Shown here one piece after another: positions 1-64,000 of a stretch of 64,000 nt of DNA. The notes beneath the pieces were generated by a model. It saw nothing but the letters and a program-made list of their open reading frames with translations, was not told the DNA's origin and did not search any database. Position numbers and translations under genes: made by a program. This stretch comes from Pseudomonadota bacterium. Lineage in GTDB: Bacteria > Pseudomonadota > Gammaproteobacteria > JAADHS01. Numbering within the stretch: the stretch's first letter is position 1; every line of letters begins with the position of its first letter. Location of the stretch: positions 1 through 64,000 of the forward strand of contig JAKACW010000003.1 of assembly GCA_021821045.1 (NCBI GenBank), given 5' to 3'.

Positions 1-707
1 AGCGTATGTGACAGCGGCAGAAAAGAGAGAAACACGTCGTCCGGGTAGCTGGGGATGCTGTGCATTGAACTGTGGGCGTCCCACAAAATGTTGTTGTGGC
101 TAAGCATCACCCCCTTGGGTTTGCCGGTCGTTCCCGAAGTGTAGACAATCGTCGCCAGATCATCGCGTTTGCAAACATCGCTGCGCAATGTCTCGCCCAG
201 AGGCGGCAGCCATTCCACGAGCGCGCGCACGTTGAGACTGCTTTCGTCGCCGACGTCGTCAACGGAGATCACGCGGGCCAGCTTATTGAGCGTCGGGCGA
301 ATGGATTGCAGGGACCGCCATTGCTCCCGCCCCTGCAGCAGCAGGGCCTTCACATTGGCGTGTTCCAGAATATAGGCGACATTCTCGGCGCGATCATTCA
401 CATACAGCGGAATGACCACCAAGCCCATACCCAATGCCGCCTGCTCGAACGCCACCCACTCGCGGCCGTTGGGCAGCATGATCGCCACATGGTCGCCGCG
501 TTTGAAGCCGTCGTCGATCAATCCGGCCTGCCAGCAGGCGATGTAACGGGCCATGTCGGACCATGTCAGCTCGCACCATTGCGCCGACGGACTATCGAAA
601 TAGCGATACGCGACTTTGTCGGGCGACCTTTCGGTTCGCTCAAGGAAAAGCCCCGGCAGCGTGCGCGCCCGTTCAATGCTGATGATGTCGGTTGGTCGGT
701 CTTTCAC
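1..707 (-). CDS. Long-chain acyl-CoA synthetase (AMP-forming), 3' part outside window
   Basis: Activates fatty acids to acyl-CoA using ATP, feeding the beta-oxidation genes upstream of it. The complementary strand reads continuously from GTG at 707 to the window edge. It contains the adenylate-forming signature YTSGTTGKPKGVMLSHN (about 190 residues in) followed by FLPLSH, which is typical of the COG1022 long-chain acyl-CoA synthetases. An in-frame TGA at 711-713 bounds the frame upstream, and AGGGTGA lies a few bases before the GTG, which decides the start. The gene follows fadJ by 18 bp and is probably the last or a late gene of the same operon. The C-terminal half is not in the window, so the substrate chain length is inferred from family and context only. 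Confidence 0.9.
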   Translation of the reverse strand, partial: MKDRPTDIISIERARTLPGLFLERTERSPDKVAYRYFDSPSAQWCELTWSDMARYIACWQAGLIDDGFKRGDHVAIMLPNGREWVAFEQAALGMGLVVIPLYVNDRAENVAYILEHANVKALLLQGREQWRSLQSIRPTLNKLARVISVDDVGDESSLNVRALVEWLPPLGETLRSDVCKRDDLATIVYTSGTTGKPKGVMLSHNNILWDAHSSMHSIPSYPDDVFLSFLPLSHT

Positions 708-725
708 CGGTCACCCTGAATGCGA

Positions 726-2762
726 TTATAACGACGCCCAGCCTTCGTCCTCACGAAAACGCTGACCGTAACGCGCTTCAAGTTGCATGAGTCTTGAGCG
801 CATCGCGGCTACTCCTTGCGCACGGATGTAATTGATCGGCCCGCCGCGAAACGGCGCAAACCCCGTTCCAAAAATCACGCCGCCGTCCAACAGGTCGGCA
901 TCCTCGACAATGCCCTCGCGCAAGCAGGCCACGCATTCGTTGAACATGCGGAACATGAGGCGGTCGGTCAGGTCCGCGGGCGGCGCGTAACCCGCGTCGG
1001 GTTTGCTTCGCTCCGGTTTGCCGTCCTTGTAGTTGTAAAAGCCGCGACCGCTCTTGACGCCGAGATTGCCGGTGCTGACAAGTTGCTCGAGCCGCTTTGG
1101 CACTTCACCGCCCAGCGACTTGGATAAAATGTCCGCCACCGACTTGCAGATGTCCAATCCCACCGTGTCCGCCAAATGGATCGGACCCATGGGCATGCCG
1201 AACTTCAGGGCCGCGTCGTCAATCACCGAAGCGGGAACCCCTTCGGTCTCGAGAATGACGGCTTCCATCAGGTAGGGCATCAAAACCCGATTAACTAAAA
1301 ACCCCGGCGCGCTCTTCACGGGTACCGGCAAACGGGATATGTGCTTGGCGAATGCCGCGGCACGCTGGGCGACCTCGGCGTCCGTATCGGGACCGGACAC
1401 GATTTCCACCAATTGCATCTTGGACACCGGATTGAAGAAATGCAGACCGACCAAACGTGACGGCGTCTTCAATGCTTTGCCCAAGACTTGCAGCGGGATA
1501 CTCGAGGTGTTGGTGGCGATGAGCGCGTCCGCCTTAGCCTTGGGCTCGATTTCTCGAAACAGCTTATGCTTGGCCTCGACGTCTTCGAAAATGGCCTCGA
1601 TAATGACGTCCGCGCGCCCCACACCGTGGCCGGGAATATCCGGTATCAGCCGATCAAGAGCCGCGGTAACCGCGCGAGGTTCTTTTAGAATCTTGTGATA
1701 CAAACCAGCGGCGCGCTTAATAACCTTGGCGATGTTTTCGTGTCGCCGGTCCTGCAAGGTTACGGTCAAGCCCTGCATGGCGCACCATGCGGCGATATCG
1801 CCGCCCATGACGCCGGCACCGACGACGTGAACGCGTGTCGGAGCGTAGCCTTTCTTGCGGCCCAGCCCTTTGATGCGCTCCTGGAGAAAAAACAGCTTGA
1901 TCAGATTGCGCGCCGTGTCATTCAAGACCATCCGCGCCAACGACCGCGCCTCTTCGGCCAGCAGCGCTTTCGGGTCGCCGCCATAGCGATCCCACATGTC
2001 GATCACGGCATAAGGCGCCGGATAGTGTTCTTGCGGCGCCTTCTGAGCGGTCTGTCGCCGCAGATAGGCGGCCAGCAGCGGTCTGACGAGGCCATGATTG
2101 GTCCACGCTTTCCAACCGGTGGCCTTCGCGCGCGGCGGCGGTTTGAGGATGGTTTGACGCGCGGCGAACGTCATCTGGCGCGACGGAACGGCATAATTGA
2201 CCAAACCCATCTTTTTGGCTGCCCGAGCGCTGACGGAACGTCCCGTCAAAATCATGTCCATAGCGGCGGGCGCGCCGATCAGCGGCGGCAAGCGCACGGT
2301 GCCGCCGAAACCGGGATGAAGACCGAGTTTGACCTCGGGCAACCCAAGCTTGGTGGATGGATCATCGTCGGCGATGCGGTAGTGACAGGCCAACGCCAGT
2401 TCCATGCCCCCGCCAAGACAGAAGCCATGAATGGCGGCGACCACCGGAAACGGCAACGCTTCGATGCGATCGAACACCCGCTGGCCGCGCTCGATGAGTC
2501 CGCGCGCCTCGTGCTCATCCTTCAGCGGCACGAACTCCTTGACGTCGGCGCCGGCGATGAAGCCGTTCTCCTTGGCGGACAAGATCACCAGTCCACGGGG
2601 CGAATGGCCTTGAATTTGATCGAGAGCGGCATTGAGTTCGTCCAACACGACCGACGACAGCACGTTGGTGCTCGCGTCGCCATTGTCGGCATACAGCCAG
2701 ACAATGTTGTCGCCGTCTTTTTCCCAGCGCCAGTGACGCATTGTTTTGGCTTGCTCGTCCAT
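726..2762 (-). CDS. fadJ: Fatty oxidation complex alpha subunit (enoyl-CoA hydratase / 3-hydroxyacyl-CoA dehydrogenase)
   Basis: Bifunctional enzyme of 678 residues for the hydration and oxidation steps of beta-oxidation. The N-terminal crotonase half shows FIAGADVKEF (oxyanion-hole region) and the two expected glutamates in GFCLGGGMELALACHYR and LGLPEVKLG. The C-terminal half opens with the NAD-binding VVGAGVMGG near residue 310, and HFFNPVSKMQLVEIV carries the dehydrogenase His. The ATG at 2762 was chosen over an upstream frame extension because GAAAGGA precedes it; the extension would run into the end of fadI. It lies 14 bp downstream of fadI. A separate thiolase beside it favours the FadI/FadJ arrangement, though FadB-type assignment cannot be excluded. 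Confidence 0.93.
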   Translation of the reverse strand: MDEQAKTMRHWRWEKDGDNIVWLYADNGDASTNVLSSVVLDELNAALDQIQGHSPRGLVILSAKENGFIAGADVKEFVPLKDEHEARGLIERGQRVFDRIEALPFPVVAAIHGFCLGGGMELALACHYRIADDDPSTKLGLPEVKLGLHPGFGGTVRLPPLIGAPAAMDMILTGRSVSARAAKKMGLVNYAVPSRQMTFAARQTILKPPPRAKATGWKAWTNHGLVRPLLAAYLRRQTAQKAPQEHYPAPYAVIDMWDRYGGDPKALLAEEARSLARMVLNDTARNLIKLFFLQERIKGLGRKKGYAPTRVHVVGAGVMGGDIAAWCAMQGLTVTLQDRRHENIAKVIKRAAGLYHKILKEPRAVTAALDRLIPDIPGHGVGRADVIIEAIFEDVEAKHKLFREIEPKAKADALIATNTSSIPLQVLGKALKTPSRLVGLHFFNPVSKMQLVEIVSGPDTDAEVAQRAAAFAKHISRLPVPVKSAPGFLVNRVLMPYLMEAVILETEGVPASVIDDAALKFGMPMGPIHLADTVGLDICKSVADILSKSLGGEVPKRLEQLVSTGNLGVKSGRGFYNYKDGKPERSKPDAGYAPPADLTDRLMFRMFNECVACLREGIVEDADLLDGGVIFGTGFAPFRGGPINYIRAQGVAAMRSRLMQLEARYGQRFREDEGWASL

Positions 2763-2776
2763 GATTATTCCTTTCG

Positions 2777-4087
2777 TCAGTCGCGCGCGACCAGCATGGC
2801 GCCGCCTTGTCCGCCGCCGATGCACAGACTCGCCATGCCACGGTGCGTATTAGTGCGTTCCAGTGTTTTCAAGACGTGCAACACGATGCGCGCGCCACTT
2901 GCACCCACCGGATGACCCAAGCTGACACCGCCGCCATCCACATTGAGACGCGTCATGTCGATCTCGCCGATGGCGCCTGGCGAATCAAGTTCGTTCTTGC
3001 AGTAATCCGCATCCTTCCACGCTTCGACGCAGGCCAGCACCTGGACGGCGAAGGCCTCATTGATCTCCCAGTAGTCGACGTTTCCCGGTTTGAGGTCGTG
3101 CCGCTGCAGCAGGGGCGCCATGGCGTGGGCCGGACCGAGACCCATTTGCGCCGGCTCGAGACCAGCCCACTGACAATCCACCAATCGACCCAGCACCGGC
3201 AATTGATGTTTCTTCACCGCGTCTTCGCTGGCGAGAATGAGCATGGCCGCGCCGTCGGTAACCTGGGCGCTGTTGCCGGCGGTGACAGTGCCGAAAGGTC
3301 GGTCGAACACCGGGGCCAGCTTCGCGAGCTTTTCCACGCTGGAATCGCGACGCAAACCGTCGTCTTCGGCGTAAACATTGCCGTGAGTGTCATAAAGCGC
3401 TTCGATCTCCGACAGCCAACCGTTATCCAACGCGTTGGCTAGATTGTGATGGCTGCGAACGGCGAACTCGTCCATTTGTGTGCGACTGATCTTGAAGCGG
3501 TAGGCGAGATTCTCCGCCGTTTGCCCCATGGACAGGCCGACGACGGGATCGGTCAGTCCGCGCAGCAAACCGATGACCGGTTGCAGATAGCTGAGCTTGA
3601 GCTTGGCGACGGCACCGGCCTTGGCGCCGAAGCTCTTCGCCTTGTTGAAATCGGCCAGCCAGCCGACCATGGGCAAGGTCAACAACACCGGCGCATGGCT
3701 CATGGATTCCACGCCGCCGGCGAGCACCAAATCCGATCGGCCGGTGGCAATGTTCTGCATCGCGTTATCCAACGCTTGCATGCCCGATGCGCAATTGCGC
3801 TGCACCGTCCAGGCCGGAACACGCTTGCCGCAGCCCAGGCGCAACGCGACAACCCGCGCAATGTTGGCTTCGTCCGGGCCGGGCATAACGCAGCCCAGGA
3901 TCACTTCGTCAAACGCATCCGGCTCGAAGGGTTGGCGCGCCACGAGCGGTCGGGCCGCGCCCACCGCCAGGTTCGCCGCGCTGAACGGCCCCGGCTTGCC
4001 TTTGGCTTTTAGAAAAGGCGAGCGCGCGCCGTCCACCACGTACACGGCTCGCATATCGTTTGACTTCGATTTCTTCGCTTGCGCCAT
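2777..4087 (-). CDS. fadI: Acetyl-CoA C-acyltransferase (3-ketoacyl-CoA thiolase)
   Basis: Thiolytic cleavage of 3-ketoacyl-CoA to acetyl-CoA and a shortened acyl-CoA; partner of the FadJ-like subunit encoded next. At 436 residues it matches the FadI length. The nucleophilic Cys is in QRNCASGMQALDNA near residue 98, the general-base His in the GGGVSLGHPVGASGAR stretch, and the second Cys in SLCIGGGQGGAM near the C-terminus. AAAGGA sits upstream of the ATG. The gene follows fadE with a 70-bp gap in which I see no convincing terminator, so cotranscription is likely. Confidence 0.94.
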   Translation of the reverse strand: MAQAKKSKSNDMRAVYVVDGARSPFLKAKGKPGPFSAANLAVGAARPLVARQPFEPDAFDEVILGCVMPGPDEANIARVVALRLGCGKRVPAWTVQRNCASGMQALDNAMQNIATGRSDLVLAGGVESMSHAPVLLTLPMVGWLADFNKAKSFGAKAGAVAKLKLSYLQPVIGLLRGLTDPVVGLSMGQTAENLAYRFKISRTQMDEFAVRSHHNLANALDNGWLSEIEALYDTHGNVYAEDDGLRRDSSVEKLAKLAPVFDRPFGTVTAGNSAQVTDGAAMLILASEDAVKKHQLPVLGRLVDCQWAGLEPAQMGLGPAHAMAPLLQRHDLKPGNVDYWEINEAFAVQVLACVEAWKDADYCKNELDSPGAIGEIDMTRLNVDGGGVSLGHPVGASGARIVLHVLKTLERTNTHRGMASLCIGGGQGGAMLVARD

Positions 4088-4157
4088 AGTTGATCCTTTC
4101 TAGGCCCAATGTGTGATGCCGCCGGCAGCGGCTCCCGCCATGATTCGCGCGGGATCC

Positions 4158-6596
4158 TCAGGCGTTCTTCCAATGATCCTTCGGAAAATGATCGACGGTG
4201 ATCACGGCGCGACGACTCATTTCCGCGAAACGAACCGTCTCGGCCTCGCCCTGCATGATCAGCCCTTCCTTCACGGCCCGACGCAGCACCTCATCGGGGC
4301 TGCCGGGCGGAATGTGTCCGCTGCTGACGGCGTGACGAACGCGCTTTTCGATTTCCTCGGCGGCAATGACTTGTTCCAAGGTCGCATCCAGTCGGCCGAG
4401 CGGCTCTTCGGTAACTTCCGGGAGGTACATGCCGCAGGTCAATCTGTCGCGCGCCGCCGAGGGCGACAACAGGATCTCGGCGGCCTGGCGGCCCACGTCG
4501 TCCGCCGGCGGTTTGAAGTGCGCGCCGAACGGAAAAACGATCGCTCGCAGCACCCAGCCCACGGGTCGAATCGGGAAATTGCGGAAAAACGCCAGCAACG
4601 CCTCTTGAAGTCGATGCAGACCGTCATCGCAACTCCACGTCAGCAGGGGAATGTCATCCCGCGAACTGCCTTGATCCGCAAACCGCTTTATCGCCGCGGA
4701 CACCAAATAGAGCTGACTGAGCACGTCGGCAAGACGGCCCGAAAGTTTTTCACGACGCTTGAGCGAACCGCCCAGCGTCAGCATCGCCACATCTGAAACG
4801 AATGCAAACGCCGCGCTCATGCGCGTCACCTGCCGGATGTAGTACTTCGCCGCGCCCTTTTCCACCGAGTGCGCAAGGCGACCGCCGGTGATGGCCAAGA
4901 ACAAGGTGCGGGCGAAATTGCTGATCAGGAAACCGATGTGGCCGAAAAAGGCCTTGTCGAACTCGCGCGCGCCGCGTTCGCGATCGTCGTCGACGGCCGC
5001 GCGCATTTCGCGCAGCACATAGGGATGGCAACGCACGGCGCCCTGACCGTAAATAATCAACGTGCGAGTCAGAATGTTCGCGCCTTCGACAGTGATGCTG
5101 ATGGGAATGGATTGGTACGGTCGCGCCAACAGGTTGCGCGGCCCCATGCAGATGCCCGTACCGCCTTGCACATCCATGGCGTCATTGACGGCTTGCCGCA
5201 TCCGCTCGGTGAGATTGAATTTGACGATCGCCGACGCCACCGCCGGCTCCAATCCCTGATCGACCGCACTGACGGTCATGACGCGGGCCGCATCCATCAT
5301 GTAAGTGTTGCCGGCCATGCGAGCCAGCGCTTCCTCGACGCCTTCGAAACGACCGATGGGGGTTTTAAACTGCTTGCGAATGCGGGCATAGGCCCCGGTT
5401 GCCCGGCAGACCATTTTGCCGGCGCCGGTGCTCAATGAGGGCAGCGAAATCGAACGGCCCGCCGCCAGACACTCCATCAGCATGCGCCAGCCCTGCCCGA
5501 CCCGCTCGGCGCCGCCGATGACCCAATCCATGGGAATGAACACGTCCTTGCCCCAGTTGGGGCCGTTCATAAAGACCATGTTCAGCGGATAGTGCCGGCT
5601 GCCGATTTCGACGCCGGGTGTGTCGGTCGGAATCAGCGCCAGCGTAATACCCACTTCTTCCTTGGCGCTGAGCAGATGATTTGGATCGTACAATTTGAAC
5701 GCCAGGCCCAGAACCGTGGCGACGGGACCGAGGGTGATGTACCGCTTTTCCCAGTTGAGCTTGATGCCCAACGTCTCCCTGCCATTGTAGATCTCCTTGC
5801 ACACCACGCCGCGATCGGGAATGGAACTGGCATCGCTGCCGGCGTCCGGGCCGGTCAACCCGAAACACGGCACATCCTGCCCCTTGGCCAGACGAGGTAA
5901 ATAGTGATTCTTTTGCTGCGGGGTGCCGTAGCGAAGCAGCAGTTCGGCCGGACCGAGGGAATTGGGCACCATCACCGTTACTGCGGCAGTGATGCTGCGC
6001 CCGGCGATTTTCATCACCACGGCGGAATGGGCCATGGCCGTGAACCCCAAACCACCGAACTCCTTCGGGATGATCATGCCGAAGAAGCCCTTGTCCTTGA
6101 TGAACTGCCAGACGTGCGGCGGCATGTCGTGCAGCTCGTCGGTAATCTTGAAGTCATCCAGCATGTCGCAGAGTTCTTGGACCGGTCCGTCCAGAAATGC
6201 CTGCTCATCCGCCCGCAAGGGCTGGGGCACGCTATCAAACAATTTTCGCCACTTCGGCCAACCCGAGAACAGTTCGCCTTCCCACGCCACGCCGCCGGCT
6301 TCGAGGGCCTCGCGTTCGGTCTGCGACATGCGCGGCAGGGCGCGACGAAAAAGCGGAAGTATTCGGTCAGTGATCAGCAGACGCCGCAGGAGCGGCACAT
6401 TAAGGGGAATAAACACGGCGCCAAAGGCCAGCCACCACAGCACGATCCAGGCGGGGCCGTGGCCACCGTAGACCGTCTCAAAAAGAAGTGGAATGCTGGT
6501 GATGACCGTCCAGACCCACAACGGTTGGCGAAAGTAGGCGAGCGTCCAAGCAACAGCGACACCCGCGGCAATCCATGCGGCAAGTGATACATCCAC
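4158..6596 (-). CDS. fadE: Acyl-CoA dehydrogenase, FadE type
   Basis: Flavin-dependent first step of beta-oxidation. The length of 812 residues is close to the E. coli FadE length and far above that of ordinary acyl-CoA dehydrogenases (about 380). The first 85 residues carry two or three hydrophobic segments (AAWIAAGVAVAW, WVWTVITSIPLLF, IVLWWLAFGAVFIPL), so it should be anchored at the inner membrane. The catalytic core includes GLTGPDAGSDASS and MDVQGGTGICMG. The C-terminal 280 residues correspond to the extra FadE domain (DUF1974). The start is GTG at 6596, with AAGGA nine bases upstream and lying inside the end of the preceding small gene, whose stop is 1 bp away; the two are almost certainly translated as a unit. 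Confidence 0.94.
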   Translation of the reverse strand: MDVSLAAWIAAGVAVAWTLAYFRQPLWVWTVITSIPLLFETVYGGHGPAWIVLWWLAFGAVFIPLNVPLLRRLLITDRILPLFRRALPRMSQTEREALEAGGVAWEGELFSGWPKWRKLFDSVPQPLRADEQAFLDGPVQELCDMLDDFKITDELHDMPPHVWQFIKDKGFFGMIIPKEFGGLGFTAMAHSAVVMKIAGRSITAAVTVMVPNSLGPAELLLRYGTPQQKNHYLPRLAKGQDVPCFGLTGPDAGSDASSIPDRGVVCKEIYNGRETLGIKLNWEKRYITLGPVATVLGLAFKLYDPNHLLSAKEEVGITLALIPTDTPGVEIGSRHYPLNMVFMNGPNWGKDVFIPMDWVIGGAERVGQGWRMLMECLAAGRSISLPSLSTGAGKMVCRATGAYARIRKQFKTPIGRFEGVEEALARMAGNTYMMDAARVMTVSAVDQGLEPAVASAIVKFNLTERMRQAVNDAMDVQGGTGICMGPRNLLARPYQSIPISITVEGANILTRTLIIYGQGAVRCHPYVLREMRAAVDDDRERGAREFDKAFFGHIGFLISNFARTLFLAITGGRLAHSVEKGAAKYYIRQVTRMSAAFAFVSDVAMLTLGGSLKRREKLSGRLADVLSQLYLVSAAIKRFADQGSSRDDIPLLTWSCDDGLHRLQEALLAFFRNFPIRPVGWVLRAIVFPFGAHFKPPADDVGRQAAEILLSPSAARDRLTCGMYLPEVTEEPLGRLDATLEQVIAAEEIEKRVRHAVSSGHIPPGSPDEVLRRAVKEGLIMQGEAETVRFAEMSRRAVITVDHFPKDHWKNA

Positions 6597-6597
6597 G

Positions 6598-6834
6598 TCA
6601 GCGTTTCCTTCGCTTTCGATGTTCTACTTCAACCCGCACCGGCGCCAAGCGATCCTCGCGGCGGTCATTCCGGCGGGAAACGTTACTATAATGGCTTAAC
6701 CACCACGGCCACGCCACTACCAGCAGCAACACGGACTTCCAGTCCGCATCCTTGGGAAGATCGTGGAGGTGGACCAGCAACGCCATGCCGCCCGCGATCA
6801 ACCACACCCACAGCAACGTATCAAGTTCGATCAT
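6598..6834 (-). CDS. Small membrane protein upstream of fadE
   Basis: Unrecognised protein of 78 residues. It has two hydrophobic stretches (LLWVWLIAGGMALLVHL and SVLLLVVAWPWWL) separated by an acidic/polar turn, and a very basic, arginine-rich tail, so a two-pass inner-membrane protein with a cytoplasmic C-terminus is expected. GGAG is nine bases before ATG 6834; a GTG at 6840 is an alternative start with poorer spacing. Its stop lies 1 bp before the FadE start, which argues for translational coupling and for a real gene. A role in placing FadE at the membrane is only a guess from context. Confidence 0.7.
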   Translation of the reverse strand: MIELDTLLWVWLIAGGMALLVHLHDLPKDADWKSVLLLVVAWPWWLSHYSNVSRRNDRREDRLAPVRVEVEHRKRRKR

Positions 6835-6867
6835 AGCCACTCACTCCGTCATTTGTCGTTTAGCGTT

Positions 6868-7761
6868 TCAGGTTGCCGTTCGAATCGCCGGTGCAACGCG
6901 CGGCGGTTCTTCCTGCGTCTTCCCGGCCGGACCAGGGGTCGCTAGCGGAATGAAGCAGTCATTGGCGTCGTTGCAGATGACGCCGTTTTGGTCCCAGGGC
7001 AGTTGACGGTAGATGGCCAGATCGTCAAATCCGAGGAAGGGGTACTTGATAATGTCGAAATAGGGCGAGTAGTCGAAATCGCGGGGGGTATAAAACCGCG
7101 TATTTCGTTTGTACAGGTGCAGGCGTCCGTCGTTTTCGCGGTGAATGACGGGCAAAATCGGAAAATGAACCGCGGTGAACGCAGCCGCGATCATGGACGA
7201 ACACACGGTCCGCGCGGCAATGCCCGCATTGTGCTCGAACAGGGTCGATTGCCAGCGCCGCGGCACCAATGCGTAGGGAAACATGAAGCGCGCCAAATCC
7301 AACAGGTGGCGCACGTCGTAGTCGGCGCCTAGATGTTTTACGCCGAACGAAACGACTTGCTGAGCATCTTGCAGTGAAAGTCCCTTGGGCCGGCAGATGC
7401 GCAAGTGTTCGCCGCGATATTTGCTGAGCGGGCTGATGACCGTACCCTCGCCCAGCACCGCCTCCACCACCAGCTGATCCCGCTCGTCGCCCCGATAGTG
7501 GCGCGCGATCAGGCTGCGCATCTCCGGATCGGCCACGTCGTGCAGCCGGCCGATATACAGGGCGGCGTGAGTCCAGGCGCTCTGGGTGATGTTCTTGATG
7601 ACGTTGCTGACGCGAGACCGGCCTTCAACCAGCAGTACATCGCAAGGGCGGATTTCGAAGCACAGTCGACTGAAATCCGACAGTGGCAGCTCGTTGACCG
7701 GCTCCTCATGGGTCAACCAGCCGGTCACTTTCTCTGCCATCCACGCCGCTGCGCGTTTCAT
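6868..7761 (-). CDS. YiiX-like permuted NlpC/P60 (papain-fold) cysteine hydrolase
   Basis: Protein of 297 residues. It resembles the YiiX/YebB family: an early His in SAWTHAALYIG (near residue 65) and a later Cys in AARTVCSSMIAAAF (near residue 185), the order expected for a circularly permuted NlpC/P60 fold in which His precedes Cys. No signal peptide is visible. GGAGG is five bases before ATG 7761. Known members of this permuted group act on amides or lipids, and the exact substrate is not established here. It is the first gene of the minus-strand run leading into fadE-fadI-fadJ, which suggests a lipid- or acyl-related substrate. That link is inference. Confidence 0.8.
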   Translation of the reverse strand: MKRAAAWMAEKVTGWLTHEEPVNELPLSDFSRLCFEIRPCDVLLVEGRSRVSNVIKNITQSAWTHAALYIGRLHDVADPEMRSLIARHYRGDERDQLVVEAVLGEGTVISPLSKYRGEHLRICRPKGLSLQDAQQVVSFGVKHLGADYDVRHLLDLARFMFPYALVPRRWQSTLFEHNAGIAARTVCSSMIAAAFTAVHFPILPVIHRENDGRLHLYKRNTRFYTPRDFDYSPYFDIIKYPFLGFDDLAIYRQLPWDQNGVICNDANDCFIPLATPGPAGKTQEEPPRVAPAIRTAT

Positions 7762-8024
7762 AATGCCTCCAGGCGGGGCTCGGCGATCCGACCTTGATCT
7801 GCAAGCAAAACTAGCCCTTTTCCGACCCTACCTTTTTATCGGCACGGCGTCTGTCGAACTGAAGGCGATATCTCCTTAGTCCCATGAAATTCAAACATTT
7901 ATGACATGGACGGTGGGCTGCGGTTATCCCTTGCCCGGGTTGTCTGTTTAACGGGGTCAAACGGTCAAAAAAAGTTGTTAGAATGGCGTCGCCGAATTGA
8001 AACAGTGCCTGAGAGGGAGGACGT

Positions 8025-8396
8025 ATGGGGATCGAAGACCGTCGCAATCCGCGTATTTTTCTGGCCTCGCCGTGTGATGCCGATTGGGGCCGCATCGAGA
8101 TCAACGGCTGTGAAATTCCGTGCGCCTCCGTCCATGATGTATCCGTCTCCGGCGCGGGAATCGCCGTGCCGCTGGACCTCGAGCCGGGATCATCCATCAC
8201 CATGCGCCTGACTGCTGCCAAGGTGGACATCGCCATCCGCGGCAGCGTTGTTTGGAAGCGCTCCGACCCAATACGACACGGCTTCCCCACCGTGCGCGCC
8301 GGCATTGCCTTCGACGCCGCCGACGAGGAAACTTGTTATTTGTTTTATGGTTTAGTTCGGTCGTCTGCGCCGAGTTTGGATGCGATAGCGGTTTAG
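8025..8396 (+). CDS. PilZ domain protein (c-di-GMP receptor)
   Basis: A stand-alone PilZ domain of 123 residues. The two c-di-GMP binding signatures are present: the arginine motif in EDRRNPRIFL (residues 4-13) and DVSVSGAGI (D/NxSxxG) near residue 38. GGGAGGA lies just before the ATG, an unusually strong ribosome-binding site. It is transcribed away from the fatty-acid operon. The window also encodes a GGDEF diguanylate cyclase at 59235, so both synthesis and sensing of c-di-GMP are represented, though far apart. Confidence 0.9.
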   Translation: MGIEDRRNPRIFLASPCDADWGRIEINGCEIPCASVHDVSVSGAGIAVPLDLEPGSSITMRLTAAKVDIAIRGSVVWKRSDPIRHGFPTVRAGIAFDAADEETCYLFYGLVRSSAPSLDAIAV

Positions 8397-8402
8397 CGGG
8401 GG

Positions 8403-8427
8403 AAAAAAAGCCCGCACAAGGCGGGCT
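8403..8427 (-). terminator. Intrinsic terminator for minus-strand transcripts
   Basis: Perfect 7-bp stem AGCCCGC / GCGGGCT (8409-8415 and 8421-8427) with a 5-nt loop. An A-run at 8403-8409 becomes the U-tract when read on the minus strand, whereas there is no T-run on the plus side. It therefore fits a transcript coming from the small gene at 8477-8701 better than the PilZ gene. Confidence 0.75.
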
Positions 8428-8476
8428 GAACTGTGGGGTCAACAAAGTGAGTCAAGGAGATTGCGTGAGTAAACCT

Positions 8477-8701
8477 TTAATAATCGCGCGTCCGGCGCTT
8501 GCTGCGTGTTCGATCTGAAACACGGATTGGGATCGCTTCCATTTTTGGCTGGTTCGCCCAACGGGCACCCACCGATGCGATCCATAGCGCCGCTAGCGCC
8601 GCGCCGAGCGCTGGCGAAAAAGTCAGCAACATGGAGAAAACGACCGCAGCGATAACCAGCTCGCCACCAAACGTTGATAACTCGAATTCTTTCCTTCCCA
8701 T
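8477..8701 (-). CDS. Small hydrophobic protein, unknown function
   Basis: Unrecognised frame of 74 residues starting MGRKEFELSTFGG. A central hydrophobic part (ELVIAAVVFSMLLTFSPAL followed by GAALAALWIASVG) could form one or two membrane helices, and the tail is basic. AGAAGG lies 3 nt before ATG 8701, a short spacing; an in-frame ATG ten codons upstream has no clear Shine-Dalgarno. Support for a real gene comes from the minus-oriented intrinsic terminator 50 bp beyond its stop. Moderate confidence only. Confidence 0.5.
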   Translation of the reverse strand: MGRKEFELSTFGGELVIAAVVFSMLLTFSPALGAALAALWIASVGARWANQPKMEAIPIRVSDRTRSKRRTRDY

Positions 8702-8961
8702 TTGCCTTCTCGCTTTACTTAAGCTGTTCATTCACTTGGAAACAGTCCGCGCGAAAAAGTTCCGCGCTCAGTGGTGCAGCGGCTGCCGCCAAGGTGGCCT
8801 AAACCCCGATTCCGCGGCCTGTGACGCGCGTCACATTTTCCGTCCCGCACCAGAATAACCCGCCCAAGGCTGTCGATATCAGAATGACGTTTCGCCGCAA
8901 GCGCGAGGCGCGACAACAAACAACGGGCGTACATGGGCTTTCGCTCAGTCGCAGTAACGGT

Positions 8962-11484
8962 ATGTGGAAAAAGCTACTAGGGCTTGGAGCATTGCTTGCG
9001 GCCGCCCTTTTTGTGATCGGCTCGATTCCGTTCGCGATCCCCGTTGACACGTACAAACCGAACCTGGAAAGCATTATCTCCAAGTCCCTCGGGCGCGAGG
9101 TTCGCATTGGTCAGTTGGGCTATCAACTGTTGCCGTTCCCTCATTTGGCCGGCACGAACGTGACCGTGTGGTCGCCCAAGCGCAAGGGCGAAGCGGTGAT
9201 TTCAGGCATCCAGATCTGGCTCGACCCAGAAGATCTCTTGGATAAGAAAGTCACGGTCCAGCGCGTTCATTTTTCCGGCTTCTCAACGAACCAGGCATTC
9301 ATCGAGTCGTTCGTGGAGGAATGGCAAACGATGCAATCCGGCGAGAACGCGGCGCCGGCCTGGATCGGCCTCGGACAGATTTCCGCCGATTCCATCACCG
9401 TGCGCACGCACGATAACAGACTCATCGGGCCATTCCGTTTCGATGGCAAATTTGGCGGAGAATATGGCTTTCGCTCACTCAGCTTGGCCATGCTGGATGA
9501 TCACCTGAAGGTCGACATCACACCCATTCCCGAAGGACTCGACTTTGAGGTCGCAGCCCAGACCTTGACCCCTCCGGTGGGGCCACCGTTGTTTATCGAC
9601 AATCTGAGCGCCCACGGGGTGTGGAGCGGCGCCACGGTAAACGTGTTTACCCTGCAAGTGGACGCCTATGGCGGCAGAGCGGATGGCGACTTCGTCATGG
9701 AATGGTATGACGGAACCTGGCAGGCGCGCGGCAAATGGAACGCCCGCCACGTCAGCCTCGATCCGATAAATTCCCTGGTCGGCTACCATACGGTAACGGG
9801 CACGGCTAACGGTGATTTCGATTTCTGGTTCAAGGGGCCGTCGTTGCGCGATTTACTGGCCGATGTCCATATCAATGCCAATGTGGAACTCCAAAATGGC
9901 GCGATCTACGGCAAAAGGCCCATGTTTCACTTTTCGAACCTCAAGACCCAGGCGGTATTGTCGAATCGCGGCGTGCGTTTCTCCAATCTTGAAGCGCAGG
10001 CTTATGATGGAACATTCAAAAGCCCGGAAATGGACATCCAGTGGGCCAATGGCTGGGAAATCAAAGGCGGTCTGGTCACCGACGGCGTCAGCGTGGCGAG
10101 CCTCTTGGAGCGATTTGTTCCCCAGGCGCCACTGGACGGAATTCTGCGCAGCGACTTACAGCTCAAGTTCGTCCATCGCGACATCAAGCACTTGTTCGAT
10201 GCGCCGGAAATCCGCGGCAAGGCGCATCTCACCAATGCCCGCCTTTTTGACTATTCGCCGAAGAAAACCCAGCCTGGAATTCGCCAGCCGTGGATCGAAT
10301 TGTCGGAAGTGGAAATCGATGGGGCGTTCGACGAAAACCAAGTGCATGCCAAATCGCTTCACGCGAAGGGTTACGGCGGCGAACTGCTCGGCAGCGATGT
10401 CACTCTCGCTTGGCTGCCGCAGTGGAAATTTGCCGGACAACTCAAATCGCGCCAGATTCAGGTGCACGACATTCTGGCGTTGCTCGACCTTCCGCCTTAC
10501 GTGACCGGAGAAACGACGGGGCAGTTCAAGGTCGCAATGCAGGGCGAATCCGCCGAGGCGTTGCTCGCGTCGACCGTCGTCGAAGGCCAAGTGCAAATCA
10601 CCGATGGCACAGTTCCCAAAATCGACGAACAAAATGCTGCGGCCAAAAATGCCTCTTGGCTAGAGTTCCACAATGCCGCGGCGCGCTTTCATTTGGAAAA
10701 TTCATCGATCCGATTCGAAACACTGACGCTCGGCGGCTATGGGGGACGCTTTTTGGCGCGCAACGCCCACTTCGAATGGGCGGATCAGTGGCGCTTGGCT
10801 GGATTGATCGACGCCGAGAAGATCGCTCTCGAACCCTTGCTGAGCGGCTTTCGCGATGACAAGTCCATAAGCGGCAACTTTTCCGGTCGCTTGGCCGTGA
10901 AATTTCAGCATGCGCGGATCGAAGACCTGTTTAGCTCGCCCGTGCTGGCCGGACAATTCCTGGTGGAAAAAGGCGTCGTTCACAAGGCCGACTTGGAGAA
11001 GGCGAGTCATGGCCGTTCGACCAAGGATCCGGAAAACAGCAAGACCGAATTCGACAAGCTCGCGGGGGTCATCTTTGCAAAAGACCATCGAATTCGACTG
11101 TCCAACTTGGAGATTCAATCGCCCTCGCTGCACGCACGGGGCAAGCTGAACATCGAGGCGGACGATAAGCTCAAGGGGTCCTTGGAGGTTGGCTTGCGCT
11201 CCACGGGGTCGCTGGTATCAGTTCCTCTGAACGTCAGCGGCGACACCGACAATCCCGACCTGGCTCTCACCGGCGGTACGGTATTCGGCGGCGCATTGGG
11301 CACATCGCTGCTGGGCCCCGGAGTCGGAACGATCGTCGGCATGACAACGGGAAAACTGTTCTCCGGTCTGGCCGGACTTTTCACTCACTCCAAAGAGGAC
11401 TCGGAAAAGGAAGCCAAAGAACTGGAAAGCATCGAAAACGAGCTGGCGGAAGAATTAAAAGCGTCGCAAAAACCGCAACCCTAG
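8962..11484 (+). CDS. AsmA-family protein
   Basis: Large envelope protein of 840 residues. An N-terminal anchor (LLGLGALLAAALFVIGSIPFAI) is followed by the AsmA-like opening Y-K-P-N-L-E-S-I-I-S-K-S-L-G-R-E-V and a long beta-rich body with repeated 'V.DG...A.L' style segments. The C-terminal region after residue 730 resembles the conserved AsmA end (GSLVSVPLNVSGDTDNPD, then GTSLLGPGVGTIVG). AsmA-like proteins are thought to bridge the periplasm and help move phospholipids or affect outer-membrane assembly. The Met at 8962 was chosen because it directly precedes the hydrophobic anchor; the frame is open upstream but that part is arginine-rich and not signal-like. It ends 4 bp into the convergent lipoprotein gene. 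Confidence 0.85.
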   Translation: MWKKLLGLGALLAAALFVIGSIPFAIPVDTYKPNLESIISKSLGREVRIGQLGYQLLPFPHLAGTNVTVWSPKRKGEAVISGIQIWLDPEDLLDKKVTVQRVHFSGFSTNQAFIESFVEEWQTMQSGENAAPAWIGLGQISADSITVRTHDNRLIGPFRFDGKFGGEYGFRSLSLAMLDDHLKVDITPIPEGLDFEVAAQTLTPPVGPPLFIDNLSAHGVWSGATVNVFTLQVDAYGGRADGDFVMEWYDGTWQARGKWNARHVSLDPINSLVGYHTVTGTANGDFDFWFKGPSLRDLLADVHINANVELQNGAIYGKRPMFHFSNLKTQAVLSNRGVRFSNLEAQAYDGTFKSPEMDIQWANGWEIKGGLVTDGVSVASLLERFVPQAPLDGILRSDLQLKFVHRDIKHLFDAPEIRGKAHLTNARLFDYSPKKTQPGIRQPWIELSEVEIDGAFDENQVHAKSLHAKGYGGELLGSDVTLAWLPQWKFAGQLKSRQIQVHDILALLDLPPYVTGETTGQFKVAMQGESAEALLASTVVEGQVQITDGTVPKIDEQNAAAKNASWLEFHNAAARFHLENSSIRFETLTLGGYGGRFLARNAHFEWADQWRLAGLIDAEKIALEPLLSGFRDDKSISGNFSGRLAVKFQHARIEDLFSSPVLAGQFLVEKGVVHKADLEKASHGRSTKDPENSKTEFDKLAGVIFAKDHRIRLSNLEIQSPSLHARGKLNIEADDKLKGSLEVGLRSTGSLVSVPLNVSGDTDNPDLALTGGTVFGGALGTSLLGPGVGTIVGMTTGKLFSGLAGLFTHSKEDSEKEAKELESIENELAEELKASQKPQP

Positions 11485-12050
11485 AATTCACACTTGTCGT
11501 AAAACTCCTGCAGCGCGGCGAAGATCATTTTCTCGCCCCAAATCAACGGATGCGTATACTGCAGTACGTACTGTGAGCTGCCGCGGACAAACATCAACAG
11601 GCCATAGTGCTGGCCCCTTTGACCCTGCTCGGCATTGACGACGATAAAGCGCCCGGGAGCATCATTCAATTTCCTCTCATCCGTCACCAGTGTTTCTACG
11701 ACCTCAAAACGAGGCACCCACACTTGCGACAGGTAGATCTTCTGGATGTGCTCCAGACGCTTTTTCGCCGGAACCGCCTTGGGTGGCTCAGCCCAGGCAT
11801 GCTGCGCAATTTCGAAGCGCTCCGCAGTATGGACTGACCCGTTCTCGATCACGAATGCAACGCTCTCATAGCCGATGTCGCTGTTTTCAATGACTGAGAG
11901 CCCCGGAGAGACCCAGGGAATTTGGCAGTTGATTTCGCCGGAGGGCGATGCATAGCGCTTAACTTCCGGCGGCTGCTGCGGTGGCGGCTGGGCGCATGAC
12001 GCGACCACCGCCAGCAAAGCAACCAAAAGTTTTCCTCGCGCACCCGTCAC
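11481..12050 (-). CDS. Putative lipoprotein, unknown function
   Basis: A start at GTG 12050 gives a clean lipoprotein signal: TGARGKLLVALLAVVASC with the lipobox VASC and a proline/glutamine-rich linker (AQPPPQQPPE). The mature part of about 170 residues is not recognised. The GTG is 1 bp past the stop of the upstream methyltransferase, so the pair is probably cotranscribed; a longer start at 12089 would overlap that gene by 38 bp and bury the signal peptide. It is convergent with, and overlaps by 4 bp, the AsmA-like gene. Confidence 0.72.
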   Translation of the reverse strand: MTGARGKLLVALLAVVASCAQPPPQQPPEVKRYASPSGEINCQIPWVSPGLSVIENSDIGYESVAFVIENGSVHTAERFEIAQHAWAEPPKAVPAKKRLEHIQKIYLSQVWVPRFEVVETLVTDERKLNDAPGRFIVVNAEQGQRGQHYGLLMFVRGSSQYVLQYTHPLIWGEKMIFAALQEFYDKCEF

Positions 12051-12051
12051 T

Positions 12052-13242
12052 CTATAGCCGTCCGCGCAGATCGCGCATCGAGAACCCAATCAGGGGCTCG
12101 TCGATGCCCCGTCCCAACGCCATCACCTTAAACAGCTCGCCCAACTCACTTGGCGAGGTCAGTTTCTGCACTTGCCGGGTCAGCTCAAGATAGGCTTTGA
12201 CGTCAGCCGGATCAGACTGTTCGACCATCGATATCAATCCCGTTCCCAGCAGAAAATTCGCCTGCGTCGTGTATCCCAATAAAGTCAAACCGGCCTGCTC
12301 ACCCGCTTCAGCTACGGCAGTGAAATCGACATGCGCGGTGATGTCCTGAAGGCCGGTTAGCACCAACGGATCCGGGTGGGCGCGGTGGCGATAGTGGCAC
12401 ATCAGGGTGCCCATGTGGCGCTGCGGGTGATAGTACTCGTGGCGGGGAAAACCGTAGTCGATAAAAAACGCCGCGCCCTTGCTCAAACAAGCGCCCAGGC
12501 TCTTGAACCAGGGTGCCAGTGCAAGATTGATCTCCGACGTGTAGCCATCCTCAAGCGCCCCGCCCAACCCGGTGACGGCAGCAGTCAGCTCCACGGATGC
12601 CGGCACATGCCGCCACACGAAGCGGTCATCCTCCCATGCCACCCAGGCTTGTTCGATGCGCTCGCTGCCGACGCGAAAACGCTCCACCGGCATGGCGTCG
12701 AGAACCTCATTCGCAACGACCACGCCCTCGAATGGCGCTTGCGGCCACTCATCGAGCCACTCGATGCGGCCCTGCTGCATCAACGTGGACGAGCGCAGCC
12801 TTTCCTGCTGCCGCTCCCGCAAATCGGCACTGACATCCAGAATGCGGTAGCGGGAAATCGTCACGCCCGCGGCAGCAAGGGCCTCGATGAGCTGGGCGGC
12901 CAACGCACCGGTTCCCGCGCCGATTTCCAAAATCTCGCCTTGCCGAGTGTGCGGCAAGATCTGCTCGATCTGGCGTGCCAGACAGCGCGCGAACAGCGGC
13001 GAAATCTCGGGCGCGGTGACAAAATCGCCCTCGTCGCCGAACTTGCGGCTGCCGGCGGTGTAATAGCCGAGACCCGGCGCATAAAGCGCCAATTCCATGA
13101 AACGCCCAAACGGAATCGCGCCACCGCCCGCTGCGATCTCGTTCCGCAAGCGTTGAATCAAACGCTCACAGTGGGCCGCTGCGCTCTCTCCGGGCGGAGG
13201 CAATTGGGAGGATAAAGAGCTACAATCGGGGCGTCTTATCAT
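12052..13242 (-). CDS. SAM-dependent methyltransferase, MidA/NDUFAF7 family
   Basis: Protein of 396 residues of the COG1565 family. The N-terminal family hallmark FMELALYAPGLGYYTAG is followed by FGDEGDFVTAPEISPLFA, then the SAM-binding loop EIGAGTGALAAQL near residue 105. The mitochondrial relative methylates an arginine of complex I; the bacterial substrate is not known. Its start lies only 36 bp from the divergent pteridine reductase, so both promoters must sit in or overlap that short gap. Confidence 0.9.
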   Translation of the reverse strand: MIRRPDCSSLSSQLPPPGESAAAHCERLIQRLRNEIAAGGGAIPFGRFMELALYAPGLGYYTAGSRKFGDEGDFVTAPEISPLFARCLARQIEQILPHTRQGEILEIGAGTGALAAQLIEALAAAGVTISRYRILDVSADLRERQQERLRSSTLMQQGRIEWLDEWPQAPFEGVVVANEVLDAMPVERFRVGSERIEQAWVAWEDDRFVWRHVPASVELTAAVTGLGGALEDGYTSEINLALAPWFKSLGACLSKGAAFFIDYGFPRHEYYHPQRHMGTLMCHYRHRAHPDPLVLTGLQDITAHVDFTAVAEAGEQAGLTLLGYTTQANFLLGTGLISMVEQSDPADVKAYLELTRQVQKLTSPSELGELFKVMALGRGIDEPLIGFSMRDLRGRL

Positions 13243-13278
13243 GTTGACTCGTTTCTCGGACCGAAAACGGACGATTTG

Positions 13279-14031
13279 ATGGTCTCACAAGCACAACAGC
13301 CTGTTTCCGTGGCGCTCATCACCGGCGCCGCGCAGCGGGTCGGCGCAATGATCGCACGGGCGGTTCACGGCGCGGGTTTCAATGTGGTGATTCACTATCG
13401 CCATTCCCAAAATGCGGCCCAAAATCTCAAGGCTGAACTTGAAGCGCTTCGTCCGGATTCCGTTGAATTGATCCAGAGTGACTTGTTGAATACCCACGCG
13501 CTGACGCAAATGGCCCGCCAGGCAATCGGACGCTGGGGGCGCCTGGACGCGCTGATCAACAATGCGTCCACATTCTATCCCACCCCGCTGGGAGAAATCG
13601 AAGAATCCCACTGGGATGACCTCATGGGAACCAACCTCAAAGCGCCGTTGTTTTTGTCGCAAGCCGCCCTGCCCGCATTGCGCGCGGCAAAAGGCAGCAT
13701 CGTCAACATCGCGGATATCCATGGCGTGCGGCCGATGAAGCTGCATCCGGTGTATAGCGCCGCCAAAGCCGGGCTGATCATGCTGACTCAGGCGCTGGCC
13801 CGCGATTTGGGACCCGATGTTCGTGTCAATGCCGTGGCCCCGGGCGCCATACTCTGGCCGGGAGAGAGCTTGGAACCCCAGCGCGCGGCGGACATCCTCA
13901 GTCGAACCGCGCTGAAGCGCCAGGGAACACCGGAGGACATTGCCAAGGCAGTGGTGTTTCTGCTGCGCGACGCCCCCTACGTCACCGGTCATGTGCTGAC
14001 GGTGGACGGCGGCCGTTCGCTCAATCAATAA
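13279..14031 (+). CDS. Pteridine reductase (short-chain dehydrogenase, FolM-like)
   Basis: NADPH-dependent SDR of 250 residues. It shows the cofactor loop TGAAQRVGA near residue 17, NNAS near 95, the catalytic Tyr-Lys in the YSAAKAG motif near residue 158, and the C-terminal GHVLTVDGG. The arginine in the TGAAQRVG loop and the closeness to folK and folB fit the bacterial pteridine reductase group that reduces dihydropterins or folates. ATG 13279 is taken as start; the preceding TTG is a less likely alternative. It ends 7 bp inside the convergent folK. Confidence 0.9.
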   Translation: MVSQAQQPVSVALITGAAQRVGAMIARAVHGAGFNVVIHYRHSQNAAQNLKAELEALRPDSVELIQSDLLNTHALTQMARQAIGRWGRLDALINNASTFYPTPLGEIEESHWDDLMGTNLKAPLFLSQAALPALRAAKGSIVNIADIHGVRPMKLHPVYSAAKAGLIMLTQALARDLGPDVRVNAVAPGAILWPGESLEPQRAADILSRTALKRQGTPEDIAKAVVFLLRDAPYVTGHVLTVDGGRSLNQ

Positions 14032-14525
14032 GGCGCTTCCCAGGCAAACGGGATTTCCTGCAGTCGCTCCCGGCTCTTGTCGAGGCAACGCCACATAGCG
14101 TCAATGGTCTGGCCGGTTACGGGATGACGCCGGTCACCGGCGATGGCCGCCAGAGGCGCCAAGACAAACGCATATTTTTCGATTTCCCCGCGGGGAAGCT
14201 GCAATCCGCCGCCAGCCAAGACAACGTCATCATAGAGCAGCAGATCCAGATCCAGCGTTCGCGAGCTGAATTTAGGCTGGCGCCGGTCACGGCCGTGGCG
14301 ATTCTCGATGTCCTGCAACAGTAACGCAACAGCCGTCGGCGTCAGGTCGGTCGTAGCGGCGACCACCAGATTCAAAAAGTCATCGCCGTCGAATCCGACA
14401 GCCTGGCTGCGGAAAACGGGGGAAATTCTCACGTTCGAGAATGCGGCGCGCAGGGCGACAATTGCGGCTCGAACGTTGGTTTCTGGATTGATATTGCTTC
14501 CGACGCTGATAAAGATCTCAGCCAT
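14025..14525 (-). CDS. folK: 2-amino-4-hydroxy-6-hydroxymethyldihydropteridine pyrophosphokinase
   Basis: Transfers pyrophosphate from ATP to hydroxymethyl-dihydropterin in folate synthesis. Its 166 residues include SVGSNINPETN at the N-terminus, HGRDRRQPKFSSRTLDLDLLLYDD (Mg/ATP site with the DLDLLL signature) and LQLPRGEIEKYAFVLAPLA, all characteristic of FolK. It overlaps the end of folB by 8 bp, so the two are translationally coupled in the order folB-folK. Confidence 0.95.
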   Translation of the reverse strand: MAEIFISVGSNINPETNVRAAIVALRAAFSNVRISPVFRSQAVGFDGDDFLNLVVAATTDLTPTAVALLLQDIENRHGRDRRQPKFSSRTLDLDLLLYDDVVLAGGGLQLPRGEIEKYAFVLAPLAAIAGDRRHPVTGQTIDAMWRCLDKSRERLQEIPFAWEAPY

Positions 14526-14880
14526 TGTCGGTGCGCCGACGTTCGATTATCACGCCCACGTCCCGGGCACCCCGCACGGCGCCGCGCTTGTTGACGCACA
14601 ACCGAACCCACTCCACGCCGAACTCATTCAGCACGATCGCCGCCACCCGCTCAGCCAAGGTCTCGACCAACTGGAATTGACTTTCTTCGACGAACTGAAT
14701 CAGCCGCTTGGCCACGGCCTTATAATTAAGTGTGTCTTCGATTCGGTCACTGCTGGCCGCTTGCCGAATATCCGCCGCCATCTCCAGATCGAGTACAACC
14801 GTTTGTTTGACTTGGCGCTCCCAACCGTAGATGCCGATGATTGTCTCAATTCTGAGATCGCGTAAGTAGATAATATCCAT
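14518..14880 (-). CDS. folB: Dihydroneopterin aldolase
   Basis: Converts dihydroneopterin to hydroxymethyl-dihydropterin, the FolK substrate. Its 120 residues include IGIYGWERQVKQTVVLDLEM and the YKAVAKRLIQFVEESQFQLVE stretch with the catalytic glutamate region, then the conserved lysine in VNKRGAVRGARDVG. ATG 14880 is preferred; a TTG one codon earlier is possible. Transcription is divergent from plsY, and the 188-bp space between them holds an inverted repeat GGGCTCG/CGAGCCC at 14894-14913. Confidence 0.94.
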   Translation of the reverse strand: MDIIYLRDLRIETIIGIYGWERQVKQTVVLDLEMAADIRQAASSDRIEDTLNYKAVAKRLIQFVEESQFQLVETLAERVAAIVLNEFGVEWVRLCVNKRGAVRGARDVGVIIERRRTDNG

Positions 14881-15068
14881 CAATCGTCCGGATGGGCTCG
14901 CGTCGACGAGCCCGCTCGTTAATGAAAAGTCTGTAAAAAGAATCTAGAGTAATTCGCTGAAGCCGCACGGATTCCGGCAACGATCAGTTTTCTTTCGCAC
15001 TGGCACGTGCATAACTTATCATATGCGCCTATCGGCGCCGCGCCCCCACACTTAGCCATTTTATCTTC

Positions 15069-15653
15069 ATGGACTCTTTGCTATTCATCGCTTTCGCGTA
15101 CGCCATCGGCTCGGTCTCAAGCGCGATCATTGTGTGTCGCCTGATGGGGCTGCCGGATCCGCGCACGGAGGGCTCCTTCAACCCCGGCGCCACTAATGTT
15201 TTGCGCATCGGTGGAAAGAAAGCGGCGGCCATTACTCTGGTCGGCGATTTTATCAAAGGAGTCATCCCCGTCGCTGCGGCGATCGCGTTTCGTCAACCCG
15301 ATTGGGCCATTGGGCTGGCTGGGATCGCCGCAGTCCTTGGGCATCTTTTCCCGGTGTTTTTCAAATTCCAAGGCGGGAAAGGTGTCGCGACCGCCTTCGG
15401 AGTGACCGTTGCCGCATCCTGGCCCTTGGGCTTGATGCTCGCGCTGACGTGGCTGGTGGTCGCGAAGCTATTCAAGATCTCGTCTCTCGCCGCCATCGTG
15501 GCCACGCTGGCCGCGCCACTCTATGCCGTTGCGTTCCGGTTACCTGGGTCACTCATCTTGATGGTAATCGTCATAAGTATTTTGGTCGTGTGGCGGCATC
15601 GCACCAACATTCAGCGGCTATTCGCGGGCACCGAAGGTAAGATCGGTCGCTAG
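15069..15653 (+). CDS. plsY: Glycerol-3-phosphate acyltransferase PlsY
   Basis: Inner-membrane enzyme that transfers an acyl group from acyl phosphate to glycerol-3-phosphate, the first step of phospholipid synthesis. Of its 194 residues about five segments are hydrophobic. The three family motifs are visible: GSFNPGATNVLR (usually GSGNPGATN), HLFPVFFKFQGGKGVAT, and a C-terminal WRHRTNIQRLFAGTEGK. The Phe in GSFNPG is a small departure from the commonest form. The divergent placement beside folB is widespread in gammaproteobacteria. Confidence 0.95.
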   Translation: MDSLLFIAFAYAIGSVSSAIIVCRLMGLPDPRTEGSFNPGATNVLRIGGKKAAAITLVGDFIKGVIPVAAAIAFRQPDWAIGLAGIAAVLGHLFPVFFKFQGGKGVATAFGVTVAASWPLGLMLALTWLVVAKLFKISSLAAIVATLAAPLYAVAFRLPGSLILMVIVISILVVWRHRTNIQRLFAGTEGKIGR

Positions 15654-15805
15654 GAGCTGTTCGTAGAACGGCCTGTCCGCGATGCTCAGACTGACCCGTG
15701 ACGTTAGGGACGACCTTGGGCAACGGTAGGTAACCAACCGAATGCACGGGCGGCGAACGATTCCATATCCTCGAAGAGCGCTTACGGAAGGTTATCCCGC
15801 TCGTC

Positions 15806-16264
15806 ATGAAAAAAAGCATGCTCATCGCCGCCGCCTGCATGGCACTTGTTCAAAACGCCCATGGCGTCGTCGCAGCGGAAGTCGCCGACGCGTTGAAACT
15901 TTATGGTTGGGCGCAGGAGCATCGCCCGCCGGGATCTGCGCTCGACGCTCATTCGAAACGAACACGCGCTGCTTTGCTGGACAACATCGTCGGGGAAACG
16001 AGGGACGCAAACCACCACGTGGGTGTCGTTGTTTCAAGCATTGAGGCACCGGGCGTCAACACGACATATATCGAGCTGGAGATGGGAGGCAAGTCGGTAT
16101 GGATTGCTTCGCGGATCACGAAAGTAGAACCTGGCGACAAGGTCCGCTTTTCGCCCTCCGGGGCCATCACCATGGAACACTTTGAGAGCCGCGTTCTAAA
16201 GAGAAGCTTTGAAAAAATCTATTTTGTGCCGTCGATAACGGTTACTTCGCTCGACGCACAATAA
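15806..16264 (+). CDS. Secreted NrfJ-like protein
   Basis: Protein of 152 residues with signal peptide MKKSMLIAAACMALVQNAHG. The C-terminal 80 residues match the small NrfJ-type domain seen beside multihaem nitrite reductase and in stand-alone periplasmic proteins: a GVVVSSIEAPGVNTTYIEL strand pair, VWIASRITKVEPGDKVRF, and the ending FESRVLKRSFEKIYFV. No cytochrome gene accompanies it here. The middle region (residues 25-65) is not recognised. It has its own 150-bp upstream gap and is followed by a long AT-rich intergenic region, so it is probably monocistronic. Confidence 0.7.
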   Translation: MKKSMLIAAACMALVQNAHGVVAAEVADALKLYGWAQEHRPPGSALDAHSKRTRAALLDNIVGETRDANHHVGVVVSSIEAPGVNTTYIELEMGGKSVWIASRITKVEPGDKVRFSPSGAITMEHFESRVLKRSFEKIYFVPSITVTSLDAQ

Positions 16265-16459
16265 ATACCCACACTTCCTGCGCGCAGATATTTGGCTCGC
16301 CGCGTATTTATTTTCCACGCCCATAAAAAAATATTTTTATGTTCTTTTGCGTCCTCTCGCGACCTTCACACAGCGCAAAGTTTCATCTCAACGCTTTGAA
16401 ATTGCATGATTTTATGGCTACCGATCCGAACTCCGCGGGGCGCTTTTCATCGAAAGTAC

Positions 16460-16483
16460 GTTAGAAATTTATTAATTTCTAAC
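16460..16483. promoter_or_regulatory. Candidate operator: 9-bp perfect inverted repeat
   Basis: GTTAGAAAT (16460-16468) and ATTTCTAAC (16475-16483) are exact reverse complements separated by TTATTA. The site lies 108 bp before the Rrf2-like start and about 30 bp upstream of the promoter-like -35 element. The geometry suits a dimeric helix-turn-helix protein, with self-regulation by the Rrf2-like protein as the simplest hypothesis. Confidence 0.5.
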
Positions 16484-16512
16484 TTGAAAGACGAAATTTT
16501 AAAGTCTAATAA

Positions 16513-16541
16513 TTGAACTAAGGATTTTTATCCGATATTGG
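16513..16541 (+). promoter_or_regulatory. Candidate sigma70-type promoter of the Rrf2-like gene
   Basis: TTGAAC (16513-16518), a 17-bp spacer and TATTGG (16536-16541). The -10 is a weak match to TATAAT. The placement about 50 bp before the start codon and downstream of the inverted repeat is reasonable. Confidence 0.3.
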
Positions 16542-16590
16542 ATTTTTAAGTGATTATATTTCCGATGTAACGCCACCAAAGGAGGGTGAT

Positions 16591-17061
16591 ATGTTGATCT
16601 CGGGAAAAGGCCGTTATGCAATAACGGCCATGATGAACCTCGCTATGCACACCGGCAAAAACCCACTGTCGCTCGCGGACATCTCGCAAACGCAGGGGAT
16701 TTCGCTGTCTTACCTTGAACAGATTTTCGCGCGCTTGCGCAAAGAAGGTTTGGTACAAGGCACTCGGGGACGTCGCGGCGGCTACCGTCTCGGCCGTTCT
16801 CCGCAATTGATCTCGCTGGCGGATATTATTCGTGCGGTCGAGGACAAAGCGGAAGAAGCGACACCCGCTGAAGGCGAATTCTTTGCCGCCTCCAATGAAA
16901 CGCAAGCGCCGACTCAGCCCTATTGGGAGCAACTGAACCGGCAGCTCTACGATTTCTTGGAAGGTATCGATCTCGCCCAATCCATCACTCGCTTGCCAAC
17001 CGCCCCCGCTCCTCGCGGTATTCCAGCACAGCCTGGGGCAACGACCTCCCCGACAAACTAA
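16591..17061 (+). CDS. Rrf2/IscR-like transcriptional regulator without cysteines
   Basis: Winged-helix regulator of 156 residues. The N-terminal 85 residues are very IscR-like: the opening GRYAITAMMNLAMH, the helix-turn-helix ISLSYLEQIFARLRKEGLV, then GTRGRRGGYRLGR and ISLADIIRAVED. The following segment, which in IscR carries three cysteines and a His that bind a [2Fe-2S] cluster, reads EEATPAEGEFFAASNETQ here; the whole protein has no cysteine. The later YWEQLNRQLYDFLEGIDL keeps the IscR dimerisation-helix pattern. The tail is proline/alanine-rich. AGGAGG precedes the ATG. No isc genes follow; the next gene is metH on the other strand. It therefore cannot sense through an IscR-type cluster. 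Confidence 0.85.
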   Translation: MLISGKGRYAITAMMNLAMHTGKNPLSLADISQTQGISLSYLEQIFARLRKEGLVQGTRGRRGGYRLGRSPQLISLADIIRAVEDKAEEATPAEGEFFAASNETQAPTQPYWEQLNRQLYDFLEGIDLAQSITRLPTAPAPRGIPAQPGATTSPTN

Positions 17062-17079
17062 TAACGAACTGACTGATGA

Positions 17080-17124
17080 AAACCGGCGGCACCGTGGGTG
17101 CATTTACCCACGTGTCGCCCGGTT
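17080..17124 (-). terminator. Hairpin between convergent Rrf2-like gene and metH
   Basis: The core stem CGTGGGT / ACCCACG around GCATTT extends outward with small bulges to AACCGG / CCGGTT. On the minus strand it is followed by TTTTCATC, so it fits termination of metH, whose stop is 8 bp before it. It may also slow plus-strand transcripts from the Rrf2-like gene. Confidence 0.7.
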
Positions 17125-17131
17125 CGACGGA

Positions 17132-20100
17132 TTAGCTCGGCTCATAGCCCAAATTGGGCGCCATCCAGCGCTCGACGTCGGCGACGGACATGTTCTTTCG
17201 CTTGGCGTAATCTTCGACTTGATCGCGATTGATTTTGCCCACTGCGAAGTACTGGGCCTCGGGATGCCCGAAATACCAGCCGCAGACGGAAGCCGCCGGC
17301 CACATGGCCATGCTTTCGGTCAATGTGACACCGGTTGTTGCTTCAGCATCGAGTAAACGGAATATTTCCGGCTTTTCAGTGTGATCCGGGCACGCAGGAT
17401 AACCGGGCGCCGGGCGGATGCCTTTGTATTCCTCTTTGATCAGCGCGTTGTTGTCCAACTTTTCATCCGCGGCATAACCCCAGAACTCCTTACGCACCCG
17501 CTCGTGCAGCCGTTCCGCCAGCGCCTCGGCAAACCGATCCGCCAACGCCTTGACCATGATGCTGTTGTAGTCATCATGATCCTTGGCATATTCCTTGGCG
17601 ATTTCATCGACCCCGACACCCGCCGTGACGACGAAAAAGCCGATGTAATCCGCCAGGCCGCTGTTCTTGGGCGCAACGAAATCCGCCAAGGCATTATTCG
17701 GTCGGCCGGGCGGCTTTTCCGTTTGTTGGCGCAGGGTGTGCACCACCGTCAACTGCTGGCTGCGCGTTTCGTCGGCGTACACGGCAATGTCATCGTCGTT
17801 GATCGCGTTGGCCGCAAACAGGCCGAACACCGCTCGCGCCTTGATCGCCTTTTCATCCACCAAACGCTTGAGCATAGCTTGAGCGTCATTGAATAAACGG
17901 CCGGCTTCCTTGCCCACGACCGCGTCTTTGAGGATCGACGGATAGGAGCCCACCAATTCCCAGGCATGAAAGAACGGCGTCCAGTCGATATATGGCACCA
18001 GTTCCGCCAGAGAGTAATCGGCAAATTGAGTGAGCCCCAGTTGCTTTGGCTTCGTCGGCTTATATGCGCTCCAGTCGGCTTTAAACTTATTGGCGCGGGC
18101 TTGCTCCAAGGTCAGCCACGCCACGCGGCTTTGCTTGCCCGCGTGACGCGCGCGGACCTCGTCATAGTCCTTGCGTACCTGAATGACGAAGTCGTCTCTT
18201 AGTTCGTCGCTCAGCAGATTCGACGCCACGCCCACCGCCCGCGATGCGTCCTTGACATAAACCGTCACGCCGGAATAATTGGGCGCGATCTTCACCGCCG
18301 TATGAACCCGCGACGTCGTGGCTCCGCCGATGAGCAGGGGAACGGTAAACTTCTGCCGCTCCATTTCCTTCGCCACGTGACTCATTTCTTCTAGGGAAGG
18401 CGTAATCAGACCGCTCAGACCGACGATATCGACGTTCTCCTCCCGTGCCGTGCGCAGGATTTTTTCGGCATGTACCATGACGCCAAGGTCAATGACCTCG
18501 TAATTGTTGCAGCCCAGGACAACACCCACGATGTTCTTGCCGATATCATGCACGTCACCCTTCACCGTAGCCATGAGCACTTTGCCTTTCGGCCGGCTGT
18601 CGGCGAGCTGGGCCTTCTCCGCCTCGATATACGGAATGAGGTACGCAACGGCCTTTTTCATTACGCGTGCGCTCTTGACCACTTGGGGCAGAAACATCTT
18701 GCCCTCGCCGAACAAATCGCCGACAACGTTCATGCCGTCCATGAGCGGCCCTTCGATGACTTGAATCGGCCGCTGGAAGCCCTGGCGGGCCTCTTCCGCG
18801 TCCTCTTCGACAAACTTGTCGATACCGTGAACGAGCGCATGGGCCAGACGTTTGGCGACGGGCCATTCGCGCCACGCCAGATCCTCGCCCTTGGCGGCCT
18901 TTGCTCCGCCGGCGCGGTATTTGTCCGCGATTTCCAACAGCCGGTCGGTCGCATCGGCGCGGCGGTTCAGCACCACGTCCTCGACCCGCTCGCGCAATTC
19001 CTCCGGAAGATCGTCGTAGACCGCCAACTGGCCGGCGTTGACGATCCCCATATCCATGCCGGCTTTGATAGCGTGATAAAGAAAAACGGCGTGGATGGCT
19101 TCGCGCACCGCATCATTGCCGCGAAACGAGAACGACACGTTGGAAACGCCGCCGCTCACCCGCGCATGGGGCAGGTTTTTCTTGATCCAGCGCGTCGCCT
19201 CGATGAAATCGACACCGTAGTTATCATGCTCTTCGATGCCAGTGGCGATGGCGAAGATATTGGGATCGAAAATGATGTCCTCGGCCGGGAGTCCGACTTT
19301 CTCGGTGAGCAGCTTGTAGGCTCGGGCGCAGATCTCGGTCTTGCGCTGATAAGTGTCTGCTTGGCCCTTCTCGTCGAAGGCCATGACGATCACCGCCGCG
19401 CCGTAACGCCGGCACAATTTGGCATGGTGCAGGAACGATTCCTCGCCTTCCTTAAGGCTGATGGAATTCACGATACCTTTGCCGGCCAAACACTTCAGGC
19501 CCGATTCGATGATGCTCCACTTCGAGGAGTCAACCATCACGGGAACGCGCGCGATGTCCGGTTCGGCGCCGACCAGATTCAAGAACGTTCGCATGGCGGC
19601 CTCGCCGTCCAACATGGCTTCGTCCATGTTGACGTCGATGATCTGCGCGCCGTTCTCCACCTGATGCCGTGCCACTTCCAATGCTTCGTCGTACTTGCCG
19701 TCGAGCACGAGGCGTTTGAAGCGTGCGGAACCGGTCACGTTAGTGCGCTCGCCGACATTTACGAATAACGAGTCAACCGTGACATTGAAGGCCTCTTGTC
19801 CCGAAAGCCGCAGCGCCGGCTCGCGCTTGGGCACCACACGCGGCGCCTTGCCGGCAACATTCGCCGCCATGGCCTTGATGTGTTCCGGCGTCGTGCCGCA
19901 GCAGCCGCCGACGATATTCAGAAATCCGCTGTCGGCCCACTCGCCGATTTGAGCGCCCATGGCCTGGGCCTCCAAATCGAACTCGCCGAACTCGTTAGGC
20001 AAGCCGGCATTGGCGTACGCCGAAACCCGCACCTCGCAGATTGTGGACAACTCTTCCAGATAGGGGCGCATCTTCTCCGGGCCGAAGGCGCAGTTCAGGC

Positions 20101-20833
20101 CGATGGAAATCGGGTCCGCATGGCGCAACGCGTTGTAGAATGCCTCGACATTCTGACCGGATAGATTTCGCCCCGCTTCGTCGGTAATGGTGCCGGAGAT
20201 CATCACCGGAACTTTGCGGCCTTTCTGCTCGAATACTTCCTTCACAGCGAATACGGCAGCCTTGGCGTTGAGCGTATCGAATATCGTCTCAATCAGCAGG
20301 ATGTCGACGCCGCCGTCCAGCAGCGCATCGACCTGCTCCTTGTAAGCCGTCACCAACTCGTCAAAAGTAATATTGCGGTAGTCGGGCCGGTCCACGTCCA
20401 CCACCACCGACGCGGAACGGTTGCACGGCCCGATCGCTCCTGCAATAAATCGCGGCTTGTCGGGCGTGCTGAATTTGTCCACGGCGCGGCGCGCGACTTC
20501 GACCGCCGCGATGTTGATCTCGCGCACCAGATTCTGCATGCCGTAGTCGGCCATGGACACCGAGGTGGCGTTGAAGGTGTTCGTTTCGATGATGTCGGCG
20601 CCGGCCTGCAGATAGGCCTCGTGGATGGCCTGAATGATGTCGGGCCGCACGATGACTAAAAGATCGTTATTGCCTTTGAGGTCCCGCGGATAACTCGCGA
20701 ACCGTTCGCCCCGATAGTCCTTTTCCTCGAGCTTGTAGCGTTGGATCATGGTGCCCATCGCGCCATCGAGCAGTAAAATGCGCTCTTGGAGCAATGCTTC
20801 CAGGCGGGCCGCTGTTGGGGTGGTCGCTGACAT
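17132..20833 (-). CDS. metH: Cobalamin-dependent methionine synthase
   Basis: Transfers the methyl group from 5-methyltetrahydrofolate to homocysteine by way of methylcobalamin. The length of 1233 residues matches full-length MetH with all four modules. The homocysteine/zinc barrel (about 1-330) has Cys in GLNCAFGP and the CC pair in [11 protein letters not shown]. The pterin barrel spans about 355-620 ([12 protein letters not shown]). The cap and B12 domain spans about 650-890, with the cobalt-ligand motif [19 protein letters not shown]. The AdoMet reactivation domain is C-terminal ([27 protein letters not shown]). The 101-bp gap to the divergent acyltransferase leaves no room for a B12 riboswitch, and I see none. 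Confidence 0.97.
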
Positions 20834-20934
20834 ATCAAACCTTGGTTGAATTAAGTTCTCAGTAGTATCGCCATCTCACGCGCGAGCGCAAGGTGGGATA
20901 TGATACCGAAAACCAAAACGTATAGGAAAAATGA

Positions 20935-21831
20935 GTGCTTTTCGCCGATAAGTTGCGCCTGCGGGCGTTTCTCGCCTTTCTCCAGGTCTCCTCTCGTCTA
21001 CCGCTTCGCGTGATCCAATTTCTCGGCGCTATCGGGGGTGCTGCGCTCAACGCCGTCCCGAACCGGGTGCGCGCCACGGTGCGCGCCAACATCGACGCTT
21101 GCTTCCCACATTTGACGGCGCAACAGCGTCAACGCCTATCGCGGGATTCCCTGCGCGAACTTGGCAAAACCATCGCCGAAGCGGGGGCCATTTGGCTGTG
21201 GCCGAAAGACAAGCTCTTCGCCTTGATCCAGGAGAGCAAAAGCTGCCGGTTGTTCCATGATGCCTACAAGGACGGCCGCGGCCTGTTGGTGATTACACCG
21301 CACATTGCCGTGTGGGAACTGGTTGGCCTGTTCTATTCCAGCCTCTATCCCGTAACGGTGCTCTACCGACCGCCTCACCGTCCGAATCTCGAACCTTTTT
21401 TGTGCCGCAGCCGCTCGCGTTTCGGAGCGCGATTGGCCCCGACCAGCTCCAAGGGCGTACGCGCGCTGTTCACGGCGCTCAACCGCGGCGAGGTCGTGGG
21501 CATATTGCCCGACCAGGACCCCGGCAAGGGCAACGGCCTGTTTGCGCCGTTTTTTGGGCATTCCGCCAACACGATGACATTGCTGTCGCGCTTGGCGCAC
21601 AAAACCGGCGCGCGGGTGATTTTTGCGTTCGCCGAGCGCTTACCCAAGGGAGAGGGATTTCGCTTGCACTGTTTCCCGGCGGATTCCGCCATAAGCGAAG
21701 CGCCGCTGGACAACTCCCTCGCGGCGCTGAACGCCCAAATCGAGCAAGCAATCGCAACGGCCCCGGCTCAGTACCTTTGGGCATATAAACGCTTTAAGAC
21801 GCGGCCAGCGGGGGAAGGCTCGATTTACTAG
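20935..21831 (+). CDS. Lipid A biosynthesis acyltransferase (LpxL/HtrB family)
   Basis: Inner-membrane acyltransferase of 298 residues that adds a secondary acyl chain to lipid A. The catalytic HX4E motif is HIAVWE near residue 122. It is followed by VTVLYRPPHRPNLEPFL and LPDQDPGKGNGLFAPFFG, the usual family landmarks. The start is GTG 20935 with AGGA eight bases upstream; an ATG 4 bp earlier is out of frame and stops after six codons. It stands alone, divergent from metH and convergent with the TPR gene. LpxL versus LpxM cannot be told from the sequence alone. Confidence 0.9.
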   Translation: MLFADKLRLRAFLAFLQVSSRLPLRVIQFLGAIGGAALNAVPNRVRATVRANIDACFPHLTAQQRQRLSRDSLRELGKTIAEAGAIWLWPKDKLFALIQESKSCRLFHDAYKDGRGLLVITPHIAVWELVGLFYSSLYPVTVLYRPPHRPNLEPFLCRSRSRFGARLAPTSSKGVRALFTALNRGEVVGILPDQDPGKGNGLFAPFFGHSANTMTLLSRLAHKTGARVIFAFAERLPKGEGFRLHCFPADSAISEAPLDNSLAALNAQIEQAIATAPAQYLWAYKRFKTRPAGEGSIY

Positions 21832-21934
21832 CCATAGAGGAAAGAGCTGCTGGGCCGCGAAATCACACGTTACCGTCGCTCGGAAAAGGCTGTCACATCA
21901 GTGGACGTTTCACCGCGCCGCTGCAGCGACATGG

Positions 21935-22249
21935 TCAAATGTTTCCGAGGCGCTTGAGGAAGACTTTCATTTCCTTCGCTGCTTGAACATCGCCCTTGGC
22001 CTCGGCAATTTCGATTCCACGGCGATAGGCTTCGGCCGCTCCATCATTGTCACCCAGTGCGACCAGTGCTTTGCCCAATCCCTTCCAAGCGGCGGAATAG
22101 CCTTCATCGAAAACCAGCGCCTGGCGGAAATGCTCGATTGCTCTCCCGGGATCCCCCGAGGACAAATAAGCATTGGCCAGACCGAAGCGCAGCGTCGCGT
22201 TATCCTGGCCCGCGGCAATCATTGCATTGAATCGATCGATGATTGACAT
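21935..22249 (-). CDS. Small TPR protein
   Basis: Protein of 104 residues built from tetratricopeptide repeats: AILRFGLANAYLSSGDPGRA-type helices (here NATLRFGLANAYLSSGDPGR), EHFRQALVFDEGYSAAWKG, then GKALVALGDNDGAAEAYRRG. ATG 22249 (MSIIDRFNAMIAAGQ) is taken because it lies 10 bp after the upstream methyltransferase stop; the frame upstream is open but reads as a shadow of that gene. TPR proteins act as protein-binding scaffolds, and the partner is unknown. It is probably the last gene of the trkA-trkH run. Confidence 0.8.
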   Translation of the reverse strand: MSIIDRFNAMIAAGQDNATLRFGLANAYLSSGDPGRAIEHFRQALVFDEGYSAAWKGLGKALVALGDNDGAAEAYRRGIEIAEAKGDVQAAKEMKVFLKRLGNI

Positions 22250-22259
22250 AGGGTTTCCG

Positions 22260-22829
22260 CTACCGCTTTTGCGCCACCAACAGGGCGTAGTTGCGGAATC
22301 CTTGGGTCGCGTCGCCGATACTGCCTTCCTCGCGATAAACGACCACCCGCAACGATTCGAACAGCCGCAGAAGTTCGTTATCGTCGAGGCGAAACTCGGG
22401 GTTACGGGGGCCGGAGTCATCCACCCGGCTTTTTGAAAAAGTCTGGTAGAACAGCAACCCTTGCGGCTTGAGGGCTTTCGCCAATGCAGCGGTGAGAGAT
22501 CGATCGAGAAAATGCGCGACGACGATGACGTCGAATGCACTTTCCGGCAGCGGTTGAAGAGTTACGTCCCGTACTTCGCCTCGCACCGCAAGCCCCTGCG
22601 CACTGGCACGGGTCATGATGCCTTGAATTGCCACCGGCGAGATGTCCCATGCCGTAACGTTTAGTCCGCGCCGAGCCAGGAATAGGGCGTTCGCCCCAAG
22701 ACCGCACGCGAAATCCAGCGCGGCACCCGACGTAGGCAACAGATGGGCATTTTCGGCGAGCACGCGCGCCGGAGCGGGTTCCCCCGACTTTTCAGAATAA
22801 ATATTGTCCCACTTCTCCTGCATGATCAT
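22260..22829 (-). CDS. Class I SAM-dependent methyltransferase (TehB-like)
   Basis: Protein of 189 residues. The SAM-binding motif LDFACGLGANALFLARRG begins near residue 38, followed by VTAWDISPVAIQ with the acidic ribose contact, and later IVVAHFLDRSL, a pattern seen in TehB-like small-molecule methyltransferases. The frame is open far upstream through trkH in another phase, so the start was set at ATG 22829, which overlaps the trkH stop as ATGA. Substrate unknown. Confidence 0.82.
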   Translation of the reverse strand: MIMQEKWDNIYSEKSGEPAPARVLAENAHLLPTSGAALDFACGLGANALFLARRGLNVTAWDISPVAIQGIMTRASAQGLAVRGEVRDVTLQPLPESAFDVIVVAHFLDRSLTAALAKALKPQGLLFYQTFSKSRVDDSGPRNPEFRLDDNELLRLFESLRVVVYREEGSIGDATQGFRNYALLVAQKR

Positions 22830-24277
22830 CGCCGCCAAAAGTTGGGCGTAAACAACACCAACAAGGTGAAAATCTCCAAGCGACCGAGCAGCATCGCAAA
22901 ACAAAGCACCCATTTCGCCGTGATATTGATAGACGCATAATTGGCGCCAACCTCCCCCAGTCCCGGACCGAGATTGTTCATGCACGCGGCAACCGCAGAA
23001 AATGCGGTGACGAAATCCAAGCCGGTTGCCGCGAGAACGATGGACATGACGCAGAACGAAGCAATGTACAGCGAGAAGAATCCCCAAACGGCATCGACCA
23101 CCTTGTTGCTCATGACTTTGGTACCAATCTTGACGGGGATTTGCGCCTTGGGATGGATCAACCGCACGATCTCGCGCGCACCCTGTTTGAGCAGCAACAG
23201 CACACGAATGACCTTCATTCCGCCGCCCGTGGAGCACGCGCATCCGCCGATGAAGCTGACCAACAGCAGCAGGATCGGCAAAAAGCCGGGCCACGCAAAA
23301 TACTCGGCCGTCGTGAAACCGGCCGTCGTGCCGATCGAAACGGCTTGAAACACCCCGTGATGCACCGCCATCGGCAGACTTTCGTAGAACCCGGACAAGA
23401 AGAGGTAGCCGGCACTGACCAACGCCACCAACACCAAAACGATCGCGTAGGTGCGAAACTCCGGGTCGCCCAGATAGGGGCGCAGACTGAATGCACGCCA
23501 AGCGAGAAAGTGCAGCGCGAAATTCACCCCCGACAACAGCATGAACACGACCGCGATCGCTTCCAGCAGCGGGCTATTGAAAAACCCCATGCTTGCATCG
23601 TGGGTCGAGAATCCCCCGATCGCCACCGTCGAAAAGCTGTGGCAAATCGCATCGAACAAGGTCATGCCGCCCAGCCAATAGGCCACGGCGCATGCGACGG
23701 TCAGCCCAAGATAAATGTACCAGAGCGCTTTCGCCGTCTCCGTGATACGCGGGGTGAGTTTGTTGTCTTTCATGGGGCCGGGCGTTTCCGCCCGATAGAG
23801 CTGCATGCCCCCGACACCCAGCATGGGCAATATGGCGACCGCCAACACGATGATCCCCATGCCGCCCATCCACTGCAACTGCTGCCGGTAAAACAATATG
23901 GACTGGGGAAGGGTGTCGATGCCGACCAAAACGGTCGCGCCTGTCGTGGTCAGCCCGGACATCGATTCGAATACGGCGTCGGTCACCGACATCTGAGGCG
24001 TCGGCGACAACACCAACGGCAGGCTCCCGAAAAGTCCCAGCACCGTCCAAAACATGACCACGACGAAAAAACCGTCGCGCAGGCGCAGTTCGTTCTTGAA
24101 GCTGCGAACGGGAAGCCAAATCACAACGCCGGTGATCAACGTCACGGCCAAAGCAACGGCGAATGGCGTGGCAGCGCCGTCGTGATAGAACCACGACACC
24201 GCCATGGGCGGCAGGTGGGCCACGCTAAACACCATCAACAGCAAACCCAGAATGCGTTGGATCGCTTGTCTTTGCAC
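22826..24277 (-). CDS. trkH: Trk system potassium uptake protein TrkH
   Basis: Membrane subunit of 483 residues that conducts K+ across the inner membrane. The four pore-loop repeats are visible: SMSGLTTTGATVLVGID, SFSTVAIGGFSTHD, SIGTTAGFTTAEY and CMNNLGPGLGEVG. Many hydrophobic helices surround them. It lies 26 bp after trkA, its cytoplasmic regulator, and overlaps the following methyltransferase gene by 4 bp. Confidence 0.95.
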   Translation of the reverse strand: MQRQAIQRILGLLLMVFSVAHLPPMAVSWFYHDGAATPFAVALAVTLITGVVIWLPVRSFKNELRLRDGFFVVVMFWTVLGLFGSLPLVLSPTPQMSVTDAVFESMSGLTTTGATVLVGIDTLPQSILFYRQQLQWMGGMGIIVLAVAILPMLGVGGMQLYRAETPGPMKDNKLTPRITETAKALWYIYLGLTVACAVAYWLGGMTLFDAICHSFSTVAIGGFSTHDASMGFFNSPLLEAIAVVFMLLSGVNFALHFLAWRAFSLRPYLGDPEFRTYAIVLVLVALVSAGYLFLSGFYESLPMAVHHGVFQAVSIGTTAGFTTAEYFAWPGFLPILLLLVSFIGGCACSTGGGMKVIRVLLLLKQGAREIVRLIHPKAQIPVKIGTKVMSNKVVDAVWGFFSLYIASFCVMSIVLAATGLDFVTAFSAVAACMNNLGPGLGEVGANYASINITAKWVLCFAMLLGRLEIFTLLVLFTPNFWRR

Positions 24278-24303
24278 CCGCCAGGACTCGCTTTGGGTTC
24301 GAG

Positions 24304-25677
24304 TTAGAGGAACGTCACCCCAACCTGGAACAATCGTTCCACGTCGGTGATGCGGCGCTTGTCTACCACAAACAAAATTACGTGATCTTCCGCTTCGATA
24401 ACCGTGTCGTGATGCGCGATCAGCACCTCATCGCCGCGCACCACCGCCCCGATGCTCGTCCCGGGCGGAAGCTTGATCTCCTCGATGGCGCGGCCGACGA
24501 CTTTCGAAGTTTTTCTGTCGCCATGGGCAATCGCCTCAATGGCCTCCGCCGCGCCGCGGCGCAACGAGTGAACGACCACGACGTCTCCGCGCCGCACATG
24601 GGCCAACAGACTGCCGATCGTGGCTTGGTGGGGAGAAACAGCGATGTCGATTTCCCCGCTTTCCACCAAATCGACATAGGCGGCGCGATTGATCAGCGCC
24701 ATAACCTTGCGCGCGCCCAAGCGCTTGGCGAGCATGGCCGATAGGATGTTCGCTTCGTCATCATTGGTGAGCGAGCAGAACACGTCCGTGTTCTCGATGT
24801 TCTCCTCGATCAAAAGCTCTTCGTCCGCCGCGTCGCCCAACAGCACGATGGTGCGCTCCAACTGTTCGGAGATCACGCTCGCCCGGGCGGCGTTATGATC
24901 GATGATTTTGACCTGGTAGCGGCTTTCCAAGGCTTTTGCCAGCCGCGTTCCGATATTGCCACCGCCGGCCAAAATGACGCGCTTGCAGGGCTTATCCAGG
25001 CGGCGCAACTCGCTCATGACGGCGCGAATGTTCTTGCGCGCGGCGATGAAAAAGACCTCATCGTCGGCCTCGATGATGGTATCGCCCTCGGGGTGTATGG
25101 GTTTGCCGCGGCGAAAAATCGCGGCCACGCGCGTGTCGATGCCGGGAATGTGCTCTTTGAGCGTTTTCAGCTGATGACCGACGAGCGGCCCGCCATAGTA
25201 GGCTTTGATCGCCACAAGCTGGACTTTGCCGCCGGCGAAGTCCAGCACCTGCAGCGCGCCCGGATAGTCGATCAAACGCTGCACATAGTCAGTAATTTCC
25301 TGCTCGGGACTGATCAGCACATCGACGGGCAGGGCTTCCTGACTAAAGAGTTCCGGATGATCCAGGTACTCGGCGGATCGAACCCGCGCGATCTTGGTCG
25401 GCGTGTGAAACAAGGTATACGACACCTGGCAGGCGATCATATTGGTTTCATCGCTGTTGGTGACGGCCAGGATCATGTCCGCATCTTCGGCGCCGGCGCG
25501 GCGCAGCACGTCAGGGTGCGAAGCTTGGCCGGAAATCGTGCGGATATCCAGGCGGTCTTGCAGGGCCTCGAGGCGCTTAACGTCCGTATCGACGACCGTA
25601 ATATCGTTCGCTTCGCTGGCGAGGTTCGCGGCCACGGACGAGCCGACCTGGCCGGCGCCGAGGATGATGATTTTCAC
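24304..25677 (-). CDS. trkA: Trk system potassium uptake regulator TrkA
   Basis: Cytoplasmic NAD(H)/nucleotide-binding gating subunit of TrkH. Its 457 residues carry two RCK modules, each with an N-terminal Rossmann fold: [19 protein letters not shown] at the start and [19 protein letters not shown] near residue 230. GTG 25677 is the start: it gives the canonical N-terminus and has AGGGG upstream, whereas the longer frame adds 16 unrelated residues. Confidence 0.94.
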
Positions 25678-25782
25678 TGCCGGCCCCTGGGCGGTTTCAT
25701 CCCAACCGCGCCGCTGCTCGGACAATGTACTCGGATGCGTTGGATCATAGCCGATGACTCCAAGTCGGAAGCTGGCAAGTGA

Positions 25783-25804
25783 ACACGGTGATGGTTCACC
25801 GTGT
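25783..25804 (-). terminator. Hairpin between ntrX and trkA, possible weak terminator
   Basis: ACACGGTGA (25783-25791) and TCACCGTGT (25796-25804) are exact complements around a 4-nt loop, about 70 bp beyond the ntrX stop. No U-tract follows on the minus strand, so it may be an attenuating or RNA-stabilising hairpin rather than a full terminator. Confidence 0.4.
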
Positions 25805-25871
25805 ACGCGCGCTTTGCCTCGCGATTATTCTTTTGATCGTAACTTTCGGATCGCTCTCGGCGAAAGGCGCT

Positions 25872-27239
25872 TCAACTCTTTCCGTCCTCTTTCAACCCGA
25901 TGCCCAAGGCCTTGAGTTTTCGATACAAGTGAGTTCGTTCCATGCCCGCGTTCTTGGCCACCGTACTGATGGCGCCGCCCGCCTCCTGCAATTGGTGCTC
26001 AAAATATGCGCGTTCGAACAGCTCTCTCGCTTGCCGCAGCGGCATGTCGTAGTTAAAACCGGCCTGAGTTCGACCTGGCTTGCTCAACTGCCCCAGCGCC
26101 GCCTCCACTTCTTCTACCTCAATTACCGGCCCCGACCCGAGGATTAACATTCGCTGCACCAGGTTTTTGAGTTCACGTATATTGCCGGGCCAGTCGTAGT
26201 TGCGCAAGCGATTCTGCGCCGCGAACGAAAACGATCGATACGGCAAACCATCGCGCTCGGCGAACTCACTTACATAATAGTTCAACAACTCCGGCACGTC
26301 TTCGCGGCGACTGCGCAGCGGCGGCACGTGTACGGGCACAACGTTCAACTGGTAGTACAAGTCTTCGCGAAAACGACTCTCAGCAACCGCTTGGGCAAGA
26401 TCCTTGCGGGTCGCGGCAATGATCCGCACGTCAAGCTGCACCGCCTCCGTTCCGCCCACGCGCCGAAACGAACGCGTTTGCAGCACGCCGAGCAAACGCG
26501 CTTGTATCTCGCGATCCATGTCGCCGATTTCATCGAGAAACAGCGTTCCCCCGTTCGCTCGCTCAAGGCGACCGTAATGGATCTGGCCGCTTTCCTCGCA
26601 ACCGAACAGCTCCATGGCTGCGTTTTCGCGGGTGAGGGATCCGACCCCGACGTCGATGATCGGACCTTCGGCACGCGCGCTGTTTGCGTGAATGAACCGC
26701 GCGCAAACCTTTTTGCCCGTGCCCGCCTCGCCTTGAATCAAGACCCAGGCATCGGTCTTGGCGATGCGCGTCAATTGATCGCGAAGCTTTTTGGTGACTT
26801 CCGCCCCGCCCGTCGGTTCGGTCAAAGGACGTGCTTGCGCCCGCAGGCCGAGATTCTCAAAGCGCAATCGATCCGCCTCGAGCGCGCGCCGCACCGTCAG
26901 CAAAAGCTTGGCCAGGGACAGCGGCTTTTCCAGGAAATCGTAGGCGCCCAATCGCGTCGCCTCGACCGCGGTTTCCACGGTGCCGTGCCCCGAAATCATG
27001 ATCACGGGAAAGTCCGCCCGCCCGCCTTGGGCCCATTCCTTGAGCAAGGTAATGCCGTCCACATCGGGCATCCAAATATCCAGCAACACCAGATCGGGGC
27101 GACGGTGCTGCAGGGCCTTGCGCGCCGCCTCGCCGCCTTCCGCGAGACTCACATCGTAACCTTCGTCCTCGAGGATTTCCTTCACCAACTCGCGGATGTC
27201 TTTCTCGTCATCGACAACCAGTACATGGGCTTTGCTCAT
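25872..27239 (-). CDS. ntrX: NtrX-like response regulator
   Basis: Two-component regulator of 455 residues: receiver domain (residues 1-120; VVDDEKD and phospho-acceptor in LVLLDIWMPDVDG), AAA+ domain (about 160-385; Walker A GEAGTGKK, Walker B GGTLFLDEIGD) and a C-terminal Fis-type helix-turn-helix (GGAISTVAKNAGMERTHLYRKL). The GAFTGA loop that contacts sigma54 is missing: ELFGCEESGQIHYGRLERA stands where FGHEKGAFTGA is usual. That is a recurrent feature of NtrX relative to NtrC. The ATG at 27239 gives the canonical N-terminus. It follows ntrY by 10 bp. Confidence 0.92.
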   Translation of the reverse strand: MSKAHVLVVDDEKDIRELVKEILEDEGYDVSLAEGGEAARKALQHRRPDLVLLDIWMPDVDGITLLKEWAQGGRADFPVIMISGHGTVETAVEATRLGAYDFLEKPLSLAKLLLTVRRALEADRLRFENLGLRAQARPLTEPTGGAEVTKKLRDQLTRIAKTDAWVLIQGEAGTGKKVCARFIHANSARAEGPIIDVGVGSLTRENAAMELFGCEESGQIHYGRLERANGGTLFLDEIGDMDREIQARLLGVLQTRSFRRVGGTEAVQLDVRIIAATRKDLAQAVAESRFREDLYYQLNVVPVHVPPLRSRREDVPELLNYYVSEFAERDGLPYRSFSFAAQNRLRNYDWPGNIRELKNLVQRMLILGSGPVIEVEEVEAALGQLSKPGRTQAGFNYDMPLRQARELFERAYFEHQLQEAGGAISTVAKNAGMERTHLYRKLKALGIGLKEDGKS

Positions 27240-27249
27240 AAGCGTGAAC

Positions 27250-29499
27250 TCATTCTCTTTCGTTGGCTGGATACCGTCCCACCGGGCTCGCCGCGTCAAG
27301 CACCGATCGCTCATCATCGTCCAATGTTCTGGCCACGAAGGCCTCGACAGGCAACCGAACCACGACGCGGGCGCCGCCTTGCTCGCGATTCTCCACCCGA
27401 ATCGCGCCGCCATGTTCTTCCACGATTTTCTTGACGATCGGCAATCCTAAACCGCTGCCCTTCGGCTTGGTCGTCACGTACGGTTCGAAGATGCGGCCGA
27501 TCAGTTCCTCCGGCACCCCGGATCCGGAATCTTCCAGAATCAGCTCAACCAATGGATAGCCGGCATCTTCGGCAACACGCGTGAAAATGTCGACATCGAG
27601 CCGCGACGCTTCGGAGCGCGCCTCGAGCGCGTTCTTTATCAAGTTTACGATCAACTGTCGGATGCGCCCGGGATCGGCCTCAATGGACGGCAGCGATGAT
27701 GACAGATGGGTGCGAATTTCGAGATTTGGATCGCCTCGGTAAAGATCGAGCACTTCCTCCAACAAGGCATTGATGTCGACCTTGCTCAACTTCATCGCGG
27801 GCGGCCGCGCGTACTCGGAGAATGCCTTGACCATTTCCTTGAGAACCTCGACCTGCTGAACAATGGTATTAGTCGAACGGTCCAGAACGGACGCGTCGGC
27901 GCTGTCCATCGTGGCCAAAAATTTATGGCGCAGTCTCTCGGCCGAAAGCTGAATCGGCGTAAGCGGGTTCTTGATTTCGTGAGCCAGACGGCGCGCCACC
28001 TCGCCCCATGCGGCGTCGCGCTGTGCCTGCACCAGCTTGGTCACGTCGTCGAACACGATGACATGACCGGAAAAACTGCGATCGCGCACCAGCGCCGCGC
28101 CGCGGCACAGCAGCACTTGCCGCCCCGAGGCGCCGAAAAACGTGATCTCCTCGCGCCACTCGGGACGATCGCTGACCAAGTACGGCATGATGGCGATGAT
28201 GAAGTGATTGAAGAGCGGATAGCGCTTTCCCACGTCATCGATCGAAACGCCGATCAACTCGTTCAGGTCGAACCCGAATATGTGATTGGCCGCCGCGTTG
28301 GTGGTGCGCAGCACGCGCTGACTATCCAACACGAGCACACCCGAAGACAGCCGTCCGAGCACCGCTTCGAGATAGGTTTTCTGGCTTTCCGCACGGCGCT
28401 GACTGCGCTCGGCCTCGTCCCGGGCCTGCGCGATGCGTTGGGTCATATCGTTGAACGACTGAACCAACACGCCCAGTTCGTCGTTGCTGGTAAGGGGCAG
28501 CCGTTTCCCGTAGTCGCCCGAAGCGACAAGGCGCGTCCCGATCGCCAACACGCGAATCGGCTCCACCAAGCGTCGCGCCGAGTAAAATGCGGCCCACACC
28601 GCCCCTAACAACGTCAGCAACAACACCAAAGACAAGGTCAACAGAAAGCTGAATTTCAGCGGTTCGCGCAGGTAAGACGATTCCTCATACTGGGCGTAAC
28701 CTTGCTGAACCTCTTCGGCCAACTCGCTGATGCGTTCGGTCAGGGGCGCCAGCAACTGCATCACCCATTGTTCGTGAAGAGGATCGTATGCCGGTATTCG
28801 AACAACCGTGCGCACTTGCAGACGGCCCCCGATCGGATCGACGCCCACATAGTCGCGCCCCTGCCGAAGCTGCTGCAAGATCGTCTCGTGGGGCAGGTTC
28901 GGCACGATGATCGTGGGGTTGATGTTGCTCGCCGCAACGATGCGCCCCGAATAGGTCAGCACCGTCAGCTCCAGCGCATCGCTTTGCTCCCGCAACTCAT
29001 CCAGGCGAAAGGCCAGTTCGCTGGGATGAAGCGTCGAAACCGCGGTCGCCATGCGCTGGGTCGCCTTAAGCTGATCGCGCATTCGCTCGTCCAACGCCGC
29101 CCGGCTCAGCTTGAGCGCGCTGGTCAGGGCGTTCTCGACCCGCACATCGAACCAGTTTTCGATGCCGCGACCAAGGAAATCGAAGGAAAAATAATACACG
29201 ACGGATACGGGAACGACGGACAGCACAACGAACGTGAGAATCAACCTCACACTCAACTGCGAACCGGTGGCGCGGCTGCGATACTGGCGCACCAATCGCC
29301 AAATATTGACGCTGATCAGCAGCAGCAGCAGCAGCGATTCGACGATGGCAAGCACCAGCAGCCACGGATAGAGGGCGCTGAAACGCTGCGGCTCCTGGGC
29401 GACGATGTGCAAAAAGTAAAGCGACGGCGCGAGCATGGCCAACAACAGCAGAGCGTGCCAGACCCTGGGGCCGCTTCGTTTTACTTGTTCAAAGTCCAT
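27250..29499 (-). CDS. ntrY: NtrY-like membrane sensor histidine kinase
   Basis: Sensor of 749 residues paired with NtrX. N-terminal membrane helices (ALLLLAMLAPSLYFL, LLVLAIVESLLLLLLISV, LILTFVVLSVVPVSVVYYF) are followed by a periplasmic region of about 190 residues, another helix (FLLTLSLVLLLTLLGAVWAAFY), HAMP, and PAS (about 380-490). The kinase core has the phospho-His in RRLAHEIKNPLTPIQ, the N-box NLIKNALEA and the G-boxes DSGSGVPEE and GSGLGLPIV. ATG 29499 was chosen over a TTG 9 bp upstream. The start overlaps the DUF4390 gene by 19 bp, so the whole rsmB-DUF4390-ntrY-ntrX set is likely one transcript. NtrYX systems are linked to nitrogen and redox control in other bacteria. Confidence 0.93.
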   Translation of the reverse strand: MDFEQVKRSGPRVWHALLLLAMLAPSLYFLHIVAQEPQRFSALYPWLLVLAIVESLLLLLLISVNIWRLVRQYRSRATGSQLSVRLILTFVVLSVVPVSVVYYFSFDFLGRGIENWFDVRVENALTSALKLSRAALDERMRDQLKATQRMATAVSTLHPSELAFRLDELREQSDALELTVLTYSGRIVAASNINPTIIVPNLPHETILQQLRQGRDYVGVDPIGGRLQVRTVVRIPAYDPLHEQWVMQLLAPLTERISELAEEVQQGYAQYEESSYLREPLKFSFLLTLSLVLLLTLLGAVWAAFYSARRLVEPIRVLAIGTRLVASGDYGKRLPLTSNDELGVLVQSFNDMTQRIAQARDEAERSQRRAESQKTYLEAVLGRLSSGVLVLDSQRVLRTTNAAANHIFGFDLNELIGVSIDDVGKRYPLFNHFIIAIMPYLVSDRPEWREEITFFGASGRQVLLCRGAALVRDRSFSGHVIVFDDVTKLVQAQRDAAWGEVARRLAHEIKNPLTPIQLSAERLRHKFLATMDSADASVLDRSTNTIVQQVEVLKEMVKAFSEYARPPAMKLSKVDINALLEEVLDLYRGDPNLEIRTHLSSSLPSIEADPGRIRQLIVNLIKNALEARSEASRLDVDIFTRVAEDAGYPLVELILEDSGSGVPEELIGRIFEPYVTTKPKGSGLGLPIVKKIVEEHGGAIRVENREQGGARVVVRLPVEAFVARTLDDDERSVLDAASPVGRYPANERE

Positions 29500-30065
29500 G
29501 TATGCCAATCGCTGGAGAGACGCCAGCCGGGTCTTACATACGCCATGACGCGCAAGGGGGCCGGCAATTCGCTGATATCGAGGCGTACCCGTAGGGAAGC
29601 ACGGTAGACGCTATCGTCCTCCACCAGCTGACGATCGAAAATAGGGAGGTCCATAACGGTGCCGATCACATCCAGGGCCCCTTGCAACGACGGAAAGTTG
29701 AGCTGCACGCCGGTGTTGATGTAGGACACCACGTATTGGTCGGAAAGCGCGTGATAACTCAGGTGGTAACGCTGCTCGAGGGAGGCGATGCTCTCGTTCA
29801 GCCAATAACGCCGAGAGCGCTCCACGTCGATGTCGATGACGATGGCCAGCGTGACGCCTTTGTGCAGCGCCTCGATGGCCTGCGGACTGAGATCCAACCC
29901 GAGGCGAGCGTCGATCTGATAGATGTTGTCGACCCAGTCCGCGTCAACACTGCGCACCGAAAAGTCGGCCCGCGCAGCGCCACCGGACACGACCAGCGCC
30001 AACAGCGCGGCCGCCATGACGCGCCAGCTCCTGCTTCGGCCGTGGATGTATGCGGTGACCACCAT
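29481..30065 (-). CDS. DUF4390 secreted protein
   Basis: Protein of 194 residues with a signal peptide (VMAAALLALVVSGGAARA) and a mature domain that matches DUF4390: VDNIYQIDARLGLDLSPQAIEAL near the start, then RSRRYWLNESIASLEQRYHLSYHALSDQYVV. Function is unknown. Proteins of this family usually sit between rsmB and ntrY, as here, suggesting a periplasmic role connected with the NtrY sensor. That is inference. Confidence 0.88.
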   Translation of the reverse strand: MVVTAYIHGRSRSWRVMAAALLALVVSGGAARADFSVRSVDADWVDNIYQIDARLGLDLSPQAIEALHKGVTLAIVIDIDVERSRRYWLNESIASLEQRYHLSYHALSDQYVVSYINTGVQLNFPSLQGALDVIGTVMDLPIFDRQLVEDDSVYRASLRVRLDISELPAPLRVMAYVRPGWRLSSDWHTWTLNK

Positions 30066-30070
30066 TGTTG

Positions 30071-31363
30071 TTATCGCTTAACCAGCCGCGCGAAATAAAA
30101 ACCATCCATCATCTGCTCGCTCGGCAAGATCTGTTGTCCGACCGCCAGTTTATTCCCCCATTGGCTATCGATGGGGTACTCCATGGCACCAGGGTGCCCC
30201 GCCAGGAAATGCGCGACAACGGCGTCATTTTCCTCGCGAAACACAGAACACGTAACGTACAACAGGATACCCCCAGGCTTGAGCAACGGCCATAAATTCT
30301 CCAACAGGTCCTGCTGCGTGACGGCTAATGCGGAGATATCCTCGTCACGTCGTAAGGATTTAATATCGGGATGACGCCGCACCACGCCGCTTGCGGAACA
30401 GGGCGCGTCGAGCAGCATGCGATCAAAGAGCTGCCCATCCCACCATTGTGCCGGCTTCGCCACGTCACCCACGGTACTGCGGAGGGCCACGCCCAACCGC
30501 GCGGCATTTTCGTCCACGCGCCGCATGCGGACAGCATCGATGTCGACCGCAACGACCTGCGACCGTGGCGAGCATTCCGCCAGGTGACAGGCTTTCCCTC
30601 CCGGTGCGGCGCATGCATCCAACACGCGCTGATCGGGACCAAGGTCCAGCAGGCCTGGCGCAAGCTGGGCCGCTTCGTCCTGAACAGAACAACTGCCGTC
30701 GACAAATCCGGGAATCTTCGCCACGTCGACGGGTTCATCGAGGCGGATCCCATCCGACGAATAAGCGCACAGCGCATGGGACAGGCCGGCCTCCGTCAAG
30801 CGGGCCGACAGCTGTTCCCGCTCGATCCGGAGTTTGTTCGTTCGCAATGTCATCGGCGCGCGCCGGTTGCCGGCTTCCGCGATTTCGCGCCATTGCGCGG
30901 GCCAATCGCGACGCAATCGCGCCAACCACCACCGGGGATAGGAAAGCGCTTGCTCATCCGCTTGATCGGCCTGGGCCAGCAACCCGTCGCGTTCGCGCAC
31001 GAATCGCCGCAAACACGCATTCACCAGGCCGGCAGCCCATTCCTTGTCCATGGCTCGGACGGCGTTCACCGTTTCCGTCACCGCGGCGTGAGGGGGAATG
31101 CGCATATGCAGAAGCTGGTAGATGCCGACCCATATCAACAGCATGACGTCCCGGTCGCGGCGACGCAGAGGTTTGCTAAGCAGGCGGTGCGCGATTCCGT
31201 CGAGCTGCCACCGCCAGCGCAACACGCCGTAGGAAAGCTCCATGGCCAGCGCGCGGTCGCGCGACGGATCGACTGCGTCAAATACGTCCTGCAGCGCACT
31301 GAGCGATCGACCGTCATCGACAACGGCGCTGACGACGTTTACCGCCGCAAGTCGGGCCTGCAT
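30071..31363 (-). CDS. rsmB: 16S rRNA m5C967 methyltransferase
   Basis: Protein of 430 residues. The N-terminal NusB-like RNA-binding part (about 1-140) is followed by a SAM-dependent methyltransferase with DACAAPGGKACHLAE (SAM loop), the DAPCSASGVVRRHPD motif containing one catalytic Cys and VTCSVFREEND containing the second. It forms a tight group with fmt and def, which also act at the start of translation. Confidence 0.95.
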   Translation of the reverse strand: MQARLAAVNVVSAVVDDGRSLSALQDVFDAVDPSRDRALAMELSYGVLRWRWQLDGIAHRLLSKPLRRRDRDVMLLIWVGIYQLLHMRIPPHAAVTETVNAVRAMDKEWAAGLVNACLRRFVRERDGLLAQADQADEQALSYPRWWLARLRRDWPAQWREIAEAGNRRAPMTLRTNKLRIEREQLSARLTEAGLSHALCAYSSDGIRLDEPVDVAKIPGFVDGSCSVQDEAAQLAPGLLDLGPDQRVLDACAAPGGKACHLAECSPRSQVVAVDIDAVRMRRVDENAARLGVALRSTVGDVAKPAQWWDGQLFDRMLLDAPCSASGVVRRHPDIKSLRRDEDISALAVTQQDLLENLWPLLKPGGILLYVTCSVFREENDAVVAHFLAGHPGAMEYPIDSQWGNKLAVGQQILPSEQMMDGFYFARLVKR

Positions 31364-31409
31364 AACGTGCTCCTACTGAGTCTCAAGACGTGCCAAAGGG
31401 GGACAGAGG

Positions 31410-32339
31410 CTAACCGCACCGCGTGCCGCTATCAAGATGCTGCGAGTTGAGCCAATCGGCAACCGCCATCGGCCGCCCACCGGGCGACTGGACTTGAGTC
31501 AGGCGCACGACACCATGGGCGGAAGCGATATCGACACCGGCCTTGGACACCATCACGACGGTGCCAGGATCGGCCATCACATGCTGATCCAGCGGTTGGG
31601 CGAACCATGCATGCACGACCCTGTCGGCATTGAGCTTGAAACGCGCGATGGGCCAGGGGTTGAACGCTCGAATCTTGCGGCAGATGGTGACCGCGTCCTG
31701 CGACCAGTCAATCCAGGCCTCGTCCTTTTCGAGCTTTTTCGCATAGGTGGCCAGCGAATCTTCTTGTTTCAGCGCCGCGGCCGTACCGGCCTCGAGACGT
31801 TCCATCGCGCCCAACACCGCCCGCGCGCCAAGCGTCGCCAACTTGTCGTGCAGCGAACCGCCGGTTTCGTCCGCTTCGATCGGACATGACTCATGCCACA
31901 GCATCGGGCCTGTATCCAGCCCCGCGTCCATCTGAATGATGGTTACTCCGGTTGTCGTATCCCCCGCCATGATGGCGCGCTGAATGGGCGCCGCGCCGCG
32001 CCAGCGCGGCAGGCTCGAGGCATGGATATTGATGCAACCCCGCCGAGGAACGGCCAGCACCGCCGGCGGGAGAATCAACCCGTAGGCGACCACCACCATG
32101 ATGTCCGCGTCCCAGGCAGCCAGTTCGCTGACCACCCGCGGATCGCGCAACGTTTCAGGCTGGCGCACAGGCAACCCCAGCTGTGTTGCCAGCTGCTTGA
32201 CCGGACTGGCTGCAACCTTGCGGCCGCGACCGGCGGGCCGATCCGGTTGGGTATACACGGCGCAAACCTCATGGCGGTCGACGATCGCCGCTAACGCGGT
32301 GCGGGCGAACTCCGGGGTCCCTGCAAAAATGATTTTCAA
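31410..32339 (-). CDS. fmt: Methionyl-tRNA formyltransferase
   Basis: Formylates initiator Met-tRNA using 10-formyl-THF. Its 309 residues start with MKIIFAGTPEFARTALAAI. The catalytic region GCINIHASSLPRWRGAAPIQ is followed by QMDAGLDTGPML, and a C-terminal OB-fold part follows. def lies upstream on the same strand, as is common. Confidence 0.96.
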   Translation of the reverse strand: MKIIFAGTPEFARTALAAIVDRHEVCAVYTQPDRPAGRGRKVAASPVKQLATQLGLPVRQPETLRDPRVVSELAAWDADIMVVVAYGLILPPAVLAVPRRGCINIHASSLPRWRGAAPIQRAIMAGDTTTGVTIIQMDAGLDTGPMLWHESCPIEADETGGSLHDKLATLGARAVLGAMERLEAGTAAALKQEDSLATYAKKLEKDEAWIDWSQDAVTICRKIRAFNPWPIARFKLNADRVVHAWFAQPLDQHVMADPGTVVMVSKAGVDIASAHGVVRLTQVQSPGGRPMAVADWLNSQHLDSGTRCG

Positions 32340-32468
32340 ACGTTACCCTTTCGCTAGTCGCGAGCTGAAAATCCGCGGGCGGTACGCGAGACAAACAGGT
32401 TTTCAGGACGCTGTCGGGAGCCTGCTGGAACTGGTCAACGGCGCCCCGCAGCACTACCCGGCCCGATG

Positions 32469-32972
32469 CTACATTGTTCGGCGCCGAATTTTATCGAGTT
32501 TTTTTCTAATGCGCTGGCGCTTGAGTTCGGATAGATAGTCGACGAAGAGCTTGCCTTCCAGGTGGTCGATTTCGTGCTGAATGCACACCGCGAGCAGCTC
32601 GTCGGCCGCCGTTTCGACCGATTTCCCATCACGGTCCAGGAAACGCACCGTCACCTGGCGAGCCCGCTCGACCTTTTCAAAGATGCTCGGAACCGACAAG
32701 CATCCCTCCTCCATTTCCTCGATCCCGTCCCGGCGAATGATCTCAGGATTGATGAGACATAGCGGCGAGCTCTTATCATCGGAGATATCGATGACTATTA
32801 CCCTTTTCGAAACATTGACTTGTGGGGCGGCCAAGCCGATCCCCGGCGCCTCGTACATTGTCTCGAGCATATCGTCGACAAGCTTTCGAACAGAGTCGTC
32901 GACCCGCTCCACAGGTTGCGCCTTGATACGCAGACGGGGATCGGGAAAATGGAGTATGGGGAGAATGGCCAC
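32469..32972 (-). CDS. def: Peptide deformylase
   Basis: Removes the formyl group from nascent proteins. Its 167 residues carry the three metal-site motifs: [18 protein letters not shown] (metal-ligand Cys) and [12 protein letters not shown] (metal-ligand His pair with catalytic Glu). It is the first gene of a minus-strand run and is divergent from the LysM protein across 252 bp, which must contain both promoters. Confidence 0.96.
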
Positions 32973-33224
32973 TATACTTAACCTATTAAGTTATCTGCCT
33001 GCCAGGCGATATATCTGTCAGAACCTGTGGTGTACCGTCACGCTGGCACCTTCGGAAGTAGATTCGCAACCGGAATTGAAGTTTCGGATCAAGAGACACG
33101 CCTCTCGTTAACGAGCGCTCTAATATAAGAATGATACCGAATTCCGCTAGCGCGATGCCACACCTAGAGCAGGCTCGAGGATTTGTCTAAAATCGCATGT
33201 TAATTAGAAAAAGGGGTTCTCTCC

Positions 33225-34283
33225 ATGTCTCTGATGAACATTTTTCGTGCGCTGCTGATCGCGATCGCAATGAGCGCAACGGCTCTGGCGGAAACCCTGG
33301 CTTTGAACCCGGACGCGCCGGAACGCTACACCGTCGCCCAGGGCGACACCCTGTGGGACATTTCATCGCGCTTCCTGAAGGATCCCTGGCTGTGGCCTGA
33401 AATCTGGCAGGTCAACCCCTCGATAGAAAACCCCCATCTGATTTTTCCCGGCGACGTGCTGTCGTTGGTCTACGGCGCCGACGGCAAACCGCGCGTAACC
33501 GTATCCGCACGCGGCAAGCCCACGGTGAAATTGTCGCCGGAAGCGCGCTCGGAGCGCCTTGATCAAGCCATTCCGACCATCCCGATGGACGCTGTCGGAC
33601 CGTTCCTCAGCCGTGCCCGGGTAATGTCGAAGGAAGAGTATGACCGCTCGCCCTACATCGTGGCCTTCCAAGATGAAAAGCTCATCGCGGCGAACGCCGA
33701 CAAGGCGTATGTCCGCGGCAGCATCGACCGAGATGCCAATCGCTTCACGGTGGTTCGCATTGGCGAGCCGTATCGCAATCCCGGCGCGAAAAAGAACGAC
33801 ATTCTCGGCTACGAGATGCTGGAAGTCGCTTCGGCACGGCTCGAGGCGGCCGGCGATCCCGCGTCGTTCAAATTGGACTCGGTGAATCGGGAAGTCCTGG
33901 CGGGCGACCGCGTTATCCCGGTGGATGATAGCGACTTGATCGACCAGTACATGCCCCACCCCGCTAGCGGAGACATAGAGGGCGTGATTATCGCCGTTCT
34001 GGACGGCGTGTCCCGCATCGGTCAGTTCCACACGGTCGTGCTGAATATCGGTAGCGTAGATGGCGTCGAAAGGGGTCACGTTTTCGACGTCATGCAATCC
34101 GGTCGCACGGTGCGCGACACCTTCAGCGGCAAGATCGGTGGCGAGCCCGTCGTACTTCCCGACGAAGATGCGGGCGTCGTTATGGTCTACCGGGTGTTTG
34201 ATCGGGTAAGCTACGGTTTGATCATGCGCGCGTCCCGAGACATTCGTCTCATGGACAGCGTACGACCGCCCAAGTCCCGCTAA
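33225..34283 (+). CDS. LysM-domain periplasmic protein
   Basis: Protein of 352 residues with signal peptide MNIFRALLIAIAMSATALA. A LysM domain follows at once (about 33-85: YTVAQGDTLWDISSRFLKDP and WLWPEIWQVNP), which binds peptidoglycan. The remaining 240 residues form a beta-rich domain found in the gammaproteobacterial LysM protein that regularly precedes dprA and lies divergent from def. Its exact role is not known. GGGG is upstream of ATG 33225. It ends in a strong terminator at 34313. Confidence 0.9.
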   Translation: MSLMNIFRALLIAIAMSATALAETLALNPDAPERYTVAQGDTLWDISSRFLKDPWLWPEIWQVNPSIENPHLIFPGDVLSLVYGADGKPRVTVSARGKPTVKLSPEARSERLDQAIPTIPMDAVGPFLSRARVMSKEEYDRSPYIVAFQDEKLIAANADKAYVRGSIDRDANRFTVVRIGEPYRNPGAKKNDILGYEMLEVASARLEAAGDPASFKLDSVNREVLAGDRVIPVDDSDLIDQYMPHPASGDIEGVIIAVLDGVSRIGQFHTVVLNIGSVDGVERGHVFDVMQSGRTVRDTFSGKIGGEPVVLPDEDAGVVMVYRVFDRVSYGLIMRASRDIRLMDSVRPPKSR

Positions 34284-34312
34284 TCACGGCGACATAGAAC
34301 AATAAAAAGCTC

Positions 34313-34348
34313 ACGCCGCGCGCAAGCGCGGCGTGTCTCGTTTTTCGA
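34313..34348 (+). terminator. Intrinsic terminator after the LysM gene
   Basis: 9-bp stem ACGCCGCGC / GCGCGGCGT closed by a GCAA tetraloop, followed by GTCTCGTTTTT. It separates the LysM gene from dprA. Confidence 0.85.
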
Positions 34349-34385
34349 TAACAACAATAATAATAGATCCAAAAATATTACCCTG

Positions 34386-35507
34386 ATGGCGATCCAAAAC
34401 AATGAACTGGCGCAGTTGCTGGCGCTCTGGCGCCTGCCCGGCGTCGGCCCCAGCGAGTTCTTCAAACTCATCGATAGCAGCGATTCTGTCCCTGCCGCCC
34501 TCAAGCGCGCGATCGCCGGCGGCAAACAATTGCGCCTCCCATTGGGCACGACGTCGAGTGCGGACTGGGCCACAGTGGAAAAAGACCTCGCATGGATCAA
34601 CACGGCCGGCAATCACATCATCAGCTGGTTCGACGATCACTACCCGGCGCTGTTGCGCGAGATTCCCGATCCGCCGCCGATCCTCTTCGGCCAAGGAAAC
34701 CTAGCCCTGTTGAATCGCCCCCAGCTGGCGGTCGTCGGCAGCCGCAAAGCATCACCCTATGGTCGCAGCTGTGCCCGAGCGCTCAGCGGCGCGATGGCCG
34801 AGCGGGGTTGGGTGATCACCAGCGGGCTCGCGCTTGGAATCGACGGCATAGCCCACCAGGCAGCACTTGATGGCGGGTTCCCCACCATCAGCGTCGAGGC
34901 GACGGGGCTCGATAGGGTATACCCCCGGGTGCATACGAAACTTGCCGCACACATCGTAGGCGCCGGCGGCCTGCGACTCAGCGAGTGCGGCATCGGCGCA
35001 CAACCCCTCAAAGCCCACTTTCCGCGCCGCAATCGGATCATCAGCGGACTCACGCGGGGCACCCTGGTCGTCGAGGCCGACATCAAAAGCGGCTCCCTTA
35101 TTACCGCCCGGTCCGCAGCCGCCCAGGGGCGCGAGGTATTTGCCGTGCCCGGCCCAATTTTCTCCAGCGGATCGCGGGGTTGCCATTATTTAATAAAAGA
35201 GGGTGCAAAATTGGTCGAAACGGCCGATGACATTAGCGAGGAGATCGGAATCATAATGGATTCGCCGTTGTCCAAGGGTTTGAGAGACAACGTTTGCCCG
35301 GACGCCCCGACTCTCCATGGAAAACAGGGTGTGGTGTTTGACCAACTAGGGTATGAGCCAACGCCAGTAGATAGCCTCGTTGAACGGACTGGACTAACCA
35401 CGCAAGAGGTGACGTCCGTCCTGATGGAGCTCGAGATACAGGGAGTCGTAACAGTAATGCCAGGCGGACTATATACTCGGCAGGCCTTGCGAGAGGCAGA
35501 CAGATGA
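34386..35507 (+). CDS. dprA: DNA-processing protein DprA
   Basis: Binds incoming single-stranded DNA and loads RecA during natural transformation. Its 373 residues include the Rossmann-fold core GSRKASPYGRSCARAL, TSGLALGIDGIAHQAAL, and PRRNRIISGLTRGTLVVEA, and a C-terminal winged helix (about 300-370). The start codon lies just after an AT-rich stretch. Its stop overlaps the smg start as ATGA. Confidence 0.95.
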   Translation: MAIQNNELAQLLALWRLPGVGPSEFFKLIDSSDSVPAALKRAIAGGKQLRLPLGTTSSADWATVEKDLAWINTAGNHIISWFDDHYPALLREIPDPPPILFGQGNLALLNRPQLAVVGSRKASPYGRSCARALSGAMAERGWVITSGLALGIDGIAHQAALDGGFPTISVEATGLDRVYPRVHTKLAAHIVGAGGLRLSECGIGAQPLKAHFPRRNRIISGLTRGTLVVEADIKSGSLITARSAAAQGREVFAVPGPIFSSGSRGCHYLIKEGAKLVETADDISEEIGIIMDSPLSKGLRDNVCPDAPTLHGKQGVVFDQLGYEPTPVDSLVERTGLTTQEVTSVLMELEIQGVVTVMPGGLYTRQALREADR

Positions 35508-35986
35508 AAGAGAACGTACTCGACGTCCTGATGTATCTCTTCGAAAACTACATGGACTCGGAAATTGCGATGTTTCCCGACCAGGAGTCTCTCAAAACGG
35601 AGCTCATGGACGCGGGATTCACTCACAACGAAGTAGATAAAGCCTTTGACTGGCTGGAAGGACTGGCCTCCCTCAAAGAGCAGGCGATGCACACCATTCC
35701 ATTGGCGAATCGGTCCATTCGCTTGTACACCAATCACGAACTCAAAAAGCTGAACGTGGAGTGCCGCGGATTTCTGCTGTTTCTTGAGCAGATCGGCGTT
35801 ATCGACCCCGTCATGCGCGAATTGGTAATCGATCGCGTCATGGCCCTCGAAGGCGACGAGGAAATCGATATCCATCAGCTCAAGTGGGTCATCCTCATGG
35901 CGCTGTTCAATCAACCGGGCCGCGAAGCCGCGTTTGCCTGGATCGAGGATCAAGTGTTCGAGGAATTCGCGCCCGTCGCGCACTGA
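35504..35986 (+). CDS. smg: Smg protein (DUF494)
   Basis: Protein of 160 residues beginning MKENVLDVLMYLFENYM, the characteristic Smg start, rich in acidic residues and helices. Function is not firmly known, but it almost always lies between dprA and topA in gammaproteobacteria, as here. Translation is coupled to dprA by a 4-bp overlap. A terminator follows. Confidence 0.93.
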   Translation: MKENVLDVLMYLFENYMDSEIAMFPDQESLKTELMDAGFTHNEVDKAFDWLEGLASLKEQAMHTIPLANRSIRLYTNHELKKLNVECRGFLLFLEQIGVIDPVMRELVIDRVMALEGDEEIDIHQLKWVILMALFNQPGREAAFAWIEDQVFEEFAPVAH

Positions 35987-36014
35987 CCATTCCGCTCAAA
36001 CGAGTTATTGCGTT

Positions 36015-36044
36015 AAACCCGGCGACTTTGGCGGCCGGGTTTTT
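36015..36044 (+). terminator. Intrinsic terminator after smg
   Basis: Stem AAACCCGGC (36015-36023) / GCCGGGTTT (36034-36042) with a 10-nt loop and a TTTTT tail, 29 bp beyond the smg stop. Confidence 0.85.
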
Positions 36045-36387
36045 CGTTTGTGGCGATCCCAACCTGCGATTGGGTCGGTTGGACGACACCCCATATCAGG
36101 CTCGCCATTGACCCGCGACCGCCACGTTTTGTAGAGTACCGCCTCTTGCTCCCTCCTGCCGAGTCCCGCGTCGTGCGCCAATGACGTTCTTTTCCTCACT
36201 TTGGAAAAGGAAGGAAGGGGTTTATTTTCATTGCGGGAACAAGATCCATCTACAATCAGACAAGGCGCTTTGCCGAACCTTACCGGCAAGGCGGCGACTA
36301 AAGAGACGATAACCAGGGCCGTTAAGGACGATCACCAAGGGAAGACCGTGCTTAATTTACCAAAGGAACAGGGAATACTGGGGTGCC
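36045..36387. other. Intergenic region upstream of topA
   Basis: About 340 bp with no supported gene; short frames on either strand lack ribosome-binding sites and family likeness. A weak promoter-like hexamer TACAAT occurs near 36251, about 130 bp before topA. I see no other structure. Confidence 0.5.
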
Positions 36388-38709
36388 ATGGCTAAGAATG
36401 TAGTCGTCGTTGAATCGCCCGCCAAAGCGAAAACGCTGAAGAAGTATCTCGGTAAGGACTTCGACGTCATTGCCTCTTACGGCCATGTCCGCGATTTGGT
36501 TCCCAAGGAAGGCGCCGTCGATACCGACCACGGCTTCCTGATGAAGTACGAAGTCATTGAGCGCAACGCCAAACACGTCGACAGCATCGCCAAGCTGATG
36601 AAAAAGGCCGATGCACTCTACCTCGCGACTGACCCGGATCGCGAAGGCGAGGCCATTTCTTGGCATCTGTATGAACTGCTCAAGGAACGTGGCGTGCTGG
36701 ATGACAAGCCCGTTCATCGCGTCGTCTTCCACGAGATCACCAAACGTGCGGTGACCGAAGCGGTCGAGAATCCGCGCCCGCTGTCCTCAGAGCTGGTGAA
36801 TGCCCAACAGGCGCGCCGCGCGCTGGACTATTTGGTCGGGTTCAACCTTTCACCGCTTTTGTGGAAAAAGATTCGCCGCGGCCTTTCCGCCGGCCGAGTA
36901 CAAAGTCCCGCACTGCGTTTGATCGTCGAGCGTGAAATCGAAATCGAGAAGTTCGTTCCGCAGGGGTACTGGCGCGTCGATGCCGACGTCAGCGCGGAAA
37001 ATCAGCCCTTCCTGGCGCGGCTCACTCACCTGGACGGGGAAAAGCTCACCCAGTTCAGCATCAACAACGCGGAACTCGCGGCCTCGGCCCTCAAAAGCCT
37101 GACCGATGCCGCCAACGGCAAGCTTAAAGTTGTAAAGATCGAGAAGAAGCAGCGCCGACGCAATCCGTCCGCACCCTTCATTACTTCGACTCTGCAACAG
37201 GAAGCGTCGCGCAAGCTCGGCTTCACGACCAAACGCACCATGCGCATCGCGCAACAGCTCTATGAAGGCTTCGAGATCGACGGCACGGCCGTGGGCTTGA
37301 TCAGCTACATGCGAACCGATTCGGTCAATCTGGCGCAGGAAGCCATCGTCGAATTGCGCGAGCTGATCAAGAATCGCTATGGCGCGGACAAGCTGCCGGC
37401 GCAGCCGCAGACGTACAAGACGCGGGCCAAGAATGCTCAAGAAGCCCACGAAGCCATTCGACCCACGTCCGCCGAGCGCACGCCCGATTCGATCAAACAA
37501 TATCTTTCCGCCGATCAGTTGAAATTGTACGAGCTGATTTGGAAACGTACCGTCGCCTGCCAGATGCAGCACGCCACCATCGACACGGTCGCGGTAGACA
37601 TGTGCGCCGGCACGGAAAAGCACCTGTTTCGCGCCAACGGCTCCATTGTCGTCGATCCTGGCTTCATGGCCGTTTACCAAGAAGGCGTTGACGACGCCAA
37701 GGGCGAAAGCGAAGAAAACGAAAACGACCGCCTGCTGCCGCCGCTCAAGGAAGGCCAGGAGATCGACCTTTTGAAGATCAATCCATCGCAGCATTTCACC
37801 GAGCCGCCGCCGCGCTACACCGAAGCCAGCCTGGTGCGCGCGCTGGAAGAGTTCGGCATCGGGCGGCCATCGACCTACGCGCAGATCATCAGCACCCTCC
37901 AGGATCGCGAATACGTCGTAATGGATAAGAAGCGGTTCCGACCGACTGACGTCGGCCGCATCGTCAACAAATTCTTGACCGAATACTTCTCGCGCTACGT
38001 CGACTATGAATTCACCGCCAAGCTGGAGGATGAACTCGATGCCGTTTCGCGCGGCGAGAAGGAATGGGTGCCGCTGATGACCGATTTCTGGCAGCCCTTC
38101 AAACACCGCGTCGACGACACGGAGAAGAACGTGCAACGCCGGGATGTCACCCAGGAAAAGCTCGACGAAGCCTGCCCGCAGTGCGGCAAGCACTTGTCGA
38201 TCCGCCTGGGCAAGCGCGGGCGGTTCATCGGCTGCAGCGGCTTCCCCGACTGTGACTACACGCGCTCACTGGATAACCAAGGGCCGAGCAACGAACCCGA
38301 ACTGGTGGAAGGGCGAACCTGCCCCGAGTGCAACTCGCCGCTGGTCATTCGCGTCGGACGCTACGGCAAGTTCATCGGCTGCAGCGGATTTCCCAACTGC
38401 AAGCACATCGAGCCGCTGGAGAAACCGGACGACACCCAGGTCCAGTGCCCGGAGTGCAAACAAGGCACCATGCTCAAGCGTCGCTCGCGCTCGGGCAAAA
38501 TCTTTTATTCTTGCAGCCGCTTTCCCGACTGCAAATACGCTGTGTGGAACGAACCCATCAATGAGCCCTGCCCCAGCTGCAGCTGGCCGATGCTGACGCT
38601 GCGCGTAACCAAAAAGCGCGGCAGCGAAAAGGTGTGCCCGCAAAAGGAATGCGGCTACAGCGAACCGGTGGAGGACAGCAGTGAGGCGGAAGAGGCGGAG
38701 TCGGCGTAG
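36388..38709 (+). CDS. topA: DNA topoisomerase I
   Basis: Type IA topoisomerase that relaxes negative supercoils. Its 773 residues are somewhat shorter than the 865 of E. coli. The TOPRIM domain opens with VVVESPAKAKTLKKYLG and has the acidic DPDREGEAISWH. The catalytic Tyr is in GLISYMRTDSVNL near residue 308. The C-terminus carries four Cys4 zinc-ribbon modules, starting CPQCGKHL, CPECNSPL, CPECKQGT and CPSCSWPM. Confidence 0.96.
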   Translation: MAKNVVVVESPAKAKTLKKYLGKDFDVIASYGHVRDLVPKEGAVDTDHGFLMKYEVIERNAKHVDSIAKLMKKADALYLATDPDREGEAISWHLYELLKERGVLDDKPVHRVVFHEITKRAVTEAVENPRPLSSELVNAQQARRALDYLVGFNLSPLLWKKIRRGLSAGRVQSPALRLIVEREIEIEKFVPQGYWRVDADVSAENQPFLARLTHLDGEKLTQFSINNAELAASALKSLTDAANGKLKVVKIEKKQRRRNPSAPFITSTLQQEASRKLGFTTKRTMRIAQQLYEGFEIDGTAVGLISYMRTDSVNLAQEAIVELRELIKNRYGADKLPAQPQTYKTRAKNAQEAHEAIRPTSAERTPDSIKQYLSADQLKLYELIWKRTVACQMQHATIDTVAVDMCAGTEKHLFRANGSIVVDPGFMAVYQEGVDDAKGESEENENDRLLPPLKEGQEIDLLKINPSQHFTEPPPRYTEASLVRALEEFGIGRPSTYAQIISTLQDREYVVMDKKRFRPTDVGRIVNKFLTEYFSRYVDYEFTAKLEDELDAVSRGEKEWVPLMTDFWQPFKHRVDDTEKNVQRRDVTQEKLDEACPQCGKHLSIRLGKRGRFIGCSGFPDCDYTRSLDNQGPSNEPELVEGRTCPECNSPLVIRVGRYGKFIGCSGFPNCKHIEPLEKPDDTQVQCPECKQGTMLKRRSRSGKIFYSCSRFPDCKYAVWNEPINEPCPSCSWPMLTLRVTKKRGSEKVCPQKECGYSEPVEDSSEAEEAESA

Positions 38710-38715
38710 CTAAGA

Positions 38716-38739
38716 AATCGCGGAATGATCCGCGCCCAC
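38716..38739 (-). repeat. REP-like element, single unit
   Basis: AATCGCGGAATGATC followed by CGCGCCCAC, a match in reverse orientation to the units at 42557-42617 and 54275-54396. It lies between topA and cysB, which converge, and its internal CGCGGA/TCCGCG can form a small hairpin. Confidence 0.7.
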
Positions 38740-38749
38740 AGCGCGCCGT

Positions 38750-39664
38750 CTAAAGCGCCTCAATGATGGCCTGCCGAGTCAGGTGCGGCGCAAACAGCTC
38801 GATGAACGAGTACATATAGCCGCGCAAATAGGAGCCGCGGCGGATCCCGATACGCGTCGTGCTCGGTTCGAACAGATGCGCCACATCGACCTTGCGCAGA
38901 TTCACATCGCGCTGCGGATCGAACGCCATCGCCGCCAGCAACCCGATGCCCAACCCCAACTCGACGTACGTCTTGATGATGTCGGAATCAATTGCCGTCA
39001 GTACGATGTTGGGCTTCAGACCTTGCTTCTCAAAGGCCTGGTTGATCTTCGACCGCCCGGCAAACGCAAAGTCATAGGTGATAAGGGGGTACTGGGCGAT
39101 GGCCTCCAAGGTCATCGGCGATACCTTCAGAACCGGATGATCGGGCGGAGCGACGATGCAGCGGTTCCATTCATAGCACGGCAGCATGGCCAAGTCTTCG
39201 AACAAATGAATGCCCTCCGTGGCGATCGCGATGTCGGCGTCGCCGGAGACAACCATTTCAGCGATCTGCGTCGGGCTACCCTGGGTAATATGCAATATCA
39301 CGTTGGGATAGCGCGCCCGGAATTTCTTGACCACCTCGGGCAACGCGTAGCGCGCTTGCGTGTGGGTCGTCGCCACCGTCAGACTGCCCTTCGAATGGTT
39401 TGAGTAGTCCTCACAGACCTTGCGGATGTTATCGGCTTCTTTGAGAATTCGGTCGGCCATCTGCAGAATCGCCTTGCCGGGCTCGGTTACGCCCACCAGG
39501 CGCTTGCCGCTGCGTTCGAAAATTTGGACCTGCAATTCATCTTCAAGTATTTTTATCTGGCTGCTGACGCCCGGCTGGGCGGCGTGCAAAGCTTCCGCGG
39601 CCGCCGAGACATTGAGGCCGCTGCGGGCGACTTCACAGATGTATTTGAGCTGCTGAAGCTTCAT
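38750..39664 (-). CDS. cysB: LysR-type regulator CysB
   Basis: Activator of sulfate assimilation, responsive to N-acetylserine. Of its 304 residues the first 60 form the LysR helix-turn-helix (MKLQQLKYICEVARSGLNVS, then SAAAEALHAAQPGVSSQIK), exactly the CysB-type start. The effector domain keeps TTHTQARYALP and the threonine-rich ligand region. It is slightly shorter than the 324 residues of E. coli CysB. It is divergent from the sulfite reductase gene, its expected target. Confidence 0.93.
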   Translation of the reverse strand: MKLQQLKYICEVARSGLNVSAAAEALHAAQPGVSSQIKILEDELQVQIFERSGKRLVGVTEPGKAILQMADRILKEADNIRKVCEDYSNHSKGSLTVATTHTQARYALPEVVKKFRARYPNVILHITQGSPTQIAEMVVSGDADIAIATEGIHLFEDLAMLPCYEWNRCIVAPPDHPVLKVSPMTLEAIAQYPLITYDFAFAGRSKINQAFEKQGLKPNIVLTAIDSDIIKTYVELGLGIGLLAAMAFDPQRDVNLRKVDVAHLFEPSTTRIGIRRGSYLRGYMYSFIELFAPHLTRQAIIEAL

Positions 39665-39951
39665 GGGGCGCCTCCTTATAACGATTTGTTATAATTTTAT
39701 CTAAAAATATTATTTTTTGAAATATAGATTCCTTGCTAAAGTTCTCACGGTCGCCGAGGGGTTGACCGTGCCAGCGCGTGTCACGGTTCCCCCAACCCGA
39801 TCCAGTGACGTCCAACCGCAACCCTCATCCCAGGTATTCGGTCATTTTCGTCCTGGCGGGAAACCCCGAGGCGACAACCAATTTCAGTAAAACCTGTTTT
39901 TAAAAGAAGAATAAAAGGTAACGCGGCCAATCGCGCTGGAGACTGACGAAG
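39665..39951. promoter_or_regulatory. cysB / sulfite reductase divergent control region
   Basis: 287 bp between divergent genes, with a sharply AT-rich core at about 39690-39735 (including TTATAATTTTATC and AAAATATTATTTTTT) next to GC-rich flanks. CysB sites are degenerate and AT-rich, so this is the natural place for CysB control of the reductase and for autoregulation. I cannot define individual half-sites with confidence. Confidence 0.5.
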
Positions 39952-42264
39952 ATGAATCAAAGTTCACTTGTTGATCACGAGGAAATCGACCGCTACGAGG
40001 ACGCCGTGCGCAATGTGATCTCCGGCCAGATGGACGCCGATCGATTCATGGCGTTCCGCCTCCAGCACGGGATCTACGGCCAGCGCCAGGATAACGAGCA
40101 GATGGTGCGGATCAAGATCCCCGGCGGCCGGCTCGACCCCGATCAGTTGCACAATATCGCCGACGCTTTGGACACGTTTTCCCGCGATCATGGCGCGGCG
40201 GTCACTACGCGGCAGGACATCCAATTCCATTTCGTCAAACTGACGGATACCCCGGCGCTCATGCGCCACCTGGCCCGCGCCGGCCTTACCACCCGCGAAG
40301 CCTGCGGCAACACTGTGCGCAATGTCACCGCCTGCAGCCTGGCGGGTGTCTGCTCCCGCGAGCATGTCGACGTGGACACCTTTGTAAAAGGCGCGGTCGA
40401 CCGGTTCCTGCGCAATCCGCTCACCCAGCACTTGCCGCGCAAATTCAAGATCAGCTTTTCGGGCTGCGAAGCCGACTGCGCCATGGGCCTGATGCATGAC
40501 GTCGGCGTGGTTGCGCGGCGTCACAACGGCGAATTCGGCTTCAAGGTGCTGGCAGCGGGCGGCTTGGGCCACAAGCCCCACGCGGCGATTGTCGTTGAGG
40601 AATTCATTCCAGAAAACGACCTCTTGCCGGTCATCGAAGCGCTGGTGGCGCTGCACAACCGCTACTCGGACCGGAAAAAGCGCGCCAAGGCGCGCATCAA
40701 GTTCTTAGTGGACCGCTTCGGGGAGGATGGTTTTCGCGATAAATACCGCGAGGAAGTGGCACGCACCCGCGCCGCCTTCGACTATGCGCAAAGCCCTCGC
40801 GGCGAGTGGCGGCAAGCGCAAGACGACCTCCCGCCCTGCGGCGCCGGCGCCCCGCGCCAGCCGTACCCCCAGCGTCAACCGGACTTATTTGCGGTCCCGG
40901 TGAGCCTGCCCACCGGCGATATAACCGGCGCCCAAATGCGCGGCCTGGCGCAGCTAATGCGCGACGAAGGTTTGGACGATTTGCGCACCACTGTCGATCA
41001 AAATCTGATTCTCATCGGCGTCGACCGCGCCCGGATTACATCGATCACCGCTGGCTTGGAACTACTTGGCCTCGGCCTGCCGAAAACCGGCGACGACATC
41101 GTGTCTTGCCCGGGCACCACGACCTGCCGGCTTGGCATCACCTCGTCCAAACTCGTGGCTCCGAAGCTGAGCGGCGGCGGCTCGGACTTGCGCATCCGCG
41201 TCAGCGGTTGCCACAACAGTTGCGGCCAGCACCACGTCGGCGACATCGGCATCCACGGCGAGGGCAAGCGCGTCCACGGTCGCCTGATTCCATGCTATGT
41301 CATGCATTTCGGCGGCGATGGCACGGCCAACGGCGCCATTGCGTTGAAGGGTCCTGTCGTTCCCACCACCCGAGTCGAAACCGCCGTCAGCCGGGTCGAA
41401 GGCGCATTTGCCGCCGAGGGCGGGCAGCGCGGCGAATTCTCCACTTGGGCCCGCGGCAAAGGCGAAGCCTATTTCAAGGAGTTGCTGGCCGACCTGGCCA
41501 CGATCGCGGCGGAGGACGTTCCCGTCCTGGCCCGCGACCACGGCGAACAAACCACCTTCCAGGTGCTGCAACTGGGCGGCGGAGAATGTGCCGGTGCCGC
41601 GCAGGATCAAGTCGCATCCAATTTCTCCGAAGCAATGCACGAGCGAAACTATCGCAACGGCTTCGCTTTCCAGCGCAAGTATGAAGACGCTCTCGAGTGC
41701 GCTGAACAGGTTTTTCGTCTGGTAGGCAATTCCGTCCTGTTCTTGTCTGGACGCAAGCCGGAAGAAACTCTGACTGACCTGGTCACAGCGCTAGAAGAAA
41801 GCTCCGCCGCAGCCGCGCCCTTGGCCGGTACGTTGCGTGAACTGCTGCAAATCCGCGCTAGCTTGGAAGGCGAAATTACGCCCGAAGCGTTCGACGCCTT
41901 CTCCAAGGCCATGGATCGGTGGGTATTGGACGCGGGGCGATTGTGCCAGCAGCTGGACCAGCAACTTGATCTGGCGACGTCCCTGCCGGAACTCGCGGCA
42001 TCGGCGAACAAAATAGACAATTTGCCCATCGTCGACCTGTCCGACGTGGAGTGCCCGTTACACTACATCAAAGCCCGCAATGCGCTGCGGGCGTTGGCCG
42101 ACGGCAGCGTTGTCGCGTTGGTGGTGAACTCGACCGAATCGGCGGCCCAAGTCTCCACCAGTTTGGCGCAGGACGGCCACGAGATCGTCGCGCAGGAAGA
42201 ACAGAATGGGAACACGATCGTGCGCGTGCGCAAAAATGCGAGTATGCTTCGCGCCGCGGTCTAA
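39952..42264 (+). CDS. Sulfite reductase haemoprotein fused to a TusA-like domain
   Basis: Assimilatory sulfite (or nitrite) reductase of the CysI/NirA type, 770 residues. Two ferredoxin-like/haemoprotein repeats span about 1-560. The siroheme-[4Fe-4S] ligands are CX5C in CPGTTTC near residue 386 and CX3C in GCHNSCGQHH near 420. After a helical linker of about 110 residues, the last 75 residues form a TusA/SirA-like sulfur-carrier domain: VDLSDVECPLHYIKARNALR with the acceptor Cys near residue 701, then SVVALVVNSTESAAQVSTSL and GHEIVAQEEQNGNTIVRVRK. The fusion would bring a persulfide-carrying cysteine beside the enzyme that makes sulfide. No cysJ, cysH or cysG is present nearby, so the electron donor is unknown; ferredoxin is plausible. 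Confidence 0.88.
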   Translation: MNQSSLVDHEEIDRYEDAVRNVISGQMDADRFMAFRLQHGIYGQRQDNEQMVRIKIPGGRLDPDQLHNIADALDTFSRDHGAAVTTRQDIQFHFVKLTDTPALMRHLARAGLTTREACGNTVRNVTACSLAGVCSREHVDVDTFVKGAVDRFLRNPLTQHLPRKFKISFSGCEADCAMGLMHDVGVVARRHNGEFGFKVLAAGGLGHKPHAAIVVEEFIPENDLLPVIEALVALHNRYSDRKKRAKARIKFLVDRFGEDGFRDKYREEVARTRAAFDYAQSPRGEWRQAQDDLPPCGAGAPRQPYPQRQPDLFAVPVSLPTGDITGAQMRGLAQLMRDEGLDDLRTTVDQNLILIGVDRARITSITAGLELLGLGLPKTGDDIVSCPGTTTCRLGITSSKLVAPKLSGGGSDLRIRVSGCHNSCGQHHVGDIGIHGEGKRVHGRLIPCYVMHFGGDGTANGAIALKGPVVPTTRVETAVSRVEGAFAAEGGQRGEFSTWARGKGEAYFKELLADLATIAAEDVPVLARDHGEQTTFQVLQLGGGECAGAAQDQVASNFSEAMHERNYRNGFAFQRKYEDALECAEQVFRLVGNSVLFLSGRKPEETLTDLVTALEESSAAAAPLAGTLRELLQIRASLEGEITPEAFDAFSKAMDRWVLDAGRLCQQLDQQLDLATSLPELAASANKIDNLPIVDLSDVECPLHYIKARNALRALADGSVVALVVNSTESAAQVSTSLAQDGHEIVAQEEQNGNTIVRVRKNASMLRAAV

Positions 42265-42295
42265 AGAACTGAGTCTGCATCGAGGACAGGGAAAA

Positions 42296-42544
42296 ATGCT
42301 ACAGCCACGATCCACCGCCCACTCCACCGAGTACGATTTTTCCGGCTACCGCCGGCCGGCGTGCTACGTCATGGCCCTCGTCGCGCTGAAAACCGCATCG
42401 CCCCAAACGACATTGCGCTTTCGGGTCGACAATATCTTGGTCGCCCATTGGCTGTCGGCCAGACTGAAGAACCAATCCTACTTCGCACAGACGCACCATG
42501 ACGCCCACAGCGCCTGGGTGACCGTGCAAACGAACCAAGTCTAG
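42296..42544 (+). CDS. Small protein, possible diverged TusA-fold
   Basis: Protein of 82 residues starting 31 bp after the sulfite reductase, with AGGACAGGG upstream of ATG 42296. It is not recognised by direct family motif, but its layout parallels TusA: a single Cys near residue 23 at the start of a helix (ACYVMALVALKTAS), a strand TTLRFRVDN, a second helix with LSARLKNQSYF and a final strand SAWVTVQ. TusA has Cys-Pro at that point; here it is Cys-Tyr. Together with the TusA domain on the upstream enzyme this suggests a second sulfur-handling or partner module. The fold match is my inference. Confidence 0.6.
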   Translation: MLQPRSTAHSTEYDFSGYRRPACYVMALVALKTASPQTTLRFRVDNILVAHWLSARLKNQSYFAQTHHDAHSAWVTVQTNQV

Positions 42545-42556
42545 CCATTCCAAGCG

Positions 42557-42617
42557 GTGGGAGCGGTTTCCTACCGCGATTCTTCGCCAAGTCAATCGCG
42601 GAATGATCGGCTCCCAC
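42557..42617. repeat. REP-like inverted pair
   Basis: Forward unit at 42557-42581 (GTGGGAGCGG...CCGCGATT) and inverted unit at 42594-42617 (AATCGCGG...CTCCCAC), separated by CTTCGCCAAGTC. The arms are imperfect complements. It lies between the small TusA-like gene and the convergent lipoprotein gene and may serve as a bidirectional transcription barrier. Confidence 0.78.
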
Positions 42618-42632
42618 GTCAATTCCCCAAGG

Positions 42633-43163
42633 TCAACCCTTGGTCAGCGGTATGCGCTCGATTTGCTGATCAGACGACACACTCACCGCCCGCAAGCGCG
42701 CGGCGAGACGCTGAGCATCGCCGATGTCCACGGTTTCGGCCACGAAGTGCACGCCGCGAAACTCCCCGTCGACGGCGCGCACCACGACAAAGTAGGTTTC
42801 ACCGGGCTGGAACGTGAACGAATAGTCACGGGTGATGGTTTTTACGTCCCAATGGGTGCCCGCTTCTGTCTCATTGCTGACGGCGAGCGAATAGTCACGG
42901 GGAACGAGATTTACAACGGTATATTCACCCCGGCCAAGGCTCATCAGCGGTTCGTCGTTGAGCACCAACCGCACGGGGTTGTCGGGAAATCCCATCCGTC
43001 GTTCGGTTTCCGGCCGAAGAAAGTACACCCGGGCGCCCACACCCTCGGCAGCCGCCTGAACCAAGGGGTGTTCACGGTGTACTTTGGTCATACTGCAGCC
43101 CGCCACAAGAAGCGCGATGATCGCCGCCACGCCACCGAGCCTTATCCCGCGAAGTTTCACCAT
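42633..43163 (-). CDS. DUF2846-like lipoprotein
   Basis: Protein of 176 residues with lipoprotein signal GVAAIIALLVAGCSM (lipobox LVAGC). The mature domain has ARVYFLRPETERRMGF, LVLNDEPLMSLGRGEYTVV and YFVVVRAVDG, the pattern of DUF2846 proteins (small beta-sandwich lipoproteins of unknown role). It stands alone between the REP pair and the divergent phosphoribulokinase. Confidence 0.8.
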   Translation of the reverse strand: MVKLRGIRLGGVAAIIALLVAGCSMTKVHREHPLVQAAAEGVGARVYFLRPETERRMGFPDNPVRLVLNDEPLMSLGRGEYTVVNLVPRDYSLAVSNETEAGTHWDVKTITRDYSFTFQPGETYFVVVRAVDGEFRGVHFVAETVDIGDAQRLAARLRAVSVSSDQQIERIPLTKG

Positions 43164-43471
43164 GCGCCCCCCACAGCCTCGAAAAGTAAAAAATACCCGA
43201 TTTATCAGTAGGTAATAATTAGAAGTGACGGCCTCTACCGGTTCGAACCGTCCCCTTGGTATACTTGGCGTCCTTTGTCGCCGGCCGTTTCCGCCACCGC
43301 AACATCGAGCCCTGTGAGGCTCCCGCGGCGCGAAAAACCAGAATTATACACGTGCAAGCGCGTCGGCAATTGGGGGACTTCACAGGATGCGCGGCAACAT
43401 ACGAACGACGCGATTGGATGCTCGCGGTCGTGACCGAATTTTTTAGTCTTGAGTCTGAGGAGAAACAAAAA
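43164..43471. other. Divergent intergenic region, lipoprotein / phosphoribulokinase
   Basis: 308 bp without a supported gene; the kinase reading frame is open through much of it but has no start with a ribosome-binding site. An AT-rich part (43185-43225) faces the lipoprotein gene. CGGTTCGAACCG at 43239-43250 is a 12-bp perfect palindrome. TATACT at 43260-43265 looks like a -10 but lacks a good -35. Confidence 0.45.
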
Positions 43472-44350
43472 ATGTCAGTAAAACATCCGATCATTTCGAT
43501 CACCGGCTCGTCGGGCGCGGGAACAACCACCGTTAAACGCGCATTCGAGCATCTGTTCCGCCGCGAAGGCATCACGCCGGTGGTGGTCGAGGGCGACAGC
43601 TTTCACCGTTACGACCGCAAAGAAATGAAGGTCGCCGTTGAAAAAGCCCGCCAGGAAGGCCGCACCGTGAGCCATTTCGGCGCGGAAGGAAATCATTTCG
43701 ACAAGATCGAAGAACTGTTCCGCAATTATGGCGAGTCCGGCAAAGGCAAGATCCGCAAATACCTCCATAACAGCGAGGAAGCAGCGCCCTACAACCAGGA
43801 ACCCGGCACATTCACGCCGTGGGAAGATATTCCCCCGGGCACGGAATTCCTGTTCTATGAAGGGCTGCACGGTGGCGTCGTCACGGAAACAGTAGATGTC
43901 GCGAAATGGGTCGACCTGTTGATCGGCGTCGTGCCGATCGTCAACCTAGAGTGGATTCAAAAAATCCACCGCGACACAGCGGAGCGCGGGTACTCGGCCG
44001 AAGCCGTAACCGATACCATCCTGCGTCGCATGCCGGACTACGTGAAATTCATCACGCCGCAGTTTTCACGCACGCACATCAATTTTCAGCGCGTGCCCAT
44101 CGTCGACACGTCAAACCCGTTCATCGCGCGCGACATCCCGACGCCTGACGAAAGTTTTGTCATCGTCCGTTTCCGAAATCCCAAGCAGCACGACTTCCCG
44201 TATTACTTGCAGATGCTGCATGGATCATGGATGTCGCGGCCGAATACCATCGTGGTACCCGGTGGCAAAATGGGCATGGCGATGGAAATTATTCTGGCAC
44301 CCATCGTTCATGACTTGATGGAAAATAAGCGCAAGGCCAACCACGCGTAA
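43472..44350 (+). CDS. prkB: Phosphoribulokinase (PrkB type)
   Basis: Phosphorylates ribulose 5-phosphate. Its 292 residues include the P-loop ITGSSGAGTTTVKRAF near residue 9, VEGDSFHRYDRKEM, and LFYEGLHGGVV with the acidic catalytic region; the length and motifs agree closely with E. coli PrkB and other class I bacterial enzymes. GAGGAGAAAC precedes ATG 43472. In autotrophs this is a Calvin-cycle enzyme, but PrkB homologues are also widespread in heterotrophs, and no RuBisCO or other Calvin gene is in the window. It is ended by a strong terminator. Confidence 0.93.
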   Translation: MSVKHPIISITGSSGAGTTTVKRAFEHLFRREGITPVVVEGDSFHRYDRKEMKVAVEKARQEGRTVSHFGAEGNHFDKIEELFRNYGESGKGKIRKYLHNSEEAAPYNQEPGTFTPWEDIPPGTEFLFYEGLHGGVVTETVDVAKWVDLLIGVVPIVNLEWIQKIHRDTAERGYSAEAVTDTILRRMPDYVKFITPQFSRTHINFQRVPIVDTSNPFIARDIPTPDESFVIVRFRNPKQHDFPYYLQMLHGSWMSRPNTIVVPGGKMGMAMEIILAPIVHDLMENKRKANHA

Positions 44351-44370
44351 CGCGCCCACGCAGTGAGGCA

Positions 44371-44404
44371 ACAAAGGCCGGGAGATCCCCGGCCTTTGTG
44401 TTTT
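44371..44404 (+). terminator. Intrinsic terminator after phosphoribulokinase
   Basis: Perfect 12-bp stem ACAAAGGCCGGG / CCCGGCCTTTGT around a 5-nt loop, then GTTTT. It isolates the kinase from the envelope-motor operon downstream. Confidence 0.9.
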
Positions 44405-44745
44405 CTGCGGGGCAAATTCTACGCGAAACTACCTATCGTTCTCGCTCTTTAATGCATTGAACCTAAAGGGTAAACGGGGCTATCATGGACTACGCCGAAT
44501 CAACCTAAGGGACTGCACGGTGGCGGCGCGGAAAAACCGAAGACTCAAACTAACTTTTCCATGGTCGATACATTGTTTAATGGAAGGCGGTCGCCAACTT
44601 TACCGCTCGCACAACAAGAACTATAAGCCCACTAGCGCTTGATCTCTCGCAAGATTAGCCAACGGGTCGATAACAAACGTATTCTGGGTTATGTGGCCGC
44701 AGGGTAGCGCCTAAACTTGTTTACTCATCAGTCAACGGATCGATA
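44405..44745 (+). promoter_or_regulatory. Leader region of the envelope-motor operon
   Basis: About 340 bp with no convincing gene; a 61-codon frame inside has no ribosome-binding site. A sigma70-like pair TTGAAC (44457-44462) and TATCAT (44481-44486), 18 bp apart, would give a leader of about 250 nt. Near-copies AACGGGTCGATAACAA and AACGGATCGATAATG occur at about 44660 and just before the start codon; their meaning is unclear. Confidence 0.4.
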
Positions 44746-45327
44746 ATGTTCGCACGAAAAGGTTGGCCCCTCCGCGGCTACTCACTTATCGCGCTCGCCG
44801 CATGTATTGCGATGATGACGGTCACCCCGGCATCGGCCGAGACCGATGACAAACCCTTGCAGATTTTTCGCGCGCTGGACGACAAGGCCGAAACGCTGAA
44901 GGCCAAAGCGCTTGAACTAAATCGAGACTTGATCCTCCTTGAGGAGGAAGCCTTCATCCCCTCCAGCGCCCAGCTGGTGGTGTTCTTCTCGCTGACGAAA
45001 AAGACTTCGCCCCGACTGAATTCTCTGCAAGTCAAGTTGGAACTCGACGGAGAAATCGTGGCCAATCACTTGTACACTCCACGCGAAATCGACGCGCTGT
45101 TCAACGACGGCAAACACCGTCTGTATTTGGGCAGCATCCCGGTGGGTGGCCACCGCATTTCCGCCGTCATCCTCGGCGAAGGCACGCAGGGGTTCGAAGC
45201 CCGTTCCGAGATCAACTTCGACAAGGGCTGGGACCGCAAATCCGTCGAGATAGAATTGGTGATGGCCGAGAAAAAGGCCGCGCCGACCATCAATATCAAC
45301 GGCCCGGTCGCGGCCAACAAGCGATAG
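44746..45327 (+). CDS. Secreted protein, first gene of Agl/Glt-like operon
   Basis: Unrecognised protein of 193 residues. The N-terminus has a signal peptide (IALAACIAMMTVTPASA). A short charged helical segment follows (about 40-70: RALDDKAETLKAKALELN), then a beta-rich domain (about 75-180: QLVVFFSLTKK, LEVKLELDGEIV-like LQVKLELDGEIVANHLY, HRLYLGSIPVGGHRISAVI). It should act in the periplasm. It is followed after 8 bp by a TPR protein and is probably an accessory of the system encoded by the next genes. Confidence 0.75.
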   Translation: MFARKGWPLRGYSLIALAACIAMMTVTPASAETDDKPLQIFRALDDKAETLKAKALELNRDLILLEEEAFIPSSAQLVVFFSLTKKTSPRLNSLQVKLELDGEIVANHLYTPREIDALFNDGKHRLYLGSIPVGGHRISAVILGEGTQGFEARSEINFDKGWDRKSVEIELVMAEKKAAPTININGPVAANKR

Positions 45328-45335
45328 ACGCGACA

Positions 45336-46943
45336 ATGAGCGCAACGAAAAAACTCGTCTCAAAACCCCAACAGTCCATCGCCAGACTGGCCGTCGCGTT
45401 GCTGGCGTTTGCCGGCGTTTGCGGCTCGGTTCTCGGCGAGGAGTTGATGCTCAAGTTCCCCAAAGTCACGGACCCGTATTTCGGCGAAGCGCTTTATCAC
45501 TACAATCAAAAAGACTTTTTCCAGGCGCTAAGCCACGGCCTGGTCGCAACGGAAGCCGATCGCATTCCCAATGACGACGACAGCCTGAAAGACCTAATGC
45601 TCGAGCTTTACTTGGGCTTTGGGCTGCACGATAGCGCCGAGCAACTGTTACGCAAGTCGGCGCCCCGCAAACAAACCGCGGAAGACCGCAACCACGCCTG
45701 GCTCACGCTCGCCAATGCCAACTACGCGCGCGGTTTGTATAAAGAAGCAGAGAACGCCTTATCCCAAATCGACAAGAAGCTCTCGGGCGAGCACTCCGAA
45801 GAAAGAGACGCCCTACTGGGCAGCCTGATGCTGGCCAAAGGCGACTACAAGAAGGCGGCGCGCATATTCGACGACCTTAAGAGCAACTCCGACTGGGGCA
45901 CCTACGCGCGCTATAACTACGCCACTGCTCTGCTGAACGACGGCCAGTTCGACAAAGCCGTCGACGAAATGAACAAAGTCGGCCGACGCAACTTCGCCAG
46001 CGAAGAAATGCGCTCGCTGAAGGATCGGGCCAACGTCGCGCTGGGTTTCCTGTTCCTGCGCGCCAAGGATCCCAACAAGGCGCGCGAATACTTGGAGCGG
46101 GTTCGTCTCAACGGTCCGTTCGCCAACAAGGCGCTGCTGGGCATCGGCTGGGCCAAAATGATGGTCGCAGACTATGAATCCGCCCTCGTTCCGTTGATTG
46201 AACTTCATGGCCGCTCGATCGCCGACCAGGCGGTGCTCGAGGCGTACCTGGCCGTGCCACACGCGTTTAGCCAAGCGCAATCCCCCAATCAGGCCGTCGA
46301 ATACTATGACAAGGCCATCCGCGCCTTCGAGAATGAACTGAAAAACCTAAACAACATTAACGACAAGATCGCGAAGAAAAACGCTCTGGCATCCTACCTC
46401 GAAGGCGACCCACGCCATGATCGGGAATGGCTGTCGCGCGTGGAGGGTTGGCCCGACTCGACGGAAAGCCGCATCTTCACCCGCCTGATAGCGGATCGAT
46501 GGTTCAATGCAACCCTGACCAACTACCAGGATTTGCGCGCCATGAGCAAACGGGTCAGTGACTGGGCGGTCATACTCGACGTATACGAGCAGATGCTGGT
46601 CGCCCAGCGCGGCAAGGAAAAGCAGAAAACGTCGACCGCGGCGGCACCGCAAAGCGTAATCGATCTCGTCAATGCCCGATCGACGACCTATCAGCATTTA
46701 AAGCTCAAGTCCAAACGCGACGCCGACGAAAACCTGTCCACGGTCAAGGAGCTGAAACGCCGGGCGGCGGGATTGCGGCCCGAGTTGCTGCAGGCGCTGG
46801 GCGAACATGAGCGCTACTTACGCGCCCTCGTGCTATCCGAGATTGAAATGGAAACCAAACGGATTAATCAATATCTCAGTCAATCGCGTTTCGCATTGGC
46901 GCAGATTTACGAGAACATGCTTCATCAAGGGATCGTCCAATAA
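45336..46943 (+). CDS. Periplasmic TPR protein (Glt-like)
   Basis: Protein of 535 residues with a hydrophobic N-terminal segment (ARLAVALLAFAGVCGSVLG) and helical repeats of the tetratricopeptide type: FGEALYHYNQKDFFQALSHG, AWLTLANANYARGLYKEAEN, KGDYKKAARIFDDL and AREYLERVRLNGPFANKALL. The C-terminal 200 residues look helical and charged (KRRAAGLRPELLQALGEHER). Its stop and the next start overlap as TAATG. Myxococcus Glt clusters carry several TPR proteins in the periplasm; one-to-one assignment to GltC, GltD or GltE is not safe from sequence alone. Confidence 0.8.
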   Translation: MSATKKLVSKPQQSIARLAVALLAFAGVCGSVLGEELMLKFPKVTDPYFGEALYHYNQKDFFQALSHGLVATEADRIPNDDDSLKDLMLELYLGFGLHDSAEQLLRKSAPRKQTAEDRNHAWLTLANANYARGLYKEAENALSQIDKKLSGEHSEERDALLGSLMLAKGDYKKAARIFDDLKSNSDWGTYARYNYATALLNDGQFDKAVDEMNKVGRRNFASEEMRSLKDRANVALGFLFLRAKDPNKAREYLERVRLNGPFANKALLGIGWAKMMVADYESALVPLIELHGRSIADQAVLEAYLAVPHAFSQAQSPNQAVEYYDKAIRAFENELKNLNNINDKIAKKNALASYLEGDPRHDREWLSRVEGWPDSTESRIFTRLIADRWFNATLTNYQDLRAMSKRVSDWAVILDVYEQMLVAQRGKEKQKTSTAAAPQSVIDLVNARSTTYQHLKLKSKRDADENLSTVKELKRRAAGLRPELLQALGEHERYLRALVLSEIEMETKRINQYLSQSRFALAQIYENMLHQGIVQ

Positions 46944-49813
46944 TGAAGCGCCGTCTTTTATATGCCAGCATCGCCGCTCTGTTTGTCGCGGGCTGCTCCT
47001 TTACGCCCAAAGACTCCAGCCCCACGCTGAAGAGCCTGGAGAAAAAGTCCGTCAAGATCGAGCGCGACAGCGAGGTTAAACCGGATCTGGCGAAGGCGAA
47101 GGAAAGTTACGAAGCGCTGTTGCAGGCGACCACCGACGAGAAACTGCGCCGCCGCGCCATGCGACGCCTGGCGGATTTGGAATTGCAGGATCGCGGCGAC
47201 GAACCCGGCGTGGAAATCCCCGAAGCGGCACCCGCGCCGACGCCGGCCGGAAAACCATCGGCGGCTGAACCCGATTACAAAAAAGCCATCACGCTATACG
47301 AAGGCCTGCTCCAGTCCTATCCGGACCGTAAGGACAACGACAAGATCATGTACCAACTGTCGCGGGCCTACGAACTGGTGGGGGAACTGGAAAAGTCTCT
47401 CGACACGCTGACCGACATGGTCAAGAAGTACCCGCAGACACCCTACTTCGAAGAGTCCCAGTTCCGCCGCGGCGAACTGTTGTTCGGCTTTCGGGAATAT
47501 GGCGAAGCGGAAGCGGCTTATCGCGACGCATTGCGTTCGGGCAAGCGCTCGCCCTTCTATGAACGGGCGACGTACAAGCTGGGCTGGTCGGTTTACAAGC
47601 AAGAACGTTACAAAGACGCCTTGCCCTCGTTCTTCGCCCTGGTCGATCTCAAGCTAGCCAATAAGCGGCTGGGCGACAACCTGCTGGACTATGACTTCCT
47701 AAGCCGCGGCGACAAGGAACTGCTGCTCGACGCGTTCCGCGTCATCAGTTTGTGCTATTTCAATCTCGAGGGCACCAAAACCCTCAAGACTTATTTCGCC
47801 GGCGCCGACGCACCCAATTACGAATTCTTGATTTATCGTTACTTCGGCGATTTTCATTTGAAGCAGGAACGCTTCCTGGAAGCGGCCGACGCCTATGCCG
47901 CGTTTGGCGACGTGCGCGCTGAACACCCGCAGGGCCTGCTGTTGCTCATCGACGCCATTGAACTGAGCCAGGAAAAGGGCCGAGCCGACCTGGTTCTGGA
48001 ATACAAAAAATCGCTGGCTAACCGCTACGGCAAATACGTCGAGTATTGGGCGACCCACACCCACCACGGTTTCAACCAATACCTCATGCGCAGCAATGAC
48101 CAGATGGAACAGCGCATCGAGGAATATATCGTCACGACGTTGGAAGAATTGGGCAAGTACTACCACAACCGGGCGCAGAAATCGAAAAACCCCCTCGAGT
48201 ACGCCGAAGCCATCAAGTGGTATCAGACGTTCTTGAGAACCTTCCTGCAGCACCCGAAGTCGCCGGAGATCAATTTCCTGCTGTCCGAAGCGCTGTATGA
48301 AGACGGCCGCTACGCCGAATCGATCCGCGAATACGAAAAAACGGCCTACAACTACCGCCGCCACGAGAAAGGGTCGGAGGCCGGTTACGCGGCACTGCTG
48401 GCCTACGAAGAATACAAAAAGCAGCTGGCCGGCGAAGACTTAGAGTTTTGGAACCGACTGTCGGTGCAAAGCGCCCAGCGCTTTTCCAAGCTTTATCCGA
48501 AAGATCCGCGCACCGCCACGGTGCTGGTCAAGCTGGTGGACGATTTGTTTAAGCAGGAGCAATACGCCCAGGCCGCCGAGTTCGCCAAGCGCATCCTCGT
48601 GATCGCGCCGGAGGACGACATAAAAGCGCGGCGCCAGGCCACGATCATCCTGGCCCACACGGCGTTTGATGAGAGCAGATTTCAAGAAGCGGAAGCGATG
48701 TACGCCGAGGCGATCCGCATGACGCCCAAGAAAGACGAAAACTACCAACCGTTGGTGGACCGTTTGGCCGCCACGGTCTACAAGCAGGGCGAGCAGGCGA
48801 AAGCAGCGGGCAAGACGGCGGAGGCAGCGAGCTTGTTCCTGCGCATCGGATCGGTCGCGCCCACGTCCTCCATCCGGGCCACAGCCGAGTTTGACGCGGC
48901 GGCCATTATGATCGCCGACAAGAACTGGTCCGCGGCGGCGCAGTTGCTGGAGAGTTTCCAAAAGAACTACCCAGGGCACGAACTGCAGAAGGAAGTCTCC
49001 GACCGTTTGGCGTCCGTGTACCTCGAGTCGGGCGATACAGTCGCGGCGGCGACGCAGTTGCAGAAGATCGCGTCGGACAAGAAGGACCCGGAATTCCAGC
49101 GGGATGCTATGTGGCAGTCGGCCGAGCTGTATGAAAAGGGCGACGCGCTCGACAAAGCCGTCGAGACCTACAAAGCCTATGTACAGAAGTATCCGCAGCC
49201 GCTGAACCGCGCGACCGAAGCACGGCAAAAGCTGATCGACCTCTATGGCAAGCTCAACCAGTCCAACAGCCAACGTTTCTGGCAGAAGGAATTGGTGGCC
49301 TCCATTCCCCCAGGCAACTCGGCGGCCGATGACCGAGCCCGCTTGCTGGCGGCGCAAGCGGCGTTTGCCCTGGCTGAACCGACCTTCACCGCCTTTGCGC
49401 AAGTCGAGCTGAAGCAACCCCTAAAGCAAACCCTGGCGCGCAAGAAACAGGTGATGGATGAAGCGCTGAAGGCATTCAACCAAGCCGCGGACTATCGCAT
49501 CGCCGAGGTCACCACCGCCTCGACGTATCGCATCGGGCAAATGTACTTCGACTTCAGCAAGGCGATCCTGGAATCCGAGCGACCCAAGGGCATGTCCGCG
49601 GAAGCGCTGGAACAGTACGAGCTTGTTCTCGAAGAACAAGCCATACCGCTCGAGGACAAGGCGATCGAAGTTCACACCGCGAACGCCGATCGCGTCGCCA
49701 GCGGCGTTTATGACGAATGGGTGCGTAAGAGTTTCGGTGATCTCGCGAAACTCATGCCGGCCCGCTACGGGAAAATGGAAAAACATGCTGTCACATTTAG
49801 CGAAATCCATTAA
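46943..49813 (+). CDS. Large TPR lipoprotein (Glt-like)
   Basis: Protein of 956 residues with lipoprotein signal LLYASIAALFVAGCSF (lipobox FVAGC). The rest is largely helical repeats: ITLYEGLLQSYPDRKDNDKI, YQLSRAYELVGELEKSLDT, RRGELLFGFREYGEAEAAYR, YRYFGDFHLKQERFLEAADA, and many others to the end. Expected to be an extended scaffold anchored in the outer membrane and reaching into the periplasm. It is coupled to the previous gene by a 1-bp stop/start overlap, and the next gene starts 29 bp before its stop. Confidence 0.82.
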   Translation: MKRRLLYASIAALFVAGCSFTPKDSSPTLKSLEKKSVKIERDSEVKPDLAKAKESYEALLQATTDEKLRRRAMRRLADLELQDRGDEPGVEIPEAAPAPTPAGKPSAAEPDYKKAITLYEGLLQSYPDRKDNDKIMYQLSRAYELVGELEKSLDTLTDMVKKYPQTPYFEESQFRRGELLFGFREYGEAEAAYRDALRSGKRSPFYERATYKLGWSVYKQERYKDALPSFFALVDLKLANKRLGDNLLDYDFLSRGDKELLLDAFRVISLCYFNLEGTKTLKTYFAGADAPNYEFLIYRYFGDFHLKQERFLEAADAYAAFGDVRAEHPQGLLLLIDAIELSQEKGRADLVLEYKKSLANRYGKYVEYWATHTHHGFNQYLMRSNDQMEQRIEEYIVTTLEELGKYYHNRAQKSKNPLEYAEAIKWYQTFLRTFLQHPKSPEINFLLSEALYEDGRYAESIREYEKTAYNYRRHEKGSEAGYAALLAYEEYKKQLAGEDLEFWNRLSVQSAQRFSKLYPKDPRTATVLVKLVDDLFKQEQYAQAAEFAKRILVIAPEDDIKARRQATIILAHTAFDESRFQEAEAMYAEAIRMTPKKDENYQPLVDRLAATVYKQGEQAKAAGKTAEAASLFLRIGSVAPTSSIRATAEFDAAAIMIADKNWSAAAQLLESFQKNYPGHELQKEVSDRLASVYLESGDTVAAATQLQKIASDKKDPEFQRDAMWQSAELYEKGDALDKAVETYKAYVQKYPQPLNRATEARQKLIDLYGKLNQSNSQRFWQKELVASIPPGNSAADDRARLLAAQAAFALAEPTFTAFAQVELKQPLKQTLARKKQVMDEALKAFNQAADYRIAEVTTASTYRIGQMYFDFSKAILESERPKGMSAEALEQYELVLEEQAIPLEDKAIEVHTANADRVASGVYDEWVRKSFGDLAKLMPARYGKMEKHAVTFSEIH

Positions 49814-50438
49814 GCGCGGCGACGCTGTGCTGGGCTGGCGGGCGTCGATCGGCTTCCTGCTGTGCGCGCTGCTGCTCGCGGGCTGCAGCATGGAAGGCAT
49901 GTCGCGCAAGGGCGGCAAGTCCAGCGTCCGCGTCGATCGCAGCGTCGAAACCGAGTACAAGAAGGCGCTGGCGTTGCTGCAATCCGAACGGTACGCCGAG
50001 GCGGAGAGAACGTTGCGCGCGCTGACCGAATCGCAGCCTAATCTTGCCGGCCCCTATGCCAACTTAGGCATCGTATATTACCGCACTGACCGGTTGGAAA
50101 AGGCGGAGGAAGCGTTCCGCCAATCGTTGAAACTCAATCCGAGCAACCCGGCGGCTCACAACTATCTTGGCGTTATCCATCGCACCAATGGCGATTTCGA
50201 TAAGGCCCGTGCCGATTACACCAAGGCCCTGGAAATCGACAAGAACTACGCCGAAGCCCACCTGAATCTCGGCATTCTTTATGACCTTTATTTAAGTGAT
50301 TTGAACCAGGCCCTGATGCACTACCGCCAGTACCAGAGCCTGGCCGGCCAGAATGACAAGCAGATTGCGATCTGGATCGCGGACGTCGAACAACGGGCTC
50401 AACAGAATGCCCAGAAGGGTAAAGCGGAGGCGCGATGA
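49785..50438 (+). CDS. TPR lipoprotein (AglT/GltE-like)
   Basis: Protein of 217 residues starting at ATG 49785 inside the preceding gene, with GGAAAAAC just upstream. Lipoprotein signal ASIGFLLCALLLAGCSMEG. The mature part holds three to four regular TPRs: EYKKALALLQSERYAEAERT, GPYANLGIVYYRTDRLEKAE, HNYLGVIHRTNGDFDKARAD and AHLNLGILYDLYLSDLNQAL. It compares in size and layout with the outer-membrane TPR lipoproteins of Agl/Glt systems. It overlaps the next gene by 4 bp. Confidence 0.82.
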   Translation: MLSHLAKSIKRGDAVLGWRASIGFLLCALLLAGCSMEGMSRKGGKSSVRVDRSVETEYKKALALLQSERYAEAERTLRALTESQPNLAGPYANLGIVYYRTDRLEKAEEAFRQSLKLNPSNPAAHNYLGVIHRTNGDFDKARADYTKALEIDKNYAEAHLNLGILYDLYLSDLNQALMHYRQYQSLAGQNDKQIAIWIADVEQRAQQNAQKGKAEAR

Positions 50439-50713
50439 AACCGTTACATAACATAGTTTTAATTGCGGCCGGTTTGGCGCTCGGCGGAAACGCCTGGGCG
50501 CAGCAAGACCAAATCGATCTCGAGGGCGCGCGCATTTTCGGCAATCGCGATTTGCCGAACATCACTTACGTGGTGCCCTGGAAAGACGAGCAACTTGAAG
50601 TCATGGATATTCAACCCATGGGCAATTTGTTCGACGACGCGCTCAAGCCCATCGACCGCGACGTGTTTATTCGCGAGATTGAATACTACGAGCTTTTGCA
50701 GACCGGAAAGTAG
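50435..50713 (+). CDS. Small secreted protein in motor operon
   Basis: Protein of 92 residues with signal peptide NIVLIAAGLALGGNAWA. The mature 70 residues include GARIFGNRDLPNITYVVPWK and the ending RDVFIREIEYYELL. I do not recognise a family by function. The strong coupling to the preceding TPR lipoprotein (ATGA overlap) and position before the ExbB-like gene argue for a conserved part of the system. 111 bp follow before the next gene, without a visible terminator. Confidence 0.72.
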   Translation: MKPLHNIVLIAAGLALGGNAWAQQDQIDLEGARIFGNRDLPNITYVVPWKDEQLEVMDIQPMGNLFDDALKPIDRDVFIREIEYYELLQTGK

Positions 50714-50824
50714 TTTGTCATTGGCCGATCAGGGAACACGATAACAACGTAACGGAGTCAAGCGCCTTAGGGCACTTCCATTTGAAACTTCCAAATTTTA
50801 TTTGAGATCTGCGAGGAGACACGT

Positions 50825-51466
50825 ATGTTCAACACCATTATCCGCTTCTTCCAAGAGGGGGGACTGTTCATGTACCCGATCTTGGTCGTGCTTGCGCTGG
50901 GGGCAGCCATCGCCGTGGAGCGGTACATCTTCCTCACCCGCGAGCGATCCACCAACCGCCGCGAGTGGAATGATTTGCTGCCGGTGCTCACCAACGGTGA
51001 TTACCAGCGCGCCTACAACATGACCTCGCAGTCCAGCTCCGCGATTTCCAAAATCCTCACCTATGGCTTGTCGCGCTTGGGCACCAGCAACCGGCTCGAA
51101 GATGTGGAAACCGCCATGGAAGAAGGCTTGATGGAAATCACGCCTCGCCTGGAAAAGCGCACTCACTACCTCGCAACATTCGCCAACATCGCCACCCTGC
51201 TCGGACTGCTGGGCACCATCATCGGTCTGATCCAGGCGTTCACCGCCGTGGCCAGCGCGGATCCGTCGCAGAAAGCGGACTTGCTCTCCTCCAGTATTTC
51301 GGTCGCCATGAACACGACGGCATTCGGCCTGATTGTGGCCATCCCGTTACTGTTGATCTACGCCGTGCTGCAAACCAAGACGACGGAGCTGGTCGACAGC
51401 CTGGAAATGGCCGCCGTGAAATTCAACAATCTGATTCGCCGCCATCGCACGGCTCGGAGTGAATGA
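50825..51466 (+). CDS. MotA/TolQ/ExbB-type proton channel protein (AglR-like)
   Basis: Inner-membrane protein of 213 residues. Three membrane segments: FMYPILVVLALGAAIAVERY near the start, LATFANIATLLGLLGTIIGLIQ in the middle with the channel-lining Thr/Gly pattern, and VAMNTTAFGLIVAIPLLLIY. ExbB/TolQ/MotA proteins form a pentamer around ExbD-type subunits and use the proton gradient to do work on the envelope. AGGAG lies eight bases before the ATG. It overlaps the first ExbD-like gene by 4 bp, giving the order ExbB-ExbD-ExbD as in AglR-AglQ-AglS. Confidence 0.92.
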   Translation: MFNTIIRFFQEGGLFMYPILVVLALGAAIAVERYIFLTRERSTNRREWNDLLPVLTNGDYQRAYNMTSQSSSAISKILTYGLSRLGTSNRLEDVETAMEEGLMEITPRLEKRTHYLATFANIATLLGLLGTIIGLIQAFTAVASADPSQKADLLSSSISVAMNTTAFGLIVAIPLLLIYAVLQTKTTELVDSLEMAAVKFNNLIRRHRTARSE

Positions 51467-51981
51467 CCTTGGTCCGCCGCCGCTCGCGCCGCAACCGGCA
51501 AGACGAAACCGAACTCAATATCACCGCGTTTCTTAATCTCATGGTGATCTTGATCCCGTTCCTGTTGATAACGGCGGTTTTCTCGCGCGTGACGATTTTG
51601 CAGTTGAACATTCCTCCGGCGTCTGACGCGCCCCCGCCGGAAGAACAGAAACCCCGCGAGGAACCCCTGTCGATAAACATCATCGTGCGACCCGATCTCA
51701 TCACGATCGCCGACAACAAGGGCTTCGCGCGCAACTTCCGTAAAGCCAAAGGCGATTTCGACCTCAAAGCGGTATCCGACCTGCTGCAGAACATGAAGGA
51801 TCGCGTGCCCGACAAAAACGACGCCAATGTCCTCGTGGACCCTGAAGTCAGTTACGACTTATTGGTGCGCGTCATGGATACGGTGCGGACGATGGAGTTT
51901 CGCAACGACAAGGGCCTGCCGGTGCAGCAGGACATGTTCCCGGACATCTCCCTGGGCGATGCGCCGCCCCTGAAACAATAG
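51463..51981 (+). CDS. ExbD/TolR-like protein with Asn in place of the channel Asp
   Basis: Protein of 172 residues with one N-terminal membrane helix and a periplasmic domain (SINIIVRPDLITIADNKGFARN, then VLVDPEVSYDLLVRVMDTVR, matching the ExbD periplasmic fold). The helix begins LNITAFLNLMVILIPFLLI. In ExbD/TolR/AglQ the corresponding start is usually '(N)(V)(T)(P)..D', with an Asp that carries protons; here position 25 is Asn (codon AAT). The second ExbD copy next door keeps Asp. The basic N-terminus is short and cytoplasmic. Confidence 0.9.
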   Translation: MTLVRRRSRRNRQDETELNITAFLNLMVILIPFLLITAVFSRVTILQLNIPPASDAPPPEEQKPREEPLSINIIVRPDLITIADNKGFARNFRKAKGDFDLKAVSDLLQNMKDRVPDKNDANVLVDPEVSYDLLVRVMDTVRTMEFRNDKGLPVQQDMFPDISLGDAPPLKQ

Positions 51982-52000
51982 CGAACAACCACAACGCCAT

Positions 52001-52516
52001 ATGAAACTCTCACGCCGCGCAAAACGCATGGAACAGCACCACCGGCGCGCCAAACGCAGCCCGGGGCTGAACCTGGTGTCGCTGATGGACATCTTTACGA
52101 TCCTCGTTTTCTTCCTGCTCGTCAGTCAGTCCGAGGTTCAGGACATTCCGAGCACGAAAGCGGTTACGCTGCCCGATTCCATTTCCCTGCAGAAGCCGCG
52201 CACGACTCTAACCATCGTGGTTACCAAGGACAACGTCATTTTCCAAGACAAGACCATCGCCGCGCTCGCGGACATCGAAAGACTCGACGGCGATGTGATC
52301 GAGGGCTTGAAAAAGGGCCTCGCCGAGGTCGTCGAGCAACAGCTCGTCTCTCCGATTCCGCAAGAGGAGGCCGGACCCGATCAATACGAGATCATGATCA
52401 TGGGCGACCGCGAGATTCCCTACAAAGTGCTGCGCAAGATCATCGTTTCTTGCACGGAAGCGCGCTTTAACAACATCTACCTGGCTGTGGTCCAGAAGAC
52501 AAACGTGAACGGTTAA
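52001..52516 (+). CDS. ExbD/TolR-like protein with conserved channel Asp
   Basis: Protein of 171 residues. A very basic N-terminus is followed by the membrane helix NLVSLMDIFTILVFFLLVSQ, with Asp30 at the expected proton-carrying position. The periplasmic part has TLTIVVTKDNVIFQDKTIAA and VPYKVLRKII-like EIPYKVLRKIIVSCTEA, the usual ExbD ending. A partner for the ExbB-like protein; the two ExbD-like proteins probably form a heteromer. It is separated from the previous gene by 19 bp, with no clear Shine-Dalgarno before ATG 52001. Confidence 0.9.
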   Translation: MKLSRRAKRMEQHHRRAKRSPGLNLVSLMDIFTILVFFLLVSQSEVQDIPSTKAVTLPDSISLQKPRTTLTIVVTKDNVIFQDKTIAALADIERLDGDVIEGLKKGLAEVVEQQLVSPIPQEEAGPDQYEIMIMGDREIPYKVLRKIIVSCTEARFNNIYLAVVQKTNVNG

Positions 52517-52521
52517 AACGC

Positions 52522-53829
52522 GTGATACCGCTACATCAAATCGCCCAACTGCCGTGGTCCAGCTCGTTCCTGGAAGACCGGCGTTTCCAGCGCATGGCCG
52601 GTATTTTTCTCGCCCTGGCGTTCTTTTTCGGCGTGATCGTCCCGTTCCTGACCGTTCCGGAAATCAAACCGCCGACACGCGCCGAAATCGAAATTCAAAA
52701 AATCAAATGGAAGAAGCCCGAACTCTCCGAGGCGCAGAAGCGCGCGCTGGAAGAACTCAAGCGCAAGCAAGAGGAAGCCAGACGCAAGGCCGAAGAAGAA
52801 GCCCGCCGCAAAGCTGAGGAAGACCGCCTGCGCCGCGAGAAGGAGCTGGAAGAGCAGCGCAAGAAAAACGCCGAGGAGGAAAAGAAACGCCTCGAGGAAT
52901 TGAAGAAAAGGCAGGAAGAAGAACGCAAGCGCCTCGAAGAGGAGCGCAAGAAGCAGGCGGAGCTCGACAAAAAGAAACAGGAAGAGCTGAAGAAACAATC
53001 CGAGCTCGACAAGAAGAAACAAGAAGAGTTGCGCAAACAGCGCGAGGACCAGGCCAAGCGCGACGCGGAAATTCGCAAGCAGCAGGAAGAGATTCGACGC
53101 CAGGAAGAAGCCAAACGGCGGGCGGAGGAAGAAGCCCGCCGCCAAGCCGAGGCAGAGCGCAAGCGGATCGAAGCTGAGAAGCGTCGCGTCGCCGAAGAAA
53201 AACGCCGGGGCGAGGAAGCCGCGCGCAGCGCGTTCAACGATCTAAAAGATGTTTTTGAATCGTCAGCACCCGCTGTTGCCAGCAGTTCCGCACCGCTGAC
53301 CTCCGGCAAAAGCGCCCAAGCCAGTGCCCCGGCCGACGGCGGCTCGCCCAAACTCATTGGGTCCGCCACCGCGGCGGGTGCCGGATCGACCAAAGGCATT
53401 AACACCAGCCAGATTGGCGATGTGAACTTTGGCCCGGCGGGCGGCCTGGAAAGCCGCGACGTCACCCAAGTGGCAGAAGTCGACCTCGGCGTTCTCGATG
53501 GCAGCGACGGAGCCAGCACCGGCGGCACAAACAGTCCCAACGCCCGAACCCGCGGCGAACTCTCGGATGTGCTCGATCGTTTGAAGGGCAAGATGGCGGT
53601 GCACTACAACCGCGCACTGCGAAAGAATCCGACCCTGGGCGGTAAACTCGTAGTACGCATTACCATCGAGCCCACCGGTGAAGTCAGCAGCGTGACCGTG
53701 GTCGACAGCGATATAGGCGATCAGGATCTGATCAACAAGATCCTGACGTTGATCAGAACCGAAGCCAAGTTCGGCGCCAAAGACGTCGGCCGTACCGTGG
53801 CCAACTATCCGATCGACTTCAACCTCTAA
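52522..53829 (+). CDS. TonB-like energy transducer with AgmX/PglI C-terminal domain
   Basis: Protein of 435 residues. One membrane anchor (MAGIFLALAFFFGVIVPFLT, about 25-44) is followed by about 190 residues of Lys/Glu/Arg-rich repeats (EEARRKAEEEARRKAEEDRL and similar), which form a long helix or coiled coil able to span the periplasm. A Gly/Ser/Ala-rich linker follows, then a C-terminal domain of about 95 residues (VLDRLKGKMAVHYNRALRKN, VVRITIEPTGEVSSVTVVDS, ILTLIRTEAKFG) of the AgmX/PglI type, related to TonB/TolA ends. It would transmit force from the ExbB/ExbD motor to the outer membrane. Start taken as GTG 52522; ATG 52594 is an alternative just before the anchor. Confidence 0.9.
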   Translation: MIPLHQIAQLPWSSSFLEDRRFQRMAGIFLALAFFFGVIVPFLTVPEIKPPTRAEIEIQKIKWKKPELSEAQKRALEELKRKQEEARRKAEEEARRKAEEDRLRREKELEEQRKKNAEEEKKRLEELKKRQEEERKRLEEERKKQAELDKKKQEELKKQSELDKKKQEELRKQREDQAKRDAEIRKQQEEIRRQEEAKRRAEEEARRQAEAERKRIEAEKRRVAEEKRRGEEAARSAFNDLKDVFESSAPAVASSSAPLTSGKSAQASAPADGGSPKLIGSATAAGAGSTKGINTSQIGDVNFGPAGGLESRDVTQVAEVDLGVLDGSDGASTGGTNSPNARTRGELSDVLDRLKGKMAVHYNRALRKNPTLGGKLVVRITIEPTGEVSSVTVVDSDIGDQDLINKILTLIRTEAKFGAKDVGRTVANYPIDFNL

Positions 53830-53864
53830 TGCCCGCCCGCACCGCCACCACACCGAGGCACCGA

Positions 53865-54287
53865 ATGCGCAAGAGCATAGGCATCCTAGTTCTCGCAGCG
53901 CTGCTCCTTCAGAGTAGCGGCTGCGGCACGCTGATCTATCCAGAACGGCGCGGCCAAAACGGGGGGCAAATCGACCCCGCCGTGGCCATTTTGAACGGTG
54001 TGGGTGTAATCGTTTTCGTGATCCCCGGCCTGATCGCCTTCGCGGTCGACTTCGCCACCGGCGCGATTTATCTACCGCCTGGCAAGGGCGGCAAACACAG
54101 CGCCGTCGAGCAGGATGCTCGGGTCGTCATTGCGGATGAGGGACGCCTAACGGTAAAAGGCATCGAAAATATTGTCGCGCGGGAAACGGGCTACTACGGC
54201 GTGATGGAACACCAAAATCTGCGCGCCAAGCAAATCGCGAGTCTTGACGAGGCCCGCGCGTCGATCCAATCACCGATCGCGGAATAA
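53865..54287 (+). CDS. Small lipoprotein at the end of the motor operon
   Basis: Protein of 140 residues with signal MRKSIGILVLAALLLQSSGC (lipobox QSSGC). After it comes GTLIYPERRGQNGGQIDPAV, a hydrophobic stretch (VGVIVFVIPGLIAFAVDFAT) and a polar tail. This composition recurs in uncharacterised gammaproteobacterial lipoproteins; function unknown. ATG 53865 has GAGG upstream and puts the signal peptide at the N-terminus; the frame is open 12 codons further up. The last codons and the TAA at 54285-54287 lie inside a REP-like hairpin arm. Confidence 0.7.
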   Translation: MRKSIGILVLAALLLQSSGCGTLIYPERRGQNGGQIDPAVAILNGVGVIVFVIPGLIAFAVDFATGAIYLPPGKGGKHSAVEQDARVVIADEGRLTVKGIENIVARETGYYGVMEHQNLRAKQIASLDEARASIQSPIAE

Positions 54288-54396
54288 TCCGCTCCCACAA
54301 AAAACCGGTCGCGCGCACTGTGGGAGCGGATTATTCCGCGATTCTTCTCCCGACTTGGCGCCTTCGCTCAGTCAATTGCGGAATGATCTGCCCCAC
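54275..54396. repeat. Three REP-like units, including a perfect 23-bp hairpin
   Basis: Unit 1 at 54276-54298 and unit 2 at 54320-54342 are exact reverse complements (23 of 23) around a 21-nt loop; unit 2 is GTGGGAGCGG, then ATTATTCCGCGAT. Unit 3 at 54374-54396 is inverted again (AATTGCGG...CCCCAC). The spacer between units 2 and 3 starts CTTC and ends AGTC, as in the pair at 42557-42617. The strong hairpin overlaps the operon's last stop codon and is likely to end or protect the transcript. Confidence 0.85.
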
Positions 54397-54429
54397 ATCC
54401 TTCAGCGCAGTCCATTGGCTGCGACGGTG

Positions 54430-55698
54430 CTACCGCGATGACCCCGCATAAACCTCCGTCAGCACCTGCCCTATAACCGCCGCACCGATTCGCAACTCAT
54501 CTTCCGTCGCCGTCAAACTGATGCGCAAGCACTGGCGCTTGTGCGGCCACTCTTCCTTGAGCCCGGGGAAGAACGGCGCCCCCGGCACGACGAAGACATG
54601 ATGGGCCTTGATGCGCTGATACAACTCTTGATCCGTAATGGGAAGCTGATCCAGCCACAGCCAGGCGAAAATCGCGCCCTCGGCTTCGTGCAGAAACCAG
54701 GGCAGATCCGCCGGCAGGTGCTCCTCGAAGGCGGCCGTGAGCAGCTCGGCCTTGCGTCGATAGAACGGATTGATGACCGTCTGCGACAGGCGCAGCAAAT
54801 CGCCGGACCGAATGGCTTCGGCCGCCAGCGCCTGACCAAAGCGCGATGAATGAATCGCCGCGTTGGTTTGAAAACTCTCCAGCGCCTCGATGTATGGCGC
54901 GGCACCGATGGCAATGCCCACGCGCTCTCCCGGCAACCCCGCCTTGGAGAGACTCATGCAGTGAATCACGTTCGGCGCATAAATCGGCGTCATATCGGTA
55001 TAGACCAGATCGGGAAACGGCGCGGCATAGGCAGAATCGATGAACACCGGCACTTCTTCGCTGGCGGCCACCTGTACGATGGCGCGCACTTCATCGTCGG
55101 TGAGCACGTTTCCGGTGGGGTTGGCCGGGCGCGAGAACAACACGGCGCCGATGGTGTCGTCGACCTTCAGACTGTCGAAATCCGGGCGGTACTTGAACCG
55201 GTGGGGCCCGGTAACATCGATGTTCGGCTTGAGCGCCAACAGCGACTCTTCCGTCAGGGCGACGCCGCCGTAGCCGGTGTAATCGGGACTGAGCGGCAGC
55301 AAAATCTTGCGCAACCGACCGTGGGGATCGTAGCCGCCGAAGGTGTTGGCCGCATAAAAGTAGAGCGCCTGACTGCCGGGGGTAATCAGAACGTTCTCGG
55401 CGGAAATGCCCCATTTATAGGTTGAGTTGAAAAACTCCACCACCGCATCGATCAGCGGTCCATAACCTTGACTCGCGCCGTAACGCCCCACCACCTCGCC
55501 AAAATCCTTACTCGCCAGAAGCTTGGCTGTGTACTGCCGCCACATCGCCTCCACTTCAGGAAGAATGAGCGGATTGCCCGGGCTGAGGTTGACCCACTGG
55601 CCACCCGAACGCATGGTTTCGATGATGTCCTTCATGATGGCGCGAACGCCGGTCAACTGGGACATTTTGTGGCCGAAGCGGCTTAGATGGGGCTGCAC
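54430..55698 (-). CDS. avtA: Valine--pyruvate aminotransferase
   Basis: PLP-dependent class I/II aminotransferase for valine/alanine interconversion. The GTG start at 55698, with GGAG eight bases upstream, gives 422 residues, close to E. coli AvtA (417), and begins VQPHLSRFGHKMSQLTGVRA, which aligns with the AvtA N-terminus. The PLP-lysine is in CMSLSKAGLPGERVG near residue 250; SRPANPTGNVLTDDE and the C-terminal FFPGLKEEWPHKRQCLRI are AvtA-specific landmarks. The frame is open further upstream through repeat sequence, which I exclude. Confidence 0.92.
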   Translation of the reverse strand: MQPHLSRFGHKMSQLTGVRAIMKDIIETMRSGGQWVNLSPGNPLILPEVEAMWRQYTAKLLASKDFGEVVGRYGASQGYGPLIDAVVEFFNSTYKWGISAENVLITPGSQALYFYAANTFGGYDPHGRLRKILLPLSPDYTGYGGVALTEESLLALKPNIDVTGPHRFKYRPDFDSLKVDDTIGAVLFSRPANPTGNVLTDDEVRAIVQVAASEEVPVFIDSAYAAPFPDLVYTDMTPIYAPNVIHCMSLSKAGLPGERVGIAIGAAPYIEALESFQTNAAIHSSRFGQALAAEAIRSGDLLRLSQTVINPFYRRKAELLTAAFEEHLPADLPWFLHEAEGAIFAWLWLDQLPITDQELYQRIKAHHVFVVPGAPFFPGLKEEWPHKRQCLRISLTATEDELRIGAAVIGQVLTEVYAGSSR

Positions 55699-55774
55699 GT
55701 CGATAACTCCGGAAATCGTCTTAGAACAACTGGGACGTTCATTGTATGCGAGACACCCCCGGCCGGCAAAACCG

Positions 55775-55829
55775 GGGGTCATGCCTCTGATATCAGAGGC
55801 CTGACCCCGAATATTCGAGGCCTGACCCC
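55775..55829. repeat. Palindrome and direct-repeat cluster between avtA and the CBS gene
   Basis: 55775-55808 is an inverted repeat centred on GCCTCTGATATCAGAGGC (18-bp perfect palindrome), flanked by GGGGTCA and TGACCCC with one mismatched pair. GAGGCCTGACCCC occurs at 55796-55808 and again at 55817-55829, a 21-bp period, with GAATATTC between. The whole lies in the 138 bp between two minus-strand genes. It is unlike the REP units elsewhere in the window. Confidence 0.8.
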
Positions 55830-55836
55830 CAACGGT

Positions 55837-56259
55837 TCATTGTTCGTCGGGGCGCTTGATTTCCAGCAACAGCCGTAGAATGTCGCGCCAGGTCACAATG
55901 CCCCGGACGTGGTCGTTTTCGTCCACCACCGGCAGGCACGATACCCGCTTGTCGATGAAGACTTTGCAGGCATCGAGCACGTGCATCTGCGGCTCGGCCT
56001 TGATGAGGGCGCGGCTCATGATCTGATGGGCGCGCCGGTTGAGCAGTTGGGTATCGCGGGCGTGCTCGGACAACGTGCCAATGAACGGACTGAGCGCCTT
56101 GAAGACATCGCGGTCGGAGATGACGCCGACCAGTTTGCCTTTCTCCGTCACCAGCAGATGGTGAAACCGATGCTGCTCAAAAAGGTCGCGAATACGGCGC
56201 AGAGGCGTATCCATGTCGACGGTGACGACTCGGCTTGTCATGACTTGCTCGACGATCAC
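55837..56259 (-). CDS. CBS-domain protein
   Basis: A tandem CBS pair (Bateman module) and nothing else, 140 residues: EQVMTSRVVTVDMDTPLRRI, then FHHLLVTEKGKLVGVISDRD, and AHQIMSRALIKAEPQMHVLD, then SCLPVVDENDHVRGIVTWRD. Such modules bind adenosine nucleotides and regulate a partner. The GTG at 56259 has GGAGG five bases upstream and is preferred over a TTG 15 bp earlier. Its start lies inside the 3' end of the upstream hydrolase frame. Confidence 0.9.
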   Translation of the reverse strand: MIVEQVMTSRVVTVDMDTPLRRIRDLFEQHRFHHLLVTEKGKLVGVISDRDVFKALSPFIGTLSEHARDTQLLNRRAHQIMSRALIKAEPQMHVLDACKVFIDKRVSCLPVVDENDHVRGIVTWRDILRLLLEIKRPDEQ

Positions 56260-58990
56260 GGGCACCTCCGGCAACAGGCAAATTAGCGGCCTGCCTCAAA
56301 GGATAGCCATTTTTTCGCGCCACGGCGAAGCCAAGCACGATTAAGACCGCCTCCAACCACAACACCCCGCCCCCGCCGCGCTTGGCCTTCCCGTCGTCGG
56401 ACGCTGCCGCCAGATCGCTCGCCAAAGTGGGCGCCGGCGGCCGCACTGCCGCATCCCCAGCGAACGCGAGCCAGTCATACGCTTCGATTACTGTGCTCTG
56501 CGCAGCGGCGCGCTGGGGCGTACCCGGAACACCGGCCGGACACAGGGTCCCGACGCACAACCCAAGATCCAATGCGTGCTCGGCGCCGGCAATGATTGTG
56601 ACGTTGCTGTCGGCGCCACAACGATAGCTCACTCGGTCGCCGACGACGCCGGACCGCCGCGCGCCGCCGTCGATGGCGTTGCACAACGCCACGGACTGAC
56701 CATATGGCACAAGCGAATCCGCCGCCCCGTGGACCACGTTTATCGGCACATCGATGCTGCGTACCTGGTGCAGGAAGGCGTTCTCGCGTAGGAAATCCCC
56801 GATGTCGCGTCGCAGACAAGCTAAGAGTTGCGGCGGGGCGGCAGCCGGATCGACCGTCGCCAGGTCGACGCCCGCGGTGGCTGCGCACCGTGTCATGTAT
56901 AACGGCGGTCGCGCCAGATCCACCGCCGTGAGATCGAACACCGCTTCGGGTATGGCCGCCGCGAGATCCAACGCCGGATTGTTAAAGTCAATCGCCGCAA
57001 TGGACACTTGATCGAGCCGCACGTCACCGCCTGGGAGCTGGGCGCCAAAAAAACTCGAAAGCGCCCTGATGCCAAATTCCTGAAATGCTGCGTAGCGTCC
57101 TCCCACTGGAATCGCGCCGTCGAGAAACTCCAGCACATCCAGCGGCGGATAGAACAACAGTGCGCGTTCGACATCGGCGGGCTTATGCGTCGCAAGCCAG
57201 GTTGCCAAATGCGCGCCCGCCGATTGACCGAACAGCGCAACCGGTCCCAATGCGGCTCCGAAAGCCGGGCCATTGGTTTGAACCCATTGCAGCGCATCCT
57301 CGACATCCTCTGTTACCTCGGCCCATGTGGCCTGGTTGCACTCGGCGTTACCATCCCCACCGCCCACCAGCCGATAAAACGGCGCGAAGACCACAAATCC
57401 GCGTTCCGTAAAGTGCGCGATCGTTGCTTCGAGCCCGAGGAACGAGAAGCCACGATTGCGCCATGTACCGCCATGAATGGCGAGCAGCGGCTGCAGATTG
57501 CGCGCGACGATGTCCTTCTTAAAAACGCGCATTTCCAATTGGCACGAGCCGACGCCCGGCCGGGGCGTGTCAATGGTTTTGAAAGCCACCTGCTTCACAT
57601 AAGGCTGATGCGCGTCACTAATGCCGACCACGCCGATATCGAGACGATTGCTCAATTGCGTCGTCCACGGACGACTCGGAACGCCAGACAGAGGATCATT
57701 GGGCTGGTTCAATTGCGGAATCCATGCCGCGGCATTGCCCAGCGTCGACTCTGCATCCGGTCCAAGTCGAGCGGCACAGAATTCCAAATCGCTGGTCGGG
57801 CGAAACGCGACTTCCTGACTGCACAGTGCATCACTGTAATACGGGCCGCCGAGATCCGTCTCCACGTCGGCGACGATGCATGCCGTGCCGCTGGCACGAT
57901 AAAGCGGCACGCGGGGCAAATCACGGCCGAAAGTGCCACGCACGCCATCGCAACCTAACTCCACCACCAGAGCCGCAACGAGCGCTTTCCGCTCCGCCGA
58001 CTCCGACGCCAGCAGTTGCAGCAGCATTTCGCCGCCCTTTGTGTATAAGAGATCGACGAGCCGCCGCGGTATGCCGAGTTCCTCCAGCAACGCTCGCGCC
58101 AAAACAGCATCGGCGGGGTCACTCACCAGCGGATAGGCGGTTTGGCCGTTGAACGGAGTCACCGACTCGTCCCTGCTGCCAGCGGCATCGAGTCCGTCAA
58201 GGCGGAAGTTCAGTATCTGAATACGTCGCGCAATGTTTTCCGCGCCCGATCGTCGCAAACTGTCCAAAAGGTAGCGCTGAAAAGCATTGATCACACCATC
58301 TGTCAGCGACACACCGCCGAACTTAGGCGTCACGCTGCCGGCTCCGAAAGCAACGTCGCCAACGATGTCGGCGCGCTTATCGAGCACCAGCGCGACGTCA
58401 GTCACGTCGAACTGCGGTGTGACGCTCGCATCGAGGGCGAACGCGAATTTGAACGGCAACGCAACATCGAGGGTACCGCTGTCGGTTCCGATTTTTTCGC
58501 AGTTACCTGCAAACGGCACCGCCTGACCCCAAATGACGCGGGCGGGCGCCTGAGTGTGCAACGCCCCCGTCAACGAGAAGGCGATACGCATCGCCTGAAT
58601 GTTGTCCAGATTCAACTCAACCTGGGACGTCGGGTCCAAGGTCACATGAGCGACGGTCGCATCGGTTTCGATCTGCTTGGGCAAGGGCACGGCGCAGAAC
58701 GTCGCCAATTGTTCGCGATAGGCGGGCACGTCCACGCTGCCGATTAGCGCGCCTTCTTGCACGTCGAATCCAAGATCCTCCAATTGACGACGCAGCACTT
58801 GAGCCAAACGCTGCTCCACAGGCGCCGCCGGGTCGATCGGCACGGCGGGATCGGCTTGCTGAATGGCCGAGAATGGAATCACCACGGGCGCGGCGGCAGC
58901 GCACAGCACAACAACCGACAGAGCAATTGCGACAAGCAATCGAAGGGCGACGAAATTCCTTTTTGTCACACTAAAAACCATATCGACCAT
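56177..58990 (-). CDS. Secreted alpha/beta hydrolase with GlyGly-CTERM-like tail
   Basis: Large protein of 937 residues. A signal peptide (ALRLLVAIALSVVVLCAAAA) is followed by about 480 unrecognised residues with a beta-rich character. An esterase/lipase-type alpha/beta hydrolase follows (about 495-850): oxyanion-hole LLAIHGGTWRNRGF, nucleophile elbow ALFGQSAGAHLATWLA, and NVVHGAADSLVPYG carrying the likely acidic residue, then a His in AGAEHALDLG. Near the end KRGGGGVLWLEAVLIVLGFAVARKNG resembles a GlyGly-CTERM sorting signal (Gly run, helix, basic residues). Unusually, 36 further residues rich in Arg/His/Ser follow and the frame overlaps the CBS gene by 83 bp; a one-base change in the A6 run at 56310-56315 would end the protein five codons later. 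Substrate unknown. Confidence 0.78.
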   Translation of the reverse strand: MVDMVFSVTKRNFVALRLLVAIALSVVVLCAAAAPVVIPFSAIQQADPAVPIDPAAPVEQRLAQVLRRQLEDLGFDVQEGALIGSVDVPAYREQLATFCAVPLPKQIETDATVAHVTLDPTSQVELNLDNIQAMRIAFSLTGALHTQAPARVIWGQAVPFAGNCEKIGTDSGTLDVALPFKFAFALDASVTPQFDVTDVALVLDKRADIVGDVAFGAGSVTPKFGGVSLTDGVINAFQRYLLDSLRRSGAENIARRIQILNFRLDGLDAAGSRDESVTPFNGQTAYPLVSDPADAVLARALLEELGIPRRLVDLLYTKGGEMLLQLLASESAERKALVAALVVELGCDGVRGTFGRDLPRVPLYRASGTACIVADVETDLGGPYYSDALCSQEVAFRPTSDLEFCAARLGPDAESTLGNAAAWIPQLNQPNDPLSGVPSRPWTTQLSNRLDIGVVGISDAHQPYVKQVAFKTIDTPRPGVGSCQLEMRVFKKDIVARNLQPLLAIHGGTWRNRGFSFLGLEATIAHFTERGFVVFAPFYRLVGGGDGNAECNQATWAEVTEDVEDALQWVQTNGPAFGAALGPVALFGQSAGAHLATWLATHKPADVERALLFYPPLDVLEFLDGAIPVGGRYAAFQEFGIRALSSFFGAQLPGGDVRLDQVSIAAIDFNNPALDLAAAIPEAVFDLTAVDLARPPLYMTRCAATAGVDLATVDPAAAPPQLLACLRRDIGDFLRENAFLHQVRSIDVPINVVHGAADSLVPYGQSVALCNAIDGGARRSGVVGDRVSYRCGADSNVTIIAGAEHALDLGLCVGTLCPAGVPGTPQRAAAQSTVIEAYDWLAFAGDAAVRPPAPTLASDLAAASDDGKAKRGGGGVLWLEAVLIVLGFAVARKNGYPLRQAANLPVAGGARDRRASHDKPSRHRRHGYASAPYSRPF

Positions 58991-59234
58991 GCTACGACTT
59001 CGACGCACACAAACATAATAAGGGCCGCCCCTCTACGGCATAGCCAGCCCGCGCGACGACGCAAATTCCACATACTGAGTTTGATCTCCAACGCGTTTCA
59101 CTTAACTCGCGAACACCTGTTGCCGTTCCAGGTATTAGCGAATATCCTTAGGGACACCGCCCAACGTCTTGAAGCATCGCGCAAGCCGTCTCCGTGGCGC
59201 AATCGGATCACACCCGCAGCGCAGGGAACCCGTG

Positions 59235-62138
59235 ATGACCGACGGCAAACCCATAACCAGCAATCCCGCGGAACGCCTGCGACCGACAATTGCCGCCCTT
59301 CTTGCCGCGCCGGTGGTGGCCGTCGCCGTTCTGGCCATGCTCGGCTGGCTGTTGCGCATTCCGTGGATGGTGCAAATCATCCCCGGCTCCACGGCCATGG
59401 TTTTTTTAAACGCGCTTTGTCTGTTGCTGCTCGGAGCGGCTCTGATTCTGGCCACCGTTCCACTGCGCTGGTGTAAATCCGCTCAAACCGTCATCGGCAT
59501 CGGCGTGGCGCTTATCGGCGTGACGGTCATGGTTCAGTACCGTTTCGACCTGGCGCTGCCACTGGATCTGGCCGAAATACATAGCTGGCTCAACGGCAAC
59601 CCCGGACGCATGGCGCCCAACACGGCCCTGGCCCATACGCTTGCGGGCCTAACAGTGCTACTCACCACGTTCGCGCGGCCCGGCCTGCGCGCCGTGCCGG
59701 CAATCATCGGCGCGTTCTCCGTAGTAACGCTCGGCGTCACCGGTCTCATCGGCTATCGAGTGCGACCGGAGCTGTTGTACGGCTGGCATCTTGAAACGCG
59801 CATGGCTTTGCACACTGCGGCCGCATTCGTCCTGCTCGGTATCGGTTTCGCGGTCGCCGTGTACCGAAATCAGCGGCTCTCCGCACTCTTTCATCAACGC
59901 GAGGACTGGCGGGTGGGCTTGCTCGCCGCCGGCCTAATGATCACGGTCGGATTGGTCAGCGGCCTGGTAACGTTTAGTCTGCTGCAGCGACAGACCGAGT
60001 CGGTGCTGCAGAACAGCATGCAACTCTCCTTTGAGAGCCGTCATGATTTGCTGGCGACGGAAATTCCGATTTTTCTCGAAGCGACTCGCGATTTTGCGGA
60101 ACGACCGGGGATTCAACGTGAACTCATGCAATTGCAGGCAACACCGGGAAATCGCTCGGCCTTGATGTTCATCGAGCACGAGCTTGTGCGCCACACAGAC
60201 TCCGGTTCGGCCAGTGGAAAAATATATGACGCCAGCGAGCGCCTCTTGGCAAGTGTCGGTCCCGTCCCCGCGCGGACCGTTGAGATACCCTTGCCGACAG
60301 CGCCGGGCGCGACGCTCATTTGGGACGGACAAGCGGTTTACTTGCACACCATGGCGGTGATCCGGATGAAGGGTGTCACTCTCGGACGTGTCGAAATTGA
60401 ATACGGCATGCCCGACGTGACGCGCATGATCAGCCACGCGGACGAAACTCACCAATCCAGCGAAATACAATTGTGCGCGCTGCACCAGGACGCAATTCGC
60501 TGCCTCCCGACGCGACACACGCCGCAGCTCACTGAACTCCCCGCCGCCACGCGAACCGGGCCCACCATCATCGCCCGCGCAGTTGCGGGCCAGCGGGGGC
60601 TCGGTTTCAAAACCGATTATCGCGGTGAGCGGGTCATCGCCGCCTATGGTCCGGTGGGTGAAACCGGCCTCGGCATGGTACTCCAAATCGACGTCGCCGA
60701 AATATATGGACCGCTGCGCGCTCAGCTTGAACTGGCGTTGCTGATAACCGCGCTGATCATTGGGGCGGGAATGATCTTACTGCGGGCCCGACTCGTTCCG
60801 CTGGTGCGGCGCCTGGCGCTCTCCGAAAGGCGCTTCCGCGGACTGCTCGAAGCCGCGCCCGACGCCATGTTGGTCGCGAACCTGGACGGGCGCATCGTTT
60901 GGGCCAATCGGCAGAGCGAGCGGCTCTTCGGATACTCGCTCGCCGAACTCATCGGCCAGCCCGTTGAACTGCTCGTTCCGGAAAACTTGCGCGACAAACA
61001 CATGCTGCAGCGTCAACACTATGCGGACCAGCCCCACGTTCGGGACGTCGGCACACCGCTCGAACTTCGCGGACGACGCAAGGACGGCAGCGAGTTTCCC
61101 GCCGAGATCGGCTTGAGTCCGCAGGACACCGAGGACGGCATACGCATCATAGGCACGGTGCGCGACATTAGTGAACGCCAGCGCGCCATCCAAGCGCTGC
61201 GCGACAGCGAGCAGCGCTGGCAGTTTGCCTTGGAAGGCGCCCGCGACGGCGTGTGGGACTGGGACCTCACCACCAACGCGGTCTTCTTCTCGCGCCAGTG
61301 GAAGACGATGCTCGGCTACGCGGATAACGAGATCGCCCACTCGCTGGAGGAATGGGACAAGCGCGTCCATCCCGACGACAAAGCCCGCGCCTATGCCGAT
61401 ATCCAAAAGCATCTCGATGGCAAGACGGAGCAGTACGAAAACGAGCACCGTTTGCTGTGCAAGGACGGCACCTACAAATGGATACTTGATCGAGGCATGG
61501 TTGTCAGCCGCGATGCCAATGGTAAGCCGACACGGTTGATCGGCACGCACACGGACATCACCGAGCGCAAGCAAAGCGAGGAAACCATCCGCGAAATGTC
61601 TCTGGCGGACGAACTCACCGGTCTGCGCAATCGGCGCGGTTTCATGGTGCTGGGGGAGTCGCAGCTCAACCTGGCGCGCCGCATGGACCGCGTCGCTGTG
61701 CTGTACTTCGCCGACGTCGACGGACTGAAACGGATCAATGACGAACTCGGACATGTCGAAGGCGATCAGGCGCTGAGGGATTTCGCTGACATTCTGCGCA
61801 CGACGTTTCGTGAGACCGACCTGATCGCGCGCCTGGGCGGTGACGAATTCGTGGTGCTCGCGCTGGAGGCGCCGGGCATCGACGCGAGCGGTTCAACGGT
61901 TCGACTGGAAGAGAATTTGCAGCAGTTCAATGACACCAAACAGCGGCCGTTCCAGTTGGAGGCGAGTATCGGTATGGCCTTGCACGGCCCGGAGATCCAA
62001 GAAACATTGACGGAACTGCTGAGGCGGGCGGATGCGGGCATGTACGAAGTGAAAATTCGTCGCCGCGCGGCGCGTACGCAAGCACGCGCCAAATCTCGCT
62101 CGTCCGACGGAGAACCCGTCAAAAAGCTGTATGAATAA
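59235..62138 (+). CDS. Membrane PAS-PAS-GGDEF diguanylate cyclase
   Basis: Sensor enzyme of 967 residues making c-di-GMP. About seven hydrophobic segments fill the first 250 residues (e.g. IAALLAAPVVAVAVLAMLGW and FLNALCLLLLGAALILA). A periplasmic region of about 240 residues follows, ending in a helix LALLITALIIGAGMILL. Two PAS domains follow (about 535-655 and 665-785, the second with WDLTTNAVFFSRQWKTMLGY). The GGDEF domain has the catalytic RLGGDEFVVL near residue 868 and an intact RxxD inhibition site five residues before it (RETD). No EAL domain. AGGGA precedes ATG 59235. The intact active site implies it is a working cyclase with product feedback. Confidence 0.92.
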   Translation: MTDGKPITSNPAERLRPTIAALLAAPVVAVAVLAMLGWLLRIPWMVQIIPGSTAMVFLNALCLLLLGAALILATVPLRWCKSAQTVIGIGVALIGVTVMVQYRFDLALPLDLAEIHSWLNGNPGRMAPNTALAHTLAGLTVLLTTFARPGLRAVPAIIGAFSVVTLGVTGLIGYRVRPELLYGWHLETRMALHTAAAFVLLGIGFAVAVYRNQRLSALFHQREDWRVGLLAAGLMITVGLVSGLVTFSLLQRQTESVLQNSMQLSFESRHDLLATEIPIFLEATRDFAERPGIQRELMQLQATPGNRSALMFIEHELVRHTDSGSASGKIYDASERLLASVGPVPARTVEIPLPTAPGATLIWDGQAVYLHTMAVIRMKGVTLGRVEIEYGMPDVTRMISHADETHQSSEIQLCALHQDAIRCLPTRHTPQLTELPAATRTGPTIIARAVAGQRGLGFKTDYRGERVIAAYGPVGETGLGMVLQIDVAEIYGPLRAQLELALLITALIIGAGMILLRARLVPLVRRLALSERRFRGLLEAAPDAMLVANLDGRIVWANRQSERLFGYSLAELIGQPVELLVPENLRDKHMLQRQHYADQPHVRDVGTPLELRGRRKDGSEFPAEIGLSPQDTEDGIRIIGTVRDISERQRAIQALRDSEQRWQFALEGARDGVWDWDLTTNAVFFSRQWKTMLGYADNEIAHSLEEWDKRVHPDDKARAYADIQKHLDGKTEQYENEHRLLCKDGTYKWILDRGMVVSRDANGKPTRLIGTHTDITERKQSEETIREMSLADELTGLRNRRGFMVLGESQLNLARRMDRVAVLYFADVDGLKRINDELGHVEGDQALRDFADILRTTFRETDLIARLGGDEFVVLALEAPGIDASGSTVRLEENLQQFNDTKQRPFQLEASIGMALHGPEIQETLTELLRRADAGMYEVKIRRRAARTQARAKSRSSDGEPVKKLYE

Positions 62139-62228
62139 GCAGGCGATTTCCTCAGGGATTTCCTAAGATACTTGTTTGCAGCGCCATTCCCCTTGTAACT
62201 CCGAACCAAACATTGCACAGTAGCCGCC

Positions 62229-64000
62229 ATGCATGAAAATCACTTAGCGGAAGAATCGAGCCCCTACCTGCGCCAGCACGCCCATCAACCGGTGGATTGG
62301 TATCCATGGGGCGAAGCAGCGCTCGAGAAGGCCAAGCGCGAAAACAAACCCATTATGCTTTCCATCGGCTACTCGACGTGTCATTGGTGTCACGTCATGG
62401 CCCACGAATCGTTCGATGACGAGAACACCGCGGCGATTCTCAATCGGGAATTTATCAGCATCAAGGTCGATCGCGAGGAACGGCCCGACCTCGACAAAAT
62501 CTACCAGACTGCCCATCAGCTGCTCACCCAACGCGGCGGCGGCTGGCCGCTGACCGTCTTCCTGCGCCCGAACGATCATGTGCCGTTTTTTGCTGGCACG
62601 TACTTTCCGCGGGAACCTCGCTACGGCTTGCCTGACTTCAAGAGCCTGTTGAGCAACATCGCCCAGCTGTTTCGCAATGATCGGCAGCGCGTCGACGACT
62701 ACACCGCTGAAGTGAAAGAACACTTGACGGGCCTGCATGCTCGAACGACATCAACGGAGGTCAATTTAAATGCGCTGCCCCTCGACAGCGCGCGTTGTCA
62801 ACTGGGCAAGGATTTCGACGCACAATACGGCGGCTTCGGCGGCGCGCCGAAGTTTCCCCATCCAACCCACCTGGAACGTTTGCTGCGCCATTGGGCATTG
62901 CTCAACCAACGCGGCAAGAGCGATGACGACGCGCTGAATATGGTCGTGCGGACACTGGAGTCCATGGCCGACGGCGGAATCACCGATCAACTCGGCGGCG
63001 GTTTTTATCGCTACTCGGTCGATGAGAAGTGGTTGATCCCTCATTTCGAGAAGATGCTCTACGACAATGGCGCATTGTTGTGGGTTTACAGCGCGGCATG
63101 GGTAGCAAGTCAGCGGCCCATTCTCGCCCGAGCCGCCGCCACCACCACGATGTGGATGCTCGATGAAATGCGCTCCCCCGAAGGCGGGTTCTACAGCGCC
63201 CTTGATGCCGACAGCGAGGGCGAGGAGGGCAAGTTCTACGTTTGGTCGCAGAACGAGGTGCGCGATATTCTGGATGACGAGACGTATCCGCTTTTCGCCG
63301 CCCGTTACGGTCTTGACGGTCCGGCGAACTTCGAGGGGCACTGGCATCTATTCTTGTCCAGCGACATTCCAGCCATCGCGAGACGATTCGGTCCATCGCC
63401 GGAACACGTTGACAGCTCGCTCGAAAAAGCGAAGAAGCAGCTCCTGGAGGCGCGGTCGCGACGCATCCGGCCCTCCCTTGACTACAAGATTCTCGCTTCG
63501 TGGAACGGACTGGCGATCAAGGGTTTGGCATTTGCCGGACGCACGTTTGATCGAGCGGAATGGATCGACGCCGCCGCCCAGGCCCATCGCTTCATCCGCG
63601 AGCGGATGTGGTCCGACGGCCGATTGTTCGCCACCTTCGCCGAAGGGAAAGCGCGCCATCCGGCTTATCTGGACGATTATGCGTTCATGCTCGAGGCCAC
63701 GTTGGAACTGTTGCAGAGTCGTTATGACGACGCGCTATTGAACTTCGCCGAACAGCTGGCCGAGGGACTGCTCGCGCGGTTCGAGGATTCGCAAGGGGGG
63801 TTCTTTTTCACTGCCCACAATCACGAAACGTTATTGCTGCGCCCGAAGAGTTACGGCGACGAAGCCATGGCGTCGGGCAGCGGGGTCGCCGCGCTTGCCT
63901 TGGGACGTCTGGGTCATATGCTGGCGGAAACCCGTTATTTGGACGCCGCGGAACGGGCATTACGCGCGGCATGGCGTGACCTGACCGAACTGCCCCACGC
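62229..64000 (+). CDS. YyaL-type thioredoxin-domain protein, 3' part outside window
   Basis: Starts at ATG 62229 ([20 protein letters not shown]) and is open to the window edge, about 590 residues. The N-terminal thioredoxin-like domain carries [12 protein letters not shown] (CxxC) near residue 50 and [13 protein letters not shown]. The rest is an (alpha/alpha)-barrel like that of glycosyl-hydrolase-type enzymes: [52 protein letters not shown]. This is the conserved COG1331 family (SSP411/YyaL), with no firmly known function. Expected full length is about 680 residues, so roughly 90 are missing. Confidence 0.92.

Follow-up and report, generated by a model that had tools for sequence, protein, structure and literature searches.

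Assimilation of sulfate, as textbooks describe it, ends in free sulfide, and the locus analyzed here raises the question of whether sulfur can instead be handed on while still bound to the protein that reduces sulfite. Within the window (the whole stretch of DNA analyzed, 64,000 nucleotides of a gammaproteobacterial contig), one uninterrupted open reading frame (39952..42264, + strand, ATG start) encodes a 770-aa protein in which a sulfite/nitrite reductase is followed by a helical middle domain and a TusA domain. The initial annotation had read this gene as a sulfite reductase with its own TusA-like carrier, allowing sulfur to be channelled without release of sulfide, for example towards tRNA thiolation or Fe-S assembly. 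Our own reading, which on balance and with some caution we hold to be probable, is of an assimilatory ferredoxin-type sulfite reductase with its own two-station sulfur relay, running from siroheme through Cys546 and Cys701 to cysteine.

Domain architecture of the protein

The core (residues 1-512) is that of a ferredoxin-type siroheme nitrite/sulfite reductase. Pfam placed a NIR_SIR_ferr half domain at residues 42-109 (40075..40278, +; 109 bits for the best stretch), with a second stretch also matching, and a NIR_SIR 4Fe-4S/siroheme domain at residues 118-270 (40303..40761, +; 156 bits), with a weak second copy at 41188-41481. The [4Fe-4S]/siroheme ligand motifs had been described as intact, and sequence and alignment bear this out: C386-x5-C392 and C420-x3-C424 (41107..41223, +) are present, and all four cysteines are found in 49 of 49 aligned rows. 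The protein therefore carries PF01077, PF03460 and the C-x5-C ... C-x3-C pattern by which siroheme nitrite/sulfite reductases are recognized.

The last part of the protein had been read as a TusA domain with a Cys-Pro acceptor near residue 701. This reading held, the motif being exactly C701-P702 (42052..42057, +), after the first strand; overlooked, however, was a stretch of about 175 residues between core and TusA, which contains an invariant GGGEC546xG. This helical middle domain (residues 513-690; 41488..42021, +) belongs to no Pfam family and is predicted to form a helical bundle. For it, a fold search with a model of residues 515-770 gave Z scores of at most 7.7, values common for helical models, and a PDB profile search matched only designed helical bundles and TusA-like proteins. 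Alignments locate its ECxG motif at E545-C546-A547-G548 (41584..41595, +), the proposed first sulfur acceptor.

The TusA domain (residues 694-761; 42031..42234, +) matched PF01206 with an E-value of 2.9e-11 and 43.5 bits against a cut-off of 28.6. In a model of residues 515-770 built from three sequences, residues 693-760 follow the order strand-helix-strand-helix-strand-strand of the TusA/IF3-like fold, with pLDDT mostly 79-88 in this block. The model aligned with YeeD/TsuB of the YeeE-YeeD complex (Z 12.5, 1.5 Å over 75 residues) and with E. coli TusA (3lvj_C; Z 11.4, 2.1 Å over 76 residues), the next unrelated folds lying clearly below, near Z 9. A full-length model from three sequences was poor (mean pLDDT 42.7) and was used for the tail only. 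Structure prediction, which the initial annotation had put forward as a check, thus indicates with fair confidence that the C-terminus adopts the TusA fold. The domain shares fold, Cys-Pro motif and Pfam family with TusA and YeeD (TsuB), but here it is the C-terminal domain of a reductase, and its motif reads CPLHYxKAR, or CPMNFVKTK in the sister class described below.

Two artifacts were considered and ruled out: a chance or misframed C-terminus, by the domain score, the fold and the selection on the tail; and a sequencing chimera, the window's contig being 113,874 bases long and the identical join occurring in 19 other genomes of the class.

Distribution, conservation and selection

The spread of the fusion was examined in two classes. 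In the window's class, 246 of 369 sampled genomes gave some match, and in 20 of the 369, the window's included, one frame spans both ends of the protein (19 from the direct search; G327 from follow-up). The two other sampled members of the window's family, G001 and G002, lack the fusion. All 61 genomes of a sister class in the same phylum, possibly the Zetaproteobacteria, match a representative fusion, and 57 have TusA in the frame of the reductase: in 53 the match is unbroken and nearly full length, in one it comes as two pieces of one frame, and in three it is cut at contig ends. The remaining four have the N-terminal part only or other proteins. In a tree of the core, the fusions form two groups with good support: one is the sister class, in which 10 of 10 rows are fused, and the other is the window's class. 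The fusion labels require at least three changes on firm branches, so that (i) one gain with losses and (ii) two gains are both possible.

Loss of the acceptor cysteine from most relatives, a result that would have told against the initial annotation, was looked for and was not the case. The alignment for the window's class comprised 28 proteins, 22 of them with a TusA tail; Cys-Pro is kept in 20 of these 22 and lost in two, L004 and L005, while the six tail-less members, L052-L057, include two (L053 and L054) that carry TusA in another frame. Sister-class tails have Cys-Pro in 23 of 23, always as ACPMNFVKTK. These 23 come from the 29 loci read in a search of the phylum; the six others are L078, which belongs to the L004 lineage and has no Cys, and L079, L080, L085, L096 and L098, which have no TusA.

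Nei-Gojobori dN/dS for the TusA part was 0.018-0.143 in nine Cys-keeping pairs, similar to the core, although some dS values were near saturation; in the Cys-less pair L004/L005, dN reached 0.40 in TusA vs 0.11 in the core. Given the low ratios in the first group and the raised TusA dN in the second, the tail is under purifying selection, weaker in the Cys-less lineage.

These data bear on a first alternative, that the TusA-like domain is a docking, dimerization or regulatory module without sulfur chemistry, its Cys a relic. Several relatives do have no TusA, the tails of L004 and L005 have no Cys, and median identity to the window's protein is lower in the tail (46%) than in the core (60%). 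Nevertheless, with Cys-Pro in 43 of 45 counted tails, dN/dS in the range given above, and faster evolution of the domain precisely where the Cys is missing, we think this alternative rather unlikely.

In one family of the window's class (f144), the reductase-TusA junction near locus position 3528 contains an A run of 9 (L054), 10 (L053) or 11 (L051) bases. TusA is in frame only in L051; in L053 and L054, the TusA frame lacks a usual start codon. Slippage that produces proteins of both lengths would account for this, as would an assembly error. An apparent 1018-aa permease fusion in L056 was rejected, its extra N-terminal part being a frame that runs through the upstream permease gene.

A second conserved cysteine

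The GGGEC546xG element is invariant in 28 of 28 aligned proteins of the window's class. In the wider 49-row alignment, 40 rows have a residue at the Cys546 column, and it is Cys in all 40, TusA-less rows included, always as E-C-x-x and with G in nearly all; this count includes L117, whose Cys546 is doubtful, the frame probably being broken in assembly. Of the other nine rows, eight are short reductases ending at the core and one is truncated where its contig stops. The letters that L009 and L010 show in the Cys701 column were disregarded, as these rows have no TusA domain.

The ECxG cysteine ranges from Thermus to Bacteroidota and Pseudomonadota. Enzymes of Aureibacter and Persicobacter (Bacteroidota) have VGECAG and a further domain but no TusA, and the 574-aa enzyme of Thermus oshimai (WP_015065284.1) stops right after the element, at a C-terminal GRGECAV that looks like a mobile tail. 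Judged from these alignments, ECxG is better conserved than TusA; it also seems to be an older and more general feature than the fusion to TusA, with a C-terminal tip as its simplest form.

A cysteine on the arm of DsrC accepts zero-valent sulfur from the siroheme sulfite reductase DsrAB. By analogy with this arm, we propose that Cys546 of the ECxG element would collect sulfur at the siroheme. The analogy is one of function, a tail cysteine taking zero-valent sulfur from a siroheme sulfite reductase; ECxG differs in being covalently joined to an assimilatory-type core. DsrC is also mentioned in a part of PMC13188885, discussed later.

Reductases with and without TusA can occur side by side: in L075 (genome G077), one cysH is flanked by a reductase of the SiR-TusA type and a 763-aa enzyme of the ECAG type without TusA. 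Next after the divergent ECAG reductases of L009/L121 and L010, which have no TusA, comes a protein of 192-198 aa that matches nothing in Pfam or NCBIfam.

Gene neighborhoods

In the window, a cysB-family regulator (38750..39664, -; 506.7 bits against a cut-off of 402 for the CysB family model) diverges from the reductase gene. In relatives, the gene likewise lies next to a divergent cysB and, in most, is flanked by a TauE-type permease and, at its opposite side, by cysH. This arrangement was found in L004, L005, L008, L070, L071 and L072, with cysD and cysN after cysH in L004 and L005, and was assigned by sequence alone in L073 and L114; Pfam checks covered seven of these neighbor genes. L076 has the permease but no adjoining cysH, and L074 has neither. 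The same is true of the window, where neither permease nor cysH adjoins the reductase and the cysH of the genome is on another contig. The window's genome encodes CysH and Sat; as it contains no PAPS_reduct protein other than CysH, CysD was not found. No ThiS-like carrier or cysteine synthase was found as an adjoining gene in the window, the ThiS and ThiF matches of this genome sitting on other contigs. T. oshimai shows the same complement of genes: the reductase, cysH, TauE, sat and siroheme genes.

The sister-class operon is richer. In L111 the order is threonine synthase-like protein, ThiS/SAMP1-like protein, NIL protein, CysK, ThiF/MoeB-type E1, SiR-TusA, radical-SAM/symporter protein, CysH, CysD and CysN, and L107, L108 and L109 agree with it in the parts read. 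The sister-class CysK scored 462.9 bits against a cut-off of 351, and the E1 has no rhodanese domain. L107 and L109 have a second, stand-alone TusA between cysH and cysD; in L111 it is located farther away. The ThiS/SAMP1-like carrier of L111 (9602-9880, -) ends in Gly-Gly-Cys, one residue past the usual Gly-Gly, and to judge from this ending may need trimming before use. The radical-SAM/symporter protein (L111:2241-4874, -; L108:2951-5590, +; L109:4254-6875, -), of about 875 aa, joins a radical-SAM part (45-339) to a sodium/sulfate-type symporter (443-870).

A passage of PMC1779556 (Burroughs, Iyer, Aravind 2006) describes an operon class, 4e, with ThiS, JAB, E1, SirA (=TusA), PAPS reductase and sulfite reductase, and proposes that it moves sulfur to ThiS-like proteins. 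The sister-class operon resembles class 4e as set out there, in that TusA and sulfite reductase share one cluster, but TusA is separate in class 4e and fused here. A ThiS-like protein and an E1 stand beside the sulfite reductase in the sister-class loci, while in the window's class none adjoins, the window included; a JAB gene was not found at any of the loci read.

A proposed sulfur relay

We propose the following scheme. Sulfite would be reduced at the siroheme-[4Fe-4S] center; Cys546, in the ECxG element adjacent to the core, would accept enzyme-bound sulfur at about the zero-valent level; this sulfur would then pass as a persulfide to Cys701 in the TusA domain; and Cys701 would deliver it to cysteine synthesis, either directly to cysteine synthase or via ThiS-like carriers where the operon has them. 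The domains, the ligands, the TusA fold, the conservation of both cysteines, selection on the tail, the operons of relatives and occurrence in two classes are observed or predicted; we infer the S0 intermediate, the order Cys546 then Cys701 and the target of delivery.

The channelling idea of the initial annotation stands in so far as the fold, the conserved Cys and the sulfate-assimilation operons support it, and the presence of the fusion in many relatives suggests that sulfur may be handed on directly and not released as toxic sulfide. Its destination and its sulfide chemistry did not find support. No observation made here indicates tRNA thiolation or Fe-S assembly, and those needs could be covered by two further stand-alone TusA genes in the window's genome. 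Cysteine seems the likelier destination, because the neighbors are sulfate-assimilation genes, to which the sister class adds a ThiS-like carrier, an E1 and cysteine synthase. As to the chemistry, a persulfide needs zero-valent sulfur, so the carrier would take S0 from the enzyme, not sulfide. Passages of PMC13188885 (2026) report that S0 exceeded sulfide among the products of assimilatory sulfite reductases from four organisms, and that cysteine synthases used glutathione persulfide; TusA is not mentioned in that text. According to part of PMC4175335, TusA of M. cuprina was on its own unreactive with sulfide, glutathione persulfide and sulfite. If this lack of reaction with free sulfide or persulfide is general, it favors direct hand-over within one protein.

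Some observations count against the relay. The fusion has no Cys in L004 and L005, and no TusA is present in L052, L055, L056, L057 and L079, so the relay would be dispensable in those relatives; in addition, G001 and G002 are unfused, and the window has no adjoining ThiS-like carrier, cysteine synthase or cysH.

The most interesting of the rivals places TusA on the substrate side. Sulfonate from the APS/PAPS reductase CysH would reach the siroheme as Cys701-S-SO3-, and sulfite would never be free. 'Bound sulfite' is an old idea of protein-bound sulfate reduction, and such a protein-bound route is what this alternative would amount to if true. Consistent with it, most relatives examined have cysH immediately downstream of the reductase gene, thiosulfonate can be held by TusA proteins (in part of PMC4175335), and YeeD can carry both -S-SO3- and -S-S- states (in part of PMC11073785). 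The thiosulfonate states reported, however, come from tetrathionate or thiosulfate and not from CysH; cysH is not an adjoining gene in the window's genome; and many reductases with an adjoining cysH, such as L071 and L072, have no TusA. We consider this route unlikely.

A broader and more tentative extension is that assimilatory sulfate reduction in these bacteria is largely protein-bound from siroheme to cysteine, with the ECxG arm acting like DsrC, TusA carrying on from it, and free sulfide not an intermediate; we regard this extension, drawn by analogy, as possible but doubtful.

Relation to earlier work

A carrier fused to a sulfite reductase has been known since 2006, when ThiS was reported at the C-terminus of sulfite reductase in Nocardioides and Acidothermus (in part of PMC1779556). 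As described there, that fusion is alike in having a C-terminal sulfur-carrier domain on a sulfite reductase in a sulfate-assimilation setting; it differs in that the carrier is ubiquitin-like ThiS, working through a thiocarboxylate, and not TusA with its Cys persulfide. Other sulfate-assimilation fusions are named in a passage of PMC2275785. We found no description of a TusA-sulfite reductase fusion in the open-access literature, which leaves out most subscription papers.

A passage of PMC13188885 states that no DsrC-like carrier is known for assimilatory sulfite reductases. A reductase with a fused carrier that two classes have retained lends itself to testing on-protein sulfur hand-over, and the question reaches wider through the ECxG cysteine because this element occurs where TusA is absent.

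Substrate of the reductase core

The relay presupposes sulfite as the substrate, yet sequence models do not assign the core to a characterized subfamily. Its best NCBIfam matches were NirA/ferredoxin-nitrite reductase models, at 213 of 523 and 207 of 594 bits needed, followed by PRK13504 (133 of 457) and CysI (90 of 757); all of these scores fall below the respective cut-offs, so the core belongs to neither the E. coli CysI nor the NirA equivalog. Among solved structures, those of plant nitrite reductases and of M. tuberculosis NirA, an enzyme known to be a sulfite reductase, are nearest. The protein shares its catalytic core and iron-sulfur ligands with the ferredoxin-type NirA/CysI family (1zj8, 3b0h); members of that family end near the core, whereas here 250 further residues follow. 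No flavoprotein partner gene was found adjoining the reductase gene in the window.

The higher scores of the NirA-type models, all below their cut-offs, and the identity of the closest structures could be taken to mean that the core is an assimilatory nitrite reductase whose TusA domain serves something else. We judge this very unlikely: the neighbors in relatives are cysB, TauE, cysH, cysD and cysN, and the window's genome has a separate NirB-type enzyme (844 aa), its only other sulfite-reductase-like gene, and contains nothing else with this Pfam domain that would qualify as a sulfite reductase. From the gene context of relatives we infer that sulfite, not nitrite, is the substrate.

The least credible alternative is that the enzyme works in the oxidative direction and receives sulfur for its siroheme from TusA, in the manner of Dsr-type sulfur oxidation; in sulfur oxidizers, TusA does feed DsrE/DsrC. 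Against this, the neighbors are assimilatory, and the core is monomeric and NirA-like, not DsrAB (dsrB model, 44.6 bits against a cut-off of 341.5).

Sequences downstream of the gene

Just downstream of the reductase gene (42549-42613), the window contains a pair of short dispersed repeats: GGGAGCGGTTTCCTACCGCGATT is accompanied by an inverted mate that has diverged from it. A 23-mer of this repeat occurs, with at most one mismatch, in 402 copies (207 +, 195 -) in the 4.5 Mb genome, compared with 0 for a control, which marks the repeat as a REP-like element. Two genes downstream of the reductase is a phosphoribulokinase gene (43256-44350, +; 516 bits against a cut-off of 362), which hints at Calvin-cycle autotrophy.
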